A stretch of DNA of 64,000 bases from Holophagae bacterium (GTDB taxonomy: Bacteria; Acidobacteriota; Holophagae; Acanthopleuribacterales; Acanthopleuribacteraceae). Position 1 is the first letter of the stretch; each line of letters starts with the position of its first letter. Positions 1 to 64,000 of the stretch are shown piece after piece. Position numbers and translations under genes: made by a program. The notes beneath the pieces were generated by a model that made no database searches, was not told the DNA's origin, and saw only the letters and a list, made by a program, of their open reading frames with translations. The stretch is from the NCBI GenBank assembly GCA_029263455.1, contig JAJCXM010000014.1:186001-250000 (forward strand), read 5' to 3'.

Positions 1-563
1 CGGTCTCGCTGGGTGTATCGGGTACGTGTTCGGACGCGAATTGCGTAGGCTCCTCCCCACAATTCCTCGCCGCGCAAATTGACGCGCAGCCCTGGTTGTT
101 TGAAGCCACGCTCGTTGCCCGAGTCGTCAGTGAATTGGTAATACTGTAGCGAAACCGATCCGCGTACGGGGCTTCGTTTAACGGATTTGGCTGTTCGAGG
201 TTTTCGTTCTTTGCTTACGTTGACGGTATTTTCGGCAGGTTCAGAGGGCACCGACGGTTCGACTCGTTTTCTGAGGTAGCACCAATCGCCAAGTTGTAGT
301 GCTTGAGTGTCAGTTTCCAATTTACAAGATGCCCGATTTTCAGCAACAGAGACAACCACCAGATTGGCGAGCCATTGTCCATCGCGATAAAACGCAAACT
401 GATCGCCCACCGAAACGCCATTGGCCGAACCCGCATCTACATAAACGAGATCAGCACTGAGATAAGTTACTGTGGCGTCGGGTTTTGGACCTGGGTTCTG
501 ACAAAGCACCCAAGCGCTTGAAAAGAGGGAAACAAACAGCGCGGTTGTTAGCTTAGCGTTCAT
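1..563 (-). CDS. exported protein of the cytochrome cassette, possible outer-membrane barrel (partial, runs off left edge)
   Basis: I do not recognise a named family. The frame stays open for about 187 codons to the window edge, so the C-terminus is missing. The start is an ATG with GGAG six bases upstream, and it overlaps the stop of the 28-haem cytochrome by 11 bases, so translation is probably coupled. Residues 1-21 form a signal peptide (hydrophobic core, then a Ser-Ala-Trp-Val-Leu-Cys-Gln stretch). Residues 35-95 resemble a small all-beta domain of the kind found in secretion and flagellar accessory proteins, with a G-x-x-x-G-V-x-V-G-D turn. A basic Pro/Ser linker follows, then alternating polar/hydrophobic strands (SVSLQYYQF, then GLRVNLRGEELWGG and AYAIRVRTRTRY) typical of the start of an outer-membrane barrel. 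As the last cassette gene it could be the porin through which electrons cross the outer membrane; that is inference. Confidence 0.7.
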   Translation of the reverse strand, partial: MNAKLTTALFVSLFSSAWVLCQNPGPKPDATVTYLSADLVYVDAGSANGVSVGDQFAFYRDGQWLANLVVVSVAENRASCKLETDTQALQLGDWCYLRKRVEPSVPSEPAENTVNVSKERKPRTAKSVKRSPVRGSVSLQYYQFTDDSGNERGFKQPGLRVNLRGEELWGGAYAIRVRTRTRYTQRD

Positions 564-2646
564 CTTCTTCTCCGTTGGGGTGGCAGGCATAACACGCCAT
601 TGATTCGTACACGTAGCCGTTGACCTCGTCGTGTTCGTCGTCCATGTCACTGCGTGGGTGGGCATGACAATCGATGCACGAGAACTGTTCGAAGTTGTTC
701 GGGTTCACATGACAATCGGCACATGTATCCCATTCGTTGCGATGTTGGCCAGAATAGATAGGAAACATGTGATTGAAATTCGCATCGTTCCAATCAGCGG
801 TGTTGTGGCAATCTTCGCAGGTGGTGGGGAACTGAGCCGCTAGGTGATTGGGGTCAATTGCGTTGGTGTAATCAATCTGGTGGCAGGCAACACAGTCAGT
901 GGGCGTGTTGGCGTATCCCTGGGAATGGCAATCCAAACAATCCAAGGGCGCGTGGGCACCGGCTAGTGGGAACTGGGTCTGATTGTGATCGAAGGTGGCC
1001 GGCGACCAAGCGTTGGTCGAGTGGCACAAAGTACAGTCCGTGCTGAATTGGTTGCTCACATGGTTGGGATCTGGCACTTGATTGTAGTCAGTTTGATGGC
1101 ACGCTAAACAATCGGTGGGTGTATTGCTGTAACCCTGGGAGTGGCAGTCCAAGCAATCCAACGGCGCGTGGGCGCCGGCAAGTGGGAACTGGGTCTGATT
1201 GTGATCGAAGGTGGCCGGTGACCAAGCGTTAGTGGTGTGGCACAAGGTACAGTCCGTGCTGAACTGGTTGCTCACATGGTTGGGATCTGGCACTTGATCG
1301 TAGTCAGTTTGGTGGCACGCAATACAGTCAGTGGGTGTGTTGGTATAACCCTGGGAATGACAGTCCAGACAATCCAACGGCGCGTGGGCACCGGCAAGTG
1401 GGAACTGAGTCTGGTTGTGATCAAACGTGGCCGGTGACCAAGCGTTGATCGTGTGGCACAAAGTGCAATCCATGCTGAACTGACTGGCCACATGGTTGGG
1501 ATCTGGCACTTGATCGTAGTCAGTTTGGTGGCACGCAATACAGTCGGTGGGTGTGTTGGTGTATCCCTCGGAATGGCAATCCAGACAATCCAAGGGCGCG
1601 TGGGCGCCGGCAAGTGGGAACTGAGTCTGATTGTGATCGAACGTGGCCGGTGACCAAGCGTTGGTGGTGTGGCACAAAGTGCAATCCGTGCTGAATTGAC
1701 TGGCCACATGGTTGGGATCTGGCACTTGATCGTAGTCAGTTTGGTGGCACGCAATACAGTCAGTGGGTGTGTTGGTATAACCCTGAGAATGGCAGTCCAA
1801 ACAATCCAACGGAACGTGCGCTCCAGCAAGTGGGAACTGGGTCTGGTTGTGATCAAACGTAGCCGGTGACCAAGCGCTAATCGTATGGCAGGCCTGACAA
1901 TCGGTGCTAAATTGGTTGGTCGCGTGGTTGGGATTGACCGTTGCTTGATAATCAGTCAGGTGGCAGGACACACAATCGGTTGGCGTCCCTTGAAATCCAT
2001 TCTCATGGCATGCCTGGCAATCCTGAACCGCATGGCCCTGGACTAATGGGAAACTTGCAGGATGCTGAAATCTGGCTGGAGCCCAGTCGGCGGCTGTAAC
2101 ATCGTGGCAGGGCACACAATCAGTCGAAAATCCGGCAAGTACGTGATTAGGGTTGGTGGTCAAATCGAAATCAGACAGGTGACACGCCTGACAGTCATTG
2201 GACGTAAATGAAAATTCATGGCGGGTCTGTTGATCATGACAGGCTTCGCAGTCCAATCGCGCGTGTTCTCCCAGTAAGGGAAACAATGTTTGCTGGTGAC
2301 GCTGGATCATGTTCATGCGCACTTCCCAGACCGTATCCACGTGACAAGATTCGCAATCCTCACCAAACCGTGCTTGGTGAATGTCGGTGTGGCAACTTGC
2401 ACATTGGGGTTCCGCTTCTTCGAAAACAAGCGATTGGTGGCAGGCTTTACACGAAGCCTGACGGTGCGCTGCCATGAGCTTGAAAGACGTCTGTTGGTGA
2501 TCGAACGCAGGTGGATCCTGAAGATTTATCCAGTCTTGAGTGGTATGGCATTGTTCGCAAGTAATCGCCAGCTCTCCGTGTGGCGATGATTGACCTAAGG
2601 CCAACAATCCCAGAAATAATGTCAACGCGGTCACCGTATGTTTCAT
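553..2646 (-). CDS. giant periplasmic/extracellular multihaem c-type cytochrome (28 CxxCH motifs)
   Basis: The 697-residue product starts with a Sec signal peptide (about residues 1-20) and by my count carries 28 CxxCH haem c attachment motifs. Most of the middle is a tandem 72-residue unit with three CxxCH motifs each; five units are nearly identical and more diverged ones flank them. Each unit contains an F-D-H-x-x-T-x-F-P-L-x-G-x-H segment whose histidines are likely distal haem ligands. This F-x-H...FPL-x-G-x-H...CxxCH layout is familiar from multihaem cytochromes of metal-reducing bacteria. The ATG overlaps the stop of the preceding cytochrome gene (ATGA), with a GGGGGG ribosome-binding site. 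There is no membrane anchor, so it should be soluble in the periplasm or exposed outside. The likely role is a long-range electron wire or capacitor between the membrane cytochrome and the outer-membrane partner. The electron acceptor is unknown. Confidence 0.9.
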   Translation of the reverse strand: MKHTVTALTLFLGLLALGQSSPHGELAITCEQCHTTQDWINLQDPPAFDHQQTSFKLMAAHRQASCKACHQSLVFEEAEPQCASCHTDIHQARFGEDCESCHVDTVWEVRMNMIQRHQQTLFPLLGEHARLDCEACHDQQTRHEFSFTSNDCQACHLSDFDLTTNPNHVLAGFSTDCVPCHDVTAADWAPARFQHPASFPLVQGHAVQDCQACHENGFQGTPTDCVSCHLTDYQATVNPNHATNQFSTDCQACHTISAWSPATFDHNQTQFPLAGAHVPLDCLDCHSQGYTNTPTDCIACHQTDYDQVPDPNHVASQFSTDCTLCHTTNAWSPATFDHNQTQFPLAGAHAPLDCLDCHSEGYTNTPTDCIACHQTDYDQVPDPNHVASQFSMDCTLCHTINAWSPATFDHNQTQFPLAGAHAPLDCLDCHSQGYTNTPTDCIACHQTDYDQVPDPNHVSNQFSTDCTLCHTTNAWSPATFDHNQTQFPLAGAHAPLDCLDCHSQGYSNTPTDCLACHQTDYNQVPDPNHVSNQFSTDCTLCHSTNAWSPATFDHNQTQFPLAGAHAPLDCLDCHSQGYANTPTDCVACHQIDYTNAIDPNHLAAQFPTTCEDCHNTADWNDANFNHMFPIYSGQHRNEWDTCADCHVNPNNFEQFSCIDCHAHPRSDMDDEHDEVNGYVYESMACYACHPNGEEDER
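835..1914 (-). repeat. five tandem 216-bp units within the 28-haem cytochrome gene
   Basis: Five 216-bp units (72 codons) lie head to tail: 1914-1699, 1698-1483, 1482-1267, 1266-1051 and 1050-835 on the minus strand. They are almost identical in DNA, including synonymous positions, apart from scattered substitutions. Each encodes three CxxCH motifs. Diverged copies flank the array on both sides. Such identity points to recent duplication or gene conversion. Confidence 0.93.
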
Positions 2647-4493
2647 TGATTCCCCCCGGCCGAGTCATGGCAGGTCTCGCATCTGATGTCTATTGGCGTG
2701 TACCTTGTGAAAGTGCCAAGTGAATCTTGTTGTGATGGGTGACATTGATTACAAGCAACGTCAATATGAGCACCTTCAAGGTTGAAACGACTGTCGTGTT
2801 GGTGGTCAAAAACCAACGCATCCCATTGAGTGGATTGATGGCAACTGGCGCATTGATTTTCGGCCCGAGCAGCGAATTGCGATCGGTGGGGATCGGAATG
2901 GCACGAGCTACAGTTTGAATCGACGGACGTGAACACCTTGGACTCTGGGTCGGTAAAGACATGGCAGTCTGAGCAACGAGCCTTCTGGTGTTCGCCTTCC
3001 AGCGGGAATGAAGTGAGTTTGTGATCAAAAATGGAGTTCCGCCAGGATGTATCCTGATGGCAACCTTCGCAGCCTAGCTGGACCAGAGTGGGGTATTGTT
3101 GGCTGTCATGGGGATCTACATGACAGGCGTCGCAGGTTTGCTGCTCGAAGCGGAATTTCTGAGTCTGAACTCCGAGAATCGGTTGTGTTGTGTGGCACTG
3201 AACGCAAGGTGTGGCAAGGTGTGCACCCTTGAGCGGGAATCGGCACTCAGCGTGGTCGTTTACGCCAAATTGGGCGGGCAAAAAGCCCTCCACTTGATGG
3301 CACTCGCCGCATTCTCCTTGTGAAGGGCGATGTTTAAATTGGCCAATATGCGAATCGGAATGGCAATCATTGCAGTGCATGAATGCAATGGTGTGATTGA
3401 CTTTGTTTTCTGAATGGCACAATCGACATGCAACATCAATGTGTTTTCCCTTCAAGGGGTAGCGGGTTTTCGCGTGATCGAAGGCTTTCATTTGATCCTG
3501 CCACCCCGACGTTTGATGACAGTCTTCGCATCGCGCCCCCAACCTGCTCTGATGGGGATCGCGATGACAATCTGAACATACCTGGTGTTGAATGTTTGCA
3601 TAACGCACGTACGTAACTGATCGGTTGTTCGAACGGATTAATGTGTGGCATCCCTCACATTCGACCAGTTTGTGTTTCCCTGTTAAGGGGAACGACGCTT
3701 GCTGATGATCAAACTGTGAAGCGGGTTTGAAGTGATTTTCAACGTGGCAGGTTACGCAATCCTGCTTAAATTGGCCGAAGTGGGTGTCATCTGCATGGCA
3801 ATCAGTACAATCATCATGGGCTATCGGTTTGAAGCGACGAAAGGGTTCGGGCTCGGATTCAAGTGCATGGCATTGCTCACAACTTACATCGCGGTGGGCG
3901 CCCTTGAGCGAAAACGCTGCTTTTTGATGATCGAACAAGGCTGCGGGCTTCCAAGAATCTTCGCGGTGACAGCTCATGCAGTCTTTTCCAAATTGCTCGC
4001 GGTGAGGATCTACGTGGCAAGAGGCACAGGTGGCAGCCAGTCCGAGAAAGGTACGCTCCAGATCTTTGCCCACCGCTTTAAGGAGCTCGGGCTTTGCCAT
4101 AGACTTGGCATTATGACAATCGCGGCATGCGGCCTTTGCGTGAGTTCCTTTGAGTGTGAAGCCAGTTAATGAGTGATCAAACTTTTCGGTTCCATTCGGC
4201 CAATGGACCATCTCAAATGTACGTCCATGATGATCACTATGACAGGTTTCACACGTTGAATAGGCCGCTTGCGCGTGGAGCCCTAAACCTTGCTCAATTC
4301 GATCCTTGACCAGTGCGTGGCAACTAAGGCACTGACTACGGAACTCCTTGGTGCCTATCTCGTGGCAGCGAACACATTGAGCAACACCTTCTAGATGCTC
4401 ATGTTTTTGGTGTAAATCACCAGGTGACAACTGACCCAAGACGGACGATGTGAGTATGAAAACACATGACAAGATAAGGGTCCGGGAAATCAA
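2643..4493 (-). CDS. large multihaem c-type cytochrome (23 CxxCH motifs)
   Basis: The 616-residue product has an N-terminal signal peptide (about residues 1-20) and, by my count, 23 CxxCH motifs spread over its whole length. Recurrent F-D-H...F-x-L-x-G-x-H segments precede many haem sites and supply candidate distal histidines. Unlike the next gene its repeats are diverged, so it looks older. The start is a TTG whose last two bases and the next base form the TGA stop of the upstream membrane protein (TTGA overlap); its own stop overlaps the ATG of the 28-haem gene. It is probably the periplasmic link that takes electrons from the membrane b-type protein and passes them on. No catalytic domain (nitrite, hydroxylamine or tetrathionate reductase type) is evident, so I read it as a carrier rather than an enzyme. 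Confidence 0.9.
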   Translation of the reverse strand: MISRTLILSCVFILTSSVLGQLSPGDLHQKHEHLEGVAQCVRCHEIGTKEFRSQCLSCHALVKDRIEQGLGLHAQAAYSTCETCHSDHHGRTFEMVHWPNGTEKFDHSLTGFTLKGTHAKAACRDCHNAKSMAKPELLKAVGKDLERTFLGLAATCASCHVDPHREQFGKDCMSCHREDSWKPAALFDHQKAAFSLKGAHRDVSCEQCHALESEPEPFRRFKPIAHDDCTDCHADDTHFGQFKQDCVTCHVENHFKPASQFDHQQASFPLTGKHKLVECEGCHTLIRSNNRSVTYVRYANIQHQVCSDCHRDPHQSRLGARCEDCHQTSGWQDQMKAFDHAKTRYPLKGKHIDVACRLCHSENKVNHTIAFMHCNDCHSDSHIGQFKHRPSQGECGECHQVEGFLPAQFGVNDHAECRFPLKGAHLATPCVQCHTTQPILGVQTQKFRFEQQTCDACHVDPHDSQQYPTLVQLGCEGCHQDTSWRNSIFDHKLTSFPLEGEHQKARCSDCHVFTDPESKVFTSVDSNCSSCHSDPHRSQFAARAENQCASCHQSTQWDALVFDHQHDSRFNLEGAHIDVACNQCHPSQQDSLGTFTRYTPIDIRCETCHDSAGGNQ

Positions 4494-5359
4494 TTAGATC
4501 TCCATGCAATGCCAAAGGCAAGCGCAACAGCGATGTGCACCAACATCACCACATACATGACCGTGGCAAAGGGTCGATGAAACACGTGCCAGTGGTGAAA
4601 AAGCGATTGAACGGTGCGTAAGGTTGCCACACGACGGTTGAGAATCGCGTAGTCGCGAGCTGATTCAAGCACGGCAAGACATTCAGCTTGTGGGAAACCT
4701 AACTGTTCCAAGTGGCGTTTGGTTTTGCGTAGTCGACTCGATCGCGTCAAAGCATGCGCAGCCAACCAAAAGAGAAAAGCCAGTTGGTTTCCGGGAGCTT
4801 GAGTGCCGGTGATTAGTTTGAGCAGATCGTTCAGTGTTTTTTCGTCAAGTCGATGCTTGAGCGGCTCTAGCTTCTCTTGAAGCTGAGCACTCAGCTCGTC
4901 CAGGTCATAAGCTTCTCCGCTTAGGTTTCGTGGAATCTGGATGTAGAGATAGCGTCCGAAAACACCGCTCAGCGCAACGGCGACCATCGACCAGAAACTC
5001 ACGGCCACAAGTCCTGTCAATTTAAACGAGGTGTGCAGGACCACGAGTAACGAACCGATGATGCCAAAAAATATATGCACGTCTAGCCACGTTTTTAGAC
5101 GGCCGCTTTTCCCTATTAAGCGAGTGCGTTTACGCAAGCTATACGTCAACATGGCCACCAACATGCTGGCACCCAGGATCCCGTACCGCAAGCCCCAGTC
5201 TCCAGCGGGCCTGAGAAGTCGATAGTCCGTGTGATGCGGCCGCGCGCTAAATGGGGTTAGGTAGTAATCTAGTCCACGGGCAAACGCAAAAACGATGGCC
5301 GTCAAAAAAACGAGATAGAGCACTATGATGGGTATTGATAATCGACGTGTAGATGCCAC
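4490..5359 (-). CDS. b-type cytochrome-like integral membrane protein
   Basis: The 289-residue protein has about five transmembrane segments (near 8-30, 54-74, 92-112, 116-140 and 262-285) and a helical cytoplasmic insert of roughly 110 residues. Histidines cluster where haem b ligands would be expected: H95 and H109 in the third segment, then H255, H256, H258 and H261 just before H275 in the last. This resembles di-haem cytochrome b or ferric-reductase-like proteins, though I cannot assign a named family. It is the first gene of the cassette and the downstream 23-haem cytochrome gene starts inside its stop codon. The likely role is to oxidise menaquinol and pass electrons to the periplasmic cytochromes (inference from context). 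The start is GTG, with a GAGG ribosome-binding site seven bases upstream; an ATG 13 bases further up is out of frame. Confidence 0.75.
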   Translation of the reverse strand: MASTRRLSIPIIVLYLVFLTAIVFAFARGLDYYLTPFSARPHHTDYRLLRPAGDWGLRYGILGASMLVAMLTYSLRKRTRLIGKSGRLKTWLDVHIFFGIIGSLLVVLHTSFKLTGLVAVSFWSMVAVALSGVFGRYLYIQIPRNLSGEAYDLDELSAQLQEKLEPLKHRLDEKTLNDLLKLITGTQAPGNQLAFLFWLAAHALTRSSRLRKTKRHLEQLGFPQAECLAVLESARDYAILNRRVATLRTVQSLFHHWHVFHRPFATVMYVVMLVHIAVALAFGIAWRSN

Positions 5360-5386
5360 CAGCTTGCCTCATCTTTCCCCACATCC

Positions 5387-5415
5387 AGACTATCGTCGGA
5401 CGAAGTGATCGTCAA
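5387..5415 (-). promoter_or_regulatory. candidate sigma-70-type promoter of the cytochrome cassette
   Basis: Read on the minus strand, TTGACG (5415-5410) is followed after 17 bases by TAGTCT (5392-5387), about 28 bases before the GTG start of the membrane cytochrome gene. The -35 box is strong and the -10 box weak, as expected for a regulated promoter. It was recognised by eye only. Confidence 0.45.
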
Positions 5416-5666
5416 CAGTTGATGGGCTTGCTGTGATTTAGCCTACGCTCGCTCGGTGACGCTGCCGCGAACGAAAGGACGGGGTAAGTGGCCAAAGGAC
5501 GCCCGGTGATGCGACCTATAGGGGTTTACCCTCATAACGCTGGCATCGACGTCAAACGATTTTAGCTCAATGCGATGTGACAATATTTTACAATTTCATT
5601 TGATGCAAACAACCCATTTTGCCCTAAGCTTGGTCAAATAAGAAAAAGCCGACGGAGGATCTAATC
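5416..5666. other. remainder of the divergent intergenic region
   Basis: This stretch separates the minus-strand cytochrome cassette from the plus-strand secreted-protein gene. It has no credible open frame. The last 90 bases are AT-rich and probably hold the plus-strand promoter, but I could not pick a convincing pair of boxes. GGAGG lies just ahead of the downstream ATG. Confidence 0.4.
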
Positions 5667-6263
5667 ATGCCGACAAATCAATACGCCACCAGCGCAAATC
5701 GTAAGTTCACGAACCTTTATCGAATCGTTTTCTTGTCCTTCGTCGCGTGTCTGTTTTCTGTGCACCTTTGGGCGCAGAACCTTGTTGTCAACCCTAACTT
5801 CACATCGACTGCATCTTGGACTGGTGACAATGGATCAATCCTCTCCTTGGATGGCACGACCGGTAATTTGTCAGCCCCTTCAGGGCTAGTGACTGGACCG
5901 GGGGGCGTTGCCGTTCAGTGCTCTCAATGCGTTCCCATCTCAACCACCGGAGTAAGTTACGCCTTTGGGGCCAACATGATGCCGCTCAACAATTCGTCAA
6001 CCTTAATCTTGACCATTGTTTGGTACGACGGCGGCAATTGCAGTGGCAACATCACAGGGCAGAGCCAAACGACACAAGCTTCACCGACGCAAATGGCCTG
6101 GCATGCTTTGGCTGGAAATGGTACTGCGCCTGCCTTAACTGTGTCAGCAGATATTGAAATTGTGCAAAACACGGGAACAGCTGGTGTTCAGTTCAATGTA
6201 GATGATGTCTATTTAGGTGCCAACGACACACCCGTCGAACTTCAAAGTTTATCTGTCGAGTAA
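5667..6263 (+). CDS. secreted jelly-roll (carbohydrate-binding-like) protein
   Basis: The 198-residue protein has an extended n-region and a signal peptide ending near residue 36 (LWAQ). The mature part begins N-L-V-V-N-P-N-F, the usual opening of CBM4/9-like or discoidin-like jelly-roll domains, and runs about 150 residues of predicted beta strands to the end. Two cysteines in the C-S-Q-C segment could form a disulfide. There is no catalytic domain, so it probably binds a glycan or acts as a surface or matrix component. The C-terminus, TPVELQSLSVE, resembles the spacer that precedes sorting tags in other secreted proteins, but no tag follows. The start is clear: ATG after GACGGAGG. The gene stands alone, divergent from the cytochrome cassette. 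Confidence 0.65.
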   Translation: MPTNQYATSANRKFTNLYRIVFLSFVACLFSVHLWAQNLVVNPNFTSTASWTGDNGSILSLDGTTGNLSAPSGLVTGPGGVAVQCSQCVPISTTGVSYAFGANMMPLNNSSTLILTIVWYDGGNCSGNITGQSQTTQASPTQMAWHALAGNGTAPALTVSADIEIVQNTGTAGVQFNVDDVYLGANDTPVELQSLSVE

Positions 6264-6686
6264 CCGTCTTCGCCGCAATCCTTGCTTAGTCAGCTAGAGT
6301 CGTAGCAACTGCTTTTTTTTCGGCGACTCACCCGGGCATTTAAGGTAGGCGTCTATTTACGCCAAATCTCAATGCTCACGATCGACTTACGACACGCCCG
6401 ATGTCTTGCACGATAGTCAATACTAGAACGCCCGGTTGACGTCACGGTCGACTTCGACCGAACTCCACTGACGGGCAATCAAAGCCTGAATCCATTAACC
6501 ACATTCAAATTGATGGTTGTCTCCCCTGTTCGCAACCTGCTTGGTTAACCCTTTCACGGTTCGTATCGCCAAGCGTAATCCTAGGACTGCTCGCCCCGCT
6601 GCTTACGGACAACAGGGTGTCCACACCCATCTTGACCCCCGGGGACAACGAAATTGTGTAGTATCTCTCGTAGAGGCCGAGTTGAT
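6264..6686. other. intergenic region without a gene
   Basis: No open frame here looks coding. About 50 bases after the upstream stop there is a T8 run preceded by weak dyad symmetry (6290-6322), which may be a poor terminator. A 5-bp hairpin (GGCGT/ACGCC) lies near 6347 and a 16-bp palindrome at 6445-6460. A TTGACC near 6640 could be a -35 box for the hydrolase gene, but the spacing to the nearest -10-like sequence is long. Confidence 0.4.
6445..6460. promoter_or_regulatory. 16-bp palindrome, possible operator
   Basis: CGGTCGA-CT-TCGACCG is a perfect inverted repeat with seven-base arms and a two-base centre, about 230 bases upstream of the hydrolase start. A TTGACG lies a few bases before it. 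It fits a dimeric repressor site, but no adjacent regulator gene is present to pair with it. Confidence 0.3.
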
Positions 6687-8060
6687 ATGGACACACCCAA
6701 AGTAAAATTCGTCACATCATCCACCGGTGCCAGCATTGCTTACGCTGTTCACGGCGCAGGATCCTACCTGATGGTGCCGTCCTGGTGGGTGAGTCATCTT
6801 GAACTGGATTGGCAAAGCGAAAGCTATCGCAAATTCTTTTCAGCTTTAGGTGAGCACCATACGGTGGTCCGCTATGACCGAATTGGCGTCGGACTGAGTG
6901 GGCAGCATCGATCCAGTTTTGAGTTGGAAGACGAGGTTCTTACGCTTGCGGAATTGATCGAACATCTTGGTGCCGATCGCTGCTCGCTCTTGAGCCTGTC
7001 ATGTGCAGGGCCTGTGGCAACAGTTTATGCCCACCGAAACCCGCATCGCATCCACAAACTGGTTTATCTCAGCTCATTTGCCTGCGGAAAAGATATCGGT
7101 GACCAAAAGATTCAACAGGCTCTGTGCTCCTTAGTGTCGGCTTATTGGGGGATGGGCGCAAAAGTGATTCTTGATCTGTTTGACCCAGACATGGGAACCC
7201 TGCAACGTCAACAGCAAGGTAAAATCCAGAAACAATCCGCTTCGCCCGAGATGGCTTTAGAGCTTCTCAAATTGACTTTTAAGATGGATGCCACCGAAGA
7301 AGCTAAGAACCTTATTAAGCCTGCACTGATTCTTCACCGAAGCAAAGATAGAACGGTGTCTGCAACCGCCGGAAAACGACTTGCGGCTCTGATTCCAAAT
7401 GCAGAATTCAAGACGATTGAAGGGAAGTCTCATCTACCTTGGATTGGTGCAGAGTCCGAGCAATTCCTGCAGGAAATCCTGGCATTCACTGGTGCGCAAA
7501 CGTCACCCAGCCAAAGCGAACACAATCAGTTCCGAAAACTCGAGGATGTCTGGGCGTTGAGTTATGCTCAGAAAACAGTGCATGTCAAAGATGCCCTTGG
7601 GTTACGGGATCTTGTACAGCTAATCGCAAATCCAGGAATGGAAATCCATGTTCGTGTTTTAGCGTCAGGTGAAAACAGCGAAGCGCGATCGAAATCTTCT
7701 GAAACCCAAATACTAGATCCCCAAGCGATGCGGGAATATCGTCACAGACTGAGTGAGCTGTTACAGGCAAAAAAACAAGCCGAGCAATCTGGCAACGAAA
7801 AATCATATCTATCAATTGAGCAGGAAGAGGAATATTTACTCGAAGAGTTATCCAAAGCAACTGGATTGTCTGGTAGGCACCGTAACTTCTCGAGCAACGA
7901 CGAAAGAGCACGTAAATCCATTAGCTCGCGCATTCGCGGCAGCATCAGGCGCATAAAGGCCTTGCATCCCGAATTAGGAAGACATTTACAGCAGACCATC
8001 AGCACTGGAATATATTGCAGTTACACGCCTGCAATAGACCTTCACTGGTTAACAAGATAA
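6687..8060 (+). CDS. alpha/beta hydrolase fused to a C-terminal domain of signalling ATPases
   Basis: The N-terminal 270 residues form an alpha/beta-hydrolase domain: a GASIAYAVHG opening, a P-S-W-W-V-S-H-L-E-L oxyanion-region motif, the RYDRIGVGLS strand, a nucleophile elbow at about S105 (S-L-S-C-A instead of G-x-S-x-G), an aspartate near 220 and a histidine near 246. This subtype is often joined to adenylate-cyclase or LuxR domains. Residues 280-457 match a domain usually found at the C-terminus of large regulatory ATPases: an L-x-Y-x-x-K-T-V-x-x-K-D-x-x-G-L start, a charged helical hairpin, a G-L-x-G-R-x-R turn and a final TGIYCSYTP. The combination suggests a sensor or effector hydrolase; the substrate is unknown. 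ATG 6687 was chosen because AGAGG lies ten bases upstream; the longer TTG start at 6654 has no support. OsmC follows after 80 bases. Confidence 0.8.
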   Translation: MDTPKVKFVTSSTGASIAYAVHGAGSYLMVPSWWVSHLELDWQSESYRKFFSALGEHHTVVRYDRIGVGLSGQHRSSFELEDEVLTLAELIEHLGADRCSLLSLSCAGPVATVYAHRNPHRIHKLVYLSSFACGKDIGDQKIQQALCSLVSAYWGMGAKVILDLFDPDMGTLQRQQQGKIQKQSASPEMALELLKLTFKMDATEEAKNLIKPALILHRSKDRTVSATAGKRLAALIPNAEFKTIEGKSHLPWIGAESEQFLQEILAFTGAQTSPSQSEHNQFRKLEDVWALSYAQKTVHVKDALGLRDLVQLIANPGMEIHVRVLASGENSEARSKSSETQILDPQAMREYRHRLSELLQAKKQAEQSGNEKSYLSIEQEEEYLLEELSKATGLSGRHRNFSSNDERARKSISSRIRGSIRRIKALHPELGRHLQQTISTGIYCSYTPAIDLHWLTR

Positions 8061-8140
8061 ATCTGTCAGTTTAAATCTAGCGCGTTGCTAGATTCAAAAT
8101 AGCGCCTAAGAAGTGAATCCATTTTCTTGAGGTGCTAAAC

Positions 8141-8698
8141 ATGAACGATTCACCCATTGTTATGGCCGAACGCCAAGCGCGATTGACAAAAATTTACGAG
8201 CATGACCCGTCACAGGCCATGATTACCGATAGTGCAGGCACTCGCTCTGCACCAGCAGGAGCATTGGAACCCTTACACAGCTCAGTCACTGCCGGCGGTT
8301 TTGTTATTCCCATCGCGGTGCATTGCGCCGTCGGTGGCGATGGCGATGGTGCTGTACCTGGCGACATACTCTGTGCCTCGTTAGCCAGTTGCATGGATTC
8401 CACGCTTCGGATTATCGCCAATCGCCTACGACTGACATTGATTTCTCTGGAAGTGCGAGCAACCGCCGATGTTGATGTTCGAGGAACTCTCTGTGTTGAG
8501 CCGAGCGTTCCAGTGGGCTTTCAGAAAATGCATCTTTCGGTCGACCTGAAAGCGGCCGAAGGCACCAATCACAAGTTAATCGCGGCATTGTTTAAAGGCG
8601 CTAAGCACAGCTGCGTGGTATTTCAGACACTCAAACTGGCATTGCCAATCACCATTCAGATCCACTCAAATATCGAACCTCAACCTGCAACCGCCTAA
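8141..8698 (+). CDS. OsmC/Ohr family protein
   Basis: This 185-residue protein belongs to the OsmC/Ohr fold family, whose members reduce organic hydroperoxides with a redox-active cysteine pair. The first cysteine lies in the buried-helix motif L-C-A-S-L-A-S-C-M (C84) and the partner in K-H-S-C-V-V (C158), where the family places them. The central G-D-G-D-G-x-x-P-G-D-I-L loop before the helix is also typical of the YhfA/OsmC-like subgroup. The start is ATG 8141, with GAGG eight bases upstream; a GTG three codons earlier lies inside that site and is unlikely. It is followed ten bases later by the mddA-like gene, so the two are probably cotranscribed and may act together in thiol or sulfur stress. 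Confidence 0.85.
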   Translation: MNDSPIVMAERQARLTKIYEHDPSQAMITDSAGTRSAPAGALEPLHSSVTAGGFVIPIAVHCAVGGDGDGAVPGDILCASLASCMDSTLRIIANRLRLTLISLEVRATADVDVRGTLCVEPSVPVGFQKMHLSVDLKAAEGTNHKLIAALFKGAKHSCVVFQTLKLALPITIQIHSNIEPQPATA

Positions 8699-8708
8699 GG
8701 AGATCAAT

Positions 8709-9446
8709 ATGCACGCAGCAAAAAATTACATGCGCTTTGTTTATTCCCTTGTTTGTTACATCGCCGGGGTAGCCTCACTGACTTATTTAATATTCTTTGT
8801 CAACGATCTGTTCCTCGCAAAGACGGTCAACTCGCTAGTGGAAACTCGATCTTGGACAGAAGCTGTCCCTATGAATTTATTGGCGTTGGCCCTGTTTGGC
8901 CTGCAGCACAGCATCATGGCCAGACGTTCTTATAAAAAGTGGATCACTCGATTTATCCATCCCAGCATGGAACGTTCAACCTATGTGCTGAGCACGGCTT
9001 TGGTCATCGCGGTGATGTGCTATCTGTGGGTGCCGTCAGGTGAAGTTATTTGGCAGTTCGATTCAGAAGTAACTGTATTCGCCATACGTGGATTCGCTTT
9101 TATCGGTTGGACCTTGTTGTTTATCGCGAGTTTCATGTTGAATCATTTTGAGTTGTTTGGGTTAAGCCAGACATTTAATCCAATGATTGGCAAGACGCAA
9201 CCTGAAGCCCATTTCAAAACACCTGGTATTTACAAAATTATCCGACATCCCATTCAAACAGGCGTGCTAATTGGTATGTGGTCTGTGCCACTTTCTACCA
9301 CTAGCCATTTCATGTTTGCCAGCGGTATGACCTTATATATTGCTGTCGGCCTCTACTTCGAAGAAATAGACCTGATACGTGATTTTGGCACTGCTTATCT
9401 GGACTATATGAAACGCGTCAAACGCCTAATCCCATTTGTCCATTAG
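8709..9446 (+). CDS. mddA: methanethiol S-methyltransferase (MddA-like)
   Basis: The 245-residue integral membrane protein resembles MddA, which uses S-adenosylmethionine to methylate methanethiol to dimethyl sulfide. Visible hallmarks are the L-F-x-L-Q-H-S-I-M-A-R motif after the second membrane segment, the R-F-I-H-P-x-x-E-R-S-T-Y-V-L loop, the N-H-F-E-L-F-G-L motif, and the C-terminal Y-K-x-I-R-H-P-x-Q-T-G with a later E-E-x-D-L, shared with the NnrU/isoprenylcysteine methyltransferase superfamily that binds AdoMet. About six hydrophobic segments span the chain. AAGGAG lies just upstream of the ATG. The gene follows osmC by ten bases. Methyltransferases of this fold are hard to tell apart, but the E-R-S-T-Y and H-F-E-L-F-G motifs favour MddA. 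Confidence 0.8.
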   Translation: MHAAKNYMRFVYSLVCYIAGVASLTYLIFFVNDLFLAKTVNSLVETRSWTEAVPMNLLALALFGLQHSIMARRSYKKWITRFIHPSMERSTYVLSTALVIAVMCYLWVPSGEVIWQFDSEVTVFAIRGFAFIGWTLLFIASFMLNHFELFGLSQTFNPMIGKTQPEAHFKTPGIYKIIRHPIQTGVLIGMWSVPLSTTSHFMFASGMTLYIAVGLYFEEIDLIRDFGTAYLDYMKRVKRLIPFVH

Positions 9447-9527
9447 ATCCGATATTTTCTAGGAAATAACAAAAATGACGATTGAGATTGGTACTTTATT
9501 CGAATTGCTGAAGAGGAATACAAATAT

Positions 9528-9929
9528 ATGATTTACCCCATGTTCACGATGGTCATCTTGACTTTTATTGTGGGTTGCCTGGCCGCTAAATGTAGATTCT
9601 CGAGCTTGAGAAGCGGTGAAATAAATCTCAAATATTTTAAGTTAATGGCTGGGCAGGATGTTCCTGAACTCGTGACCAAGACCACTCGATGCTTTAACAA
9701 TATGTTTGAAATTCCGGTTCTATTTTATGTGGCATGTTCGCTGTACCTGAGTCTTGGCATTGATAGTCTCGTTGGGATAGTTTTTGCGTGGCTATTTGTT
9801 GCTCTGAGGGTCGCTCAAGTCTACATACACATTACTTACAATCAAATAATCCACCGAATGTCAGCATTCTGGGGTGCGTTCCTATGTGTCATGGTGCTTT
9901 GGACAAATTTACTGGTTCTACAGATGTAA
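9528..9929 (+). CDS. MAPEG family membrane protein
   Basis: This 133-residue protein with four hydrophobic segments fits the bacterial MAPEG family (membrane-associated proteins in eicosanoid and glutathione metabolism). The family signature R-x-x-x-N-x-x-E-x-x appears as R-C-F-N-N-M-F-E-I-P, and the R-V-A-Q-V-Y-I-H segment in the third helix is also typical. Eukaryotic members conjugate glutathione; bacterial roles are mostly unknown. GAAGAGG precedes the ATG. It lies 81 bases after the mddA-like gene and may belong to the same detoxification group. A hairpin with a T run 180 bases downstream probably ends the unit. Confidence 0.75.
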   Translation: MIYPMFTMVILTFIVGCLAAKCRFSSLRSGEINLKYFKLMAGQDVPELVTKTTRCFNNMFEIPVLFYVACSLYLSLGIDSLVGIVFAWLFVALRVAQVYIHITYNQIIHRMSAFWGAFLCVMVLWTNLLVLQM

Positions 9930-10110
9930 ACGCTAAACGAAAAGTTCTCATGCAATCGACTCGAATAGGGACGACAGAGTCTATGGGTCGTTTTGTCATC
10001 ATCTGGATGATAAAGGCTCAAAAAATGGGACCCGAGTCCGCATGCCTGATCCCGAATAAGGATATAGACAATCTGCGCCCTTATGTGTTCAAGTTTTGCC
10101 TCGTTGACCT

Positions 10111-10146
10111 AAAAAAATGGACCGTTATCCAAACAACCATTTTTTT
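10111..10146 (+). terminator. AT-rich hairpin terminator after the MAPEG gene
   Basis: AAAAAAATGG at 10111-10120 pairs perfectly with CCATTTTTTT at 10137-10146 around a 16-base loop. The run of seven T at the end would act as the uracil tract on the plus strand and the A run does the same for the minus strand. The stem has only three G-C pairs, so it may be weak. Confidence 0.5.
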
Positions 10147-10210
10147 ATACCGGGAATAAACGTCTTCAGCCCGCAGAAAAATGCGTAGAATGGCTCAACA
10201 GGGGGTCATT

Positions 10211-12019
10211 GTGAAGATTGGCTGGTGTTTGTGTCTATTTACGTGGAGTTTGATAGCTCAGGAAACGATATTTTATTTCCCACATTTCACTGAAAAAGTA
10301 AATGAATGGGAAACCATGATCAGTCTTGTCAATGCTGGCGGTCGCAGTATGGAGGTTGAACTTGAGGCATTTGACAGCGATGGCGTTTTGGCCGCATCGT
10401 CGACCATCCTATTAACTGCTGCAAGCGCGCAACGTGGCAGGATTTCCGAATGGTTCCCTGACATCGCCGCCGACCGAGGCTGGATTCGTCTAGTCAGCGA
10501 TAGCGCTGAACTGACAGGGATGCTCGTATTCACACACCTCTCCGCTGGCGGCACCTCTAGCCTGCCGCTGTTTACAACCGCGCAAACATCCTGGATGTGC
10601 GCCGAACTAAAACACACAGAAAACGAAACCAGCGGCTTTGTGATTACCAATGTTTCGGAGTCGCAACAACGTGTGAAGGTCAACTTTAATCAGGATGACG
10701 GGCAACGTTTCAGCACGGATCTCGATCTCGGACCAAGATCTAAGTGGGTGGGCCTGTTATCAGATCTATTTGCGGTCTCAAATTCAACTGGCTATTTGAC
10801 CATTGAAGGCCAGGCCGACGTGGTCCCCCTCGCCTTGACGTTTGTGAATGGGCTACAGCAGATTGTGGCGGTGCCAGCGGTGGAGCGGACGAATGACGGC
10901 GTCGCTAGCTTGCAAGATACGTTGGAAGAAAGCTATTCCCATTATCAGCGTGCCGGTGCTCAACTCGGTGTTCGCGCACACGGCGGGACTTCGGTGACTG
11001 CCGCCAGCGGCCTATCTGACATTGAGGCTCAAATTCCGTTGACCACCAAGTATCCTGTTGAGATAGGCAGCATCACTAAATCCTTCATTTCGGCTGCCAT
11101 GTTGTTGCTGCAGGAACAGGGCAGCCTGGACCTAGACCACTTTTTGTCGCAGTACCGACCTGGCTTTCCCAATGGCGATCAAATCACGCTGCGCATGCTT
11201 TTGAACCATACCAGCGGCGTGCCAGACTACGACACAGTTGACGAGTTCTTACAGGGCGTCATCGATAGTCTTACCAGCGGTCAACCCAAAACCTACACGC
11301 CAGAAGACCTGATCCAATTCGCTTTGAAGGACCCCTTCCAATTTGATCCTGGTAGCGATTGGGGATACGCCAATACCAACTATATTTTGGCGGGCATGAT
11401 CTTAGAAGAGGTGAGCGGACAAACCCTAGAAAGCCTATTGCGCGAACTGATCATCGAGCCCTTGGACCTTCGCCACACTTATCTTGGAGATAAAGAAACC
11501 CCTCCATGGCTGTGCCAACAATACCTACGCGATGAGCCAGGGCAGAATCTAATCAATACCACCCAGGCCACCAACCTATCGTGGGCTTGGGCGGCCGGTG
11601 CCATGCTTTCTACTCCTGAGGATCTCATCAAATGGTCCGACGCCCTCTTCCGCACCGATTTCCTTTCGCAAGATTCACGAGCTCAGCTCATGAGCCAGGA
11701 CGATTTCGGCAACCGTTATGGACTGGGCGTTTATCGGTTCAGTCTGTTGGGTAAATGGGTTTGGGGCCACGACGGCGCGACCTTTGGCGGCTTAGCATTT
11801 TTTGGCGCTTATGAAAACTCGAATCGCAGCCTCGGTACGGTCATCACCTATCGAGAAAGCCAATCGCCGTTGATCGATATTTTGATTGCTGGCGTCGACT
11901 GGTTAGACCAAAACAATGGTGTAACTAAGGGAAGCGACATCCATTTACCCAACTACGAACAAGACTTTCTCAACCTTGTCCAGGCGGGACTCGCAAAGCG
12001 CCACCAGCAGATTAAGTAA
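10211..12019 (+). CDS. secreted serine hydrolase (beta-lactamase/class C fold) with tandem beta-sandwich module
   Basis: From the GTG at 10211 the product is 602 residues with a classic signal peptide (residues 1-17, ending LIAQ). Residues 20-225 are two copies of a roughly 100-residue beta-sandwich module shared with three nearby proteins. Residues 240-590 are a serine hydrolase of the beta-lactamase/penicillin-binding class C family: the S-x-x-K motif is S-I-T-K near residue 287, the Y-x-N motif is Y-A-N in G-Y-A-N-T-N-Y, and the third motif is H-D-G in G-H-D-G-A-T-F-G-G. Such enzymes are D,D-peptidases or esterases, and many secreted ones have unknown substrates. The GTG start is preferred because GGGGG lies five bases upstream and it begins exactly at the signal peptide; ATG codons at 10181 and 10190 lack such a site. 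Confidence 0.85.
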   Translation: MKIGWCLCLFTWSLIAQETIFYFPHFTEKVNEWETMISLVNAGGRSMEVELEAFDSDGVLAASSTILLTAASAQRGRISEWFPDIAADRGWIRLVSDSAELTGMLVFTHLSAGGTSSLPLFTTAQTSWMCAELKHTENETSGFVITNVSESQQRVKVNFNQDDGQRFSTDLDLGPRSKWVGLLSDLFAVSNSTGYLTIEGQADVVPLALTFVNGLQQIVAVPAVERTNDGVASLQDTLEESYSHYQRAGAQLGVRAHGGTSVTAASGLSDIEAQIPLTTKYPVEIGSITKSFISAAMLLLQEQGSLDLDHFLSQYRPGFPNGDQITLRMLLNHTSGVPDYDTVDEFLQGVIDSLTSGQPKTYTPEDLIQFALKDPFQFDPGSDWGYANTNYILAGMILEEVSGQTLESLLRELIIEPLDLRHTYLGDKETPPWLCQQYLRDEPGQNLINTTQATNLSWAWAAGAMLSTPEDLIKWSDALFRTDFLSQDSRAQLMSQDDFGNRYGLGVYRFSLLGKWVWGHDGATFGGLAFFGAYENSNRSLGTVITYRESQSPLIDILIAGVDWLDQNNGVTKGSDIHLPNYEQDFLNLVQAGLAKRHQQIK

Positions 12020-12335
12020 AACTTTGGCTGCCTGATAGTTAATAGCGCCTATAAATTGATCACACCGCTTCAGCTCCGCGCTTGGATGTCCGGAGACTAA
12101 CTGCTATTTGCGCTGATGACCCACCCAACGGCTGCGGTTCGTCACAAGTCGTTTCATCAAGGCCTCTTATGCGTCGATGGTCTACAAGGGAATGACATAC
12201 ATTGCGCTTTGCAGAGCATGACGTCTCGCAAGTCATCAACCGTAGTCTGAGCTGCCTTATTGTATGGCATTTCGGTTGGCACTCGAATTGCCCTAGTTAG
12301 GTTTAACAAATACGTCGGATCACTCATAAGTTATG
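12020..12335. other. intergenic region, no gene seen
   Basis: There is no credible coding frame, and nothing recognisable between the stop of the serine hydrolase and the structured leader that follows at 12336. Confidence 0.4.
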
Positions 12336-12433
12336 ACAACTATCCTGTTTCCGAGATCAGTGACACACCAGGAAATTGTTTATTTTCAACAATTTGCTGC
12401 GGATAGTTGTTTACCGTCTCATGCATGGGAGAC
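12336..12433 (+). promoter_or_regulatory. nested inverted repeats, possible structured RNA leader
   Basis: Three stems lie within 100 bases upstream of the next operon. ACAACTATCC (12336-12345) pairs with GGATAGTTGT (12401-12410). Inside it, AAATTGTT (12373-12380) pairs with AACAATTT (12388-12395) around a seven-base loop. Next to it GTCTC (12416-12420) pairs with GAGAC (12429-12433). The start codon follows 50 bases later. This may be a cis-acting leader or protein sites; no known riboswitch class was recognised. Confidence 0.4.
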
Positions 12434-12483
12434 AACTGTGAGCGTGTTTGAAGACAGTCATTAAATAATTGGGGGAGGAAGTC

Positions 12484-13800
12484 ATGTTGTTTCTGTTTCT
12501 AAGTACGTGGATGAATGTGGATTTGAATACGCATGCCAATGAGCTTAAAGCCCGGGCGCTGGATCAATGGGCGGGAACGCTGGCTATGAGGGTAAATGGA
12601 AACGAATTTCCCGAAGCGTCGCCAGTAATGCCCGTATATATCCGCATCCGTTTGGACAAAGGTGTCAAGCTAGCCGAGACTCTGGTTGATTTGATAACCA
12701 GTCCTACTCGCTATGAACCGATATCTTTAGCCATGTCATTAAAAAGTACAGATGACAGTCAGTTAATTGCGCCTCAAGATACCGCGCAAATTGTACGTTG
12801 GCTTCAAGGTGAGTCCGAGTTTTGGCTTCGCGTGCAACACACTTCTAGTCACTGGCTGGAAAAATCAGGTGTTTTGCAGGCACCGGATCTTGATCATGTC
12901 GTGGAATGGACTATGGGTCGATCCATCGAAGAAGATCGTTTAGTGAACGAGCCGCTCGTCCCACTTGGCCGCGCCAACCTGCCAACAAATGTTCAAGGGT
13001 CCGACGCGGTTCACACGCATATCATCGTGGATAGTTCGGTTTCGATCTTGACTTACAAACCACCCTATCGGGAATCGAATCTTGACATCATTGCTATGAA
13101 TTATCAAACACAGGGCGTTCGAACGGCTGAGCACTCAACTCAAATACAACTTGGCGATGCCGCTTCAGCCAACTTTAGTGGAGACGATACGCTGGGGATC
13201 GCCACTGATCAGGGTGATTTTTGGTTAATCCCGCTAGATCTACGGGGATATGAGACCGTTATTCAAGTACCCAATTCAACAGGCCATAGTCGCCCCATTT
13301 CTATTGAAATGTTGGCTGACACCGGGACCCCCTTTGCTGCCGTTCCGTTGAGCATAAACCCAGGTTTTAATCAGCTTACAAACTACAACACCAATACGGC
13401 CATCTTGATTCGTGAGTCCGGGGAGTTGCACATAAAGTTGGTGCTGAGCAATCGGTTCAACCAACGCTTCTCGATTCCCGCGATCCGTGCGGTACCCGAA
13501 CGCCGTTTCATGCTCAGCGTACCCGCTCGCTTGAGCCTGTTCAATCCTAATAAGGAGGATGCAGCAGTGAAAGTCAACGTCTTTAATGACGTCGGTCACT
13601 TGCTTTCAGGTTCGGTTTTGAAATTGGCATCACACACCCGCACCCATATTGAAATACCGTTGCTGCAGCGCCATCAACACCTACAAGTAGCTAGTGCCCA
13701 CCCCATTGTAGCGGGTGCTGTCGAGGTTTCCGGAACGGAATGGCTGCGCGTAATACCATCGAAAGTCGTGACGCGAGATGTTCAAGGGGGCCTGAAATGA
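12484..13800 (+). CDS. exported protein with C-terminal beta-sandwich module, function unknown
   Basis: The 438-residue product starts at an ATG with GGGGGAGGA directly upstream; a TTG five codons earlier lies before that site. The N-terminus is short and hydrophobic (MLFLFLSTWM), a weak signal peptide. Residues 20-170 are unassigned. The rest is beta-rich, and residues 340-425 carry the module seen in the neighbouring serine hydrolase and beta-propeller proteins: a hydrophobic strand ending in F-N-P, a V-x-V-x-V-F-N-D-x-G core, then a second half ending A-G-A-V-E-V-S-G. The gene overlaps the next (LRR) gene by ATGA, so the two are coupled and probably work together at the cell surface. No catalytic motif was found. 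Confidence 0.6.
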   Translation: MLFLFLSTWMNVDLNTHANELKARALDQWAGTLAMRVNGNEFPEASPVMPVYIRIRLDKGVKLAETLVDLITSPTRYEPISLAMSLKSTDDSQLIAPQDTAQIVRWLQGESEFWLRVQHTSSHWLEKSGVLQAPDLDHVVEWTMGRSIEEDRLVNEPLVPLGRANLPTNVQGSDAVHTHIIVDSSVSILTYKPPYRESNLDIIAMNYQTQGVRTAEHSTQIQLGDAASANFSGDDTLGIATDQGDFWLIPLDLRGYETVIQVPNSTGHSRPISIEMLADTGTPFAAVPLSINPGFNQLTNYNTNTAILIRESGELHIKLVLSNRFNQRFSIPAIRAVPERRFMLSVPARLSLFNPNKEDAAVKVNVFNDVGHLLSGSVLKLASHTRTHIEIPLLQRHQHLQVASAHPIVAGAVEVSGTEWLRVIPSKVVTRDVQGGLK

Positions 13801-15320
13801 ACCTGTTCTACACAGTGTTGTTGATTTTGAGTGACACAGGACTTTGGGTGCCTCACGCTCCTGAACCCACCGCAGAAGAGCAAATGACGTTGACGCTGGT
13901 TAACCCTTTACGCGACTCTGATCGCGTGACGTTCACAACCTATCGCCAAGACGGTTCGCAGGCAAATACAGTCAGCTTGGATCTGGAACCCAGAAGCACG
14001 GTGCGGATATTAGCCAACACGTTGTTTGATGCCTCGGTTAGCCACGCATCGGTTGATTGTGAGGGCTGTGATGTTTGGTGGTCTTACGACCCTGCCGGTC
14101 GGCCAGACCAACCGCTTTTTGAACCCAGCAAGGGGAGTCTGGCTCGTGTCAATCTGGACAAGGAAAGCAGCGTGTCTGAGGACTTAAACATAGCCGTGGT
14201 CAATACATCGACACTGTCATCCGTATTAACGCTGACTATCAGCGATGGGATCGAAGATTTGCTGCAGACGCAGTGGACATTGCAGCCTTTGGAAAAGAAG
14301 TTATTGACAGAATCCGATTTTCCCGTGCCAGGCCATGTCTTTGTCACCCTGGAATCGGACCAGTCTATGGCGGTCCTGGCCGCCCAAAGGTCGACTTCAT
14401 CCAAGCCGCAGAGTCTCTACCCTCGAGCCTTCCTCGACTATTTAGAAATACCTCTATATACCATCGCCGATCCCATATTGTCCGAGTTCATTTTGGACGC
14501 GGTTGATCGCTCCCCTGTTGATGGCTGGATCTCAACTGTCGAAGCCATCTCACTTCAAGCATTGTACTGTGATAATCTGGGTATTCAATCTTTGGACGGT
14601 TTGCAGCATTTCGTCGGGCTCGAGTGGTTCTGGTGTGCCCGCAATCAGATCACACATTTTGACGCATTGTCACAACTGACTAACCTGAAGGTATTGAACC
14701 TAAGTGACAACCCAGTGGATCGCTTACCGGATTTCGAACAGATGAACGGTCTTGAGAGCCTGGCACTTAGAAGCCTGGGCATCCAAGCTCTGGCGCTGGA
14801 TTTCGTGCCCAGCATTAAATACCTAGACCTCAGTCAAAATCCGCTCGATGTGACCTCGTTGAGACTTCCGCCACGCCTGATCGCGTTAAGTCTGTATAGC
14901 TGTAACCTGGATGATGTGACGTTGAGTCATCCTGTCCTAGAGGAACTCTATTTAGGGCAAAACCAAATTACGTCACTTGCTCTGATGATGCCAAAATTAC
15001 ATCGCCTATATTTCTACGGCAACCGATTAGTAGTCATGCCCGACTTAAGTGGCCTGCCTGCACTGACCACCCTCTACGCTAGCCACAATGAATTAATAGA
15101 TGCTTCGTTTAGTCACGACACGGTTCGCACGTTGACACTCGATGACAACTCTCTTACAGATATCGAGTTCTTGCTGGACCTCCCGTCGCTCGAGAGGGTG
15201 CGCTTGCACGAGAACTTGCTCGGCAGCGATCAGTGCCCGACGATCCAAACTCTTCAAAGACGTGATGTATGGGTAAATTACGTTCATCAGACGGGTTACA
15301 CCCTTGATTGCACGATGTAG
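13797..15320 (+). CDS. secreted leucine-rich-repeat protein with tandem beta-sandwich module
   Basis: From the ATG that overlaps the previous stop (ATGA) the protein has 507 residues and begins with a hydrophobic signal-like stretch (NLFYTVLLIL). Residues 25-215 hold two diverged copies of the beta-sandwich module shared by this gene cluster; a C-E-G-C pair may form a disulfide. Residues 230-505 contain an internalin-like leucine-rich-repeat solenoid with 22-residue steps: L-x-x-L-x-L-x-x-N-x-I repeats are visible as YLDLSQNPL, ELYLGQNQI and TLTLDDNSL. LRR domains bind proteins or glycans, so this is likely an adhesion or recognition factor. The longer frame beginning at 13740 inside the previous gene is an artefact. 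Confidence 0.8.
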   Translation: MNLFYTVLLILSDTGLWVPHAPEPTAEEQMTLTLVNPLRDSDRVTFTTYRQDGSQANTVSLDLEPRSTVRILANTLFDASVSHASVDCEGCDVWWSYDPAGRPDQPLFEPSKGSLARVNLDKESSVSEDLNIAVVNTSTLSSVLTLTISDGIEDLLQTQWTLQPLEKKLLTESDFPVPGHVFVTLESDQSMAVLAAQRSTSSKPQSLYPRAFLDYLEIPLYTIADPILSEFILDAVDRSPVDGWISTVEAISLQALYCDNLGIQSLDGLQHFVGLEWFWCARNQITHFDALSQLTNLKVLNLSDNPVDRLPDFEQMNGLESLALRSLGIQALALDFVPSIKYLDLSQNPLDVTSLRLPPRLIALSLYSCNLDDVTLSHPVLEELYLGQNQITSLALMMPKLHRLYFYGNRLVVMPDLSGLPALTTLYASHNELIDASFSHDTVRTLTLDDNSLTDIEFLLDLPSLERVRLHENLLGSDQCPTIQTLQRRDVWVNYVHQTGYTLDCTM

Positions 15321-15484
15321 AACTTTGCTCAAACAAAGCAGAGAGATCTGATTCCCCCAAGCTAACACCTCCAGTCGCCGGGTCGATGGGCTCGGTGGCT
15401 GCATGTTAAAAGCAACAAATCGTTTAAGACGTACCTGGAACCCGTGTCTAAGAGCACAACGGGTATTCAGGAGACATTATGATT

Positions 15485-15513
15485 CTTTGTGATGCGCGCT
15501 TGCCCGCTATACT
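15485..15513 (+). promoter_or_regulatory. candidate promoter of the winged-helix/TolB gene
   Basis: TATACT at 15508-15513 is a near-consensus -10 box. CTTTGT at 15485-15490 sits 17 bases upstream as a poor -35 box. Transcription would begin near 15520, after the ATG at 15514, which supports the downstream GTG start. Confidence 0.45.
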
Positions 15514-15549
15514 ATGGAGCGCTATTCAAGGTCAGTGAGGACTGGATCC

Positions 15550-17667
15550 GTGACACGAAAAAGCAGAGGAATTTACAAGGTTGGCGCTGCCCGGGTTGAT
15601 TTTGACCAACTCAGTATCTTGTGCCATGACCATCGAAACCGCATGCCTCCCAAGCCCATGGATTTACTCTATTTACTCGCAGAGGAGGGTGGAACTGTCG
15701 CTCGCGACGAGATAATAGAACGCGTTTGGGAAGGCAATATTTACGTTGGCAAAAGAGCCGTTAACGACGCCATTTGGCGCCTGCGCAAGGCTCTTGATCA
15801 GGATCCAGAACAAGCAAGCGCCATAGAAACCATTCCCAAGATCGGCTACAGACTCGCGGCACCCAGCGCAAGGATCCACCAGCAAAATGATCATCGTTCG
15901 TCATCACATACCTCGCCTTGGCTGCTTCGCCGGACAACCCTAATTGCACTTGCCGTCAGCATCCTATTTGCCATGGCTGTTGCGATCGCCATATGGCCAG
16001 CCAAAAACACAAAGACGCACTCCGTTTTGGGCGCGCTCTATGTCACGCCGTTCACCTTGAGCGCTGGCGTCGAACACGACGCGGCAATTTCTCAAGACGG
16101 ACGCCTCTTGGCCTATTCGTTTTCAAGCAGCAAACACTCATCGCGCATCCTTATCAAATCAACCGAAAACCACGAGTATCTGCCACAGGAACTTGACCAA
16201 GGTCCTGGTTTTCAAAGGTTTCCGACCTTCTCACCTGATGGCGAAAGACTTGCCTTCGTATGTCATCAAGATAGGATCGCCAGCCTAACCATCATCAACC
16301 GCAAAACCGGCCAACGGCAAGTCTTTAAGGGCATAGGCCTCATACCTACAAGGCGCATTGAATGGCATCCAAAGTCAGAGTTAATCGCATTCTCTGCCTT
16401 TGATTCAAAGCTCAAGTTGGCTGGCATTTGCCTGCTCGATGTGCTCAGCAAAGAGACGCGTTTTGTCACTTCAGAACAGGTTTCGCCATACCTTGTGGAT
16501 TACGGCGTTCATTGGTCTCCCGACGGCCAAAGCATTAGCTTCAGTCGTCCGACCAAGATGGGTTCGGACATTTTCATCGTCAACATGCAGGGATCGACAC
16601 GGCAAATAACAAACGACGGCGTCCAAACTTGGGGTGCCGATTGGGAGCCCGACGGCACATCGCTCATCATATCCTCGTCACGGAAAACGACCCACAACTT
16701 AGCAGCCATGTTGTGGCGTTCCGATCTAAATGGCGAACCGCTTTCGTTGCTGGGAGCGACGCCACAAAGCCTCTATTTTCCAGAAATAGACCCCGATGGA
16801 GACGCCATTTTTGCCTATACTGCCGAGCCACAAGTGAATGTCTTCCTGATGGACCTGACATCGTCGTCCACGATGATCTCAGTGACAAATTCCTCGGAGA
16901 GTAATTCCGACCCTGACTATTGCCCAATGAATGGCCGGCTCGTTTTTTCGTCGACACGAAACGGTCAGAAAGAGATATGGTCGTCCACCCTGGAAGGCGA
17001 AGATGTGCGACAGCTTACCGACCTTAAAAGAGATTCAGCCTTCCCAAGATGGTCACCAGATGGCTTAGAAATTCTGTTCATTGCCTATAACGCAAACAAA
17101 ACCCATCGCACGGTCCATATCTTGGATATAGCAAGCGGGAAATTTCGCCAACTGGGAAGTGACTTCGATTTTTACGTATGCCCTTCTTGGTCACGCGATG
17201 GGAAGTGGATTTACGCGACCAAATATGAAAACGGAGAATTCAATCTCTGGAAACTGTCATCAAAAGACAACTCATCGCAAACGGTGGTTGAGAACGGCTT
17301 CTATGCACAAGAATCCGTTGACGGGAAAATGCTTTATTACACAAAAGATCAAGAAAACGGATTATTCGCGTCACCGACCGCCGGAGGCGTCGAAACGAGA
17401 CTTATCCCTTGGTTAGGAACGAACGGCCTCACCTGGTTGCTAGGCGAGCATCGTATTCTTTTCCTTTCGGCAAATGCTGATGGTCCCGAAATTCTATCCT
17501 ACGACCTAACGTCTGGCCGCGTCACACCGCAACGAAGCGTAGATCCTGGCTGCTGGTTTGCCTCGCGTCCTTGGAGTTACATTCCCGAATCAGACCGCCT
17601 ACTGTTCAGCCTAAACTTCGAGGACCAAGGCGAAATCGTGCAGGTGGCCTTAGATGTCGACCCATAA
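15550..17667 (+). CDS. winged-helix transcription regulator fused to a TolB-like beta-propeller
   Basis: The protein (705 residues from the GTG) has an OmpR/CadC-type winged-helix DNA-binding domain at about residues 8-105 (recognition-helix segment V-G-K-R-A-V-N-D-A-I-W-R-L-R-K-A-L, ending I-P-K-I-G-Y-R-L). A single transmembrane helix follows near 130-150, then a periplasmic TolB/WD40-like PD40 propeller with repeated F-S-P-D-G-x-x-L or W-S-P-D-G motifs. This layout is a one-component membrane regulator in which the outer propeller senses a ligand or protein. The GTG at 15550 is preferred over the ATG at 15514: GTGAGG lies nine bases before it and the ATG falls within the predicted promoter. 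It sits among genes for secreted modular proteins and may control them. Confidence 0.8.
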   Translation: MTRKSRGIYKVGAARVDFDQLSILCHDHRNRMPPKPMDLLYLLAEEGGTVARDEIIERVWEGNIYVGKRAVNDAIWRLRKALDQDPEQASAIETIPKIGYRLAAPSARIHQQNDHRSSSHTSPWLLRRTTLIALAVSILFAMAVAIAIWPAKNTKTHSVLGALYVTPFTLSAGVEHDAAISQDGRLLAYSFSSSKHSSRILIKSTENHEYLPQELDQGPGFQRFPTFSPDGERLAFVCHQDRIASLTIINRKTGQRQVFKGIGLIPTRRIEWHPKSELIAFSAFDSKLKLAGICLLDVLSKETRFVTSEQVSPYLVDYGVHWSPDGQSISFSRPTKMGSDIFIVNMQGSTRQITNDGVQTWGADWEPDGTSLIISSSRKTTHNLAAMLWRSDLNGEPLSLLGATPQSLYFPEIDPDGDAIFAYTAEPQVNVFLMDLTSSSTMISVTNSSESNSDPDYCPMNGRLVFSSTRNGQKEIWSSTLEGEDVRQLTDLKRDSAFPRWSPDGLEILFIAYNANKTHRTVHILDIASGKFRQLGSDFDFYVCPSWSRDGKWIYATKYENGEFNLWKLSSKDNSSQTVVENGFYAQESVDGKMLYYTKDQENGLFASPTAGGVETRLIPWLGTNGLTWLLGEHRILFLSANADGPEILSYDLTSGRVTPQRSVDPGCWFASRPWSYIPESDRLLFSLNFEDQGEIVQVALDVDP

Positions 17668-17811
17668 CCTGAATTGGCACAGCCGATCGTCTGCTTCTCG
17701 ACATCAGAAACGATAAAGAATCGATCGCCATTTGCGCTCGAAGTGCAATTCAACAACGTAAGCTTCTGCCATTGAAAGAGCCGCCGCGCGGCCACGATTA
17801 GGAGCTACGCT

Positions 17812-19344
17812 ATGTCTAACTTCATTCAATTGCGAATCAGCATCATCGCCATGGTTGTGTTACCCATCGCAGCCGAAACAGCACTCGTTTATCCCTGGAT
17901 CACCAATACCGAGTTATTCACCTCCAAAGTTATCATCAACAATTTGGGTTCAGAAATGGCCACCGTCAGGCTCGAAGCTATCAGACCACTGGGAAACACG
18001 CCACAAACCGAAATTGCTGTTTTGACCATCGATCCGCTAGCCCAAACCGTCCTTTCATCGGCTGAACTGTTTCCGGGCCTCGGTTTAGGAAGCGGATACA
18101 TGGTTTTGCTGACTTCTGACTTGGATCAGATCAGCGGTAGCGCTGTCGTTTATGGCACAGGCAGCCATTCTGGTAGTTCACCGGCCCAAGCCGATGTCAT
18201 CGATCTTGCCGCAGCCCACGACACAATCCTCTTCAATTACCTCAGCGCCGGTGCAGAACATGACGCATCGGCCCCTGTCATTCTGAATCCAGGTGACCAG
18301 GATGCGACAGTCTCCTTCTGCGCCTATCAAAACGGGCAATTGGCTGGTTATGCAAAGCGGGTCCTGCCAGCAACTCACCCATTTGCCGAGACCACCACCT
18401 CCCTTTTTCCACACCTGCAGGGAGACCTCTACCTAGTTGCAAGCAGCGATCAAGCCATCATGGGCATAGCCTTCATTTTCAACGCCTTGCTCGAACCCGC
18501 CATGTCCAACGTTACAGCCATAAACGAGGTTCCTGCCGCCAGTGATCGACCATACGTGGACACATTCCTGGCGGGCGGCGTTGCCATGGATGGATTCATC
18601 ATGGACAACCAAGGGAACATCATCGCAGCAGGCGGATACCTACGTGACGATGTCCTCATGATCTCCAAAGATGGTCAGGTGTCCACTCTGGTAACAGGTC
18701 TTAACGGGCCGGTGCACATGGCCAAGCGCCCAACTGGCGAGATATATGTATCGAGCTTCAATGACGGAACCATTAAATCCATAACACCATCAGGTGACGT
18801 TGACTTATTCGCCCAAGGTTTAGATGCGCCAGTGGGCATGGCCTTCGACGGCAACGGCGACATGGTCGTTTGCGAATACGGAGGCACGGCGCCGGGAAAC
18901 ACGCTGAGTAGAATCACACCCAATGGTGACATATCCCAATTTGCGAACGACCCACTGCTGAACACACCAATCGACATATTAGCTAGACCTAATGGCGAGT
19001 TTTACGTGGCCAACCAAGTGGGCGGTCGCATCATGAATGTCGATGCAGCCGGAAACGTCACGCTCATCGGGCAAATCCCCGGAAACCTAGGGCACATGGT
19101 TTACTTGGACGGGCTTCTCTATGCCACAGGAGGCAACTTCATTTACCAAATGGATCTTGCCGGTCAAGTCCGTGTTTTCGCCGGAACAGGCCAATCGAGC
19201 GAGCAGGATGGACCTCTTGAAGTAGCTGACTTCAGGACACCAAACGGGATTGCCGTGGGACCTGACCAGAAGACGCTTTTCATTGCTAGCGCCACCCGTG
19301 GTGTATCGAACAGCACCATTCGCCGCATTTACTTGTCGCTTTAG
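17812..19344 (+). CDS. secreted protein: tandem beta-sandwich module plus NHL/SMP-30-like beta-propeller
   Basis: The 510-residue product has a signal peptide (about residues 1-23, ending in A-E-T). Residues 24-230 comprise two copies of the cluster's beta-sandwich module, each with an N-x-G or N-P-G turn, an L-F-P motif and a closing S-D-x-x-x-x-G segment. Residues 245-510 form a propeller of NHL/SMP-30 type: G-L-N-G-P-V-H-M-A, G-L-D-A-P-V-G-M-A-F-D-G-N-G-D and F-R-T-P-N-G-I-A-V-G-P-D blades, each followed by Y-V or L-x-x-A strands. Proteins of this type can be lactonases or just binding scaffolds; no metal-site set could be fixed by eye. The ATG has AGGAG upstream. The stop overlaps by four bases with that of the convergent channel gene. 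Confidence 0.8.
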   Translation: MSNFIQLRISIIAMVVLPIAAETALVYPWITNTELFTSKVIINNLGSEMATVRLEAIRPLGNTPQTEIAVLTIDPLAQTVLSSAELFPGLGLGSGYMVLLTSDLDQISGSAVVYGTGSHSGSSPAQADVIDLAAAHDTILFNYLSAGAEHDASAPVILNPGDQDATVSFCAYQNGQLAGYAKRVLPATHPFAETTTSLFPHLQGDLYLVASSDQAIMGIAFIFNALLEPAMSNVTAINEVPAASDRPYVDTFLAGGVAMDGFIMDNQGNIIAAGGYLRDDVLMISKDGQVSTLVTGLNGPVHMAKRPTGEIYVSSFNDGTIKSITPSGDVDLFAQGLDAPVGMAFDGNGDMVVCEYGGTAPGNTLSRITPNGDISQFANDPLLNTPIDILARPNGEFYVANQVGGRIMNVDAAGNVTLIGQIPGNLGHMVYLDGLLYATGGNFIYQMDLAGQVRVFAGTGQSSEQDGPLEVADFRTPNGIAVGPDQKTLFIASATRGVSNSTIRRIYLSL

Positions 19345-21068
19345 GTTTCCGCGTCAGGCTGAACTTCTCCTATGCCGTGTACCGTCAATTGGTGGAATGG
19401 AATGCCCCACGACTCTTGTGTGCAAATCTCGACACAAGCCCGTTGAATCAAGCGTTTCAAGAGATAATAATCTTTCGCCGCCTCGCTGTTGACGGTCAAC
19501 ATGATTAACAGATCGAGTGAAGACGACGCAGCCTCTTTGAATTGAACATTGATGCTCTCAACGTGTGTGCCTTTATCCCATTGGTCCAATCTCTCGCGGA
19601 TGCCATCCTGCATGATCTGCGGTGCAGCCTCCGTACAATCGACTTGATGCTCATAATCGATGCCAAATGTCTCCACAACACCAAATGTGCCCGTCGATAA
19701 GTTTAAGGCTTCCGTGCCCAGGTAATCTTCACATTTGTATGTTCTTTGCGCATGTCCGAAGCCAGCGAGTTGAACCGATTCCGGCGTTTGCCGAATCACT
19801 TGACCCAGGTAATCGTCAATCAGCATCCAGTCACCCTTCTTACTGGGAAACCAAGGTTCGTCGGCATGTCTAGGCCGCGACCGCAAGGGCAGCAAATCAG
19901 CCAAAGTGAGTCGCAACACACCGCCCTCCAATTCAGGATTAACGATATGCGTGAAAACATTGATGCTGGGTACCAACCAAGGCAAGCCGTTGTATACCAC
20001 ACGCTCACCCTCACGAACCGGGCCAACGTTTAGTAGCAGTTTGGTTTCTAAAAAGAAACGGGGAATGGAGTTCTTTAGCGCAATGACAATTCCAGCAAGG
20101 ATTAGTAAAACCAGACCTAGCGATAGCCAATCCTCAAACACATAAATGGTCATTAATAATGACCCAGTGGCCACCAACACGGTTAAGATCCGGTAGCCAA
20201 AAATAAATAGTCGATCAAAAACACTGCGGGAAGATCCTTTGTGACGTTTACGTAGCCTGAAAAAGATCGCCCAGGCCCAGCGCATGAGAGCGAAAACCGA
20301 ACAAAACACCACAATCGCCAGTAGAATATTTACGCCTCGCCCGGCTAGAAAGCTCCCAACAACGCCTTTTACACGTCCCCAAAATGTTTGCTGCGGTCCC
20401 GATATTTCGTCCAATCGCAGCCTAGTGAACTCAAGTTCACGAAGGGTATCCGCCTCAATCTCGAGCCAACGATCACGTAGCGCAGTTAAGCGTGTGAGGG
20501 TTTCGCTTTTCTCCATCCCCTGTTTGAGTTGTTCCATACGGTCTATGCCACCGCGAATCGACAACATCTTCGCTTCCAACTGCTCAATCTCTCGGCGTAG
20601 CCGCTCAATCATGCGCGGCTTTTCAGTGAATCCTTTGAGCTCGTCGAACAAAGGCTTGACGATCTCCAGCGTTTCCGACTGCCAATCGAATTTCTCGCTT
20701 TCGGACGATGCCGTCTTCAGTTTTACGCCGCCCGAGGCAATATCGACAAAACCTACCTCTAAGTCACGGATGCCTAACGAGGCATTTTCGATTTCCAGGG
20801 TCAGCGACGCCTTCTCAGCATCGCTAGACGCCTGCCCGCGTTGTTTTTCAAGCTGCTCTATGTAGCGCTGCTTTTCAGGTAACGACTTGACAACTTCATT
20901 AAGCTGGGTCCTGGCTTCGTCAAGCAGACGCGCCACTTCGGCAGCTTTAGCGGCCTGTGGATCTTGAAAATTTGGCAGGCCAAAAACTAGAAATCCACTG
21001 AAGAAACAGAATAAGACCGCTAACGTGCATAAGAGCCTGTTTAACGGTGACCGCTGCACTTGAGCCAT
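19341..21068 (-). CDS. MscS-like mechanosensitive channel with large periplasmic coiled-coil domain
   Basis: The 575-residue protein starts with a signal or anchor helix (residues 14-30), then about 200 residues of charged, heptad-like helix predicted to lie in the periplasm, like the extended N-terminal region of MscK/YbiO-type channels. Three transmembrane helices follow at about 243-265, 285-307 and 312-332. The last runs into G-I-V-I-A-L-K-N-S-I-P-R-F-F, where MscS pores have their gating helix, and a cytoplasmic beta/alpha domain ends the chain. The role would be release of osmolytes under hypo-osmotic stress. It lacks the fully canonical glycine/alanine-rich pore helix, so the ion-channel role is probable rather than certain. 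It is transcribed alone, convergent with the propeller gene. Confidence 0.7.
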   Translation of the reverse strand: MAQVQRSPLNRLLCTLAVLFCFFSGFLVFGLPNFQDPQAAKAAEVARLLDEARTQLNEVVKSLPEKQRYIEQLEKQRGQASSDAEKASLTLEIENASLGIRDLEVGFVDIASGGVKLKTASSESEKFDWQSETLEIVKPLFDELKGFTEKPRMIERLRREIEQLEAKMLSIRGGIDRMEQLKQGMEKSETLTRLTALRDRWLEIEADTLRELEFTRLRLDEISGPQQTFWGRVKGVVGSFLAGRGVNILLAIVVFCSVFALMRWAWAIFFRLRKRHKGSSRSVFDRLFIFGYRILTVLVATGSLLMTIYVFEDWLSLGLVLLILAGIVIALKNSIPRFFLETKLLLNVGPVREGERVVYNGLPWLVPSINVFTHIVNPELEGGVLRLTLADLLPLRSRPRHADEPWFPSKKGDWMLIDDYLGQVIRQTPESVQLAGFGHAQRTYKCEDYLGTEALNLSTGTFGVVETFGIDYEHQVDCTEAAPQIMQDGIRERLDQWDKGTHVESINVQFKEAASSSLDLLIMLTVNSEAAKDYYLLKRLIQRACVEICTQESWGIPFHQLTVHGIGEVQPDAET

Positions 21069-21996
21069 GATTCCTACCTCTTTCTCAACAAAGCCGATCG
21101 TCTAACGGACTGGCATGGGTATCGGACAATGTATCAATCAACAGGGGTGCTAGGTTTAGTACCGTTGAGAACGATGCGATATATAGCATTGTAGATCAGT
21201 TCGGTGACGAATAAATCTCGAAGACTCCCACCCAATTCACTTATCCAACGGTTTGATCGCTGTAGTTTTGCAGATAGGCACTATGACAACTGCCTAAATG
21301 ACGACGCTATGTTCAGAAAAACCTTGAAAGCGACGTCATCTGGACATGGCAGCATTAAAGCCGCTAAACACATGATATTTGCCGCAGCTCGCATGTGTCC
21401 TTTCCAAGACTCTCGACGCTATGTCCCAATCACAACCAGAGACTAACGACACCTCGGTTCGCATCTGTTCTTGGGGCAAGGTCATAACAAAACTGAGATC
21501 CGCACGCGATGCCAGCTTAGATTCGTCGCAGCGGATCCGCATTTTTCTTGCATCGATGCAGTGAACCACGAAGCACTCACACTGCTAATTAGTTGGCCAA
21601 CAATTGTTCAAATTGTCTACTTTTCTTACCGCAATGATTTTCTGTTTGTGAATTTATGTGATTTTGTTTGTGCTGTTTTGTGACGGTCGCGCGTTTTGCT
21701 AACTAACCACACACAAAGTGAGCATATTTATGCAGTTTTATTCGCGAGTGGCCTGCGCGGTCAGGTCATTGGGGCGGATTCTGCAGATTTCGACCAATAG
21801 CGTTCGATTTCTGATCATGAATCTCGTCTGCTTGTCCCACAAGCGGAACGTATACGGCGCAACACAGAGGGCCAGACACCGCAATACGGTGACTCTGCGA
21901 CCGGTTTTAAGCTCTTTCAGAAATTCGTTCATCTATCTATATATAAACACTTTATGTTTGTGAGCAAATACGTCAATCGAAAATGGAGGAAAAGTA
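21069..21996. other. 928-base region without a convincing gene
   Basis: Several short frames of 60-80 codons exist on both strands but none has a good ribosome-binding site or protein-like composition, and they overlap each other. An inverted repeat GATCCGC/GCGGATC lies near 21497-21537. The last 90 bases are AT-rich with TATATA/TATAAA sequences near 21940 that may be the promoter of the M4 protease gene. A decayed gene or a small RNA cannot be ruled out. Confidence 0.4.
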
Positions 21997-23949
21997 ATGA
22001 AGTCAATTTTGATAGCTGTATTGGTCTACGGGCTGAGCTACTCCCATGCAAATAACGGGAATCAAGCGCCCTTTCAAAGGCAAGTAAACCCTAATGGCCA
22101 AACCACCTACTTGAGTGGCCCATTGAATACACAATTTAAATCAGGTCGTGATATCAATCACACATTTATGCAAAAGCTTGCAGGTTACTATGAACTTTCC
22201 GATTTGGATGAGATGCGCACACAAAAGGTGTCGCAAGCACACGGCCAAACCTACTACCGGGTAGCGCAATTTCATGCTGGGCTGAGGGTGATCGGTGGTG
22301 ACTTGATCGTGCAAACCGACGAACAAGGTAACTTACAATCTGTCTTGGGTGCCACCGTCCCGGGATTAGACATATCGTTGCAGCCTTCGTATGACTCCCA
22401 CGACGCTATTAACAAGGCTCTGGCCCAAAAATTCCCAAGCCTCAGCAGTGCTGAAACGGTCGACGTGGACCTTGTAGTTTACACGTCCAAGGACGAGAAG
22501 GCTTTGGCATACGAAGCAGACGTTTGGGTCCTGTCTGACGAGGGCTTTAATTTCCTTCGCCTCTATGCCGACGCACGAAGCGGGTCATGGCTCGGCGGTT
22601 ACTCTCACATCCACACGTTTGGGCTAGACCGCAAAATCTACACAGTCAATTGGGCGTGTGTCGAGTACATCAGTCAACTACCCGGCGACCTTTGGTTTGA
22701 TCCAGCTATTCCCAACGCCTGGCAAACCATGTGGCCTTATATGCCATTCGAAGGCAAACAGGCCTACTACAATACCGGCACGACCTATATGTTCTTTGAC
22801 CGCTTCTTTGGATACACCTCCTTTGATGACCAGGACGCGACGATCATTTCGTCTATCAACGTCGAATTTCCTGCAAGCAATAATCAATGTTCGCCCAATA
22901 ACGCAGCTTTCATTGGCGGAGGAATCAATCAGTTTCTATATGGCGATGGCGACGGCAACATCTTGGACTATCCATCTCAAGCGCTTGATGTCACCGCCCA
23001 CGAGTTTATGCATGGGGTGACAGAGTTCACCTCTAATCTCGACTATGAGTTTGACTCAGGCGCGATTAATGAGTCGATGTCCGATATTTTTGGTGCCGGC
23101 GCTGAGGCTTGGGCAAACTGCAAAGCACTTTATGGATCCAACCGTATTGGGAACCCTAAACTCATGCATGCGTTCGCCGACACATGGCTCATTGGCGAAG
23201 ATGCCGTTGGACCTGCTTTGGTGCCAGCGTTGAGGTTCATGAATGACCCCGCAGCCGACAACTCTAGCTCAGATTATTATCCTCACAGAACCCATCAAAA
23301 TTGTACGTCACCAGGCAACGGCAATGACCACTGTGGTGTTCATAGTAATAGCGGCATCGGGAATTTGGCTTTCTACCTTTTGTCTGAAGGTGGCGTCCAT
23401 CCCCAAAACAAGTCCACTGATGCGGTATTTGGGATTGGGTTCGCAAAGGCACTGCGCGTCTTCTTCGAGGCCAATAGATATTTGCTTAATCCAACAGATG
23501 ACTATCAAGCGTTAAGGTTCGCGACAGGCCAGGCAGCCATCAATCTTTTTGGAACGGATTCTGGCGAGTACGTCAGTGTCATGAAAGCTTGGGACGCGGT
23601 AGCAGTGCCAGGCGTTTGGACAGCACCTGTCAGCTGTGAGTTGGATGTGCTGAAGGTCTTTGAGACGACATACGCTTCACCTCAGGTCCATGGTGAATAT
23701 TACGTGATCGACGTCTCAGGGAATCTGCAGATCACCCTCACCTGGCCCTCGGGTGCAAATCTAGGCATGGAGATTTATGATCCCAACTTCAATGTGGTTG
23801 GGTCTGCTACAGGTCCAGCAAGATACCCGTCAAGGACGCTAAGCGTGGACGGGACGAATAGCCCGGGTAGATACACGATCTTTGTATCCAGCGGTTCAAA
23901 TCTGCCGTCAGCCTTCTACTTTGAATTAGACGTAAATTACGAGCCATAA
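21997..23949 (+). CDS. secreted thermolysin-family (M4) metalloprotease
   Basis: The 650-residue preproprotein has a signal peptide (residues 1-18), an FTP/PepSY-type propeptide (about 30-200) that would act as chaperone and inhibitor, and an M4 catalytic domain (about 210-545). The zinc site is H335-E336-F-M-H339 with the third ligand E359 in N-E-S-M-S-D. The G-V-H-S-N-S-G-I-G-N segment carries the transition-state histidine. Residues 560-650 look like a pre-peptidase C-terminal (PPC) beta-sandwich, usually removed or used for binding. The enzyme should degrade extracellular proteins. The start is certain: ATG preceded by ATGGAGGAAAAG. A strong terminator follows. It may act with the metzincin encoded next. 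Confidence 0.93.
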   Translation: MKSILIAVLVYGLSYSHANNGNQAPFQRQVNPNGQTTYLSGPLNTQFKSGRDINHTFMQKLAGYYELSDLDEMRTQKVSQAHGQTYYRVAQFHAGLRVIGGDLIVQTDEQGNLQSVLGATVPGLDISLQPSYDSHDAINKALAQKFPSLSSAETVDVDLVVYTSKDEKALAYEADVWVLSDEGFNFLRLYADARSGSWLGGYSHIHTFGLDRKIYTVNWACVEYISQLPGDLWFDPAIPNAWQTMWPYMPFEGKQAYYNTGTTYMFFDRFFGYTSFDDQDATIISSINVEFPASNNQCSPNNAAFIGGGINQFLYGDGDGNILDYPSQALDVTAHEFMHGVTEFTSNLDYEFDSGAINESMSDIFGAGAEAWANCKALYGSNRIGNPKLMHAFADTWLIGEDAVGPALVPALRFMNDPAADNSSSDYYPHRTHQNCTSPGNGNDHCGVHSNSGIGNLAFYLLSEGGVHPQNKSTDAVFGIGFAKALRVFFEANRYLLNPTDDYQALRFATGQAAINLFGTDSGEYVSVMKAWDAVAVPGVWTAPVSCELDVLKVFETTYASPQVHGEYYVIDVSGNLQITLTWPSGANLGMEIYDPNFNVVGSATGPARYPSRTLSVDGTNSPGRYTIFVSSGSNLPSAFYFELDVNYEP

Positions 23950-23961
23950 ACACGCCAAAAC

Positions 23962-23997
23962 TGGGGGTCCAAATGGGCCCCCAATACCTCTTTTTTT
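23962..23997 (+). terminator. intrinsic terminator of the M4 protease gene
   Basis: TGGGGGTCC (23962-23970) pairs with GGGCCCCCA (23975-23983) over nine base pairs, one a G-T, around an AAAT loop. A T-rich tract with seven consecutive T ends the element. It lies 12 bases after the stop codon. Confidence 0.88.
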
Positions 23998-24229
23998 GAG
24001 TTAGATCATCAACTAGAACCATAATTATCAAAGAAATAGTCATATTAGCCACTTAACGGCCTGGTTCAACAGCAATAAGTGCGTATTTAAGTAGAAACGA
24101 AATACCTGGTTTCAGACATTTGCCGATCCTTTTTGGCCGATTATCTCGCCTATTAAGAAGAACCCAAGCTAAACCATCAAAGATGCAAGTCCCACGATGG
24201 CCACAGCTGGGTTCAGAAGGAGGATCAAT

Positions 24230-27200
24230 TTGTCTTTTCTGTTGTTCATCAGCTTGTCTCTGGCGACTTTGGGGGTCGCATTGACGGCAAAACTCAAATA
24301 TCCAAAGAAACAAAATACCGGGTGCCCTGGAAAGCTAGCGGCAACTGAGTCGCGTCATCCGAAATGGCGCAACCCGTTTGCAGCCTTCAAGGCCAAACGT
24401 CTATTTTTAGCGCTTAGTTTAATCACTAGCTTCGGCTGGGCCCAAGAACTTATCAACACGTCAGAACACGTGATTTATCAGGATGGCCCGGGCAGTTACG
24501 CGATCTTCATCCCCGAATCAAGATTACAGGAGCAAGAGCTATGGAGCCTGCCCATCGCGCAGCAACAATGGGATTCGATCAACGAGCATTGGCAATCAAC
24601 CCATGACAGACGGCTCAACGCGCCGAATGACCAGCCACAATGCACGACGACTGCCGGTAGCCACCTACGATTAGACCCGGATCCGAACGCGACTTCCTTG
24701 GCCTCGATTCTCAATCAACAGGATGTGGTGATCCAGGGAACGGTCGAGTCCATCCAATCAGGATGGGGCATATCGGGCGTTCAAACGGCCGTTTACTTGC
24801 GCGTCCAAGAGACAATTCGGGCACCAAACCTATATGACTATGTGGTTGATGACCTGGTGTGCTTGACCATCCGCGCCGGACGCGTCTTTATGGATGGCGA
24901 AGTTTTCTGTAATGAAACGGATCAACTCATCTCCATACCCACGGTCGGTGACCAGGTATTGGCGACGGGGTTCCGTCACAAACGAGATCCTATCTATATC
25001 GGATCAGGCCATATATTTAAGATCCTGGACGGGATGGTCATACCGCAACCTTATCGAAGTCTGGCTGAACGAGAAGCTCAACCCTGGGAAACCGTTCGAC
25101 GGAACATCGATCTACCAGATCAAGATTTGAGCCTATTCGCCAAAGCACAACCGGCTTCGTGTGCCACCCGCCGATACCCACCAGTTTTTCACCTTACCGG
25201 CTCTACCGAAGTCAATATTCCAACTCAAGGCCTACCACCGTATATACAAGAAGGCTTCGAAGCAGGAGCCGCGATTTGGGCTGAAGGTTGTGATAAACCA
25301 AACATTCCCGAATTGCAGGCGGACGTGAACACACCGCCACCTGCAGATGGAGGTTATGACCCTGCAGAAGTCATACAGATAAAAATTGAAGATAGAGAGC
25401 CCGTCTATGATCCTGTAACCGAGTCGTGGACTTCAGCCTGGTATGAAGCCGGAACAAATGGGACATCAACCATTCACTTAACAACCAAGTGCCCTGCTCC
25501 CGTTGGAACGCGTATTTTCGGATACTGTAACTTAACCGCAAAGCTCATTGCCTGGGGCTCGAAACAAGGAAAAAAGGTGATCGCCCATGAGTTAGGCCAC
25601 GTCTTAGGATTGGACCATGATACCTGTGCGACGAAGAGCATTATGCAGCCCAGCCCCGTGACCGGCGCTCAAGTCCGGAGCGAACATTGCGATGAAGCCA
25701 ATATCATCAATTGTGATGAATCCAATCCAAACTGTCCAGAGGATCCAGACTCCGTGCCATTTACAATTGCCGCGACGGGTATTGAGGGTATTGAAACCCT
25801 CTACATAAGTCGCGTAGTTACGGATCCTAGCGGTGACACTTTTTCGGATGAATACGCCATCACGTCGGCCGGACAAATCAGTCCGGAACCGATGCTAGTG
25901 GGTCAATCATTCAGCATGAGTGATGCTTTTATCAACAATCCGCAAAAGAACTGCACAGCCGCCCCAACTTCGGGCACGGCAACCGACAATACACCCATTC
26001 ATGTACAGGTGACCTGTGACTGCGAAACGCCTCCTGCCACTGTCATTGACAAAATGCCTAGCTGCGAAATGCAGTTCCCTCTTTCGGAATTCAGAGACTA
26101 TGCGCCCATCCTGCCGCCTCATTTCATTAATCCATGGTGGGAGTGGGAATGGGGACCGCCCAATGGCAATCTACCATGTAATCGGGAGACAATATGTGTC
26201 GACGGACCGATTGTTAAAGTGGTCATTGATGGTGTTTGCATCTTCACCCAAACGCTGATTTGCACGGACCAGTGCACCAACAAAATGCCATTTATATTTA
26301 ATGACCACGGACCATCGATCAAATTAGAACTCCCTGATGGCGATGTGGCTCAGAACGGCCAGTTAGTTGTATCCGGATGGGCGGTGGATCGACATAATCT
26401 AGATGGCTATGCCTTCTATGTCGACGAACAAAGAGTCTCACTTTCAAACTGGCAAGAAGGCATCCATCGACCGGAGTCTTGCACACAAGCAGCGGCAGCG
26501 AACCAAGTGAACTGTAATCCCTATTCCGGTTTTCAAGGTGTCCTTGACACTTCAGCTCTGAGCGAAGGACCACACGAACTTCAGTTAGTCGCTGTAGATC
26601 TTTATCCGCAATTCCCGGCAGCCACTCTGGCTACCATCCAATTCACGGTCGAAGGCCAATGTTCGGATGTAACAAAACCCACGGTTAGCTGGGCTGACTA
26701 TTTGGATGGCGATAACATTCAAATGACCTCATCGACCATCTTACTCAGGGCCAACGCCGAGGACAACCCAGGTGGCAGTGGTATTTCAGATGTTCGCTTT
26801 GTCATTGACGGCACGCGATTGAATACCGATTACAACGCGCCTTACCAATGGGAATGGCCAGCAAGTGTCGGTAGTCATGAGCTAAAAGTAGTCGCTTTCG
26901 ATCATTGCGGAAACCGCCGGGCGACAACGATTAACGTCACCGTTTCGGCCCTCGCACCAAGCCAGGTACCGAGCTTATCGGGCACCATAGACGGACTAAA
27001 CCTGAATGGCCTAACGGTTTACAGTACGGCTCCAACCGTTGTCTTCAATTGGACTCACGCTTCAGATCCAACAGGTATTCAGCAATACCAACTCGTGTTA
27101 CAACCCACTGACGGCAGTGGTTTCCTTTACACCCCAACAACGCCTTTTCCAAATACTAGCTACAGCCTGACAACTTCGAGTTTAGAAGTAGGCATGGGAT

Positions 27201-28309
27201 ATTCCATCCACATCAAGGCTCAAAATGGTGCCGGAATATGGGGCCCTTACCGCTACGGTGGCGCATTTACGATTGCCCAACCAGGTCCGGTTCCACCGGT
27301 GCCTGACTTCATCGCGCAACTCAACGGCAGCAATATTGACGGCACCAGTATCCAGGTTACAAATCCAAATCTACAATTCAGCTGGACACACCCCGAATAT
27401 CCAGCGGGGATCGAGAAATACCAAATCGTCATTCAACCCGTAAGTGGGGGTTGGCTATATAGTCCGCAAGTCAATTATCCCAACACCCAACATTCGATAC
27501 AGACATCGAATTTAGTGGCCAGCACAACCTACTCGTACCATATCAGGGCACGAAACCACGAAGGTGTTTGGGGCCCATTCATCACCGGAGGTAACTTCAC
27601 CATTGTGGCAGCTGGACCGCCACCAACTGTGCCCAATTTTGTGGCTCGAATCAACGGAATCAATATTGACGGTACGGGCGTCAACGTAACCAATCCGAAT
27701 ATCCAATTCAACTGGACACACCCCAACTACCCGGCAGGTATCGATAAATACCAAATCGTGATTCAACCGGTAAGTGGGGGTTGGTTGTATAGCCCACAGG
27801 TCAATTACCCTAGCACCTCACATTCCATACAAACATCGAACTTAGTCGTCGGTACAACATACTCCTACCATATCCGAGCACGAAGTCTCGAAGGTGTTTG
27901 GGGTCCCTTCATAACCGGAGGTGGCTTCACCATTGAGGCAGCTGGACCACCGCCAGCTGTGCCTAACTTTGTGGCTCGCGTCAATGGCGTCAACATCAAT
28001 GGCACCACCACGAGTAGCGGCCCAACAATCAACTTTAGTTGGACACATCCGTTCTATCCAGCAGGGTTAGAACGCTACCATATCGTCGTACAGCCAACGG
28101 ATGGCAGTGGTTTTCTCTATTCAGAAACAACGCTCTATCCAAACGCTACATTCACTATCCAAACAAGTGGCTTATTGCTGGGCCAGTCTTATTCCTACCA
28201 TGTTCGGGCCATGAGTACCGCAGGCGACTGGGGGCCCTATGTTCGAGGTGGTGATTTCACCGTTGCATCGGCTCCCGCGCCAAAGCAACTCTTAAACCAA
28301 CCTAAATAG
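24230..28309 (+). CDS. giant secreted metzincin-type metalloprotease with Ig-like and FN3-like repeats
   Basis: From the TTG at 24230 (AAGGAGG six bases upstream) the product has 1359 residues; an ATG 11 codons earlier has no such site. There are two hydrophobic stretches, near residues 3-20 and again near 56-75, the second looking like a normal signal peptide ending W-A-Q-E. The catalytic motif is H453-E-L-G-H457-x-x-G-L-D-H463 with a following S-I-M-Q-P Met-turn, which defines a metzincin similar to matrixins. A long cysteine-rich middle is followed by an Ig-like segment (near 690-800), a further beta-sandwich, and four FN3-like repeats of about 110 residues to the end. It probably cleaves extracellular matrix or host/prey proteins, with repeats for binding. 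It follows the M4 protease but behind a terminator, so it is transcribed separately. Confidence 0.85.
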   Translation: MSFLLFISLSLATLGVALTAKLKYPKKQNTGCPGKLAATESRHPKWRNPFAAFKAKRLFLALSLITSFGWAQELINTSEHVIYQDGPGSYAIFIPESRLQEQELWSLPIAQQQWDSINEHWQSTHDRRLNAPNDQPQCTTTAGSHLRLDPDPNATSLASILNQQDVVIQGTVESIQSGWGISGVQTAVYLRVQETIRAPNLYDYVVDDLVCLTIRAGRVFMDGEVFCNETDQLISIPTVGDQVLATGFRHKRDPIYIGSGHIFKILDGMVIPQPYRSLAEREAQPWETVRRNIDLPDQDLSLFAKAQPASCATRRYPPVFHLTGSTEVNIPTQGLPPYIQEGFEAGAAIWAEGCDKPNIPELQADVNTPPPADGGYDPAEVIQIKIEDREPVYDPVTESWTSAWYEAGTNGTSTIHLTTKCPAPVGTRIFGYCNLTAKLIAWGSKQGKKVIAHELGHVLGLDHDTCATKSIMQPSPVTGAQVRSEHCDEANIINCDESNPNCPEDPDSVPFTIAATGIEGIETLYISRVVTDPSGDTFSDEYAITSAGQISPEPMLVGQSFSMSDAFINNPQKNCTAAPTSGTATDNTPIHVQVTCDCETPPATVIDKMPSCEMQFPLSEFRDYAPILPPHFINPWWEWEWGPPNGNLPCNRETICVDGPIVKVVIDGVCIFTQTLICTDQCTNKMPFIFNDHGPSIKLELPDGDVAQNGQLVVSGWAVDRHNLDGYAFYVDEQRVSLSNWQEGIHRPESCTQAAAANQVNCNPYSGFQGVLDTSALSEGPHELQLVAVDLYPQFPAATLATIQFTVEGQCSDVTKPTVSWADYLDGDNIQMTSSTILLRANAEDNPGGSGISDVRFVIDGTRLNTDYNAPYQWEWPASVGSHELKVVAFDHCGNRRATTINVTVSALAPSQVPSLSGTIDGLNLNGLTVYSTAPTVVFNWTHASDPTGIQQYQLVLQPTDGSGFLYTPTTPFPNTSYSLTTSSLEVGMGYSIHIKAQNGAGIWGPYRYGGAFTIAQPGPVPPVPDFIAQLNGSNIDGTSIQVTNPNLQFSWTHPEYPAGIEKYQIVIQPVSGGWLYSPQVNYPNTQHSIQTSNLVASTTYSYHIRARNHEGVWGPFITGGNFTIVAAGPPPTVPNFVARINGINIDGTGVNVTNPNIQFNWTHPNYPAGIDKYQIVIQPVSGGWLYSPQVNYPSTSHSIQTSNLVVGTTYSYHIRARSLEGVWGPFITGGGFTIEAAGPPPAVPNFVARVNGVNINGTTTSSGPTINFSWTHPFYPAGLERYHIVVQPTDGSGFLYSETTLYPNATFTIQTSGLLLGQSYSYHVRAMSTAGDWGPYVRGGDFTVASAPAPKQLLNQPK
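26960..28270 (+). repeat. four tandem ~330-bp units encoding FN3-like domains
   Basis: The unit is 110 codons. Each starts near V-P-x-F or V-P-x-L, has an F-x-W-T-H core, a K-Y-Q-I-V-I-Q-P or Y-Q-L-V-L-Q-P strand, and ends G-x-W-G-P-x-x-x-G-G-x-F-T-I. The second and third copies are far more alike in DNA than the outer two, suggesting a recent duplication. Confidence 0.85.
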
Positions 28310-28783
28310 GGGTCAGATCGCTCTCTATATGAGATGTAAACGGCATTTGAGGGCATACGACTCAACTGAAGTCAGGACAGAATAAAGTGTTAATTCTGTC
28401 CTGGCTCTTATCATGGCCTTCCCCTTCGGGTTGTCGTTCTCGTTGTCCGGCGACAATTGTCCTTCAGTCTCAATAACAAATTGATTGATCAGTCCGCGCC
28501 CAAGTAAGGCTCGCCTATAAAATCATCCAAAATTTTTGGGCGTCGATTGAATATCTAGGTGACCATCTTCCACATCACTGCCCACCAAATCATTTCGACT
28601 TGTACTGCCCATGTTCAGCTCTCCAATCACCCGTTGTGCTATCGTGTTCCACACGCATCTATAACTTCGGCAACTAGACGTGACCCGAAAGAACTGACCG
28701 AGGCGCTTATGCTGAGTTGCTGAGTTCTTGGATTTTGAGACATATGCGATCGCCGATAGAAGTAGTGCTGCTAGGGAGAACAA
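28310..28783. other. intergenic region with possible mobile-element remnant
   Basis: No credible gene. The stretch starts with AGGGGTCAGATCGCTCT and includes a 10-bp inverted repeat at 28374-28402, both of which recall repeats linked to REP-associated transposases. A minus-strand frame of 86 codons (28783-28523) begins exactly at the next start codon, has poor composition and is not annotated. The last 50 bases hold the AGGGAG ribosome-binding site of the next gene. Confidence 0.35.
28374..28402. repeat. inverted repeat (10-bp arms), REP-like or terminator
   Basis: AGGACAGAAT (28374-28383) and ATTCTGTCCT (28393-28402) are perfect complements separated by nine bases. No T run follows, so termination would be weak. 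The GTCAGGACAGAAT sequence recalls ends of REP-type elements. Confidence 0.5.
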
Positions 28784-29035
28784 ATGGACGTTGAAGGACT
28801 TATTATTTATTTGATTATTGGCGCTATTGCTGGATGGTTATCCGGTGTGCTGATGAAAGGCAAAGGGTTTGGGCTACTTGGCAATATCGTTGTGGGTATC
28901 GTCGGTGCATTCATTGGTGGCTATGTATTTGGGATGCTTGGAATCTCAGCTGGTGGCATCATAGGATTGATCGTTATGGCAACAATAGGTGCCATGGTGC
29001 TTTTGTTCATTGTCCGACTCATCAAGAGAGCTTAA
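28784..29035 (+). CDS. GlsB/YeaQ/YmgE family stress membrane protein
   Basis: This 83-residue protein matches the transglycosylase-associated/YeaQ family: I-x-x-L-I-I-G-A-I-A-G-W-L, then K-G-x-G-F-G-L-L-G-N-I-V-V-G-I-V-G-A-F-I-G-G, then a third hydrophobic segment. The three glycine-rich helices and the length are standard. Members are induced by envelope or osmotic stress in other bacteria; the molecular role is unknown. AGGGAG precedes the ATG. Another small membrane-protein gene follows after 30 bases. Confidence 0.9.
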   Translation: MDVEGLIIYLIIGAIAGWLSGVLMKGKGFGLLGNIVVGIVGAFIGGYVFGMLGISAGGIIGLIVMATIGAMVLLFIVRLIKRA

Positions 29036-29065
29036 CGAGCAACCACAATTTCTAGCGGGTGAACC

Positions 29066-29311
29066 ATGAAAATGTCGATTTTTATTATTGCCTTCGCGGC
29101 CATAGGCTTGATTATTGGATATGGGGTATTCGGGGAAATCGCCGGTAACTACATCAACGTCCAGACCTTGATCACCGGGCCAGGGAACGCCATCGAACGT
29201 GGCCTGTATAGCCTCAGTGGCTTGACTACTATGCGACAGAGGATCCTAATGTGTGGCGCGGTTGGTGCCATAGCCGGGCTTGTTGTTGGGTTAATGAAGG
29301 CCAAAAAGTAA
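29066..29311 (+). CDS. small two-helix membrane protein, unknown
   Basis: I do not recognise this 81-residue protein. It has two hydrophobic helices (about 3-25 and 58-77), both glycine-rich with G-x-x-x-G spacing that favours helix packing, and a short basic tail (KAKK). Between them lies a 30-residue loop with a conserved-looking N-A-I-E-R-G-L-Y-S-L-S-G segment. It directly follows the YeaQ/YmgE gene on the same strand, so the pair may be coexpressed and act in the same envelope stress response. The upstream GGGTGA is a modest ribosome-binding site. Confidence 0.6.
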   Translation: MKMSIFIIAFAAIGLIIGYGVFGEIAGNYINVQTLITGPGNAIERGLYSLSGLTTMRQRILMCGAVGAIAGLVVGLMKAKK

Positions 29312-29352
29312 CACGGACTAGGGCGCTAACTCGGAGCGACTCACAGTTAAGT

Positions 29353-30324
29353 TCACTTATTTCTTAATCTCTCTAATCCGCTAGAGGCGTTTTTTGCGCC
29401 GTTCTTGTGGCCTAATACTTCAGCCGCCATTAGCGTCTTTTCGAAGGCTCGTTTTGCTTCCGATGTATCCCCTAACTGCTCAGTAACGAGGCCCAATACG
29501 TAATAAGAAATCATCTTGCCATAGTGGGATTGGATACGTTCAGAAACGCGAACGGAATAAGAAATAGGCGCAAGCGCTTCTTTTGTTTTGCCTAACTCAA
29601 GCAAGGTTGAAGCGAGCGTTTGCCCAGCAAAGAGCGCGGCATCATCAATGCCGCTATCACGGCGAATTTCAAATGATTTTTGAAAATGAATGAGCGCTTC
29701 TTCTTTATGATCGGACCTGCTCTCGATAAAGCCTATGTGCCTCTCGTAATCCGCCAAGATTCTCGCACGTGGAGCCAATGTCAATTCTTCCAGCGCCAAA
29801 GACCGATCAAAATACTTTCTAGCCTCATCCAACTCATTTCGTTGCAGGTGAATAAGACCCAGAGCATGCACAGCGTCAGATTGCCCGAACAAATCATCCA
29901 CTTTCTCAAAACCCGCAATCGCGGCCAGAGCATACTCAGAAGCTTTAGTAAATTTGCGATTTTGCATCTCAGCACGATAATAAAACTCCGCATAGCTGAG
30001 GTTGACCTGGGCATGACTTCTGGATTCTGAACCCTCAAGTCTTGAGACCGCCAATTCGATATTTCTTAGGGTTTCAGGATGGGGACGCGAATGATTGTGA
30101 AGTCCCTTGCGATCATAAATGGTGGCTAAGATAAGGTGATAGTCAATGGCCTGATGGGTAGGTAGATCTGGGCAATTCAATGCCTCTTCAATAAGTGTGA
30201 TCGCCTCATCCAAATCACCCTTAAGGTGAGTCTTAGTAATCGCCGTAATCTTGTCTTGATGGTCTCCACATATTGCTTGCTCAGACGTTAAGAAGACAAT
30301 CATGGCAACCATTTGATAAATCAC
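29353..30324 (-). CDS. exported TPR-repeat protein
   Basis: The 323-residue product has a signal-like N-terminus (residues 1-19) and is otherwise helical with about six tetratricopeptide repeats. Recognisable units include A-V-H-A-L-G-L-I-H-L-Q-R-N-E-L-D-E-A-R-K-Y-F and A-G-Q-T-L-A-S-T-L-L-E-L-G-K-T-K-E-A-L. Such repeats mediate protein contacts; there is no catalytic domain. The repeat style (TPR_12-like, with long helices) resembles the C-terminal half of the kinase-TPR protein encoded nearby at 31592-34393, so the two could share ancestry. The gene is convergent with the small membrane-protein gene. Confidence 0.75.
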   Translation of the reverse strand: MIYQMVAMIVFLTSEQAICGDHQDKITAITKTHLKGDLDEAITLIEEALNCPDLPTHQAIDYHLILATIYDRKGLHNHSRPHPETLRNIELAVSRLEGSESRSHAQVNLSYAEFYYRAEMQNRKFTKASEYALAAIAGFEKVDDLFGQSDAVHALGLIHLQRNELDEARKYFDRSLALEELTLAPRARILADYERHIGFIESRSDHKEEALIHFQKSFEIRRDSGIDDAALFAGQTLASTLLELGKTKEALAPISYSVRVSERIQSHYGKMISYYVLGLVTEQLGDTSEAKRAFEKTLMAAEVLGHKNGAKNASSGLERLRNK

Positions 30325-30489
30325 TGGCGTACCCCTTTATTCCATATCGATTTTTTGGAAGACTACGGGATACATGGAAATTGCGCAAGTTGGTTTGCTG
30401 AAAGGAACTGCCACGCCAGCGACATAACGAAATTTGTAATCTGGCGTCAAGTTGACTGGCGTTGATGGGTTACAAACTAATTTCTGGCC

Positions 30490-31428
30490 CTAATTGCCGA
30501 TACAAGTCACAAACGGGAGGATGTTGAACATAGGCCACATAATCAAATTGCTTGGCATGTCACACGAGAAGAAGTTTGCCAATTCGATGGTGTCGGACGC
30601 CGAGAATATCTGCATAGCCGCATTGCGCATTTCTACCGTGACGGTTCGGGTGCCGTCGACGGGGTTGAGTTCCCACATAGGGTTGGCGTCAAATGGCATC
30701 CACGATGTGAATGAACCGCCGTCATTACGAAGACGTATCTCCGTCATCACACCTTGTCCATACAAAAAAAGGTCCACCTCGATCTGATCTGTCTCATAAG
30801 CCTCTTGGTTAATAATCATGGGAAAGACGCTATTTCGTGTCCCAAAGTTTTGAGTCCAATACTCCTGATAAGGGCCGTTATTGAAACTATCCGTGACGCA
30901 ATTGCCATCGTTGTCTTGACGCACATTGCCCACATCAGCCGCATCGAAGTAAAAACCCACACCTATTTCACGGAAGGAACTGCTCAGAATATTTGCTCGG
31001 TGGCCCGAACTGTTCATCCAGCCGATCATGACCGCGGCAGGTGTGTTCTGACCGGCAGCGATGTTCTCGGCAGCGGCATTCCAGTTATAGCCCGCAGCCG
31101 TCATGCGCTGAAACGGAGATAGACCCGTGTCTAGATCGCAATGGGCAAAAAAATTGCGTACACCCATGTTTGTACTGTGATTCAAGGATGTGGAATTCAA
31201 CAGGGCCACAGCTTTTAATGGCGGAAGGCCCATGGCATCACGTTCCGCGTTCACAATTTCTACGACCTGCTCAGCAAAGCTCGGACCTGAACCGCGTTCG
31301 TGCTCCATATTAAGGCTGTCATCACCTGGTTCGGCGATAGGCTGCGGCAAACGATCATCTAGTGGGCAAAACGCAACCGCACAAAACATCAGACATACGA
31401 TGCTAAAAAACCGTCCAATATGAATCAT
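30490..31428 (-). CDS. secreted CAP (SCP/PR-1) domain protein
   Basis: From the ATG at 31428 (GAGG eight bases upstream; a GTG three codons earlier overlaps that site) the protein has 312 residues and a signal peptide ending near residue 25. A CAP domain occupies about 45-200: the family motifs are E-Q-V-V-E-I-V-N-A-E-R, the N-H-S-T-N-M region, F-x-H-C-D near the first active-site histidine, A-x-E-N-I-A-A-G, W-M-N-S-S-G-H-R-A-N-I-L and E-I-G-V-G-F. The C-terminal 110 residues are a beta-rich extension I could not assign. Bacterial CAP proteins are secreted and of uncertain function, with proposed roles in lipid binding or proteolysis. On the minus strand TATAAT lies about 70 bases upstream as a possible -10 box. 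Confidence 0.9.
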   Translation of the reverse strand: MIHIGRFFSIVCLMFCAVAFCPLDDRLPQPIAEPGDDSLNMEHERGSGPSFAEQVVEIVNAERDAMGLPPLKAVALLNSTSLNHSTNMGVRNFFAHCDLDTGLSPFQRMTAAGYNWNAAAENIAAGQNTPAAVMIGWMNSSGHRANILSSSFREIGVGFYFDAADVGNVRQDNDGNCVTDSFNNGPYQEYWTQNFGTRNSVFPMIINQEAYETDQIEVDLFLYGQGVMTEIRLRNDGGSFTSWMPFDANPMWELNPVDGTRTVTVEMRNAAMQIFSASDTIELANFFSCDMPSNLIMWPMFNILPFVTCIGN

Positions 31429-31591
31429 TGTATGCACCTCTTGACCACTAACGACCTAAACCTACAATAACTTGATTCTGAGTTTATGATTATACGCGCT
31501 CAAGACACAATCAGGCGTCTACGGTCACTTCCAAGTATCCGTGAGAACTCAGAGGCCAGACAAGACTCTGTCCAGAGTGGCTTTCGCAAGC

Positions 31592-34393
31592 TCACGGCGA
31601 CGTGTTCTCTTGTGCTTCTTTGATCTTGTCAGCTATTTCCGAAAGTGCATTTGATGACCCGCCCATCCGTTCAAACGTCTCAATAGCTAAACGGATATGT
31701 TCAATATAGCGATGATGGATATCGAAATGTTTTAGGTCGTATTCAAAGGCTTCTAGTATCAAAGATTCCGCTTTGTCCAGATTCCCTTGCTGCGATTCCA
31801 CCTGAGATAGATTGGCGGCGGAATTGCCCCACGGCATCACGGAAGGGTTGTCAATCCGTAGAGCAGCGGCCAGACACTCCTCCAGGCGCGGCCTCGCCTC
31901 TTCAAACCTACTGGCCTTCACCAGTGCCCGACCCAATAACGATTGCGTCGGCGCAATGCCTGGGTCAGAATTGGCCGCTCGATATATGACGAGCGCCTTT
32001 TCACCCTTCTGGAGGGCGCCTTCCAAATCATCTAGATTCAATAAAAGTGCACAATAATTGTTATACAGTGTTCCCATTGAAAAGTGGTCGGGCCCCATGA
32101 CTTTTAGACCCATTTCCTCAGCTTCTTGCATCAGTGGAAGCGCTTCCTGATTCTTGCCAGTCTTCGTGAGCCCATAACAAATATTGATTAATCCATACAA
32201 AGTATTCAGGTTTTCATTTCCGAAAATGTCGCGGCGCAATTCGAGGGACACCTCGAAGGCGGCTATGGCCTCCTCAGGTCGATCCAGCTCCAGCAGTACG
32301 AACGCTTTGTTATTATTGATGATGGCTAGATTTGGGTGCTGGGGTCCAAAGAGTTGGCGCCATTTTTCTTCAAACTCTTCGAATTTCTTCAATGCCCCAG
32401 CATTATCGCCCGATCCAGCAAGGGTCACACCCAGGTCGGCTAAGGCTTCGACCGTTAACGGATGGTCCTCACCATAGAGTGCCACGTCCATGGCATAAGT
32501 TTTTTCGACATAAGGTATAGAAGATGGGTAGTCCTCCATCCCATGATAGACATTAGCAAATGTATTCCATAGTTTTGCGAGAAAAGGGTCACGCTTATCG
32601 CCCAAGAGGTGACTCAAAGACTCCGCTTTTGTTAGTGACTCAAGCGCTTTCGCATGCTGGTGATCTGCCATGTAGGCCAGTCCATATGCGAAATAGCAGT
32701 GCACGAGTCGAGGACCAACCGGACGCGTTTGCAAAACAGAACTGGCTCTTTCTAATAAACTAAAAGCCCCTTTGAAGTCGCCTAGGCGGGTTGCCGTGCC
32801 AGCCATCTGTATGTAGACGCCGATTATGGCTTCATCGTCACTGGCAACTTGATCGAGCAAGGATTGGGATTGCTCTAAATACTTTCGCGCCTTCTCACTA
32901 TCGCCCAACCCGACATAGAGGCTACTAACCAGACTTGACATGTCGATCTTTAAATCCGGTTGATCTTCAAAGCGGCCTTGTAGCCTCACAACCGAGCGGT
33001 CGAGCATTTCGCGTGCACTTAATGACGCACCTTCTTGGTTATAAGGATCCGCGTTCTCGAAGATCTCGGTCAGGAACTCGGCGATCTGATTGGCACGATC
33101 ACGCTCATCGGCTACCTGTTCAGATTGTTTTTGCGTGGCCCAAGCAAAACGCAATGACATCACACTTAAAGAGACCAAGAGCACTAGGATGGCGGCCCCC
33201 GCGCCCACGCCTAACTTATGTCGTTTAATGAACTTTCGCGAGCGATAAGTCAGTGATTCGGAACGCGCTGAAACAGGCATGCCTGACAAAAATGCCGTTA
33301 AATCTTGGTGCAAACTGTCTACTGACGAATACCTACGTGCAGGTTCCTTTCGTAAGGCTTTCAAGATAATGGTGTCCAAATCGCCTTCGATCTCTCGCAA
33401 AAGACGCTGAGGCGTAGTGCCACGTTTGGCGGCAAAATCAGAACCGGTTTCTGAACTCAAGCACGTACCCATCTTGACACTGGGTTTGGGTGAATCAACC
33501 GACGCGATTAAGCGATCTATTTCTGTCCAATTCTTGCCCTTCAAATCGTAAGGGGGCTCCCCAGCTAATAGCTCGTACAGGATCAAACCCAACTGATACA
33601 CATCGGATGCCGTAGAAATGGGTTCGCCGTGATACTGTTCAGGGCTTGCGTATTGAAGCGTTAAAACTTGCTTACCGGTTTCCGTCTTGATGACAGAAAC
33701 CCCAATTGCACCCGCCGATTCACCTTCAACTAATTTGGCAATACCAAAATCCAGAAGTTTCACGCAACCTTCGTCATTAACCAATGTGTTACTTGGCTTA
33801 AGATCGCGATGGATGATTAAGTGTTGATGAGAGTAGTTGACCGCATCGCAGAGCTGAAGAAAGAGTTTGACCCGTTGCTTCACCGTTAGTCGACGTGAAT
33901 CGGCGTATTCCGTGATCGAATGCCCTTCGATATATTCCATGACAATATAGGGTTGACCTGACTCACTTACACCGCCGTCGAGCAAGCGCGCGATATTAGG
34001 ATGATTGAGACCGGCCATGATTTGGCGTTCATGTAAAAATCGGCGAACTCGATCGCTACCACGCACGGCATGGTGCAGCGTTTTGATGGCAACACGCTGT
34101 TCAAATTGACCATCATCACGGGCACCTTCAAACACCTCGCCCATGCCACCCTCGCCGATGGATCGCACGATGCGAAAGACACCCAACTTCTCGTCCGCCC
34201 CAAACTTCATCAAAACGTCCGGTGAAAAAGCAGCCGTTTCTTTATGGTCATGATCCAAGAGCGATTTCACTTCGCGTTTAAGGGCTAAATCATCTGCACA
34301 CAGCTCATCGAGCAGAGCCGAACGCTGCTCTTCCGCAACCTCGGCTACTTGGTTAAATATTTCTTTGACACGTTGCCAGTGGTCTTTGCTCAA
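31592..34393 (-). CDS. Pkn-type serine/threonine protein kinase with TPR sensor region
   Basis: The 933-residue protein carries an N-terminal helical leader (1-65), a Hanks-type kinase domain (about 72-370), one transmembrane helix (about 395-415) and a long outer region with roughly nine TPR units. Catalytic residues are intact: G-x-G-G-M-G-x-V loop, K104 in V-A-I-K-T-L, E-M-glutamate helix region, D197 in H-R-D-L-K-P-S-N, D215 in D-F-G. The layout matches acidobacterial and planctomycete kinases in which periplasmic TPRs bind a partner and the kinase signals inside. The TTG start has GGAG eight bases upstream. No sigma factor or phosphatase gene is adjacent. A GT39 gene lies upstream after 110 bases, so this gene may have its own promoter. 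Confidence 0.9.
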   Translation of the reverse strand: MSKDHWQRVKEIFNQVAEVAEEQRSALLDELCADDLALKREVKSLLDHDHKETAAFSPDVLMKFGADEKLGVFRIVRSIGEGGMGEVFEGARDDGQFEQRVAIKTLHHAVRGSDRVRRFLHERQIMAGLNHPNIARLLDGGVSESGQPYIVMEYIEGHSITEYADSRRLTVKQRVKLFLQLCDAVNYSHQHLIIHRDLKPSNTLVNDEGCVKLLDFGIAKLVEGESAGAIGVSVIKTETGKQVLTLQYASPEQYHGEPISTASDVYQLGLILYELLAGEPPYDLKGKNWTEIDRLIASVDSPKPSVKMGTCLSSETGSDFAAKRGTTPQRLLREIEGDLDTIILKALRKEPARRYSSVDSLHQDLTAFLSGMPVSARSESLTYRSRKFIKRHKLGVGAGAAILVLLVSLSVMSLRFAWATQKQSEQVADERDRANQIAEFLTEIFENADPYNQEGASLSAREMLDRSVVRLQGRFEDQPDLKIDMSSLVSSLYVGLGDSEKARKYLEQSQSLLDQVASDDEAIIGVYIQMAGTATRLGDFKGAFSLLERASSVLQTRPVGPRLVHCYFAYGLAYMADHQHAKALESLTKAESLSHLLGDKRDPFLAKLWNTFANVYHGMEDYPSSIPYVEKTYAMDVALYGEDHPLTVEALADLGVTLAGSGDNAGALKKFEEFEEKWRQLFGPQHPNLAIINNNKAFVLLELDRPEEAIAAFEVSLELRRDIFGNENLNTLYGLINICYGLTKTGKNQEALPLMQEAEEMGLKVMGPDHFSMGTLYNNYCALLLNLDDLEGALQKGEKALVIYRAANSDPGIAPTQSLLGRALVKASRFEEARPRLEECLAAALRIDNPSVMPWGNSAANLSQVESQQGNLDKAESLILEAFEYDLKHFDIHHRYIEHIRLAIETFERMGGSSNALSEIADKIKEAQENTSP

Positions 34394-34503
34394 ACCCTAA
34401 TCTCCGAACTTCTACACGTCAGTAATTTATGCTTAGAATCTAATGTTCATCCTAACTGCATTACACAGTAAGAGCGCAGCTAAATACACACATCTTTCTC
34501 TTA

Positions 34504-36030
34504 TCAACCATCATAAAACAAACGTGCGCGAAAAAAGAGGAACTGACGTGTGGGATTTGATTTTCGGGGTGCATAATCCCACGCCTCCAGCAAGACTCTA
34601 TCCTTAAAGAAGAAATCCAAATGTTTCCACCAATTGGATTCAAAGCCGCGCGGTATTTCCGACAATTCGACAACCAAGAGAACCGTATTATTGGATGTTT
34701 GCATCAAAGCACGCTCGCCTATTGCCCACAATTCGAATTGGTCCTGTCGTCCATGTTCAAAATTCTTACTGTGTCGCATGATATAGACGACAGTTTCACC
34801 GCCAAACGCAAATTCAAGTTGCGCACCCGTTTTATAGTGGTCGGCAACCAATAGGGGCCGCTCAGACGACATCTGTTGCAAATGGGCTTGCGTCTTCTCA
34901 GCTAACTCGGACCAGCCTTGATATGGATGTCTCAAGCCATCAAGACCAGGAATCGGCAAACGGATAGCAATCAATAGAATACAAGTTACAAGCATCGCAA
35001 GCATGGGCGACGCCGTGGTAAATCGCCTGAGCCAACCGCCTTTATTCCAGTAGCGCAAACATACGACTGGTAAATAAACAAGCAAAGGCACATAACCGGG
35101 AAGCGGCCAATGCATCATGTGGGCACCTGTCCGACTAAAGGGACTCGCCAAAAAGAAGCAAACAATGGGCGTGACACTGACAATGAAATACAACCGCACT
35201 TTCTCGTTGCCCGCGCTTGATTCGTGCCACATGAACAAAAGTGTCAACAGCAATAGCCCATACGCTAGAGGTGTCATTAAGGCAGCCTGTTTCAAAACAT
35301 ACGCAATCAACTCACCAGGCTGAAAGATCAAGCCATTTCGGACGGACAGAAAATAGCGTAACGGTGAGAAATTATGCGCAAGGTTATAGTAAAGCGCTGG
35401 TCCCGTCCCAATGAGCGCAAGCAAGCCACCCATCCAGGGCTTGGGTGTTCTCAGTTGTGTTCGCCCATCGCGTGAAATCAAGAACCAGACGGCGATTCCA
35501 AGTGTTGCGAGAACAAACCGATAGTGTGTACAAAAACCGACCCCACACACGAATCCGCAGACAAACCACCAGCTCCACTTTTGCGTTGTGATTGCTTGCT
35601 CAAGGGCAATCAGGCAGACCAGCAAACAAATGAGCAGTGGCCCATCAGGAAGCGCCATAAATCCTTGCCAAGCAAATCCTGGTAATATCAGCGCCCACAA
35701 CCCGGCCGCTCTAGCATGATTTGGGCCCACATGTGGCCACGCAAGCCTAACGACCAAGAACGGCAATAATGCACCAAGCGCTACGAATACGATGCGCACA
35801 CCCAACTGTGAATGACCAACTAACTCAGTGCCCAGACGCACAAGCATGGCTGTGACAAATGGTAAATCCATATACGCCCAATCGGGACGTTGAGAGCACT
35901 GAACGTAGAAGGCTTCATCACCAAAGAGACCCAGACTCATTGCCAAATAGGACTTCCATACGACAAAAAACAGCCAAGCGAGCAAAAAGAAGCGCCAAGA
36001 AACCGTCAAAATTGGCCATTTCCACGTCAC
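34504..36030 (-). CDS. GT39/ArnT-like membrane glycosyltransferase
   Basis: This 508-residue polytopic protein fits the PMT/ArnT (GT39, GT83) family, which transfers sugars from polyprenyl-phosphate donors on the outer face of the inner membrane. The first periplasmic loop has the acidic pair in G-D-E-A-F-Y-V, where the catalytic aspartate is expected, and the R-x-P-D-W-A-Y-x-D-L-P-F-V motif follows. About ten to eleven membrane helices run to residue 370, then a globular periplasmic tail. Acceptor could be lipid A, a glycan or protein. A GTG at 36030 or a TTG one codon earlier could be the start; both lie just after the stop of the barrel-like gene, so the two are cotranscribed. Confidence 0.8.
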   Translation of the reverse strand: MTWKWPILTVSWRFFLLAWLFFVVWKSYLAMSLGLFGDEAFYVQCSQRPDWAYMDLPFVTAMLVRLGTELVGHSQLGVRIVFVALGALLPFLVVRLAWPHVGPNHARAAGLWALILPGFAWQGFMALPDGPLLICLLVCLIALEQAITTQKWSWWFVCGFVCGVGFCTHYRFVLATLGIAVWFLISRDGRTQLRTPKPWMGGLLALIGTGPALYYNLAHNFSPLRYFLSVRNGLIFQPGELIAYVLKQAALMTPLAYGLLLLTLLFMWHESSAGNEKVRLYFIVSVTPIVCFFLASPFSRTGAHMMHWPLPGYVPLLVYLPVVCLRYWNKGGWLRRFTTASPMLAMLVTCILLIAIRLPIPGLDGLRHPYQGWSELAEKTQAHLQQMSSERPLLVADHYKTGAQLEFAFGGETVVYIMRHSKNFEHGRQDQFELWAIGERALMQTSNNTVLLVVELSEIPRGFESNWWKHLDFFFKDRVLLEAWDYAPRKSNPTRQFLFFRARLFYDG

Positions 36031-36034
36031 CAAC

Positions 36035-36844
36035 TCAGTTACCTAACCAGCGAAATAAGCGATCGCTTTCGCCACGCTTCGAAATGAATAAGGAGAATTG
36101 GTACTCCAATCGCGAGTCAGGATTGTTTTCCCATTTTTGCCAGCCACCATCCCCAGCCATGAGTTCAAGAGACCAATTTTTTCCCAACTCGGCTTGCAGG
36201 CCAAATGAAAGCAGCCAAGTGTAACGGCTAGATTGTGACCTGAAGAAGCCTTCACTTATTAACTTTGCTGGACCGATTCGATGAGAATACCTAAGCCCTA
36301 AAGTGAGATAATCCCATTGACCTTCCGTAACTGGTCGTTCCACTACATCAAGTCTAAATGTGCCCTGAAACAGGTGCCCGTTCCGCTGCGCGTGCCCAGT
36401 GATTCCAAAGAGAAGGTCTGTTCTATCGCTCCCGAATGCGCCGTTGGCACTTGGTAATTTGGCCTTGATAAACAGTTTTGCCGCTCGAGATTGATTAATG
36501 TCTTTATAGTCCGCATAAATGTCGAACCATAATCCGATAATTTCGTCGCCACCGCCGTAGCCTTCTTCACCCAGAGGATAGTCAATGTCATCTCGCATGA
36601 ATTCAGAACGAAGCACACCAAAACCGGCCACCGATACAGCCACACGTTTATAGAGCTGAAGATGAAAACTTAAATCCGGAAGGTAAGTACGTGCCTCGTC
36701 TCGAAATGCAATTTGATAGCGACCGTGAGTCGCGCCTATGTCGAGTTGCCAGGTTGCAGGATCCATCGGCCGGGTCATCTCAACTTTGAAAAAGAGATGG
36801 GCCCAAACCGTACTCGGCAATAAAAAGAGGATCCACACACGCAT
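36035..36844 (-). CDS. predicted outer-membrane beta-barrel protein
   Basis: I do not recognise a named family. From the ATG at 36844 the protein has 269 residues with a good signal peptide (M-R-V-W-I-L-F-L-L-P-S-T-V-W-A). The rest is a set of amphipathic beta strands ending in an aromatic or glycine, as in L-S-F-H-L-Q-L-Y, L-G-L-R-Y-S-H-R-I and E-Y-Q-F-S-L-F-I-S, typical of a porin-like barrel, with a G-D-G-G-W-Q-K-W turn. The frame extends 23 codons further up but that part has no signal character. No clear ribosome-binding site precedes the ATG, so the exact start is uncertain. The gene runs straight into the GT39 gene. Confidence 0.6.
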   Translation of the reverse strand: MRVWILFLLPSTVWAHLFFKVEMTRPMDPATWQLDIGATHGRYQIAFRDEARTYLPDLSFHLQLYKRVAVSVAGFGVLRSEFMRDDIDYPLGEEGYGGGDEIIGLWFDIYADYKDINQSRAAKLFIKAKLPSANGAFGSDRTDLLFGITGHAQRNGHLFQGTFRLDVVERPVTEGQWDYLTLGLRYSHRIGPAKLISEGFFRSQSSRYTWLLSFGLQAELGKNWSLELMAGDGGWQKWENNPDSRLEYQFSLFISKRGESDRLFRWLGN

Positions 36845-36952
36845 ATCAGAAAATCTAAGTTTGAGTTTCCCTAGACTAGCATAGTCATTGCCAGCCATGG
36901 TGAGAGTTGCCATCCTTAGCTTTTACTAATAAATAGGGTCAGCCAGCGCACC

Positions 36953-36975
36953 CGAAGTATGAATTCAATACTTCG
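36953..36975 (-). terminator. hairpin after the M14 carboxypeptidase gene
   Basis: CGAAGTAT (36953-36960) and ATACTTCG (36968-36975) form an eight-base-pair stem around a seven-base loop directly after the minus-strand stop codon. No T run follows, so it may stabilise the mRNA end rather than terminate strongly. Confidence 0.4.
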
Positions 36976-38463
36976 CTACAAGAAGCTCAATAAATCAATG
37001 ACATCAATATAGTCGTTGCCATTGGTATCGATAGGGCCCTGTAAATGCCAAATCTCGACAAGATACTCAAAGGTGATGCTATCGGGTAGGAGCTGGAAAT
37101 TTGCGAGGGTCATGACATCAACGGTTACGGTGATATCGGTCAGCGTCTTTGGCGTATAGCCCTGGGCTGATGCGGTTATTTCGTAAGTTCCAGGAACGGC
37201 AAATCGATGATAATCACCTAGAATTGGATCGGTGAAAACAGTTTGAGGAAATTCTGTCACTGTTAGCTGAGCGTCCAAGGGGTCGCCTGTTACGGCATCC
37301 GTAATGACACCTTCAATTCCTTGCCGTGACTTCAACAGATAATTAATCACCCCGAAGCGGTGTTGAGCGGTATAGATCGGGATTTGAGATTCCGAAGGCG
37401 TTTTGCTTACTGTGCACTCCAAAGTAGTGTCCAGTGTGCCCCACTCGTCATAAGCCCAATCGTTGGTGTCGCCAAAAGTGACATACCAATCGGCACCCAC
37501 CACCTGCCAAAAGTTGGGATAAGTACAACCTTGTCCATATGCCTCGGCCAGTCCGTCCATGGCTGGAATCGCACATTCACCGCCCGGGTTGGAACAAGGC
37601 GAGCCACCCGTTCGCGACGAAAAGAAGTTGGCCAAATCAGGAGGTCCCGTTGTGGTGTAGTTCCAGACCGAGTTGAAACAGGCCGCACCCGAATGAAAGG
37701 TTAAACCCAACATAAATCGATTGCCCAAAACCTCTGTCATATCCCTGATTGCCTGCGTCTCTTTTTGGCTAAAGGCCGGAAACACTGTGCCGGGCCCAGC
37801 CGGGCCATCAAAGTCTCGATTCAAGTCGACACCGTTACTATTGGAACGCGTATGTGCAAAATTCCCGTCAGGATTCACCATGGGTACAAACCACATTTCG
37901 GTTTCATTAACTAATTTGGTAGCGTCTGGGTGAATGCCGTACTGGGTCAAGATCCACTCCAACGCGTCTGTACACACCATCAGCGATGATTTCTCATCGC
38001 CGTGAATGTTGCCAATGATGCGTAATTCCGGCTCAAACTCTTCATCCATTAGGTTATCGGTTACTTTGACAGCCCAAATCGGGCGCGCCAGATCTGTCGT
38101 GCCAATCTGCACAAGCTCGGCTATAGACGAATGAGACGCCACTAGACTCTGAAGCCAGCTGAGTAAAGTGGTGGGATTGAAATAACTGGAAGGCACACTT
38201 TTCCAAAAGGCTGCTTCCTCTTGATCGGCCAAATAGCGATCGATCATCAGCGTATAAGGAATATTGAGATCGTCAAACAGAGCCAATAATTCCGTAGAAC
38301 CGGAAACGATCAATGCTCCGTCATCGTCAATTCCAACGCCACTAAAATGATATTCCATGGCAAGCTGATTGGCTTCAGCTAACGGCAATTCGACACGCGC
38401 ATAAGGCGGATCACTAAAACCCATGGCCAAGCCGGTCATGAGCAAAACAACAAAATAGGGCAT
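36976..38463 (-). CDS. secreted M14 zinc carboxypeptidase with regulatory-like and dockerin-like C-terminus
   Basis: The 495-residue product has a signal peptide (about 1-16), a short prodomain and an M14 catalytic domain (about 95-390). The zinc ligands are H154 and E157 in N-I-H-G-D-E and H257 in T-F-H-S-G-A; the catalytic glutamate is E349 in L-E-C-T-V-S-K. The N-P-D-G and N-R-D-F motifs of the substrate pocket are present. A carboxypeptidase regulatory-like beta-sandwich follows (G-I-E-G-V-I-T-D-A, about 395-465). The last 20 residues, D-T-N-G-N-D-Y-I-D-V-I-D-L, look like half a dockerin calcium loop, so attachment to a larger assembly is possible. The start is ATG with GGAGA upstream, under a promoter with a perfect TATAAT. 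Confidence 0.92.
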   Translation of the reverse strand: MPYFVVLLMTGLAMGFSDPPYARVELPLAEANQLAMEYHFSGVGIDDDGALIVSGSTELLALFDDLNIPYTLMIDRYLADQEEAAFWKSVPSSYFNPTTLLSWLQSLVASHSSIAELVQIGTTDLARPIWAVKVTDNLMDEEFEPELRIIGNIHGDEKSSLMVCTDALEWILTQYGIHPDATKLVNETEMWFVPMVNPDGNFAHTRSNSNGVDLNRDFDGPAGPGTVFPAFSQKETQAIRDMTEVLGNRFMLGLTFHSGAACFNSVWNYTTTGPPDLANFFSSRTGGSPCSNPGGECAIPAMDGLAEAYGQGCTYPNFWQVVGADWYVTFGDTNDWAYDEWGTLDTTLECTVSKTPSESQIPIYTAQHRFGVINYLLKSRQGIEGVITDAVTGDPLDAQLTVTEFPQTVFTDPILGDYHRFAVPGTYEITASAQGYTPKTLTDITVTVDVMTLANFQLLPDSITFEYLVEIWHLQGPIDTNGNDYIDVIDLLSFL

Positions 38464-38486
38464 CCGTTCTCCAGCAAATCCACCTC

Positions 38487-38517
38487 ATTATAGGCAATTC
38501 AATACATTCCTCGTAAA
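38487..38517 (-). promoter_or_regulatory. promoter of the M14 carboxypeptidase gene
   Basis: On the minus strand TATAAT (38492-38487) is a perfect -10 box. TTTACG (38517-38512) lies 19 bases upstream as a -35 box with long spacing. Transcription would start about 17 bases before the ATG. Confidence 0.55.
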
Positions 38518-38571
38518 AATAACATGCTGAATGTGACTTAATCGTCGTAAGCTTTATGTTGGAGGTGGCCC

Positions 38572-39129
38572 ATGCAGCTTTTTGGAAGTCTGACGTCCCC
38601 TTATGTCCGTCACTGTCGTATTGCCTTAAATCAGGGTGAGCGACCATGGACGATGGAGATTGCGGATTACGCCTTTAGCGGTGCGAACTCCCCAACCAAG
38701 AAAGTGCCTTTCCTGAAAGACGGCGCTCTGTTGCTCAGCGACTCAACGGCCATCCTGGCCGAAGTCAGGCAGCAACAAGGTAGGGATTTCTTAGCCTCGA
38801 CCCGCGATTGGGAAATCTACTGTACGGCATCGACAGCATTAGATACAGCGATCAACATTTACTTACTGGAACAAAATGGAGTGGTGGCTGAGCATGTACC
38901 GTATTTGGCCAGGCAGGCGGATCGGCTGTCTAGTTGTTTGGATTACCTGGAAAGCTTGGACGTCGGTTTTGACGCATCACCGACAGATGCGCAAATTCGT
39001 CTTGCCTGTTTTTTGGGCTGGGGCCAATTTCGACGACGTTTCGAATTCAGTAATCACATAAGCCTCACATCCGTGTGCAATAAAGCAAATCAATGGTCCG
39101 CATTCACAGAAACAGCGCCACCAACCTAG
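38572..39129 (+). CDS. glutathione S-transferase-like protein
   Basis: The 185-residue protein has the N-terminal thioredoxin-like half of a GST: M-Q-L-F-G-S-L-T-S-P-Y-V-R-H-C-R-I-A-L with an active-site Ser, then K-V-P-F-L with the cis-proline, and L-x-x-S-x-A-I-L where glutathione is bound. The C-terminal helical half is shorter than usual (about 100 residues). It probably handles electrophiles or acts in thiol chemistry. GGAGG precedes the ATG. It is divergent from the M14 gene and ends 16 bases before the end of the FHA-transglycosylase gene. Confidence 0.85.
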   Translation: MQLFGSLTSPYVRHCRIALNQGERPWTMEIADYAFSGANSPTKKVPFLKDGALLLSDSTAILAEVRQQQGRDFLASTRDWEIYCTASTALDTAINIYLLEQNGVVAEHVPYLARQADRLSSCLDYLESLDVGFDASPTDAQIRLACFLGWGQFRRRFEFSNHISLTSVCNKANQWSAFTETAPPT

Positions 39130-39145
39130 GCATCTTTCCTCGGAT

Positions 39146-40570
39146 TCAGATAGCTATCGATGGTGTGAATCCAAAGCGAGCCGGATGGCGACCAATAATG
39201 AGTGCCGCGAATATCTTAGGCACATACTCGCGGGTCTCTTTGGGTAATGCATGTTTACGGTAAAGGTACCAAAAATTGCGCTGCCGAATAGGATCTTCGA
39301 TTTTGCGAACTTCACGGCGTACTCGAGTTGGACCGGTGTTGTAAGCCGCCAAAGCCAACATGACCGAGTTGCCGGAACCAAATTCCAAGATTAAGTCGCG
39401 CAGATAGCGAGCAGCCGCGTGGGTCGATTTCTCAAAGTCAAATCGTTCATCCACAGTTGCATCGACAACGAGTCCATAGCTACGGGCCGTAGGAGGCATG
39501 AACTGCCAGATTCCTGCGGCACCTGCGTGACTACGACTATCTTCCAAAAACGCACTCTCAACCAAAATCATGTAAGCAAGGTCAGGTGGCAGGTTGTATT
39601 GCGCGAGGATGTTACGGACAATCGCCATTTGTTCGCCGTATTCGTTCAATAAACGTTCAACATGACGGCGATCTCGACTCTGGTAACGTTGCAAATAGAC
39701 ACGCACCTGTTCAACGAACTCGACCGGTACAACATAACGTTCCGCACCAAATATCTCTAGCAACACCCTAATTTCGGCTTCCACAAAATCATGTTCCGCG
39801 TCCCGCGCGCCCAGCTCGTACAACATGGTGCGTTGCAGTTTCCGGGCTTTACGCTCGTATTCCTCCAGTTCCAACAATAATTCATCCACACGCTTGGGGT
39901 CATCAACCTCAACGAGTTCCTGCTCTAACTGAGCGATATGACCATCCAAGTTCTCTTTCTCAAGACGAACAGAAGCGATCATGCTTATGGCACCTAATGT
40001 CACGACCACCAGCGCGCCCAAGAGCAGGCCAATCCACGCCCGATGCTTCCTTTTCGACTTGTGCAGTGCTTGCAATACCAGGTCACGCATGATCAGCGTC
40101 GTCTGACCTGAGTGATGGGAACCCCGCGCCTCTCGTACCATGGCCACGGCTTCGGCGATCATGGTGTCGTGTCCCTTTTTCTTAAGTGCCCGTGAGACTT
40201 TCGTCTCAGGCAATTCCACATGATCTGCAATGCCAGGAACGAGTAAAGGCTCGCATAAAACGCTTAGGCGTGGGCCACCAGGACCAAACGAAATAAGATC
40301 GCCATCTTGAATCATTGCTTTGCTAACAGCCTTGCCATTCAACAACATACCTTTACTCACACAAACCAATTCGAAGCCATCGTCTACGGCGTGGATTTCA
40401 GCATGGAAGGCGCTAGCTTTCGCATCGGATGAATAGGGTAAGACAAGGTCGTTGTGCACATCGCTACCAATTCGGTAGACAGGACCCTTAACGTCAAATC
40501 GTCTACCTTCTAGCGCACCATTTTTCCCCAATAACCACAATCGCCTGCCATCTTTGTCGAGGCCAATCAC
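39146..40570 (-). CDS. FHA domain - transmembrane - lytic transglycosylase fusion
   Basis: The 474-residue protein combines three parts. Residues 20-105 are a forkhead-associated phosphothreonine-binding domain (Y-R-I-G-S near 32, S-x-F-H-A-E near 53-58, L-N-G-K near 77-80). A transmembrane helix lies at about 178-200 followed by a coiled coil (about 203-250). The end (about 315-470) is a soluble-lytic-transglycosylase-like domain with catalytic E338 in L-V-E-S-A-F, then G-A-A-G-I-W-Q-F-M-P and A-A-Y-N-T-G. This would read cytoplasmic phosphosignals and cut periplasmic peptidoglycan. The GTG start overlaps the stop of the 77-residue gene (GTGA). The gene ends the kynurenine operon; a functional link is unproven. 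A Ser/Thr kinase partner could be the one at 31592-34393. Confidence 0.88.
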   Translation of the reverse strand: MIGLDKDGRRLWLLGKNGALEGRRFDVKGPVYRIGSDVHNDLVLPYSSDAKASAFHAEIHAVDDGFELVCVSKGMLLNGKAVSKAMIQDGDLISFGPGGPRLSVLCEPLLVPGIADHVELPETKVSRALKKKGHDTMIAEAVAMVREARGSHHSGQTTLIMRDLVLQALHKSKRKHRAWIGLLLGALVVVTLGAISMIASVRLEKENLDGHIAQLEQELVEVDDPKRVDELLLELEEYERKARKLQRTMLYELGARDAEHDFVEAEIRVLLEIFGAERYVVPVEFVEQVRVYLQRYQSRDRRHVERLLNEYGEQMAIVRNILAQYNLPPDLAYMILVESAFLEDSRSHAGAAGIWQFMPPTARSYGLVVDATVDERFDFEKSTHAAARYLRDLILEFGSGNSVMLALAAYNTGPTRVRREVRKIEDPIRQRNFWYLYRKHALPKETREYVPKIFAALIIGRHPARFGFTPSIAI

Positions 40571-40800
40571 TTAAACATTCCGGTTGTATAGGGACAAGTT
40601 GCCATTACGTCATGAAGGTGAACCATGTCGTGATTTGCTGCAGGCGACCTCGCCGTAATACAAACTTCACTTGAACCAACGAATTGCCCTGTCTTGCGTA
40701 TTCGTACACGCGAAATCGCTTCCGAACCCAAATTGACTTCCCATTTGTTTGCGTAATCGACCTGGGGATTCAGGTTCGCTAGCTGGTCCTGCAACGCCAT
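40567..40800 (-). CDS. 77-residue protein of unknown function
   Basis: I do not recognise this small protein. It is soluble, with no signal peptide or membrane helix. The C-terminal half is distinctive: H-D-M-V-H-L-H-D-V-M-A-T-C-P-Y-T-T-G-M-F holds three histidines, an aspartate and a cysteine close together, like a metal-binding or active-site segment. It is translationally coupled on both sides: its ATG overlaps the YbaK stop (TAATG), and the GTG of the FHA-transglycosylase gene overlaps its own stop. Such tight packing supports a real gene, perhaps a partner of the FHA protein. Confidence 0.65.
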   Translation of the reverse strand: MALQDQLANLNPQVDYANKWEVNLGSEAISRVRIRKTGQFVGSSEVCITARSPAANHDMVHLHDVMATCPYTTGMFK

Positions 40801-41291
40801 TAGGCTTTCTCAGCCATTTCAATTATTTGGGCGCCAGCAGCACGAGCCAAGGCAGATGGTTCGCTCGAAAAAATGGCAAACGGCGTGCCCGCAGCTGCCC
40901 AAACCACTTTGTACTTCAATAGATCTTGATCAAAATATACGGGCAACGCCGTTAGGTGGCCTAACGGTGGAACGCCACCGATTGCATAACCCGTTGTCGC
41001 TTTGACGTCGGCTACGGGCATTCTTTCTAACGGTTCACCTGTGAATTTGGCGAGCCGATCCAGATCAACACGATTACTGCCGGACGCGATCGCAAGAATG
41101 GGTTTATGACTTGAGCGCGTGCGAAACGCAAGAGATTTGGCAATTTGGCCCTGGTCACAGTTCAAGGCCCGGGCAGCGTCAGCGGCACTGCGTGTCGATT
41201 CTGAAAGTTCCTTAACATTCACTTCAAGACCGGCAGCTAGCAAAGCGTCTTGAACGCGTTGCGCACTTGAAGAGCGCTCAGATGAGTTCAA
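40800..41291 (-). CDS. YbaK/EbsC family aminoacyl-tRNA deacylase
   Basis: The 163-residue protein has the YbaK/ProX editing fold: V-N-V-K-E-L, A-A-R-A-L-N-C-D-Q-G-Q-I-A-K-S-L-A-F, then the invariant G-Y-A-I-G-G-V-P-P-L-G-H loop. Family members hydrolyse mischarged tRNA, such as Cys- or Ala-tRNA(Pro). The start is a TTG with GGAGG nine bases upstream; it overlaps the 3' end of kynB by 14 bases. A housekeeping editing enzyme inside an amino-acid catabolic operon is not unusual, but the link to tryptophan is not obvious. A small orphan gene follows with a one-base overlap. Confidence 0.88.
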   Translation of the reverse strand: MNSSERSSSAQRVQDALLAAGLEVNVKELSESTRSAADAARALNCDQGQIAKSLAFRTRSSHKPILAIASGSNRVDLDRLAKFTGEPLERMPVADVKATTGYAIGGVPPLGHLTALPVYFDQDLLKYKVVWAAAGTPFAIFSSEPSALARAAGAQIIEMAEKA

Positions 41292-41934
41292 AGTCAGGTT
41301 CCTCCGGCATCAATTCATAAGGTAACAGAATAGCTCGGACGGGCGAGGCGTCAGCATGCATTAACTTCAAAGGGATTGCCCATAATGTATACACGCCTTC
41401 AGGCACCTTGTTCAATACGATTCCTTCCAATATAGCCATATCCCTTTGTGCCACCGCATGGTGAGATCGCAATTCCTTAGCATCCTCTGGATCGATGGAC
41501 GGTGTATCGATACCAAGCAATTTGCAGCCTTTTAGCGCTAGATCGTGGACAAGTTCAGGTGATAGTGAGCAAAAATCCGAGTTCCAATTGTTGGGGTCAG
41601 GAAATGACTCGGTTCGAAACAGGACACGCGCACAACGGATGGTTGCCTTTACATCGTCAGGATAAATGCGATGTCCGCGTTCAACCTTCACCTGAACCAC
41701 CTGGCAAGGTCCGATGTAGGGCGTTAAACCACGTTCACCGATTCCACAGCCGTTTGCATCGTAGTGATTGGGTGCATCCACGTGAGCCCCAAGGTGCAAT
41801 GTCGTGTGAATACTTGATAAGGCCAAATGATTGCCACGATCGAAATCCATACTGATGTCACGGCGGTAAGACACATCGCCCGGAAATACACCTATTCCTT
41901 CGCTAATAGCAGGGCTGATGTCATAGAGAATCAT
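41278..41934 (-). CDS. kynB: kynurenine formamidase (cyclase family)
   Basis: This 218-residue enzyme hydrolyses N-formylkynurenine to kynurenine and formate, the second step of tryptophan breakdown. The metal-binding motif H47-L-G-A-H51-V-D53-A-P-N-H57 is the signature of the bacterial KynB/cyclase family, and the opening L-Y-D-I-S-P and the G-I-D-T-P-S-I-D-P motif agree. The ATG overlaps the stop of the RidA-type gene (ATGA). The presence of tryptophan 2,3-dioxygenase in the same operon makes the assignment firm. Cyclase-family relatives act on other amides, but the motifs and context favour kynurenine. Confidence 0.93.
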   Translation of the reverse strand: MILYDISPAISEGIGVFPGDVSYRRDISMDFDRGNHLALSSIHTTLHLGAHVDAPNHYDANGCGIGERGLTPYIGPCQVVQVKVERGHRIYPDDVKATIRCARVLFRTESFPDPNNWNSDFCSLSPELVHDLALKGCKLLGIDTPSIDPEDAKELRSHHAVAQRDMAILEGIVLNKVPEGVYTLWAIPLKLMHADASPVRAILLPYELMPEEPDFELI

Positions 41935-42359
41935 TTATTGACCAGCCGAGCTATGACCTTGAATTCAACCGCGATCGGGGTTGGCAAAGCCACCACGCCG
42001 ATCGTTGTTCGGGTCGCTTGGATGTCAGAAAAATTGGCTGCGTAGACTTGATTAAATAAGGCGAAATCGTCCTTCATATTGGTCAGGAAGACCATAATAT
42101 CGACAACTTGATGTAGGCTTGCGCCGGCCGCATCAAGAACATGTTTGACATTGTCAATGACTGCTTGAGTCTGCACAGCTACATCATAGTCAACCACCTC
42201 ACCCTGAGCGTTAAGGGTAACGCCAGGAATATCTGTCGTACCCGCTTGTCGAGGACCAACGCCGGAAAGAAAAAGCCATTCCCCTTCCCTGCGTGCATGA
42301 GGGTAACTGCCCACTGGCGCCGGTGCAGAGCGGCTGTTAACGGTCCGTTCTGCTGTCAT
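41931..42359 (-). CDS. RidA-family deaminase, probably 2-aminomuconate deaminase
   Basis: The 142-residue protein belongs to the YjgF/YER057c/UK114 (RidA) family. The N-terminal A-P-A-P-V-G-S-Y-P-H-A-R and the L-F-L-S-G-V-G-P-R segment resemble 2-aminomuconate deaminase of the kynurenine/3-hydroxyanthranilate route rather than housekeeping RidA, which has a conserved I-G-P-Y. It would convert 2-aminomuconate to 4-oxalocrotonate-type products with loss of ammonia. It is placed between the semialdehyde dehydrogenase and kynB, with a 9-base gap upstream and an ATGA overlap downstream, which fits this role. Direct 2-imine hydrolysis as in RidA is the alternative. Confidence 0.82.
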   Translation of the reverse strand: MTAERTVNSRSAPAPVGSYPHARREGEWLFLSGVGPRQAGTTDIPGVTLNAQGEVVDYDVAVQTQAVIDNVKHVLDAAGASLHQVVDIMVFLTNMKDDFALFNQVYAANFSDIQATRTTIGVVALPTPIAVEFKVIARLVNK

Positions 42360-42368
42360 TGCAGTCTC

Positions 42369-43811
42369 CTACTCCCAAGCCATACATATATTCTTGGGTT
42401 CTGTATAAAAATCAAGCGAATAGGTGCCACCTTCACGACCAATCCCGGATGCTTTGACACCGCCAAACGGCGTCCTCAAGTCACGTTTTAACCAACAATT
42501 TACCCATACAATACCGCACTCTAAAGATTGCGCGAAACGATGGGCTCGTGAAACGTCAGAAGTCCACACACTAGCGGCCAACCCATACTTAACGCCATTG
42601 GCCAGCTCTAGCGCCTCAGTCTCATCTCTAAACGGCGTCACTGTAACCACAGGCCCAAAAATCTCCTCTTGCATGACATCACATAAAGGATCAAGTCCAC
42701 TTATGACGGTGGGATTAAGAAAGTAGCCGTTTTTGAACTTACCATTTAGCCTCGGTTGATCCCCACCGATTTCAATTGTCCCGCCGAGCTGTCGCGCAAG
42801 ATCGACATAACCTAGAACCTTGTCCAAGTGGCCGCGACTCACAAGCGCTCCCATTTTCACGTTGTCGTCCGACGGATCGCCTACGGTCCAAGCGCGTGTC
42901 GCTGAAATGAAGCGCGCCAAGAAGTCTTTATAGACCGATTCCTGTACAAAAATCCTTGAACCACATAGGCAGATTTCGCCTTGATTCAAGAAGCTTGAGC
43001 GCACGGAAGTGGCAACTGCTTTCTCTATATTGGCATCCGAGAATATGACGTTTGGATTTTTGCCACCTAACTCTAAACTCGATTTCTTGAACATAGGCGC
43101 AATCTGACGGTTGATGATTTCAGCGGTTGTGGTTCCGCCGGTAAACGAAATCAGGGGCACGTCCCGATGGCCCGTCAATGCCGCGCCTGCCTGTGGTCCT
43201 GTTCCAAAGACCATGTTACAAACCCCATCAGGAAGTTGCGCCTCCTGCATTACCTCACCAAGTAAATAGGCTGTCATCGGCGTCAACTCGGACGGCTTAC
43301 ACACAGCCGTATTGCCTGTGGCTAGAGCGGGTCCTATTTTCCAAGTCAATAAATAGAGCGGCAAGTTCCAGGGCGATATGAGTCCAGCAACCCCAACAGG
43401 ACGGCGATGCGTATAGTTCAACGCCACCCCATCCATGTCAAAACTCTCCGATGCTTGGTGCAAGACAGCTGTGGCAAAAAAGCGGAAATTGGAGACGGCT
43501 CGCGGTATATCCACCGTGCGCGCCAACCAGATCGGTTTACCCTGATCTTGAGATTCGGCCCGAGCGAACTCTTCGAGCCGAGCCTCGAGCAAGTCAGCAA
43601 CGCGCAACAAGGTCCGCGACCTCTCCTCTACCCTGGTCGATGCCCAGGCTGGGAAAGCCCGTTTCGCAGCTGCAACCGCCACATCGACATCTGCCGCAGT
43701 GGATGCTGGACAACGCGAATAAACTAGGCCAGTGGCGGGTTCAAAGTTATCGAGATATGCACCGCTTATTGGGCTAACGAATTTACCGTCAATAAAATTT
43801 GCGAGATCCAT
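42369..43811 (-). CDS. 2-aminomuconic semialdehyde dehydrogenase
   Basis: This 480-residue NAD-dependent aldehyde dehydrogenase fits the ALDH8/AmnC type that oxidises 2-aminomuconic 6-semialdehyde to 2-aminomuconate. The catalytic cysteine lies in N-Q-G-E-I-C-L-C-G-S-R, the general base glutamate in L-E-L-G-G-K-N-P, the cofactor loop in F-T-G-G-T-T-T-A, and the C-terminal V-N-C-W-L-K-R-D-L-R-T-P-F-G-G-V-K segment is typical of this subgroup. The gene follows the luciferase-like monooxygenase gene by ten bases. With the deaminase and formamidase it shows that the operon uses the 3-hydroxyanthranilate branch of tryptophan degradation rather than the anthranilate branch. Hydroxymuconic semialdehyde dehydrogenase is the closest alternative. 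Confidence 0.88.
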   Translation of the reverse strand: MDLANFIDGKFVSPISGAYLDNFEPATGLVYSRCPASTAADVDVAVAAAKRAFPAWASTRVEERSRTLLRVADLLEARLEEFARAESQDQGKPIWLARTVDIPRAVSNFRFFATAVLHQASESFDMDGVALNYTHRRPVGVAGLISPWNLPLYLLTWKIGPALATGNTAVCKPSELTPMTAYLLGEVMQEAQLPDGVCNMVFGTGPQAGAALTGHRDVPLISFTGGTTTAEIINRQIAPMFKKSSLELGGKNPNVIFSDANIEKAVATSVRSSFLNQGEICLCGSRIFVQESVYKDFLARFISATRAWTVGDPSDDNVKMGALVSRGHLDKVLGYVDLARQLGGTIEIGGDQPRLNGKFKNGYFLNPTVISGLDPLCDVMQEEIFGPVVTVTPFRDETEALELANGVKYGLAASVWTSDVSRAHRFAQSLECGIVWVNCWLKRDLRTPFGGVKASGIGREGGTYSLDFYTEPKNICMAWE

Positions 43812-43821
43812 AGCCGTACCT

Positions 43822-45033
43822 TTAAGTGAATGTGGGAGCTATCTTCTCCATGAACGCGCTCATGGCGTGTTTGACAGCGTCGTTATCGTGATTATGGAAA
43901 TCAAACCACAGCATTAGGCGATCGTCTTTATCAAAGCGCTCATGGATCTGATCAATGATTCGTTCCGGGCTACCCGTCAGCGCATTGTTAACGCCTTGTT
44001 TGATGCGAGCAGGATCGATGGTGCCTTGTAAAGCACGCCAATAGTCTTCCATCGCGTGGGTGGCACGTGCCGTCGCTCGTTCCACTTTTTGAGCGTCAGA
44101 AATCGAAGCTGTGTCATCCACAAAAACCAAGACAGTGCGGGGCATATAGTCCCTTTGCCAAGGGCCACCATCTGCATGGAAGGTCTGCTGCATACGTTTG
44201 TGAGTTTCGTTAATTTGAGCTGTTGGCGTAAAGGAAAGATTAAACACGCCAACGGGCAGTAACGTATTCGCATAATCTTGAGTTGGCGCGTCATGAGCTC
44301 CGATCGTTAACCTCAATTGGTCCATCGGCGTTTCAAAGGGCACAACTCCAACAGTTGGGAATTCCCAAAAGGGACTCAACTCAATCACGTCGCTCTTAGT
44401 GCCATAAGCTGCGATCACTTTCTCCCAATCCGCATCTGAGCGAAAGTCACGACGTTGTAATGTACGTTTTTCTAGATCCGTTGAGGCCAAAACGTCACCA
44501 CGCACAAAACGCAAGAATATCTCAACGGCATCTTGAAAGACCTTACCCCTAAGCGCAGGCCAAGCAGCCAATTCCCAATCGTTCCTAGGCATAACGCCGT
44601 ACGGGATATTGGAGAATGGGAACCTTCCTGCGGCAAATCCCAATTCAAGCGTTCTTGGCTCTAAGCCGCTGTGCGCTCGCAACGACAAGAACGTGCGCAC
44701 AGCTTCAGCGTGAGCCAATGGGCCTCCGTTACACTGAATATTTCGAATTGCAGATCCGACCTTAATCTGGTTCGTCATCGAAAAAAGAATGTGACCCATT
44801 TGAAGAATATCTGTATTGAGTCCAATCTCGCCCTTGAAATGGGGGATGACTGCCCCTGGGTTTTGTTTTTGGATCTGGCAAGATAAATGAGTTTCGGCGA
44901 CCCAAGCCGTCCCATATCCCAGGTCATCAGCTAAGCGTACCTGATCAAAAAAATGCTCAAACATGACTTGTTCATTAGGCATATAGCCTTCAACTTCGGT
45001 TTGGCAAATCGAGAAAAAGACGTCGAATTTCAT
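43822..45033 (-). CDS. luciferase-like (LLM) flavin-dependent monooxygenase
   Basis: The 403-residue protein is a bacterial luciferase-like flavin enzyme: M-F-E-H-F-F-D-Q-V-R-L-A-D-D-L-G-Y, A-W-V-A-E-T-H and L-G-F-A-A-G-R-F are the usual (beta/alpha)8-barrel landmarks, and a C-terminal G-S-P-E-R-I-I-D-Q-I segment is standard. Members use reduced FMN or F420 and oxygen on varied substrates. It starts within the stop of the SDR gene (ATGA) and precedes the aldehyde dehydrogenase by ten bases, so it is part of the kynurenine operon. It has no established place in that pathway. It could replace a missing step (for example kynurenine 3-hydroxylation) or handle a side product; both are guesses. Confidence 0.88.
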   Translation of the reverse strand: MKFDVFFSICQTEVEGYMPNEQVMFEHFFDQVRLADDLGYGTAWVAETHLSCQIQKQNPGAVIPHFKGEIGLNTDILQMGHILFSMTNQIKVGSAIRNIQCNGGPLAHAEAVRTFLSLRAHSGLEPRTLELGFAAGRFPFSNIPYGVMPRNDWELAAWPALRGKVFQDAVEIFLRFVRGDVLASTDLEKRTLQRRDFRSDADWEKVIAAYGTKSDVIELSPFWEFPTVGVVPFETPMDQLRLTIGAHDAPTQDYANTLLPVGVFNLSFTPTAQINETHKRMQQTFHADGGPWQRDYMPRTVLVFVDDTASISDAQKVERATARATHAMEDYWRALQGTIDPARIKQGVNNALTGSPERIIDQIHERFDKDDRLMLWFDFHNHDNDAVKHAMSAFMEKIAPTFT

Positions 45034-45809
45034 AGGCTGCCTGTCCTTCCACCGTCCACCGGGATATTGACTCCAGTTATGTATGAGGCCGCGGGCGAAG
45101 CAAGAAAGGCAATGGCTGCACTCACCTCTTGAGCGCTAGCGAAACGTTGCATGGGCACACTAGCCATCATTTTCTGACGGACGGATAGCTCTGCTACATC
45201 GCCTTTTTGAGCACGTGACGTGACGATCGCGTCTAAACGATCGGTTTCAGTAAATCCGGGCAAAACATTGTTTACCGTTATGCCAAATGCCGCCAATTCT
45301 AGCGATAGTGTTTTTGACCAGTTAGCCATAGCGCCCCTAACTGTATTTGATACGCCAAGGCCAGGAATTGGAATCTTTACCGAAGTAGAAATAATGTTGA
45401 TGATGCGACCATAACCACTACTTTTCATGCCCGGCAAAAGAGCTTGAACCAAGTGATGAGCAAGCAAGATATGGTCGCTGATGCCGTCGATGAATTCGGC
45501 GGGCAGTGCATCGATCAGTGGCCCGCCCTTAGGACCAGCCATATTATTGATCAAGATGTGCACCGGACCTACTTGGTCCAATAATTCGGTCACCAATTCC
45601 AGTACGCGGACATGGTCACGTAAATCCACTGACATGGCTATATGTCCACTGCCGGGAAGTTGCTCCAATAGTTGATCCAATTTCGGGCGTGAACGGGATA
45701 AAACCGCGATGCGACAACCCATCGATGCCAGCTCAATCGCTGTGGCGGCACCAATACCTCGTGAGCCTGCACATACGAGCGCCACTTTGCCAGTGAGGTC
45801 AATATTAAT
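45030..45809 (-). CDS. short-chain dehydrogenase/reductase (SDR), apparent ATT start
   Basis: The SDR domain is complete: G-S-R-G-I-G near the N-terminus binds NAD(P), N-N-M-A-G follows in beta4, and the C-terminus ends in S-Y-I-T-G-V-N-I-P-V-D-G-G. The usual active-site Y-x-x-x-K is altered: the position after the serine strand I-S-T-S reads G-L-G-V-S-N-T-V-R-G, with no tyrosine or lysine, so catalysis may differ or be absent. The only in-frame GTG (45785) has no ribosome-binding site and would trim the first strand. ATT at 45809 lies five bases after AGGAGGG and gives the usual D-L-T-G-K-V-A-L-V-C-A-G start; the upstream in-frame TAG rules out anything longer. It overlaps kynA. The substrate is unknown. 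Confidence 0.8.
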   Translation of the reverse strand: MNIDLTGKVALVCAGSRGIGAATAIELASMGCRIAVLSRSRPKLDQLLEQLPGSGHIAMSVDLRDHVRVLELVTELLDQVGPVHILINNMAGPKGGPLIDALPAEFIDGISDHILLAHHLVQALLPGMKSSGYGRIINIISTSVKIPIPGLGVSNTVRGAMANWSKTLSLELAAFGITVNNVLPGFTETDRLDAIVTSRAQKGDVAELSVRQKMMASVPMQRFASAQEVSAAIAFLASPAASYITGVNIPVDGGRTGSL

Positions 45810-46635
45810 AGGTCCCTCCTAATAAGTTACGCACGCTCCACAATTCTGGGAAAAAGCGAAGACCCGCCCGCGATTTCAAAAACTCAACACCTGAGCTGCC
45901 GCCTGTGCCGCTTAAATTGCCGATGGTTCGTGTGACCATCAGAATATGGTGATTACGCCATTTTGCGACCTTCTCATCAAAATCAAGCATGGCTTCAAAC
46001 AGGAGAACCCAGTGGTAGTTCTCGGCTGGATCGTCATAAATGGAACGAATAACTTGAATCAGTTGTTCATTCTCCACCCAATTCTGTTGGACATCTCTGT
46101 CTAATAATTCTTGCGGTATGGGATAGCCAAAATTGGCCATCGCCCGCAATGCTTCATCATAAATAGAGGGCTTCGAACGAATCGACTTTAAGCGCGCGAC
46201 GACGTCTGGCAAATGCGAAAAGAATTTCAGGAAAAACTCGTCCCGGATGCCGAAGGTATACTCCATTTCTCGGAATTGAGCAGACTGGAAGCCGCTAGCA
46301 GGTCGTAGTAGATCGCGGAAACCGGCAAACTCCACCGGCGTCAACGTCGCCAATAGGCCGATTTGCTGAGCCTGCAAATCCATGACTGCGGTGATTCTGC
46401 GCAGAACTTTCAGTGTTCGCGAAATCGAGCCTGATCGAAATGCCTGCACCAACCAAGCTCCTTCATGCAGTAGCGACTTGAACCAAAGCTCCGCCGCTTG
46501 GTGAATGATGATGAAGAACATTTCATCATGGTGGGCAGGATTGGAAACTTCTCGTTGCAGCCCTAGCAACTCATTTATCTTGAGATACGATTGATAGTTT
46601 AGATCCTTGAACTCAAGATCTTCGTATTTGACCAA
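45805..46635 (-). CDS. kynA: tryptophan 2,3-dioxygenase
   Basis: The 276-residue haem enzyme opens the indole ring of L-tryptophan to give N-formylkynurenine. Diagnostic residues: H45 in F-F-I-I-I-H-Q-A-A-E-L-W (substrate-side histidine), R-x-x-x-P-x-S-G-F-Q-S-x-Q-F-R-E near 111-123, the proximal haem ligand H230 in W-R-N-H-H-I-L-M-V, and the G-T-G-G-S-S-G-V-E-F-L substrate loop. The length is normal. The only possible start is TTG at 46635, because an in-frame TAA lies four codons upstream of the GAGGTGG site. It is the first gene of the kynurenine operon, 71 bases after yidD, behind a promoter with a perfect TTGACA box. Confidence 0.96.
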   Translation of the reverse strand: MVKYEDLEFKDLNYQSYLKINELLGLQREVSNPAHHDEMFFIIIHQAAELWFKSLLHEGAWLVQAFRSGSISRTLKVLRRITAVMDLQAQQIGLLATLTPVEFAGFRDLLRPASGFQSAQFREMEYTFGIRDEFFLKFFSHLPDVVARLKSIRSKPSIYDEALRAMANFGYPIPQELLDRDVQQNWVENEQLIQVIRSIYDDPAENYHWVLLFEAMLDFDEKVAKWRNHHILMVTRTIGNLSGTGGSSGVEFLKSRAGLRFFPELWSVRNLLGGTY

Positions 46636-46663
46636 TTCCCACCTCGCTTACGAATCTCGCCAT

Positions 46664-46693
46664 AGCATAGGCGCGGCCTTTCTAAACTGTCAA
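46664..46693 (-). promoter_or_regulatory. sigma-70-type promoter of the kynurenine operon
   Basis: On the minus strand a perfect TTGACA (46693-46688) is followed after 18 bases by TATGCT (46669-46664). It lies 29 bases before the kynA start. No operator-like palindrome is evident next to it. Confidence 0.6.
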
Positions 46694-46706
46694 TTCGGAT
46701 CGAGAC

Positions 46707-47000
46707 TTATTGATCGTTCTCTTTCTCCTCGTCAGAGAGCTCATCATCGTCGTCTTCACATCCAGGTACTGGATCATATCCGCCTGGATTAAAAGGATTA
46801 CATCGCAAAATACGCCAACTTGTCAGCAGCATGGCCCGAAAAAGGTTATGGTGCTGGAATGCCTTAAGTCCATAGGCAGAACAGCTGGGATGGAAACGGC
46901 AGGTGGGCGGAAACAAAGGCGAAATAAAGCGCCGATAAAAACGTATCAAGAAGACGGGCAATGCATTGGTCGCCTTTTTGAGAGCGGACACGAAACTCAA
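46707..47000 (-). CDS. yidD: membrane protein insertion efficiency factor YidD
   Basis: The 97-residue protein is Yid[26 protein letters not shown] contains the invariant cysteines, followed by [18 protein letters not shown]. It aids YidC/Sec membrane protein insertion at the inner membrane. The acidic tail of 20 residues is common. The start is TTG overlapping the thioredoxin stop (TTGA). The gene is usually next to rnpA and yidC but here it sits after trxC. Confidence 0.96.
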
Positions 47001-47449
47001 TCTAAATGCCCTTCCACGCGACTCTTCAACTCCTGTTTTGGCAACGCGCCCACGATCGTATCAATCGTTTGTCCGCCATCTAACAAAACAAGAGTCGGGA
47101 TGCCTTGAATCCCAAAACGTGCAGAAAGGCTGCGATTCTCATCCGTATTGACCTTCACGATTTTGACGCGACCACGCCAGTCCTGTGCTAAGGCGTCCAA
47201 AACAGGCGCAACCGTGCGACATGGACCACACCATGGTGCCCAAAAATCCACCAACGTTGGGATGATGGATTGATCGACAATGACATTAAATGAGCTCTCA
47301 TCAACAGCTATGGTCTTTCCTTGGGAAATGGATGACAAGTCAAAATCTTCATGGCATCGTCCGCAGCGAACGGTCGCATCGAGTTTCGACAACGGCACTC
47401 GATTGCGTGACTTACAAGTTGGACAACGCACCAACGTTTTTTCGTTCAT
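46997..47449 (-). CDS. trxC: thioredoxin TrxC-type with zinc-binding N-terminus
   Basis: The 150-residue protein is a thioredoxin 2: a zinc ribbon with C9-x-x-C12 and C29-x-x-C32 leads into a thioredoxin domain with W-C-G-P-C (C74, C77) and the cis-proline in G-I-P-T. It reduces protein disulfides in the cytoplasm, often under oxidative stress. The ATG start is clear. The gene lies 16 bases after the chalcone-isomerase-like gene and overlaps yidD, so the three are cotranscribed. Confidence 0.94.
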
Positions 47450-47465
47450 TTGGGCTGAAGCCCTC

Positions 47466-48014
47466 CTACTTACCTAACATTCCCTTTTTCAGGTTGGCAT
47501 CTGCGGGCTTGTCACAAAGCCATATGCCAAAAAGAACACGCTTAAAATCGAGACCCGCAATCGTACCTTGAATCTCGCCGTTAATGAGCAACGAGGAACC
47601 TTTTCCCGGTTCATAAACGACATCGTAAACATCGTTCTTGGCAGCTTCGGCTTTGAAGTAGCCATTAAATTGATCTATTTGAGACTGAAACGCTTTGACC
47701 CCGCCATCGGTCGCGTTATTAAATCCTTCATTCCAGGCATCGGTCAACTTAGAAGCCGCAACCCCATCGTAAATGAAATGCATGCGAATCGCCATGGTTT
47801 CGTCCGCCGCAATGATCATCGCCGCATTGGCGTTTTTGTGCGTCAAATACAAACCACCCGCGTAGACTTTTACGAATAATTTCTTGCGCAACCCTGCCCC
47901 ATTTAGGGCAAGCGATTGGTCTCCGACCTTCAGCGTATTTGGCAATTCAACGCCGCCAATTTCGCCAGCAAACAAGAGCACAGGTAGCCCAAACAAACAA
48001 ACCAGTCTTTTCAT
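47466..48014 (-). CDS. chalcone-isomerase-like exported protein
   Basis: The 182-residue product has a signal peptide (about 1-16) and then a chalcone-isomerase-fold domain: G-V-E-L-P-N-T-L, then the L-N-G-A-G-L-R-K-K-L-F-V-K-V-Y-A-G-G-L-Y-L core, and a G-x-I-x-G-T-I-A-G-L-D-F-K-R-V-L-F-G-I-W-L end. Bacterial members are not plant-type isomerases; they are thought to bind fatty acids or other lipids in the periplasm. The ATG has AAGAGGT upstream. It heads the trxC-yidD unit. Confidence 0.9.
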   Translation of the reverse strand: MKRLVCLFGLPVLLFAGEIGGVELPNTLKVGDQSLALNGAGLRKKLFVKVYAGGLYLTHKNANAAMIIAADETMAIRMHFIYDGVAASKLTDAWNEGFNNATDGGVKAFQSQIDQFNGYFKAEAAKNDVYDVVYEPGKGSSLLINGEIQGTIAGLDFKRVLFGIWLCDKPADANLKKGMLGK

Positions 48015-48128
48015 GTGTACCTCTTCAGTTTTTGAATAGTCATTCAGAAATCCTACCCGATTGGTTCTGCTGCCGCAATGCTTACGACAATGCTAAAATG
48101 CTGCGTTTTTGATATTGAGGGAGATTCC

Positions 48129-48770
48129 ATGGAATTGAATTTCGAACAGGTCCGCATCTTGGCCGCCCTAATGGAAAAAGAGGTCACCACACCCGACTAC
48201 TACCCGCTGACCCTAAAATCATTGTGTTCAGCATGCAACCAAAAATCTAATCGGGATCCAGTTGTATCTTTTGACGAAGCCCTGGTCAGTCATGTCCTCA
48301 CTCAACTCCGCGATTTAGGTTTGGTTTGGAAAGTTGGTGGTCCTGGCTCAAGGACAGATAAATTCGAACAAAGATTAAGTGAATCCATGGGTTGGGATCA
48401 GCAACAAGCCGCTTTGATGTGCGAGCTCATGCTACGGGGTCCGCAAACCATCGGAGAGCTAAAAAATCATGCGTCGAGAATGTATCCTTTCAGTCATATG
48501 ATCCAGATGGAAACCAGCTTGCAGAAACTGCAAGACCACGAGAAAGGACCACTGGTGATGCAGCTCGAAAAGCGGGCTGGCCAAAAAGAAGCCCGTTATG
48601 CTCAGCTATTCATGGGCGAACCTGAAGTCGTCGATGAGCCCATCCAAATGCCTATTGTCGGCAGCCTTCGACCTTCGACGATCGAACTCGAAAAACAAGT
48701 GGCCGAATTAACTGAACGAGTCGAGGCTTTGGAAGAATCGCTGCGAATGTTTCGAGCTCAATTTGACTGA
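48129..48770 (+). CDS. yceH: YceH family protein (DUF480)
   Basis: The 213-residue protein belongs to the YceH family: R-I-L-A-A-L-M-E-K-E-x-T-T-P-D-Y-Y-P-L-T-L at the start, N-Q-K-S-N-R-D-P-V-V-S, then a second winged-helix half with L-M-L-R-G-P-Q-T-I-G-E-L and a coiled-coil tail. The paired winged helices suggest nucleic-acid binding, but no function is established. The ATG at 48129 has GAGGGAGA upstream; the longer frame from 48078 lacks support. It is divergent from the chalcone-isomerase-like gene. Confidence 0.93.
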   Translation: MELNFEQVRILAALMEKEVTTPDYYPLTLKSLCSACNQKSNRDPVVSFDEALVSHVLTQLRDLGLVWKVGGPGSRTDKFEQRLSESMGWDQQQAALMCELMLRGPQTIGELKNHASRMYPFSHMIQMETSLQKLQDHEKGPLVMQLEKRAGQKEARYAQLFMGEPEVVDEPIQMPIVGSLRPSTIELEKQVAELTERVEALEESLRMFRAQFD

Positions 48771-48784
48771 AAAACTTCAAGAGT

Positions 48785-48804
48785 CGGGGCGCATGTGCAC
48801 CCCG
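48785..48804. terminator. hairpin between convergent yceH and fadL-like genes
   Basis: CGGGGCGCA (48785-48793) and TGCACCCCG (48796-48804) form a nine-base stem with one mismatch and a two-base loop. There is no strong T run on either side, so it may be a weak bidirectional terminator. Confidence 0.4.
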
Positions 48805-48818
48805 TCAATCGCGTTCCT

Positions 48819-50141
48819 TTAAGGTTTCCACGTAATTTGCAGTGACGTGATCAAAACCGACAGATCATAGCTACCTCGGAGAATGTCGCCTGTACTGCCC
48901 GGTGTATCTACGCCGCCATCAGACATAATCAAATAGGAGGCCCCAAAATCGGCTGTAAAAGCCGCATTTAAGCCGTAACTAAATCCGCCCGCTAGCCAGA
49001 AGCGGTCGTTATCAGGAATACGCGGCGTGCGGTGCTCTTCGTCAGGGATGGGGGTTTCTTCATAGGCGAGCCCAAATCTGTACGCCCATTGATCTTGCTG
49101 ATTCTCAAATCCGAGCGCCAAACGGTTGGTATCATCCCACGCTTCATCCACACTTGAATCGGGTTGGGCTGAATCAAACTGGATCCTTAACTCATCAAAA
49201 ACCGACCATTGGTACCAAAGATAATCAAAGGTTAGGTTCCACGAATCGGTCAGATGGCGCGCATAGCCGACATGTAGCTGGGCGGGCAGTTCAACTTCCG
49301 CAATACCAGTCGTGTTCTGGAACAAACCTGTTTGAGCAGCGATCGGTTGAAATTCGGCAGGAACAGTGAATGTCGCTTCGCCTTCGATGGTGAGGTCGAT
49401 GCTGCTACGGTAGCCGATCCCAATTGAATAGGCATCGTTGGGCGTAATCAAAACACCGAGGTTAAAGCCAGAAGAGGTGTCGTCGCCATCGACCAGAAAC
49501 TCACCATCGTTCTGACCAGGTACAAAACCCAGCCCCGGACCTACGATGCTAATGCCAATGCTTCCAAAATCGATGGCATTTCCTAGTTTTGCCTCGGCAT
49601 CGTAATAGCTCGCCCCTAAGCCAAATGCCAGTTTGTCGTTTAACTTATACGACAGTGCCAAGTTGTAATTGACCACTTTCAAGTCGGACTTCAAAGCATG
49701 ATACCGGCCTACCCAGCCGTCAGGATAGGTAGATTCCAAGCCGTAGGGCGCATTGACCGCGAGCCCCAGGTGCAATCCGTCCGTAATTTCTCGAGCAATA
49801 TAGAGGTTGGGGATGAATGCGCTCTTGCCTGAATCACCGCCGTCAGAACCATTAACCAGGATAGGACCAAAAGCTGGGTTATGTACCGAGCCTTCGTTGT
49901 GAAATTCGCCTTGTGGAGAGATCAAGTGACCCGCAAATGTCAGCGTTGTTTTACCCAATTTCGACATGGCTGCTGGATTGAAATAGATACTAGAAGCATC
50001 GCCAAGCCCAGTTGAAGTTCCGGAAAACGCGGTTCCAAGGCCCTTGGCACTTTGCTCTTGTACCGCGAATCCGCCGGCAAAAGTAAGGCCGGCAAACAAA
50101 AGAATCAACAAGATCGGCCATCGTCTCTTAATAAAAACCAT
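48819..50141 (-). CDS. FadL/OmpP1/TodX-family outer-membrane transporter
   Basis: The 440-residue protein has a signal peptide (about 1-22) and the FadL N-terminal plug/hatch motif G-F-A-V-Q-E-Q-S-A-K-G-L-G-T-A-F-S-G followed by S-I-Y-F-N-P-A-A-M. The remainder consists of amphipathic strands of a 14-stranded barrel ending in W-K-P. Family members take up long-chain fatty acids or hydrophobic aromatics. AAGGAG lies before the ATG. It is not in an operon with other lipid genes. It could supply substrates for the acyl-CoA dehydrogenase nearby, though that is speculative. Confidence 0.93.
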   Translation of the reverse strand: MVFIKRRWPILLILLFAGLTFAGGFAVQEQSAKGLGTAFSGTSTGLGDASSIYFNPAAMSKLGKTTLTFAGHLISPQGEFHNEGSVHNPAFGPILVNGSDGGDSGKSAFIPNLYIAREITDGLHLGLAVNAPYGLESTYPDGWVGRYHALKSDLKVVNYNLALSYKLNDKLAFGLGASYYDAEAKLGNAIDFGSIGISIVGPGLGFVPGQNDGEFLVDGDDTSSGFNLGVLITPNDAYSIGIGYRSSIDLTIEGEATFTVPAEFQPIAAQTGLFQNTTGIAEVELPAQLHVGYARHLTDSWNLTFDYLWYQWSVFDELRIQFDSAQPDSSVDEAWDDTNRLALGFENQQDQWAYRFGLAYEETPIPDEEHRTPRIPDNDRFWLAGGFSYGLNAAFTADFGASYLIMSDGGVDTPGSTGDILRGSYDLSVLITSLQITWKP

Positions 50142-50321
50142 AGGATAAACTCCTTCGTACTATTTCAAGAATCGCAGCTAAAAAGTCGCGAGCGCAAAAC
50201 GCCAAGAGACACATCGGTGTGCTCAAATGCCCCGCGCGCCGGCCAACACCAAAAAATTGAACGGCCATTCATTCTTTCGCAGCCAGTATAAGGAAGCAAA
50301 CACTAGCTTGCAAGTAACAAT

Positions 50322-53039
50322 TCAGGGAGCAGCCAATAACCAAGCGTATTGGTCCCCTTTAAATCCAATTTCTTTAAGATCACCGCCCTCAACAAGAACG
50401 GGCCGTTTCATCAAAGTCGGGTGTTCCATTAGCAACGCTGCCCAAGCCTTTGAGTCCAGAATCTCATCAGTCAGACCAAGTTTTCGAAAAACCGGGCCGC
50501 GACGATTGATTAAAAGGCCAGCCTGATCCTGTTCCAAGAGATCTGTCCACTCTGTTTCAGTGAGCGGCTGCTTTCTGATGTCGCGAAACGCTGCTTTTAC
50601 TAAGTTCTGATTGAGCCATTTACGTGCGGCTCTGACACGATCACAATTTGGAATACCCAACACAACTAAACCCACGCTTATTACCTCTTTATCTGGATTC
50701 GACCAAAAGTCTTTAAGGTCGTCTAGGATTGACCGTGAAACACATTCGTTTACTGATTTATCGTACCAATCAGCTGGCATCACCTCGGCATATTTTGCAT
50801 CTAAAAAGCGACGATCGGCACAAATCAAAATGCCGCGGTCCGTTTCAGTGCGAATCACACGTCCCGCTGCTTGAACAGCACGTGCCATACCGGGATAAAT
50901 ATAGGCAAACGCAAAGCCATCTTTGCCTTTCTTGTCAAAGTATTGACGGAGTTTCTCTCGCTCGGCAGTAAACGCTGGCAAACCAGGACCGATCACAAAA
51001 GCGCCACTCACTTGATCGCCCGGAAAATCGAGACCTTCAGCTAAACTACCACCTTGGACGGCGAAAACGATGTGGTTCTTGCGTTTCTTTTTCAGGCGCG
51101 CACATAGTCTTTGTATGGATACCTGATCCATTCCTTGCCGTTGCTTTAGGATCTTGAATCCAGGGGCTTTGCAAAGGTCTGCCACCTGGTCCAAGAATGC
51201 AAAGCTCGGGAAGAAGACAAAATAGTTACCCATTTGCACAGCTATAACTCGCTCAATGAGTTCAGCGATACGAGGCGCTTGCTGCTGACGTTCGCGATAG
51301 AGCGAGTTCACTTGTGGGACGATCATAATTTTGCGGTTGGCAACGGGGAAAACCGAGCTGAACTCGCGAGCCATCATCTTTTTTTGTTCCATGCCGAGTA
51401 TGTCCCCATAAAACTCGAACGGTTTAAGCGTTGCCGACATGGCGATAATGGCCGAAAACTTTCTGAACCTTTGTTTGAGATAGCGGCCCGGGTCCAAGCA
51501 CATCACTTTTAGCGTTGGCGTGGTACGTCCATCAAAAAGGATGACATCCATTGACTCCTTTCGCGTTAAGGCTGATGAAAGGTCGACCAGGATTCGATAC
51601 AGCTGAATCGTTGCATGGTGAGGGTTCCACTGCTCCGCTCCACGACTCAAGAGATCGGCAACCGCGCGGCCTGACTCACCCGTACAGCTGCCTATTAAGG
51701 AATGGTCAATGTCGATTTCGCGGATGTTCGCTCCAACCTGATCACTCATCTCACGGAACCAGCTGCACAGTCTATTAAGCACAGTACTTGATCGTGGATC
51801 GCTTTTCAGTTGGTCCCTAAGCTCCAAGAGTTGGTCGACACATAGAGAGCTAGAAAGTTGTTCTCGCGCACGATCAGCTAAATTGTGGGCTTCATCGATA
51901 ATCACATGATCGCGAATATTGCGATGGTCTTCAGTAAAAGCGGTTCCCGACGGCGAAATAAGATAGTTGTAATCGCAAATAACCAGATCAACATGTGAGA
52001 GTAAATCAAGTGATAGCTCATAAGGACACAGCTCATGTCGCCGGCCCAATTCATCATATCGCTCACTTGTCAAAACGCGATCTTGGATAACTTGCTTGAC
52101 GATATCCACCGCAGAGCACTTATCGTAATAGCCTCGTGCGAATTCACAAAAGCCCGGATCACATATGACTTCATCTTTAAAGCACGATTTTTCTTTGGAA
52201 CGAATCGTTGCCACCCGCAGATCGCAGCCAGTCGCCCTAATATGATTGGCCGCGTCAAGCGCTATGCGATGCTGACTATTCTTAGGGGTTACGTATATCA
52301 CTCGTCGATTATTTGCCAACGCATCGCGCAGCAAGGGTACAAGCGTAGCCATGGTTTTACCCATTCCAGTTGGCGCCTGGATGAGCAGATGCCCTTGCTT
52401 TGAAGCGACATCCGCAACCGTATCGACGAGCTCCTTTTGACCACGTCGATATGTGTCGAACGGGAAGACCACTTCATCGGCCATGCGTGCTCGTTCTTGT
52501 GCCCTCTCTTGCTCGAGTTGAAGCTTGTCACGCCAAGCATCTAGCCGTTGAATAAACCAGCTCTCGAATTGAGCTAGATCAAACGGAACCGTAAATTGCT
52601 TCTCACTCTCGTCGTAAGAAGAAACCAACAATAAATGACAATCTGGCACGACGCCGTGCTCCAAAGAGTACAGGTAGACATAGGTTTGAAGCTGAAGGAC
52701 ATAAGGATGTTGATGACCATCTAACTCAGCAAGTAGCCTTGGAATGGATGTGGTGGATTTAATTTCCTCGATCCTTACAGCATCGCCAATCCACGCACCA
52801 TCGACACGCCCTCCAACTTCGATATGGCAGTCCTTATGAACAAAACATCTTTTCAGGCTGAATTCAGATTGGTAGTTTTTATCGCGCTTTTGATGTCTTG
52901 CTTGTACGCGCTGATGGATTTCCTGACCGCGTACTAATGCCAGCCCGCCCACACCCTGTTGAATATCACCATGTCGGGTCAATGGTGCTACGAATTCGCG
53001 AACAGAAATTCGGGTAATGACTGATTGTGGCGAATCCAT
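50322..53039 (-). CDS. XPD/DinG-type helicase with N-terminal PD-(D/E)xK nuclease domain
   Basis: The 905-residue protein begins with a Cas4/RecB-like PD-(D/E)xK nuclease domain: G-G-R-V-D80 and E92-I-K94, followed by the L-Q-x-Q-x-Y-V-Y-L motif, covering about 1-190. A superfamily 2 DEAD_2 helicase of XPD/DinG type follows: Walker A A-P-T-G-M-G-K-T, an iron-sulfur cluster region with cysteines in C-F-K-D-E-V-I-C-D-P-G-F-C and a fourth near D-K-C, D-E-A-H box in I-I-D-E-A-H-N-L, A-M-S-A-T-L motif, and a Q-A-A-G-R-V-I-R motif VI. It probably unwinds and trims DNA in repair or recombination. The ATG at 53039 is preferred over a GTG eight codons upstream. It stands alone, divergent from the TonB receptor. 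Confidence 0.9.
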   Translation of the reverse strand: MDSPQSVITRISVREFVAPLTRHGDIQQGVGGLALVRGQEIHQRVQARHQKRDKNYQSEFSLKRCFVHKDCHIEVGGRVDGAWIGDAVRIEEIKSTTSIPRLLAELDGHQHPYVLQLQTYVYLYSLEHGVVPDCHLLLVSSYDESEKQFTVPFDLAQFESWFIQRLDAWRDKLQLEQERAQERARMADEVVFPFDTYRRGQKELVDTVADVASKQGHLLIQAPTGMGKTMATLVPLLRDALANNRRVIYVTPKNSQHRIALDAANHIRATGCDLRVATIRSKEKSCFKDEVICDPGFCEFARGYYDKCSAVDIVKQVIQDRVLTSERYDELGRRHELCPYELSLDLLSHVDLVICDYNYLISPSGTAFTEDHRNIRDHVIIDEAHNLADRAREQLSSSLCVDQLLELRDQLKSDPRSSTVLNRLCSWFREMSDQVGANIREIDIDHSLIGSCTGESGRAVADLLSRGAEQWNPHHATIQLYRILVDLSSALTRKESMDVILFDGRTTPTLKVMCLDPGRYLKQRFRKFSAIIAMSATLKPFEFYGDILGMEQKKMMAREFSSVFPVANRKIMIVPQVNSLYRERQQQAPRIAELIERVIAVQMGNYFVFFPSFAFLDQVADLCKAPGFKILKQRQGMDQVSIQRLCARLKKKRKNHIVFAVQGGSLAEGLDFPGDQVSGAFVIGPGLPAFTAEREKLRQYFDKKGKDGFAFAYIYPGMARAVQAAGRVIRTETDRGILICADRRFLDAKYAEVMPADWYDKSVNECVSRSILDDLKDFWSNPDKEVISVGLVVLGIPNCDRVRAARKWLNQNLVKAAFRDIRKQPLTETEWTDLLEQDQAGLLINRRGPVFRKLGLTDEILDSKAWAALLMEHPTLMKRPVLVEGGDLKEIGFKGDQYAWLLAAP

Positions 53040-53144
53040 AGGTATATAAGCTCCCGTGCCCACATATCATAGGCCAACTTCATCAACACTCGTCCCTCGT
53101 ACTGGCCCGTGTCTTGCTCCGCGCCCATTTTGGGAGGATTCTGT

Positions 53145-55358
53145 ATGTTATCGCTATGCATGTTCTTCATGTGGGCACAGACCCAAGTTGAAGTGCACCT
53201 TGTCGACCGTATCCGATCAGATTTCGACGGTTGGACACTGGTTTTAGATTCGGGCCACGTCGTGGAATTTGAGTCGACAGGAAGACTAGAATTGGCCGTC
53301 GACCAAGACAACAGAACCTATGAAATTTATGACGGCCGACAAAGACTGCGTTACGTTGGCAGTTGGGAGAATCCACCTTTAAACGAACGAACCATTGATG
53401 TCAGTGGAACGGCGATGGGTATTCACGAAGTTGTTTCGGGCAAACGAACCGAACAAGATGTTTTTGATGCGCCCGCTGAGATAACCGTTATTAATCCCTC
53501 GCAAGAAATAACCCGAAGCGCTATTCAACCATCAGATTGGCTGAAAGAAGAAGCCGAGATATTGATTCAGAAGACGAATCTCGGTGGCGGATCCCCCATC
53601 GTACGCGGCATGTCGGGCAACCGTGTACTACTAATGTTAGATGGGTTTCGCCTCAACAATTCCATTTTCAGGCTGGGCTTAAACCAATATTTGAATACGG
53701 TTCCCAGTGCCCAGTTACAGCAAATCGAGGTGCTTCAAGGCCCAAGTGGGACACAGTACGGCAGTGACGGTTTAGGCGGCACGGTTCATTTGCGGACCAA
53801 AGACCCTTTAGATAATCATGAACCTGCACTCGGTTATACCGGTTTCTTAAGTTCTGCAGACCTCACGCAAACCCATCAGGTGGACGGACAACTCAAGCGC
53901 TCTCAGTGGGCGATACAGGGTCACTTCAAATGGTCGGATCTTCAGGACCTGGAAGCGGCAGCCCCAGTCAATGACCAGTCAGCAACGGGCTATGAGTCTT
54001 GGGACGCGTCGTTACAAATCGCGCTGGATGTTGGTTCTAATCGTCGCATCCGGTTAGCAAACTCAATTGCCAGAGCCGACAATGTGCCTCGAACCGATCG
54101 CATCCAGAGCGGCCGCGACCTGGTGTGGGACTACGACCCGCAGATCCTGCAAACCCATATGCTGCGTTTTGAAGGTCAACAATTGACCCCTGTTTACGAT
54201 TATTTTGACGTCGGTATCGCTCTCTTTCGGCAGGAGGAAGGGACACGACGAGTTTCAAGTAGATCCCCAAATGAGCAAGAAGAAACCCACACGGCAGTTG
54301 AAACCGCACAAATAGCCGTCACTTTGTCGAAAGTCTTGGGTCCCATCTCGTTGAACTATGGATTCGACGCCCAGCGCGACAGCATCGACAGCAGCGGCCA
54401 GAACACGCATTTATTGACGGGTCAAATTGATGCGACCGCTGGGAAATTCCCAGACGACGCCAGTTATCGTGGGATCGGTGTTTTTGCCATCGGCGATTTG
54501 ACCGTTTCGGATAATCACGGAATCCAACTAGGGGTGCGTCAGAGTTGGGTATCCATTGAAGGTATGCTTGACCCCATCGGCTTTGCCACCCTAGACGCCC
54601 AGAAATTCACACCTAGTCTTGCCTGGCGTGGTAACTTCTCCAATTGGACAGTCACCTCGTCTATTTCACAAGGTTTCCGTACCCCGAACATCGAAGACGC
54701 CTTTTCAGTCGGTTTCTCAAGCGTAGGATTTGACGCACCCAATCCGCAGTTGGGACCCGAAACGGTGTGGAACTACGAGCTGGGGTTACGATGGAGAACC
54801 CAACAACACCAGTTTCAAATCACGACCTACACAGCCAGATTTGAAGACTTAATAGAACGGGTCCCCGGCCAATATTTGGGCGAGAGTCAATTTCAAGGGG
54901 AATCGGTGTTTGTCCTAAACAATGTGGGACGTGCCCAAGTTGATGGCATTTCAGTCAGTGGCATTACCGAATTCGGTTCAAACCTGGAATTACAAGCAGA
55001 TCTTGCCTGGACTGAAGGCACACAAACTGACCTCAACGAACCCATGACCCGAATTCCTCCTTTCAGGGGCAATCTTGATCTCAACGGACAGTGGCGGAAG
55101 CATCACGGAACATTTTCTGTGAACTGGTCCGCCCGTCAGGACCGCCTTTCGCAAAACGACATAAACGACAGCCGAATCCCCGTCGATGGAACGCCTGGTT
55201 TTGTTGCCTTCCACCTGAGATACGCGACCCAATTGACCAAACACCTAGGTATCAAAGCCGCTGTTGAGAACCTATTTGATCGCTTATACAAAATGCATGG
55301 TTCGGGCATTTACGAACCAGGCCAACGATTTACCCTTAGCCTCAGAGCCACGCTATGA
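53145..55358 (+). CDS. TonB-dependent outer-membrane receptor
   Basis: From the ATG with GGGAGGA upstream the product has 737 residues and a signal peptide (about 1-12, M-L-S-L-C-M-F-F-M-W-A). A short N-terminal region precedes the plug domain (about 90-220: I-R-G/V-R-G-M-S-G-N-R-V-L-L-M-L-D-G, then I-E-V-L-Q-G-P-S-G-T-Q-Y-G-S-D-G-L-G-G). The 22-strand barrel ends in F-T-L-S-L-R-A-T-L. It probably imports a siderophore, cobalamin or sugar; no partner gene hints at which. The longer frame from 53109 has no ribosome-binding site. It is divergent from the helicase gene. Confidence 0.93.
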   Translation: MLSLCMFFMWAQTQVEVHLVDRIRSDFDGWTLVLDSGHVVEFESTGRLELAVDQDNRTYEIYDGRQRLRYVGSWENPPLNERTIDVSGTAMGIHEVVSGKRTEQDVFDAPAEITVINPSQEITRSAIQPSDWLKEEAEILIQKTNLGGGSPIVRGMSGNRVLLMLDGFRLNNSIFRLGLNQYLNTVPSAQLQQIEVLQGPSGTQYGSDGLGGTVHLRTKDPLDNHEPALGYTGFLSSADLTQTHQVDGQLKRSQWAIQGHFKWSDLQDLEAAAPVNDQSATGYESWDASLQIALDVGSNRRIRLANSIARADNVPRTDRIQSGRDLVWDYDPQILQTHMLRFEGQQLTPVYDYFDVGIALFRQEEGTRRVSSRSPNEQEETHTAVETAQIAVTLSKVLGPISLNYGFDAQRDSIDSSGQNTHLLTGQIDATAGKFPDDASYRGIGVFAIGDLTVSDNHGIQLGVRQSWVSIEGMLDPIGFATLDAQKFTPSLAWRGNFSNWTVTSSISQGFRTPNIEDAFSVGFSSVGFDAPNPQLGPETVWNYELGLRWRTQQHQFQITTYTARFEDLIERVPGQYLGESQFQGESVFVLNNVGRAQVDGISVSGITEFGSNLELQADLAWTEGTQTDLNEPMTRIPPFRGNLDLNGQWRKHHGTFSVNWSARQDRLSQNDINDSRIPVDGTPGFVAFHLRYATQLTKHLGIKAAVENLFDRLYKMHGSGIYEPGQRFTLSLRATL

Positions 55359-55392
55359 GGCTAATTTCTTAGCCCCTACCTGAAGACAACAC

Positions 55393-55421
55393 TTGCGTGG
55401 TCAATCAGTTTTCCCTACAAT
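55393..55421 (+). promoter_or_regulatory. promoter of rpsT
   Basis: TTGCGT at 55393-55398 is followed after 17 bases by TACAAT at 55416-55421, a near-consensus -10 box. The rpsT start lies about 70 bases downstream, leaving a leader. Confidence 0.6.
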
Positions 55422-55491
55422 AGGGTGCTTGTGTCCAAGGCGCTGGTTTAACTGTGCGGGACATTAAGATTTGCAAGGAGTCAAGCAACAC

Positions 55492-55749
55492 ATGGCCAAT
55501 CATAAATCAGCGCAGAAAAAGGCACGTCAAGACATTACGCGTCGCCAAAATAACCGCTCAGGTCGAGCCACACTGCGTACGGCACTCAAGAAGTTTCGTG
55601 CTGACCTCGCGGCTGGAAACGACGTTTCCGGCGAAGTAGCAGTTATGCAGTCTTTAATTGATCGCTCCGCCAAGCGCGGTCTGATTCACGTTAACGCGGC
55701 TGATCGCTTAAAGTCTCGTTTGACGAAACACGCAAACCCGACCGCTTAA
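55492..55749 (+). CDS. rpsT: 30S ribosomal protein S20
   Basis: The 85-residue basic protein is S20: M-A-N-H-K-S-A-Q-K-K-A-R-Q start, a T-R-R-Q-N-N-R-S-G-R-A-T-L-R-T middle and the conserved G-L-I-H-V-N-A-A-D-R-L-K-S-R-L end. It binds 16S rRNA early in 30S assembly. ATG 55492 gives the standard N-terminus; the frame opens 21 bases earlier inside the ribosome-binding region (AAGGAG, 11 bases before the ATG). A probable promoter lies 70 bases upstream. Confidence 0.98.
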   Translation: MANHKSAQKKARQDITRRQNNRSGRATLRTALKKFRADLAAGNDVSGEVAVMQSLIDRSAKRGLIHVNAADRLKSRLTKHANPTA

Positions 55750-55755
55750 CCTTAC

Positions 55756-55777
55756 AAGCCACCTGGTTAGGGGGTTT
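55756..55777 (+). terminator. hairpin after rpsT
   Basis: AAGCCACCT (55756-55764) pairs with AGGGGGTTT (55769-55777) around GGTT, with one mismatch and one G-T. The T run is only three bases, so read-through to the PASTA gene is likely. Confidence 0.4.
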
Positions 55778-55827
55778 GTCGAGACATTGCAGGTTTCATG
55801 TTATCCAGAGAACGGTGAGAATCCACC

Positions 55828-56568
55828 ATGACATTCAAGTCCCTGTGGATGACATGTGTGCGTGTCCTTATCACGTCCAGCTGGCTTATCGGAATGATGG
55901 CAACGGCGGGCGCATTAGCCACGTGGTTCACGATTAAGAGCGCGATCACACGCAAGGTCATTGAGGTTCCCGACTTTTGCGGTTTACCTATGGATCGAGC
56001 TCAAAATCAGGCAACTGAATATGGCCTGATGCTTGAGGTGAATGAACGCACCTTGCACAATAACGTGGTTGGTAAGGATCAGGTTTTGTACCAGACGCCA
56101 AATCCGGGAAAAAAGATCAAAGCCGGACGCACGGTCGTCGTAACGTTATCGGCCGGTCCCGAATCAAAAAAGATACCCAGTCTAATGGGCGAACCACTTA
56201 ACTTCGCGGAAATACTTTCGGCTCAAGCTGATACTGAAATTACCAAAGTTTCACGCACCTATTCGCAGCTAAGAAAAGGGCGAATCGTAGCTCAACACCC
56301 GTCAGCGGGTGAAGAAATAGGCATTGATCCCGGCATTTCGGTGCTTATTTCTGAGGGCGATGCACCCACTTGGTTCGTAACGCCTGATTTTCGTGGTAAG
56401 GATTTTGCAGAAGTGAAGCGATTCCTAGACGAACATGGTTTTCGGGTGGTCGCAAAGTTTAAAGATATCGAACCAGGATGGGGTCAGGTCATCATGCGTC
56501 AAATTCCTCAGGCGGGATATCCAGTTAATAGCGATCAAACTATCACATTAGAAGTAAATAAGGACTAA
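55828..56568 (+). CDS. membrane-anchored protein with three PASTA domains
   Basis: The 246-residue protein has an N-terminal transmembrane helix (about 13-37) and three PASTA repeats (about 45-112, 113-178 and 180-246). Each has the usual pattern: V-P-D-F-x-G-x-x-x-x-x-A, a hydrophobic strand, then Q-x-P-x-x-G-x-x-I or I-x-x-G and a V-x-V-x-x-S/T-x-G-x end. PASTA domains bind muropeptides and appear in PknB kinases and PBPs; this one has no kinase or transpeptidase, so it is a stand-alone wall sensor or scaffold. It lies between rpsT and rpe on the same strand, four bases upstream of rpe. Confidence 0.9.
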   Translation: MTFKSLWMTCVRVLITSSWLIGMMATAGALATWFTIKSAITRKVIEVPDFCGLPMDRAQNQATEYGLMLEVNERTLHNNVVGKDQVLYQTPNPGKKIKAGRTVVVTLSAGPESKKIPSLMGEPLNFAEILSAQADTEITKVSRTYSQLRKGRIVAQHPSAGEEIGIDPGISVLISEGDAPTWFVTPDFRGKDFAEVKRFLDEHGFRVVAKFKDIEPGWGQVIMRQIPQAGYPVNSDQTITLEVNKD

Positions 56569-56571
56569 CAA

Positions 56572-57228
56572 GTGATTCGCATTGCACCCTCACTGCTCGC
56601 AGCCGACTTTTGGAACCTCAACCAACAGGTAAGTTCTGCCATCGAAGGCGGAGCTGAGGTACTTCACGTCGACATCATGGACGGCAATTTTGTACCGAAC
56701 CTGAGTATGGGACCTGGTGTCTTACGGTCCCTCAAGAGCCGTGTCAACGTCACCTTTGATGTTCACCTTATGGTTGACGATCCTGATTTTTTTGTTGATC
56801 CATTTGCTGACGCCGGAGCCGACTGGATCTCATTCCATATTGAAGCGACCGCCCACGCCCATCGCGTATGCCACAAAATAAGAGATCGCGGTTGCAAAGC
56901 AGGAATCGCCATTAACCCAGGCACAGCGTTAACATCATTAAATGGCATTCTTGATGAGGTGGATTTTGTCTTGCTGATGAGTGTTAACCCTGGATTCGGC
57001 GGTCAGTCCTTTATTAGCAGCACGTTGAGTCGATTAGAAGTATTGCATGACATGTGTCAAAAAGCCGATCGTAAACCCTTTATTGAAGTGGATGGTGGTA
57101 TTGGCGCACAAAATATCCGAGAATTACGGGTCCGAGGTGTTCAAGTCGCGGTTGCAGGGTCAAGTGTATTCTCGCAACCAGATCCGGCAGCGGCTGTTCA
57201 ATCTCTTATCAGAGCAGCTGAAGGTTAA
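56572..57228 (+). CDS. rpe: ribulose-phosphate 3-epimerase
   Basis: The 218-residue TIM-barrel enzyme interconverts ribulose 5-phosphate and xylulose 5-phosphate in the pentose phosphate pathway. Landmarks are I-A-P-S-L-L-A-A-D-F, H-V-D-I-M-D-G-N-F-V-P-N with metal and catalytic residues, D-V-H-L-M-V, M-S-V-N-P-G-F-G-G-Q-S-F and E-V-D-G-G-I. The start is GTG three bases after the PASTA stop; the frame fits the standard N-terminus. bamD follows after three bases, so the genes are cotranscribed. Confidence 0.97.
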   Translation: MIRIAPSLLAADFWNLNQQVSSAIEGGAEVLHVDIMDGNFVPNLSMGPGVLRSLKSRVNVTFDVHLMVDDPDFFVDPFADAGADWISFHIEATAHAHRVCHKIRDRGCKAGIAINPGTALTSLNGILDEVDFVLLMSVNPGFGGQSFISSTLSRLEVLHDMCQKADRKPFIEVDGGIGAQNIRELRVRGVQVAVAGSSVFSQPDPAAAVQSLIRAAEG

Positions 57229-57231
57229 ACT

Positions 57232-58086
57232 ATGAGAGTTCTTACATACGTACTTGTGGTGCTGGCATCGATGAGCACCTTGAATTGCGGGAAGCGCAAG
57301 CTGACCTTGGACGAAAAGGTCCAGCGAGGCATGTTGACCGTCGACGGACTGTTTATCGAAGCAAGCCGTTTGATGTATAACCGCAAATACCTAGATGCCC
57401 GACGCTGGTTCCGTGCCATTGAAACGCAAGCACCCAACTCGCCTTACTTCTCGAAAGCAAAGCTTGGTTTGGCCGACAGCTATTTTTTTGATCGCACATC
57501 AACCAAGATTGAAGCCTCGGTGGAATACAAGTCGTTTCTCACGCATTTTCCAACACACCCGAAAGCCGATTACGCTCAGTACCAATACGCGATGTGTTTT
57601 TTCACCGAAATCGAGAATGCGGATCGTGATCAAACAAGTACCTGGACCGCATATACCGAATTCAAAAATCTAACCGATCGCTTTCCTGGCTCTCCCTATG
57701 TGGCCAAAGCCAACGAAAAAATCGATTTGTGTCTTTTGCGTATAGCTGACCACGAATTTACGGTTGGTTATTATTATTTTCGCCGTGGACGTGGTTTTGA
57801 GCGTTCTGCCGAATCGCGCTTCAAACACATTATCAATAACTATGAGGGCCAATTTGACCCCTTACGGACCTATTTCTATCTGGCCGAAACGCTATGGCGA
57901 TTAGAAAAATATCGCGAGGCCATAAAATATTTTGAATACCTAGAACGTAATTTTCCGGATAGCGAATATCAAGCATTTGTAGATGACAAAGTCACACGCT
58001 TCGAACGCATCCAAGACGAAGGTTACGATCCCGGTGAAGGATCATCTGTGCTGCCCATCGACAGTGAGGAAGACGATCAGCTGTAG
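57232..58086 (+). CDS. bamD: outer-membrane assembly lipoprotein BamD
   Basis: The 284-residue protein has a lipoprotein signal with lipobox cysteine C19 (S-T-L-N-C-G), followed by the BamD/YfiO TPR scaffold: A-R-R-W-F-R-A-I-E-T-Q-A-P-N-S-P-Y, A-K-L-G-L-A-D-S-Y-F and F-L-T-H-F-P-T-H-P, then F-P-G-S-P-Y. BamD is an essential part of the complex that inserts barrel proteins into the outer membrane, so the organism has a typical Gram-negative envelope. It sits three bases after rpe. The length is slightly longer than usual owing to an acidic tail. Confidence 0.92.
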   Translation: MRVLTYVLVVLASMSTLNCGKRKLTLDEKVQRGMLTVDGLFIEASRLMYNRKYLDARRWFRAIETQAPNSPYFSKAKLGLADSYFFDRTSTKIEASVEYKSFLTHFPTHPKADYAQYQYAMCFFTEIENADRDQTSTWTAYTEFKNLTDRFPGSPYVAKANEKIDLCLLRIADHEFTVGYYYFRRGRGFERSAESRFKHIINNYEGQFDPLRTYFYLAETLWRLEKYREAIKYFEYLERNFPDSEYQAFVDDKVTRFERIQDEGYDPGEGSSVLPIDSEEDDQL

Positions 58087-58134
58087 ACTTTCAGCATTCA
58101 AGTCCAAACCATAATGAACAAGTGAGAGGTAATC

Positions 58135-59307
58135 ATGCGGAAGACGGTTTCACCCACCGATTTCTTTGATGTAGATTCGCTATTAAGCGAAGAAGAACGA
58201 TTAACACGAGACTCGGTTAGGGAATGGGTCGACAGACGCTTTATGCCTGTCATCACCAAACACCATCGTGACGGAACATTCCCAATGGAACTGGTTCCTG
58301 AACTCGGCGAACTCGGCGTTTTTGGAGCCAACATCAACGGCTATGGCTGCGCCGGACTTAATAACGTAGCCTACGGTCTAATCATGCAAGAACTCGAAAG
58401 AGGCGACTCGGGTCTGCGTTCCTTCGTTTCCGTGCAAGGTGCCTTGGTCATGTTCCCAATTCTGGCCTATGGAACAGAAGCACAGAAAGACTATTGGTTA
58501 CCCAAACTAGCAACCGGCGAAAAAATCGGCTGCTTTGGACTCACAGAGCCGGACCACGGTTCTGATCCGAGTGGCATGAAGACTCGAGCCCGCAAGCAAG
58601 GCGACAACTGGGTACTTAACGGCGCCAAGATGTGGATCACCAATGGAACCATCGCTGACGTCGCCGTCGTCTGGGCAAAGGATGACGAAGGAACCATCCG
58701 CGGTTTCCTTGTCGAGACCGATCGACCTGGTTTCCAAGCGCCGGAAATGAAAGGGAAGTTTTCACTACGCGCAAGTATCACCTCGGAATTGGTTTTTGAA
58801 GATGTCGTCATCCCTGACACGAACCGTCTCCCTAAGGTTGAAGGACTCAAAGGACCTTTGGGATGCTTAACCCAGGCACGTTATGGCATTTCCTGGGGCG
58901 CTCAAGGCGCAGCGATGGCGTGTTACGAATCATCGCTCAACTATGCGAAGACGCGCATCCAATTTGATAAACCACTGGCCTCCTTCCAGCTCATCCAAGC
59001 GAAGATTTCAGACATGGTATGTGAAATTGTTAAAGCTCAACTCCTATCCCTCCAATTAGGTCGGCTAAAAGATAGTGGCACCTATAATTTTGGTCAGGTC
59101 TCGCTGGCGAAAATGAATAATGTCAACATTGCGCTGGATATAGCCAGGAACGCACGGGACTTACACGGCGCCAACGGCATCACGGACGAATATCCCGTTA
59201 TCCGTCACATGCTAAATCTCGAGTCCGTTAAGACCTACGAAGGGACACATGATATTCATCGCCTGATCGTCGCTAGTGCTGTCACCGGCGTTCAAGCATT
59301 TAAGTGA
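58135..59307 (+). CDS. gcdH: glutaryl-CoA dehydrogenase (acyl-CoA dehydrogenase family)
   Basis: The 390-residue FAD enzyme matches glutaryl-CoA dehydrogenase, which oxidises and decarboxylates glutaryl-CoA to crotonyl-CoA. Motifs: F-G-L-T-E-P-D-H-G-S-D-P, W-V-L-N-G-A-K-M-W-I-T-N-G, R-I-Q-F-D-K-P-L-A-S-F-Q and the catalytic glutamate in T-Y-E-G-T-H-D-I-H. The G-S-D-P-S-G-M variant fits the glutaryl-CoA subgroup better than short-chain enzymes. GAGAGG lies upstream of the ATG. It follows bamD by 48 bases. Glutaryl-CoA is where tryptophan degradation through 2-aminomuconate ends, so this enzyme may complete the pathway encoded at 41-47 kb. Confidence 0.9.
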   Translation: MRKTVSPTDFFDVDSLLSEEERLTRDSVREWVDRRFMPVITKHHRDGTFPMELVPELGELGVFGANINGYGCAGLNNVAYGLIMQELERGDSGLRSFVSVQGALVMFPILAYGTEAQKDYWLPKLATGEKIGCFGLTEPDHGSDPSGMKTRARKQGDNWVLNGAKMWITNGTIADVAVVWAKDDEGTIRGFLVETDRPGFQAPEMKGKFSLRASITSELVFEDVVIPDTNRLPKVEGLKGPLGCLTQARYGISWGAQGAAMACYESSLNYAKTRIQFDKPLASFQLIQAKISDMVCEIVKAQLLSLQLGRLKDSGTYNFGQVSLAKMNNVNIALDIARNARDLHGANGITDEYPVIRHMLNLESVKTYEGTHDIHRLIVASAVTGVQAFK

Positions 59308-59324
59308 CCTAACTCAGCTGGACC

Positions 59325-60098
59325 ATGGACATCCGTTCCTTGGTCCGGCATGCTAGGCCCATGCGTTATCACCTCAAAGCACCCTGGCGAGCGGATGCGT
59401 TTAGTGACCCAGCACCTTTGACCGCCATAGCAGGTCGCGGTGCCATGTCAAAGCTTTCACATCCATTAGGCGATGTGGTCGTACGGCCATACCGCCATGG
59501 CGGCATACGGCGCTTCATAATTTCGCAGTGGTTCTTTCCTAGTGAACGACCTGCTATGGAGATGGCGCGGCACCTGGAGGCCTATGAGGGCGAAATTCCT
59601 ACCGTCGAGCCCATTGGTTGGGCCGAAATGAGCTCGTGGTTCCTGGGTCTTAGACGCTATTTTTTTCTGACAAGGTTTAATTCAGACTTAGTGCCCTTGG
59701 CCTTCCACCTACGAAGTAGTCAGACACACACTCATTTATCGATTCAAATGACACACATTTTGATTCGCTTACGAGAGCTATCTATTCTTCATACCGACTT
59801 AAACCTAAACAACTGGCAGATGAGCGGCGAACAGCTCTTATTAATTGATTTCGATAAATCAAAACACTTTACGGGCAATGACCAGGCATATGCCGTGTGC
59901 TGTTTGAGCCGCATAGCACGCTCGGGCCTAAAGTTAGGCTTGCAATCCTCTCATCAAAAACTTTTTTTGATTGTACTCGTTCGGCTTTGTCGCTCACTGA
60001 ATTTAAGTCCTCGTAGGATCCTCACAAAAATAATGCACCAAATGCCGAGCCAATTATGGCGTGAAATGCGCTGGAAACTTTCGGGTGGTCATCGTTGA
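59325..60098 (+). CDS. KdkA/WaaP-like lipopolysaccharide core kinase
   Basis: The 257-residue protein fits the family of 3-deoxy-D-manno-octulosonate or heptose kinases that phosphorylate the LPS inner core. The glycine/lysine-region motif is A-G-R-G-A-M-S-K-L followed by V-V-V-R-P-Y-R-H-G-G, and the catalytic motif H-T-D-L-N-L-N-N-W with I-D-F-D-K is intact. Sequence around the start has no strong ribosome-binding site. It lies 17 bases after gcdH and its stop overlaps the TTG of the next glycosyltransferase gene, implying a glycan-related unit. Confidence 0.88.
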   Translation: MDIRSLVRHARPMRYHLKAPWRADAFSDPAPLTAIAGRGAMSKLSHPLGDVVVRPYRHGGIRRFIISQWFFPSERPAMEMARHLEAYEGEIPTVEPIGWAEMSSWFLGLRRYFFLTRFNSDLVPLAFHLRSSQTHTHLSIQMTHILIRLRELSILHTDLNLNNWQMSGEQLLLIDFDKSKHFTGNDQAYAVCCLSRIARSGLKLGLQSSHQKLFLIVLVRLCRSLNLSPRRILTKIMHQMPSQLWREMRWKLSGGHR

Positions 60099-61363
60099 AG
60101 GACAACCGTATTTATTGGTTACGTATTGCTCTGCTTGGGCTGGTTGCGCTTGTGATTCACGGGACATTGAATCGCATTTATTATCACCCTGACCCCAAGA
60201 CGTTGGTGGGTGACGAGCACTATTACGCCCACCTGGGCACGTCTCTTTACAAAAAAGGTACCACCGTTCACGATCCACTTTGGCCTCCTTTGTATGGCGA
60301 ATTAATCGCATGGTCAGGACCCAACATTACTGAATTGCGTGTCCATGTTCAGGTTGTGCAAGTCGGCCTTTGGGCGATTACGGGGTTGCTTTGGTGGCAA
60401 ATTACGCGGCGGTTAACAGAATCCAATAGGACCGCGTGGATTTTGGCAGCAATTTATGTGTCGAGCATTGAGTTATCTGCGTTTTGCTCTTACTTGTGGC
60501 CCGAAACGCTACACCTGTGTCTATTCTCTGGGGCGATTTGGTGTTTTTTAGACAAGCGCCACATAACAACATTCTTTGGCGTTTTTCTCTTAGCTAGCTG
60601 TCTCTTTACCAAATCACTCCTGCTACCGTCGGCACCCTTGATTCTGATTTGGCACGGCTACACAATGCGACATCGGAACATCAAGATGTGGGTCTTAATG
60701 GTATGTGCGGCAGCCTTCTTGGCTTATGCAGCCACTTGGGCCATGCGCGGCCAAATCACTAGCTATTTTGGTCAAAGCGCCTCATTCAACCTATTGGTCG
60801 GCCTATCTGACAAACAATATCACGACCACACACTAGAAACAGCTGGCCCGATACTAACAGAGCTCCATGCCGAGACTGATGGATACGTTGATAGAAACTC
60901 CGCCATCAAGAAACGCTTAATCCAAGAGATAACCGTGGCGAAAATTCTGACTGGGGTCCCAAGCAAACTAGCCAGGGTCATGGATCGACACAGCTTTTTT
61001 GTGACCCAGTTACCCGACGGGGACCGTGCAAGCTATCAGGGCCCCATGACCCTTAGCCATCGGTTGTTGAAACATGGCACCCAATTTCATACGCTCATTT
61101 GTTTTCTTCTCGCTGTTGTAGGAATCGCGCTAGGATATCGCCGGACATGGCCGCTTTGGGTGTTACCGCTTGTGTGCGCTGCCATTTTTGCCATCATCCA
61201 TACCAAGAGTCGCTACCTAATTCAACTGCTACCAATCATTTACCTTTATGCTGCGATGGGACTCAATCAGATGTTCACATCGCCAAGGTTGAGTTTGAAT
61301 TGGCAGCAATCGATCGGTATTCTCATTGTTAGTACGGTCTTTCTAATCATCTACTTTGGCTGA
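60095..61363 (+). CDS. membrane glycosyltransferase (GT39-like)
   Basis: The 422-residue polytopic protein resembles dolichyl/undecaprenyl-phosphate sugar transferases. The first periplasmic loop contains V-G-D-E-H-Y-Y-A-H-L-G with an acidic pair at the usual catalytic site, then W-P-P-L-Y-G. About nine to ten membrane helices follow. It starts at a TTG overlapping the KdkA-like stop (TTGA). The acceptor could be an LPS core or another surface polymer. A second related transferase follows after about 170 bases. Confidence 0.8.
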   Translation: MKDNRIYWLRIALLGLVALVIHGTLNRIYYHPDPKTLVGDEHYYAHLGTSLYKKGTTVHDPLWPPLYGELIAWSGPNITELRVHVQVVQVGLWAITGLLWWQITRRLTESNRTAWILAAIYVSSIELSAFCSYLWPETLHLCLFSGAIWCFLDKRHITTFFGVFLLASCLFTKSLLLPSAPLILIWHGYTMRHRNIKMWVLMVCAAAFLAYAATWAMRGQITSYFGQSASFNLLVGLSDKQYHDHTLETAGPILTELHAETDGYVDRNSAIKKRLIQEITVAKILTGVPSKLARVMDRHSFFVTQLPDGDRASYQGPMTLSHRLLKHGTQFHTLICFLLAVVGIALGYRRTWPLWVLPLVCAAIFAIIHTKSRYLIQLLPIIYLYAAMGLNQMFTSPRLSLNWQQSIGILIVSTVFLIIYFG

Positions 61364-61534
61364 CATTGGAACAATGTCGGCAATTCGCTTTCAAGTCGTG
61401 ACACGCACCTGCTGTTCTTCGCTCTAACTTGATGCTTTGACCTTTCATGGCTAACATGTCCGTAAGAATGGATATTGATGAGCGCTTGATTGTTCAAACT
61501 TGCTAGTGTCACGAATGCAGTTTCTTGGAGCGTC

Positions 61535-62935
61535 TTGAGTGATCTTGTTTGGGAAAAACCGAGCCTTGGCACACCTGATGCCAATGAACAAGGCGCCAAC
61601 GTGTTGGATCAACGCGCCAACGGGATGGAACAACGCGCCATTGGGTTGAAGTTATTCGCCTTGGCCCTTGTCTTAAGATGGTCTTTTGCCTGGTTGTTCG
61701 GCACCTTGTTATTGCCAGATTCATGGGGAAGATATCTACCTATTGCTGACCAACTATTTGATCGCTGGAGCGGCTCGGTTTATGATGCGCCCGCCTATCC
61801 CTTCTTCTTGGCTATTTTCGACAGCATCCATTTCAGGGCGGCGTTTTATGTACAAGGCCTTTTGGATGCACTCAGTGTGGTGATTATTTACCTAATCGCC
61901 TTTAGGTTAGGTTTGGGCCGGGCAGCAAGATATGTGGGCTTATTCTTTTGTATTCATGCAGGCTCCATCATGTTTGCCAATACGGCGCTTTCGGAGACTC
62001 TATTCACCTCACTCACATTGATGGCCATCTATATGTTTTTGCGGCTGGAGACTAGGCACCATTGCTTACGATTGGTCCCCATTGGTTTGATATGCGGTTT
62101 GATCGTCATTTGCCGATCAAACGGCTTCGTATTGCCAGTCACTATAGTGGCCGTCATGTTCATCACCTATCCAAAAAAAGGGCGCTTTGCTTGCATCATT
62201 GCACTCCTGCTTTCTGCCTCATTGCCTGCGGGTCTATGGCGGATATATACACACCAAGAATCCGTTGAATCAGGTGTCGCAACAGGCGTGGGATGGCAGT
62301 TACTTAACAATATGGCCTACTTCGGGCTCATAGATGCCAACACATTTCCTGAAGACTATCAGGCAAAGTACACGGACTTCGAGTCGCTTGCCAAAATTCG
62401 CCGCATGGTATCTCAAGACCCTACCCTGACTGAGTCTAAGAAGAACCGCATTTTTGGGGCAGTAGCCTGGAAAAATCTAAAAGCTAGGCCCATGGGTTAT
62501 CTGTCTAGCATCCCCAAAGCTTTTCTGACACCGAGACATTTCGTCAAAGACGTTACCAGACTCATTGCACAGGAAGATCGGTGGCGCGAAACCGCCGAAT
62601 TGGCGCGACAGAATGGACGATCGCAATACATGAAACCTGCTGATAATTTTACAGGTCGCACTTTTCGAGTACTCTATCGATTCCTTCGAATCATCACGAT
62701 AATCCCAGGTAAGATCCCTATATTGATGTTTGGCTGTTTGGTTGGGATAGTGCTTGCATGGAGAACAAGACGCGCGGATCTTTTGCTAGCCAATATGATC
62801 GCAATGGCTCAATTCATAGGCTTGACCGCCATCCTCAACCCGATCGATCGCTACTATTACCCATTTGAATCGCTGATGGTCATCTCGCTAGTGGCATCAG
62901 TGTTACACTTTAGATCCAAAAATCGCGTTGAATAA
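61535..62935 (+). CDS. second membrane glycosyltransferase (GT39-like)
   Basis: This polytopic protein (466 residues from the TTG at 61535) has the expected acidic loop site: P-D-S-W-G-R-Y-L-P-I-A-D and Y-D-A-P-A-Y-P-F-F followed by about ten helices and a short C-terminal tail. It is related in layout to the upstream gene. The start is uncertain: TTG 61535 has GGAG four bases upstream, while TTG 61490, ATG 61625 and TTG 61646 are other options in frame. The N-terminal cytoplasmic stretch includes a threefold heptapeptide repeat (Q-R-A-N-G-M-E type), which may not be part of the protein if the later start is used. It precedes the UDP-sulfoquinovose synthase gene by 21 bases. Confidence 0.75.
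   Translation: MSDLVWEKPSLGTPDANEQGANVLDQRANGMEQRAIGLKLFALALVLRWSFAWLFGTLLLPDSWGRYLPIADQLFDRWSGSVYDAPAYPFFLAIFDSIHFRAAFYVQGLLDALSVVIIYLIAFRLGLGRAARYVGLFFCIHAGSIMFANTALSETLFTSLTLMAIYMFLRLETRHHCLRLVPIGLICGLIVICRSNGFVLPVTIVAVMFITYPKKGRFACIIALLLSASLPAGLWRIYTHQESVESGVATGVGWQLLNNMAYFGLIDANTFPEDYQAKYTDFESLAKIRRMVSQDPTLTESKKNRIFGAVAWKNLKARPMGYLSSIPKAFLTPRHFVKDVTRLIAQEDRWRETAELARQNGRSQYMKPADNFTGRTFRVLYRFLRIITIIPGKIPILMFGCLVGIVLAWRTRRADLLLANMIAMAQFIGLTAILNPIDRYYYPFESLMVISLVASVLHFRSKNRVE
61589..61651 (+). repeat. three tandem 21-bp units encoding a heptapeptide
   Basis: Three 21-base units (61589-61609, 61610-61630, 61631-61651) read CAAGGCGCC..., CAACGCGCC... and CAACGCGCC..., translating to Q-G-A-N-V-L-D, Q-R-A-N-G-M-E and Q-R-A-I-G-L-K. 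They sit at the predicted 5' end of the glycosyltransferase gene. Confidence 0.7.
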
Positions 62936-62956
62936 CGAGTATTTCAAAAGGTTCTT

Positions 62957-64000
62957 ATGCGTATCTTAATTGCTGGAATTGACGGTTATTTAGGCTGGCC
63001 TTTAGCAATGAGTCTAGCCAACGAACACGTGCTCGCCGGAGTCGATAATTTGAGTCGACGCCGGTTGGTTCATGAAGGTGGTTCCCAGTCGGCGATCCCG
63101 ATCGCAGATCTACCCCAACGATTACAAGTTTTAGAGACCATCACAAATAGACCCATTCAGTTGTACCAAGGCGACCTGACAGAACATGAATTCACGAAAC
63201 AAGTCATTGGCGAGTTTAGGCCCGAGGTGATCGTATACCTAGCTGAAATACCATCAGCACCATTTAGTATGAAAAATGCTAAACAAGCGATGTTTACTCA
63301 GAGCAACAACGTTCTTGGCACATTGGCGACGCTTTTTGCGATGAACGAATTGTGTCCAGATTGTCACCTACTCAAATTAGGGACGATGGGAGAATACGGG
63401 ACGCCGAAAGTCGATATTCCCGAAGGCTTTTTTGAATTGAGTTTCAGAGGAAAATCAGACTGGATGATGTTTCCTCGCAAGGCAGGCAGCTGGTATCACC
63501 AATCCAAGGTCCACGACACACACAACATCGAAATGGCCTGTCGAATTTGGGGATTAAAGTCGACGGATATTATGCAAGGTGTCGTTTACGGAACCCGTAT
63601 CGCGAATCAATTATCAATTGACGAGCTAAATACGCGCTTTGATTTTGATGAATGTTTTGGAACGGTCATCAACCGCTTTTGCGCGCAAGCGGTTATCGGC
63701 ATGCCACTTACGCCTTTTGGAAAAGGCGAACAGAAAAGGGGCTTTTTACCCCTTAAAGATTCAATTCGATGTCTAACGCTCGCGCTGGAGAACCCGCCAG
63801 ATAGAGGCGAATACCGGACGTTTAATCAATTCGACCAGGTTTATAGTATCAACGAGATTGCTGCCAGCGTTGAACGTGTCGGGAACTCCTTAGGTCTCAG
63901 TGTATGCATCCAACCCATAGACAATCCGCGAATTGAAGAAGAAGTACATGAATACCGACCGGACAATACGGCTTTAAGAGAGTTAGGCTATTGTCCTTCG
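62957..64000 (+). CDS. sqdB: UDP-sulfoquinovose synthase (SQD1/SqdB-like), runs off right edge
   Basis: 348 codons are visible before the edge. The protein is an NAD-dependent epimerase/dehydratase of the SQD1 type, which makes UDP-sulfoquinovose from UDP-glucose and sulfite. Hallmarks are the nucleotide motif G-I-D-G-Y-L-G-W-P, the unique G-T-M-G-E-Y-G-T-P, the Y-H-Q-S-K-V-H-D-T-H-N catalytic segment, T-R-F-D-F-D-E-C-F-G-T-V-I-N-R-F, and T-P-F-G-K-G-E-Q-K-R-G-F with F-N-Q-F later. ATG 62957 has AAGG upstream and gives the normal N-terminus. It follows the second glycosyltransferase by 21 bases, so sulfoquinovose may be used for a sulfolipid or for a surface glycan. The missing C-terminus is about 30-50 residues by comparison with known lengths. 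Confidence 0.9.
   Translation, partial: MRILIAGIDGYLGWPLAMSLANEHVLAGVDNLSRRRLVHEGGSQSAIPIADLPQRLQVLETITNRPIQLYQGDLTEHEFTKQVIGEFRPEVIVYLAEIPSAPFSMKNAKQAMFTQSNNVLGTLATLFAMNELCPDCHLLKLGTMGEYGTPKVDIPEGFFELSFRGKSDWMMFPRKAGSWYHQSKVHDTHNIEMACRIWGLKSTDIMQGVVYGTRIANQLSIDELNTRFDFDECFGTVINRFCAQAVIGMPLTPFGKGEQKRGFLPLKDSIRCLTLALENPPDRGEYRTFNQFDQVYSINEIAASVERVGNSLGLSVCIQPIDNPRIEEEVHEYRPDNTALRELGYCPS

Follow-up and report, generated by a model that had tools for sequence, protein, structure and literature searches.

A candidate flavoprotein-fed, PCC3-like electron conduit in an Acidobacteriota genome

Organization of the locus

Four closely packed genes were found on the minus strand at the left end of the window, by which we mean the whole 64,000-nucleotide stretch of DNA analysed here. 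In the order of transcription, they encode a b-type inner-membrane protein (IMP; 4490..5359, 289 amino acids), a 23-haem c-type cytochrome (C1; 2643..4493, 616 amino acids), a 28-haem c-type cytochrome (C2; 553..2646, 697 amino acids) and the 5' part of an exported barrel protein (1..563), whose ATG lies at position 563 and which is cut by the left window edge. The overlaps described in the first-pass annotation are exact, namely TTGA between the b and C1 genes, ATGA between C1 and C2, and 11 bases between C2 and the barrel gene.

The continuation of the contig is numbered here as locus L002, in which window position N corresponds to position 14000+N. The complete barrel gene (L002:12959-14563) encodes 534 amino acids ending in ...AEFGYRF. 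The same operon continues with a gene for a flavoprotein with ferredoxin and FAD domains (Fd-FAD; L002:11624-12946, 440 amino acids), which starts 12 bases past the barrel stop, and a gene for a TPR protein (L002:10995-11627, 210 amino acids), which follows with a 4-base overlap, so that the cassette is not confined to the four genes first proposed. The TPR gene was rejected as a core member, as a strong homologue was found in the sister genome only. A single promoter had also been placed ahead of the genes, and a scan with the sigma-70 consensus gave no match on the coding strand. The figure of 51 haems given for the cassette holds for the c-type haems, counted as CxxCH motifs in C1 and C2, but not as a total because the b protein probably adds two more.

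The inner-membrane protein

The AlphaFold2 (AF2) model of the b protein (pLDDT 92) contains long helices at residues 4-34, 54-78, 88-109, 117-140 and 224-288, and five transmembrane helices are predicted. The paired histidines that had been noticed in this protein are H95/H109 and H261/H275, each with the spacing HX13H and located in the model on helices 88-109 and 224-288. Both HX13H pairs and an SGxxG motif occur in 66 of 66 sequences of the family, while both pairs in the full form WX3HX13H occur in 58 of the 66; in the protein described here these motifs correspond to W91/H95/H109, W257/H261/H275 and S131-G135. H258 is invariant along with the four paired histidines in the 66 sequences, and we propose the two pairs as putative haem ligands.

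The b protein of this genome matches no Pfam or NCBIfam family, although 16 of 65 family members give a weak match to DUF4405. Nothing meaningful was returned by sequence and profile searches of the PDB, and a Foldseek search with the model gave no match at E < 0.001. The Pfam and NCBIfam searches revealed neither a recognised quinol site nor membership of a known quinol-oxidase family. A quinol oxidase of the CymA/NrfH type was ruled out, as the protein has neither a NapC/NirT c-type domain match nor a CxxCH motif. The genes of further b-superfamily proteins likewise lie beside genes for NAD(P)H-type flavoproteins and multihaem cytochromes.

The two cytochromes

The counts of 23 and 28 CxxCH motifs were confirmed and cannot be due to chance, since 2000 shuffles of each cytochrome gave a mean of 0.3-0.4 motifs and a maximum of ≤5. 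Both proteins carry a signal peptide and both are densely packed with haem sites, at 26.8 amino acids per haem in C1 and 24.9 in C2. C1 shares 37% identity with its Emticicia homologue, with 23/23 CxxCH motifs conserved, and its haem number is 20 or 23 in 66 of the 71 C1 rows counted. In C2, the haem number equals 1 modulo 3 in 43 of 52 loci and reaches a maximum of 85. This change of length in three-haem steps is explained by a tandem repeat on the same strand (878..1890), in which a 216-bp unit encoding 72 amino acids and three haems is present in 4.7 copies, with a recurring haem spacing of 15-25-32.

We propose that C1 is a periplasmic wire, a location suggested by its signal peptide alone, and that C2, which has no lipobox, may form an outer or extracellular wire of variable length. 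Identity with the decahaem MtrA/DmsE proteins was ruled out for both, as their TIGR03508 scores (36.7 for C1 and 29.7 for C2) lie far under the cut-off of 192.2.

The exported, predicted barrel protein

The possible barrel of the first-pass annotation gained support once its gene was completed, as a signal sequence is present and the AF2 model, built from 47 sequences (pLDDT 86), predicts a signal helix, a small N-terminal beta domain (residues 30-98) and a barrel of 22 strands. The best 50 Foldseek matches to this model are all outer-membrane barrels, with low TM-scores of 0.2-0.5. No Pfam or NCBIfam family was assigned to the protein, and sequence and profile searches of the PDB returned nothing meaningful. 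The MtrB-family search found no match in the host genome and none in the control genomes either. The predicted strands are fewer than the 26 of MtrB.

The flavoprotein

Fd-FAD consists of an N-terminal membrane helix, a ferredoxin domain with two [Fe-S] clusters and an invariant histidine in the second, an FAD domain and an NAD(P)-binding domain. The membrane helix is followed by the basic stretch RSIGKQR, which by the positive-inside rule places the catalytic domain in the cytosol. The FAD and NAD(P)H folds are those of YpdA and thioredoxin-reductase-like flavoproteins, whereas the membrane helix and the two-cluster ferredoxin domain with its invariant histidine are additions to the YpdA type. 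Assignment as a YpdA bacillithiol disulfide reductase was ruled out, with 174.7 bits against a family cut-off of 339.9.

Conservation and synteny

A genome scan found relatives of the b protein at 428 loci. The five core genes (b-type IMP, C1, C2, barrel and Fd-FAD) were found together in 50 of the 81 loci examined, and nearly all the others stop at a contig or locus edge. Loci with the five-gene set occur in Calditrichota, Zixibacteria, Ignavibacteria, Bacteroidota and Electryoneota, and the adjacency of the genes extends over several phyla. Among 396 Acidobacteriota genomes, the flavoprotein is present in 29, all 29 of which also encode the b protein, while 11 genomes have the b protein without the flavoprotein (Fisher p about 3e-35, in a test that ignores shared ancestry).

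A clade of b-C1-C2-barrel systems without the flavoprotein also exists, which shows that not every version requires it. Acidobacteriota members of this kind with a 24-haem C1 fit the published PCC3 system more closely. The b-protein tree was a quick build in which SH-aLRT provided the only branch support. We found no account of the cassette in the literature on Prolixibacter corrosion, Draconibacterium and Acanthopleuribacter, and a search on PCC3 and porin-cytochrome systems together with Bacteroidota gave no paper.

Comparison with known conduits

The closest published system is PCC3, a four-gene porin-cytochrome complex without a flavoprotein that He et al. (2017, PMC5566968) predicted for iron-oxidising Proteobacteria and that was also described in Gallionellaceae (PMC10734462). 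Its IMP has about 300 amino acids and five helices, with two WX3HX13H motifs in TM3 and TM5 and SGxxG in TM4 (PMC5566968), and the 289-residue, five-helix b protein carries the same motifs. The periplasmic cytochrome of PCC3 has 21-27 haems (21/24/27) and a second, larger cytochrome has up to 85, with repeats and a low ratio of amino acids to haems (PMC5566968, PMC10734462); the 23 haems of C1 fall within this range, C2 shares the repeats and the low ratio, and the C2 family reaches the same maximum. In both systems a predicted outer-membrane barrel gene adjoins the cytochrome genes. The differences lie in a fifth conserved core gene, Fd-FAD, which was never seen apart from the b protein, in a C1 family with mostly 20 or 23 haems, in a barrel of 22 predicted strands as against up to 42 in PCC3 porins (PMC5566968, PMC10734462), and in hosts from the Acidobacteriota and FCB phyla instead of Proteobacteria. 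The likeness was judged from the published descriptions and IMP motifs. We regard the cassette as a flavoprotein-coupled PCC3-like variant. Being one case of a conserved module related to PCC3, it does not bear out the earlier view that it was separately assembled.

The IMP of PCC4 has the same histidine signature and, in subgroup II, an adjoining Fe-S protein; all three cytochromes of PCC4 are periplasmic and none is extracellular (PMC5566968), whereas two large cytochromes are encoded at the present locus. A PCC4-like cluster was found in the sister genera (L011, L012). The MtrCAB, MtoAB and OmbB-OmaB-OmcB systems likewise combine multihaem cytochromes with an outer-membrane barrel for the same general task, but the inner-membrane part here is b-type and not c-type as in CymA/NrfH. 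As had been noted at first, the usual MtrB porin and CymA/NrfH-type parts are not recognisable, and NCBIfam assigned no MtrB/PioB, MtrA/DmsE or OmcA/MtrC family within the cassette. Clusters in Burkholderiales with 24- and 49-haem cytochromes, described as OmbB-like PCC, resemble it in that the porin is preceded by two dense cytochromes of which the larger varies in haem number, while neither a flavoprotein nor a b-type IMP is reported for them in the parts of that account available to us (Arbour et al. 2020, PMC7399161).

Proposed electron path and alternative explanations

We interpret the cassette as a probable PCC3-like trans-envelope electron conduit fed by the flavoprotein, with a probability of about 0.58. 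The idea of an electron conduit is strengthened by the barrel prediction, by the adjacency of the genes in several phyla and by the lack of any match between the set and a characterised reductase complex in the Pfam and NCBIfam searches. The interpretation as a whole is further supported by the five-gene synteny, by the restriction of the flavoprotein to genomes that also encode the b protein, by the fit of the IMP to the published PCC3/PCC4 signature (PMC5566968), by the flavoproteins and multihaem cytochromes that adjoin other b-superfamily genes, by the cytosolic placement of the Fd-FAD catalytic domain, and by the constrained haem number of C1 set against the free, triplet-wise variation of C2. 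On the cytosolic side, NAD(P)H or reduced ferredoxin would pass electrons to the FAD and Fe-S clusters of Fd-FAD, which would reduce a cytosolic b haem (H95/H261) and, through it, a periplasmic b haem (H109/H275). C1 would receive these electrons, its almost constant number of 20-23 haems being suited to a periplasm-spanning wire, and at the barrel it would hand them to C2. This second cytochrome, variable in length by three-haem steps, would deliver them to an outside acceptor of mineral, humic, electrode-like or cellular nature. The net flow would be outward and would bypass the quinone pool.

The first-pass annotation had assumed quinol as the electron source. The b protein might indeed oxidise menaquinol and feed C1, with the flavoprotein in a side role or feeding quinone: the HX13H pairs and two stacked b haems are reminiscent of quinone-active cytochromes b, quinone exchange was proposed for PCC3 by its authors (PMC5566968), and the relatives without Fd-FAD indicate that the b protein can function without the flavoprotein. 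We consider this unlikely, given the lack of a recognised quinol site or quinol-oxidase family and given that, in the FAD-bearing lineages, the flavoprotein is strictly tied to the b protein. Input from NAD(P)H or ferredoxin is likelier because the operon flavoprotein was accompanied by the b protein in all 29 genomes that encode it; NAD(P)H itself is suggested as donor by domain similarity.

An inward conduit, in which Fe(II), minerals or a second cell supply electrons to oxidases, or via the flavoprotein to NAD(P)+ or ferredoxin, would agree with the occurrence of PCC3 in Fe(II) oxidisers (PMC5566968). The host genome also encodes several haem-copper-oxidase-family proteins and an alternative-complex-III-like cluster. 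Emticicia, one of the other hosts, is described as an aerobe. Electron transfer from Fe(II) to NAD(P)+ would nevertheless be steeply uphill with no coupling site visible, and the sampled hosts are, as a group, not known for iron oxidation, which makes this direction distinctly improbable. Long c-type cytochromes are also able to store charge, and the set could serve to store electrons in the periplasm or act as a redox sink for other periplasmic reductases, with the barrel as an incidental neighbour. The barrel gene stays beside the cytochrome genes across phyla, though, and a fixed C1 with a C2 of free length better fits a spanning wire joined to an outer wire, so that we give this explanation very little weight.

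Possible wider occurrence

The flavoprotein-fed conduit may, as a tentative extension to which we give somewhat less than even odds, represent a widespread class of extracellular electron transfer extending over Bacteroidota, Ignavibacteria, Calditrichota, Zixibacteria, Electryoneota and Acidobacteriota. In this class, a membrane-anchored flavoprotein would take electrons directly from cytosolic NAD(P)H or ferredoxin and send them through a two-haem b protein to a c-type wire that spans the periplasm at a constant length, and on to an outer wire that lengthens or shortens by three-haem repeat units (up to 85 haems), with no quinone pool involved. If so, many species in phyla viewed mainly as degraders or fermenters would have a means of moving electrons through the outer membrane, and the Fd-FAD gene would specifically mark those systems that are supplied by NAD(P)H or ferredoxin. 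The contrast between C1, with its near-constant haem number, and C2, whose number varies freely in triplets, makes the idea of a wire across the periplasm a prediction that can be measured, and the cultured hosts Draconibacterium sediminis, D. mangrovi and Emticicia oligotrophica make the conduit testable now.

Other redox proteins of the host

The view of the host as an otherwise heterotroph-like bacterium is not supported, as contig C23 of its genome also encodes an OmcA/MtrC-family decahaem protein, an MtrA-like decahaem protein and a NapC/NirT-type cytochrome. The OmcA/MtrC and MtrA-like set makes extracellular electron transfer plausible in this organism, and the large exported protein encoded with it may be its porin.

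Organization of the operon and its products

The four overlapping genes of the first-pass annotation were recovered exactly as described, with 23 and 28 CxxCH motifs and three overlaps, in a host genome of 6.2 Mb that is 95% complete; the window spans bases 186001-250000 of contig 14. Shuffled-sequence controls gave a mean of 0.3-0.4 such motifs. The set is larger and more widespread than was apparent from the window sequence alone. The contig to the left of the window (locus L002) adds a flavoprotein gene and a TPR gene, and we read the whole as a six-gene operon with five core genes. The exported-protein gene is complete there (534 aa, C-terminus FGYRF), and twelve bases past its stop, preceded by AGGGGGA, starts the gene for a 440-aa ferredoxin/FAD protein (Fd-FAD), which in turn shares four bases with the gene for a 210-aa zinc-ribbon/TM/TPR protein. 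In Fd-FAD a single transmembrane helix at the N-terminus is followed by a ferredoxin domain with two clusters and then by FAD and NAD(P)-binding domains of YpdA/thioredoxin-reductase type. Basic residues follow the membrane anchor, which by the positive-inside rule would place the catalytic part in the cytosol. The second ferredoxin cluster (within residues 61-102 of Fd-FAD, whose gene is L002:11624-12946) reads CxxHxxCxxxCP with the histidine invariant in 47/47 sequences, and may be either a [3Fe-4S] cluster or a [4Fe-4S] cluster with a histidine ligand; in 30 of the 47, Ser, Thr or Val replaces the second cysteine of the first cluster.

The 289-aa b-type inner-membrane protein has five invariant histidines in 66 sequences (H95, H109, H258, H261 and H275), and its two HX13H pairs in helices 3 and 5 would suit two stacked b haems. 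Cytochrome C1 (23 haems) has 26.8 residues per haem and 34 histidines outside CxxCH; the figures for C2 (28 haems) are 24.9 and 31. These additional histidines suffice to give every haem bis-histidine ligation. A 216-bp tandem repeat lies within C2, whose haems are spaced 15-25-32, so that one repeat corresponds to three haems. The suggestion that the truncated exported product might be a barrel gained support on completion of the gene: the AlphaFold2 model (47 sequences, pLDDT 86) begins with a signal helix, followed by a small beta domain (residues 30-98) and a predicted 22-strand barrel. AlgE, OccAB and FimD are among its top 50 Foldseek matches, which are outer-membrane beta-barrel proteins matched at low TM-scores. 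Together these support the barrel fold class but not a precise family.

Distribution and haem numbers

One scan with the b-protein alignment over 84,980 species genomes (E-values relative to candidate stretches) turned up 428 loci that encode relatives. Judged by their record titles, the 80 best of the 428 belong to Calditrichota, Zixibacteria, Ignavibacteria, Bacteroidota, Electryoneota, a Chlorobiota and one acidobacterium; they include the isolates Draconibacterium sediminis and D. mangrovi. At this locus the nearest named relative is 'Acidobacteria bacterium isolate HKST-UBA04' (L013), with a 60% identical b protein, which makes an acidobacterial host very probable; its genome relationships point to the class Holophagae and the family Acanthopleuribacteraceae. 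Adjacency of the homologues in other genomes was confirmed, with all five core genes present in 50 of the 81 loci counted; nearly all the others end at a contig or locus edge, the clear exception being L022. Seventeen loci have the host order b-C1-C2-barrel-FAD and 27, mostly from Bacteroidota, have b-FAD-C1-C2-barrel. Emticicia oligotrophica, which is described as aerobic, carries the complete set on plasmid pEMTOL02 (L007) beside a ccsA cytochrome-maturation gene; its C1 is 37% identical to that of the host and keeps 23/23 haem motifs.

Complete C1 proteins contain 20 haems in 55 of 71 rows and 23 in eleven, with a few of 15, 17, 18 or 26. For 43 of 52 loci, the haem number of the largest C2 leaves a remainder of 1 on division by three (the series runs 13, 16, 19, 22, 25, 28 and onward as far as 85; binomial p ~3e-13 assuming independent loci, which these are not). 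Since C1 almost always has 20 or 23 haems whereas C2 ranges widely, C1 appears to be kept to a set length, as a periplasm-crossing wire of fixed span would be, and C2 does not. C2 homologues reach 85 CxxCH in L084 (2140 aa), with 73 in L025 and 67 in L026.

Within the class of the host, b proteins of this type occur only in the host genus (2/93 genomes). The b proteins of two sister genera are distant and belong to a PCC4-like cluster (L011:2975-13450 and L012) which encodes 5-haem, barrel, 8-haem, CRP/Fe-S, b-type IMP, 10-haem and FHA proteins. A group of 24 rows (SH-aLRT 97) unites the host b protein with those of Calditrichota, Zixibacteria, four further Acidobacteriota families and an Ignavibacterium, apart from the remaining Acidobacteriota. 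The simplest reading of this quick tree is horizontal acquisition.

Electron donor

For the proposed conduit the analysis shows sequence, synteny, co-occurrence and predicted fold; its donor, direction, substrate and the localisation of C2 we infer. Quinol had been proposed as the input. Among 396 Acidobacteriota genomes, 40 have a strong b match (E <= 1e-40) and 29 have Fd-FAD (E <= 1e-100); all 29 also have the b protein (Fisher p 2.7e-35, ancestry ignored), with the two close together on one contig in 23. Elsewhere, members of the b superfamily adjoin 2Fe-2S ferredoxin reductases and a 7-haem cytochrome (Alteromonas, Pontibacter) or a FAD/CNB/4Fe-4S fusion and a 10-haem protein (Sphingobium). 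This co-occurrence and these NAD(P)H-type flavoprotein neighbours lead us to favour NAD(P)H or ferredoxin over quinol as the electron source. Fd-FAD was not found genome-wide in 11 b-bearing genomes of the 396; the b loci examined that lack it have either a 24-haem C1 or what seems to be C1 and C2 joined in one protein with as many as 53 haems, and their b proteins cluster in the tree (10 rows, SH-aLRT 98).

Such apparent fusions, of up to 53 haems, lie behind b in the Acidobacteriota loci L148, L149, L150, L151, L153 and L155. The genomes concerned mostly lack Fd-FAD, and one (G097, with L150) has it on a different contig. On an Alteromonas macleodii plasmid (L095:5974-9457), genes for an FNR-type flavoprotein, a b-type protein and a 7-haem cytochrome lie beside a [NiFe] hydrogenase operon; the triad recurs on a Pontibacter plasmid (L096), where the hydrogenase is absent.

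Comparison with known systems

PCC3, defined in Proteobacteria, comprises a porin, an extracellular cytochrome with a median of 34 haems and a maximum of 85, a periplasmic cytochrome (median 21) and an inner-membrane protein of ~300 aa with five helices, two WX3HX13H motifs and SGxxG (He et al. 2017, PMC5566968). The periplasmic cytochrome has 21, 24 or 27 haems in Gallionellaceae (PMC10734462), and PCC3 function is stated in the literature to be unverified. The cassette resembles PCC3 in its inner-membrane protein, the haem number of its presumed periplasmic cytochrome and its predicted porin, and the C2 of L084 equals the largest PCC3 haem number reported in 2017, but the cassette differs in having a fifth gene, Fd-FAD. 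We therefore describe it as working like PCC3 and as probably a flavoprotein-coupled variant, for which membership is not claimed, the comparison with the Proteobacterial proteins being by description. MtrCAB, CymA and YpdA family membership was rejected by the models tested.

Other electron-transfer genes in the host

An alternative-complex-III-like cluster is followed 1 kb downstream by a second candidate conduit (L171:1052-8021; G000:C23:70552-77521). Two of its products are decahaem proteins: one belongs to the OmcA/MtrC family (483 bits with TIGR03507, cut-off 209), and the other is MtrA/DmsE-like, its 185 bits falling just short of the cut-off of 192. Also encoded are a monohaem cytochrome, a NapC/NirT-type six-haem protein and a 644-aa exported protein, possibly a porin, that has no family match. 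With this second conduit and five COX1-family matches in the genome, the host probably respires oxygen and may possess two distinct routes for extracellular electron transfer. A 695-aa membrane protein with four CxxCH and a 578-aa partner are encoded ~14 kb past the end of the operon (L105:6735-8822; G000:C14).
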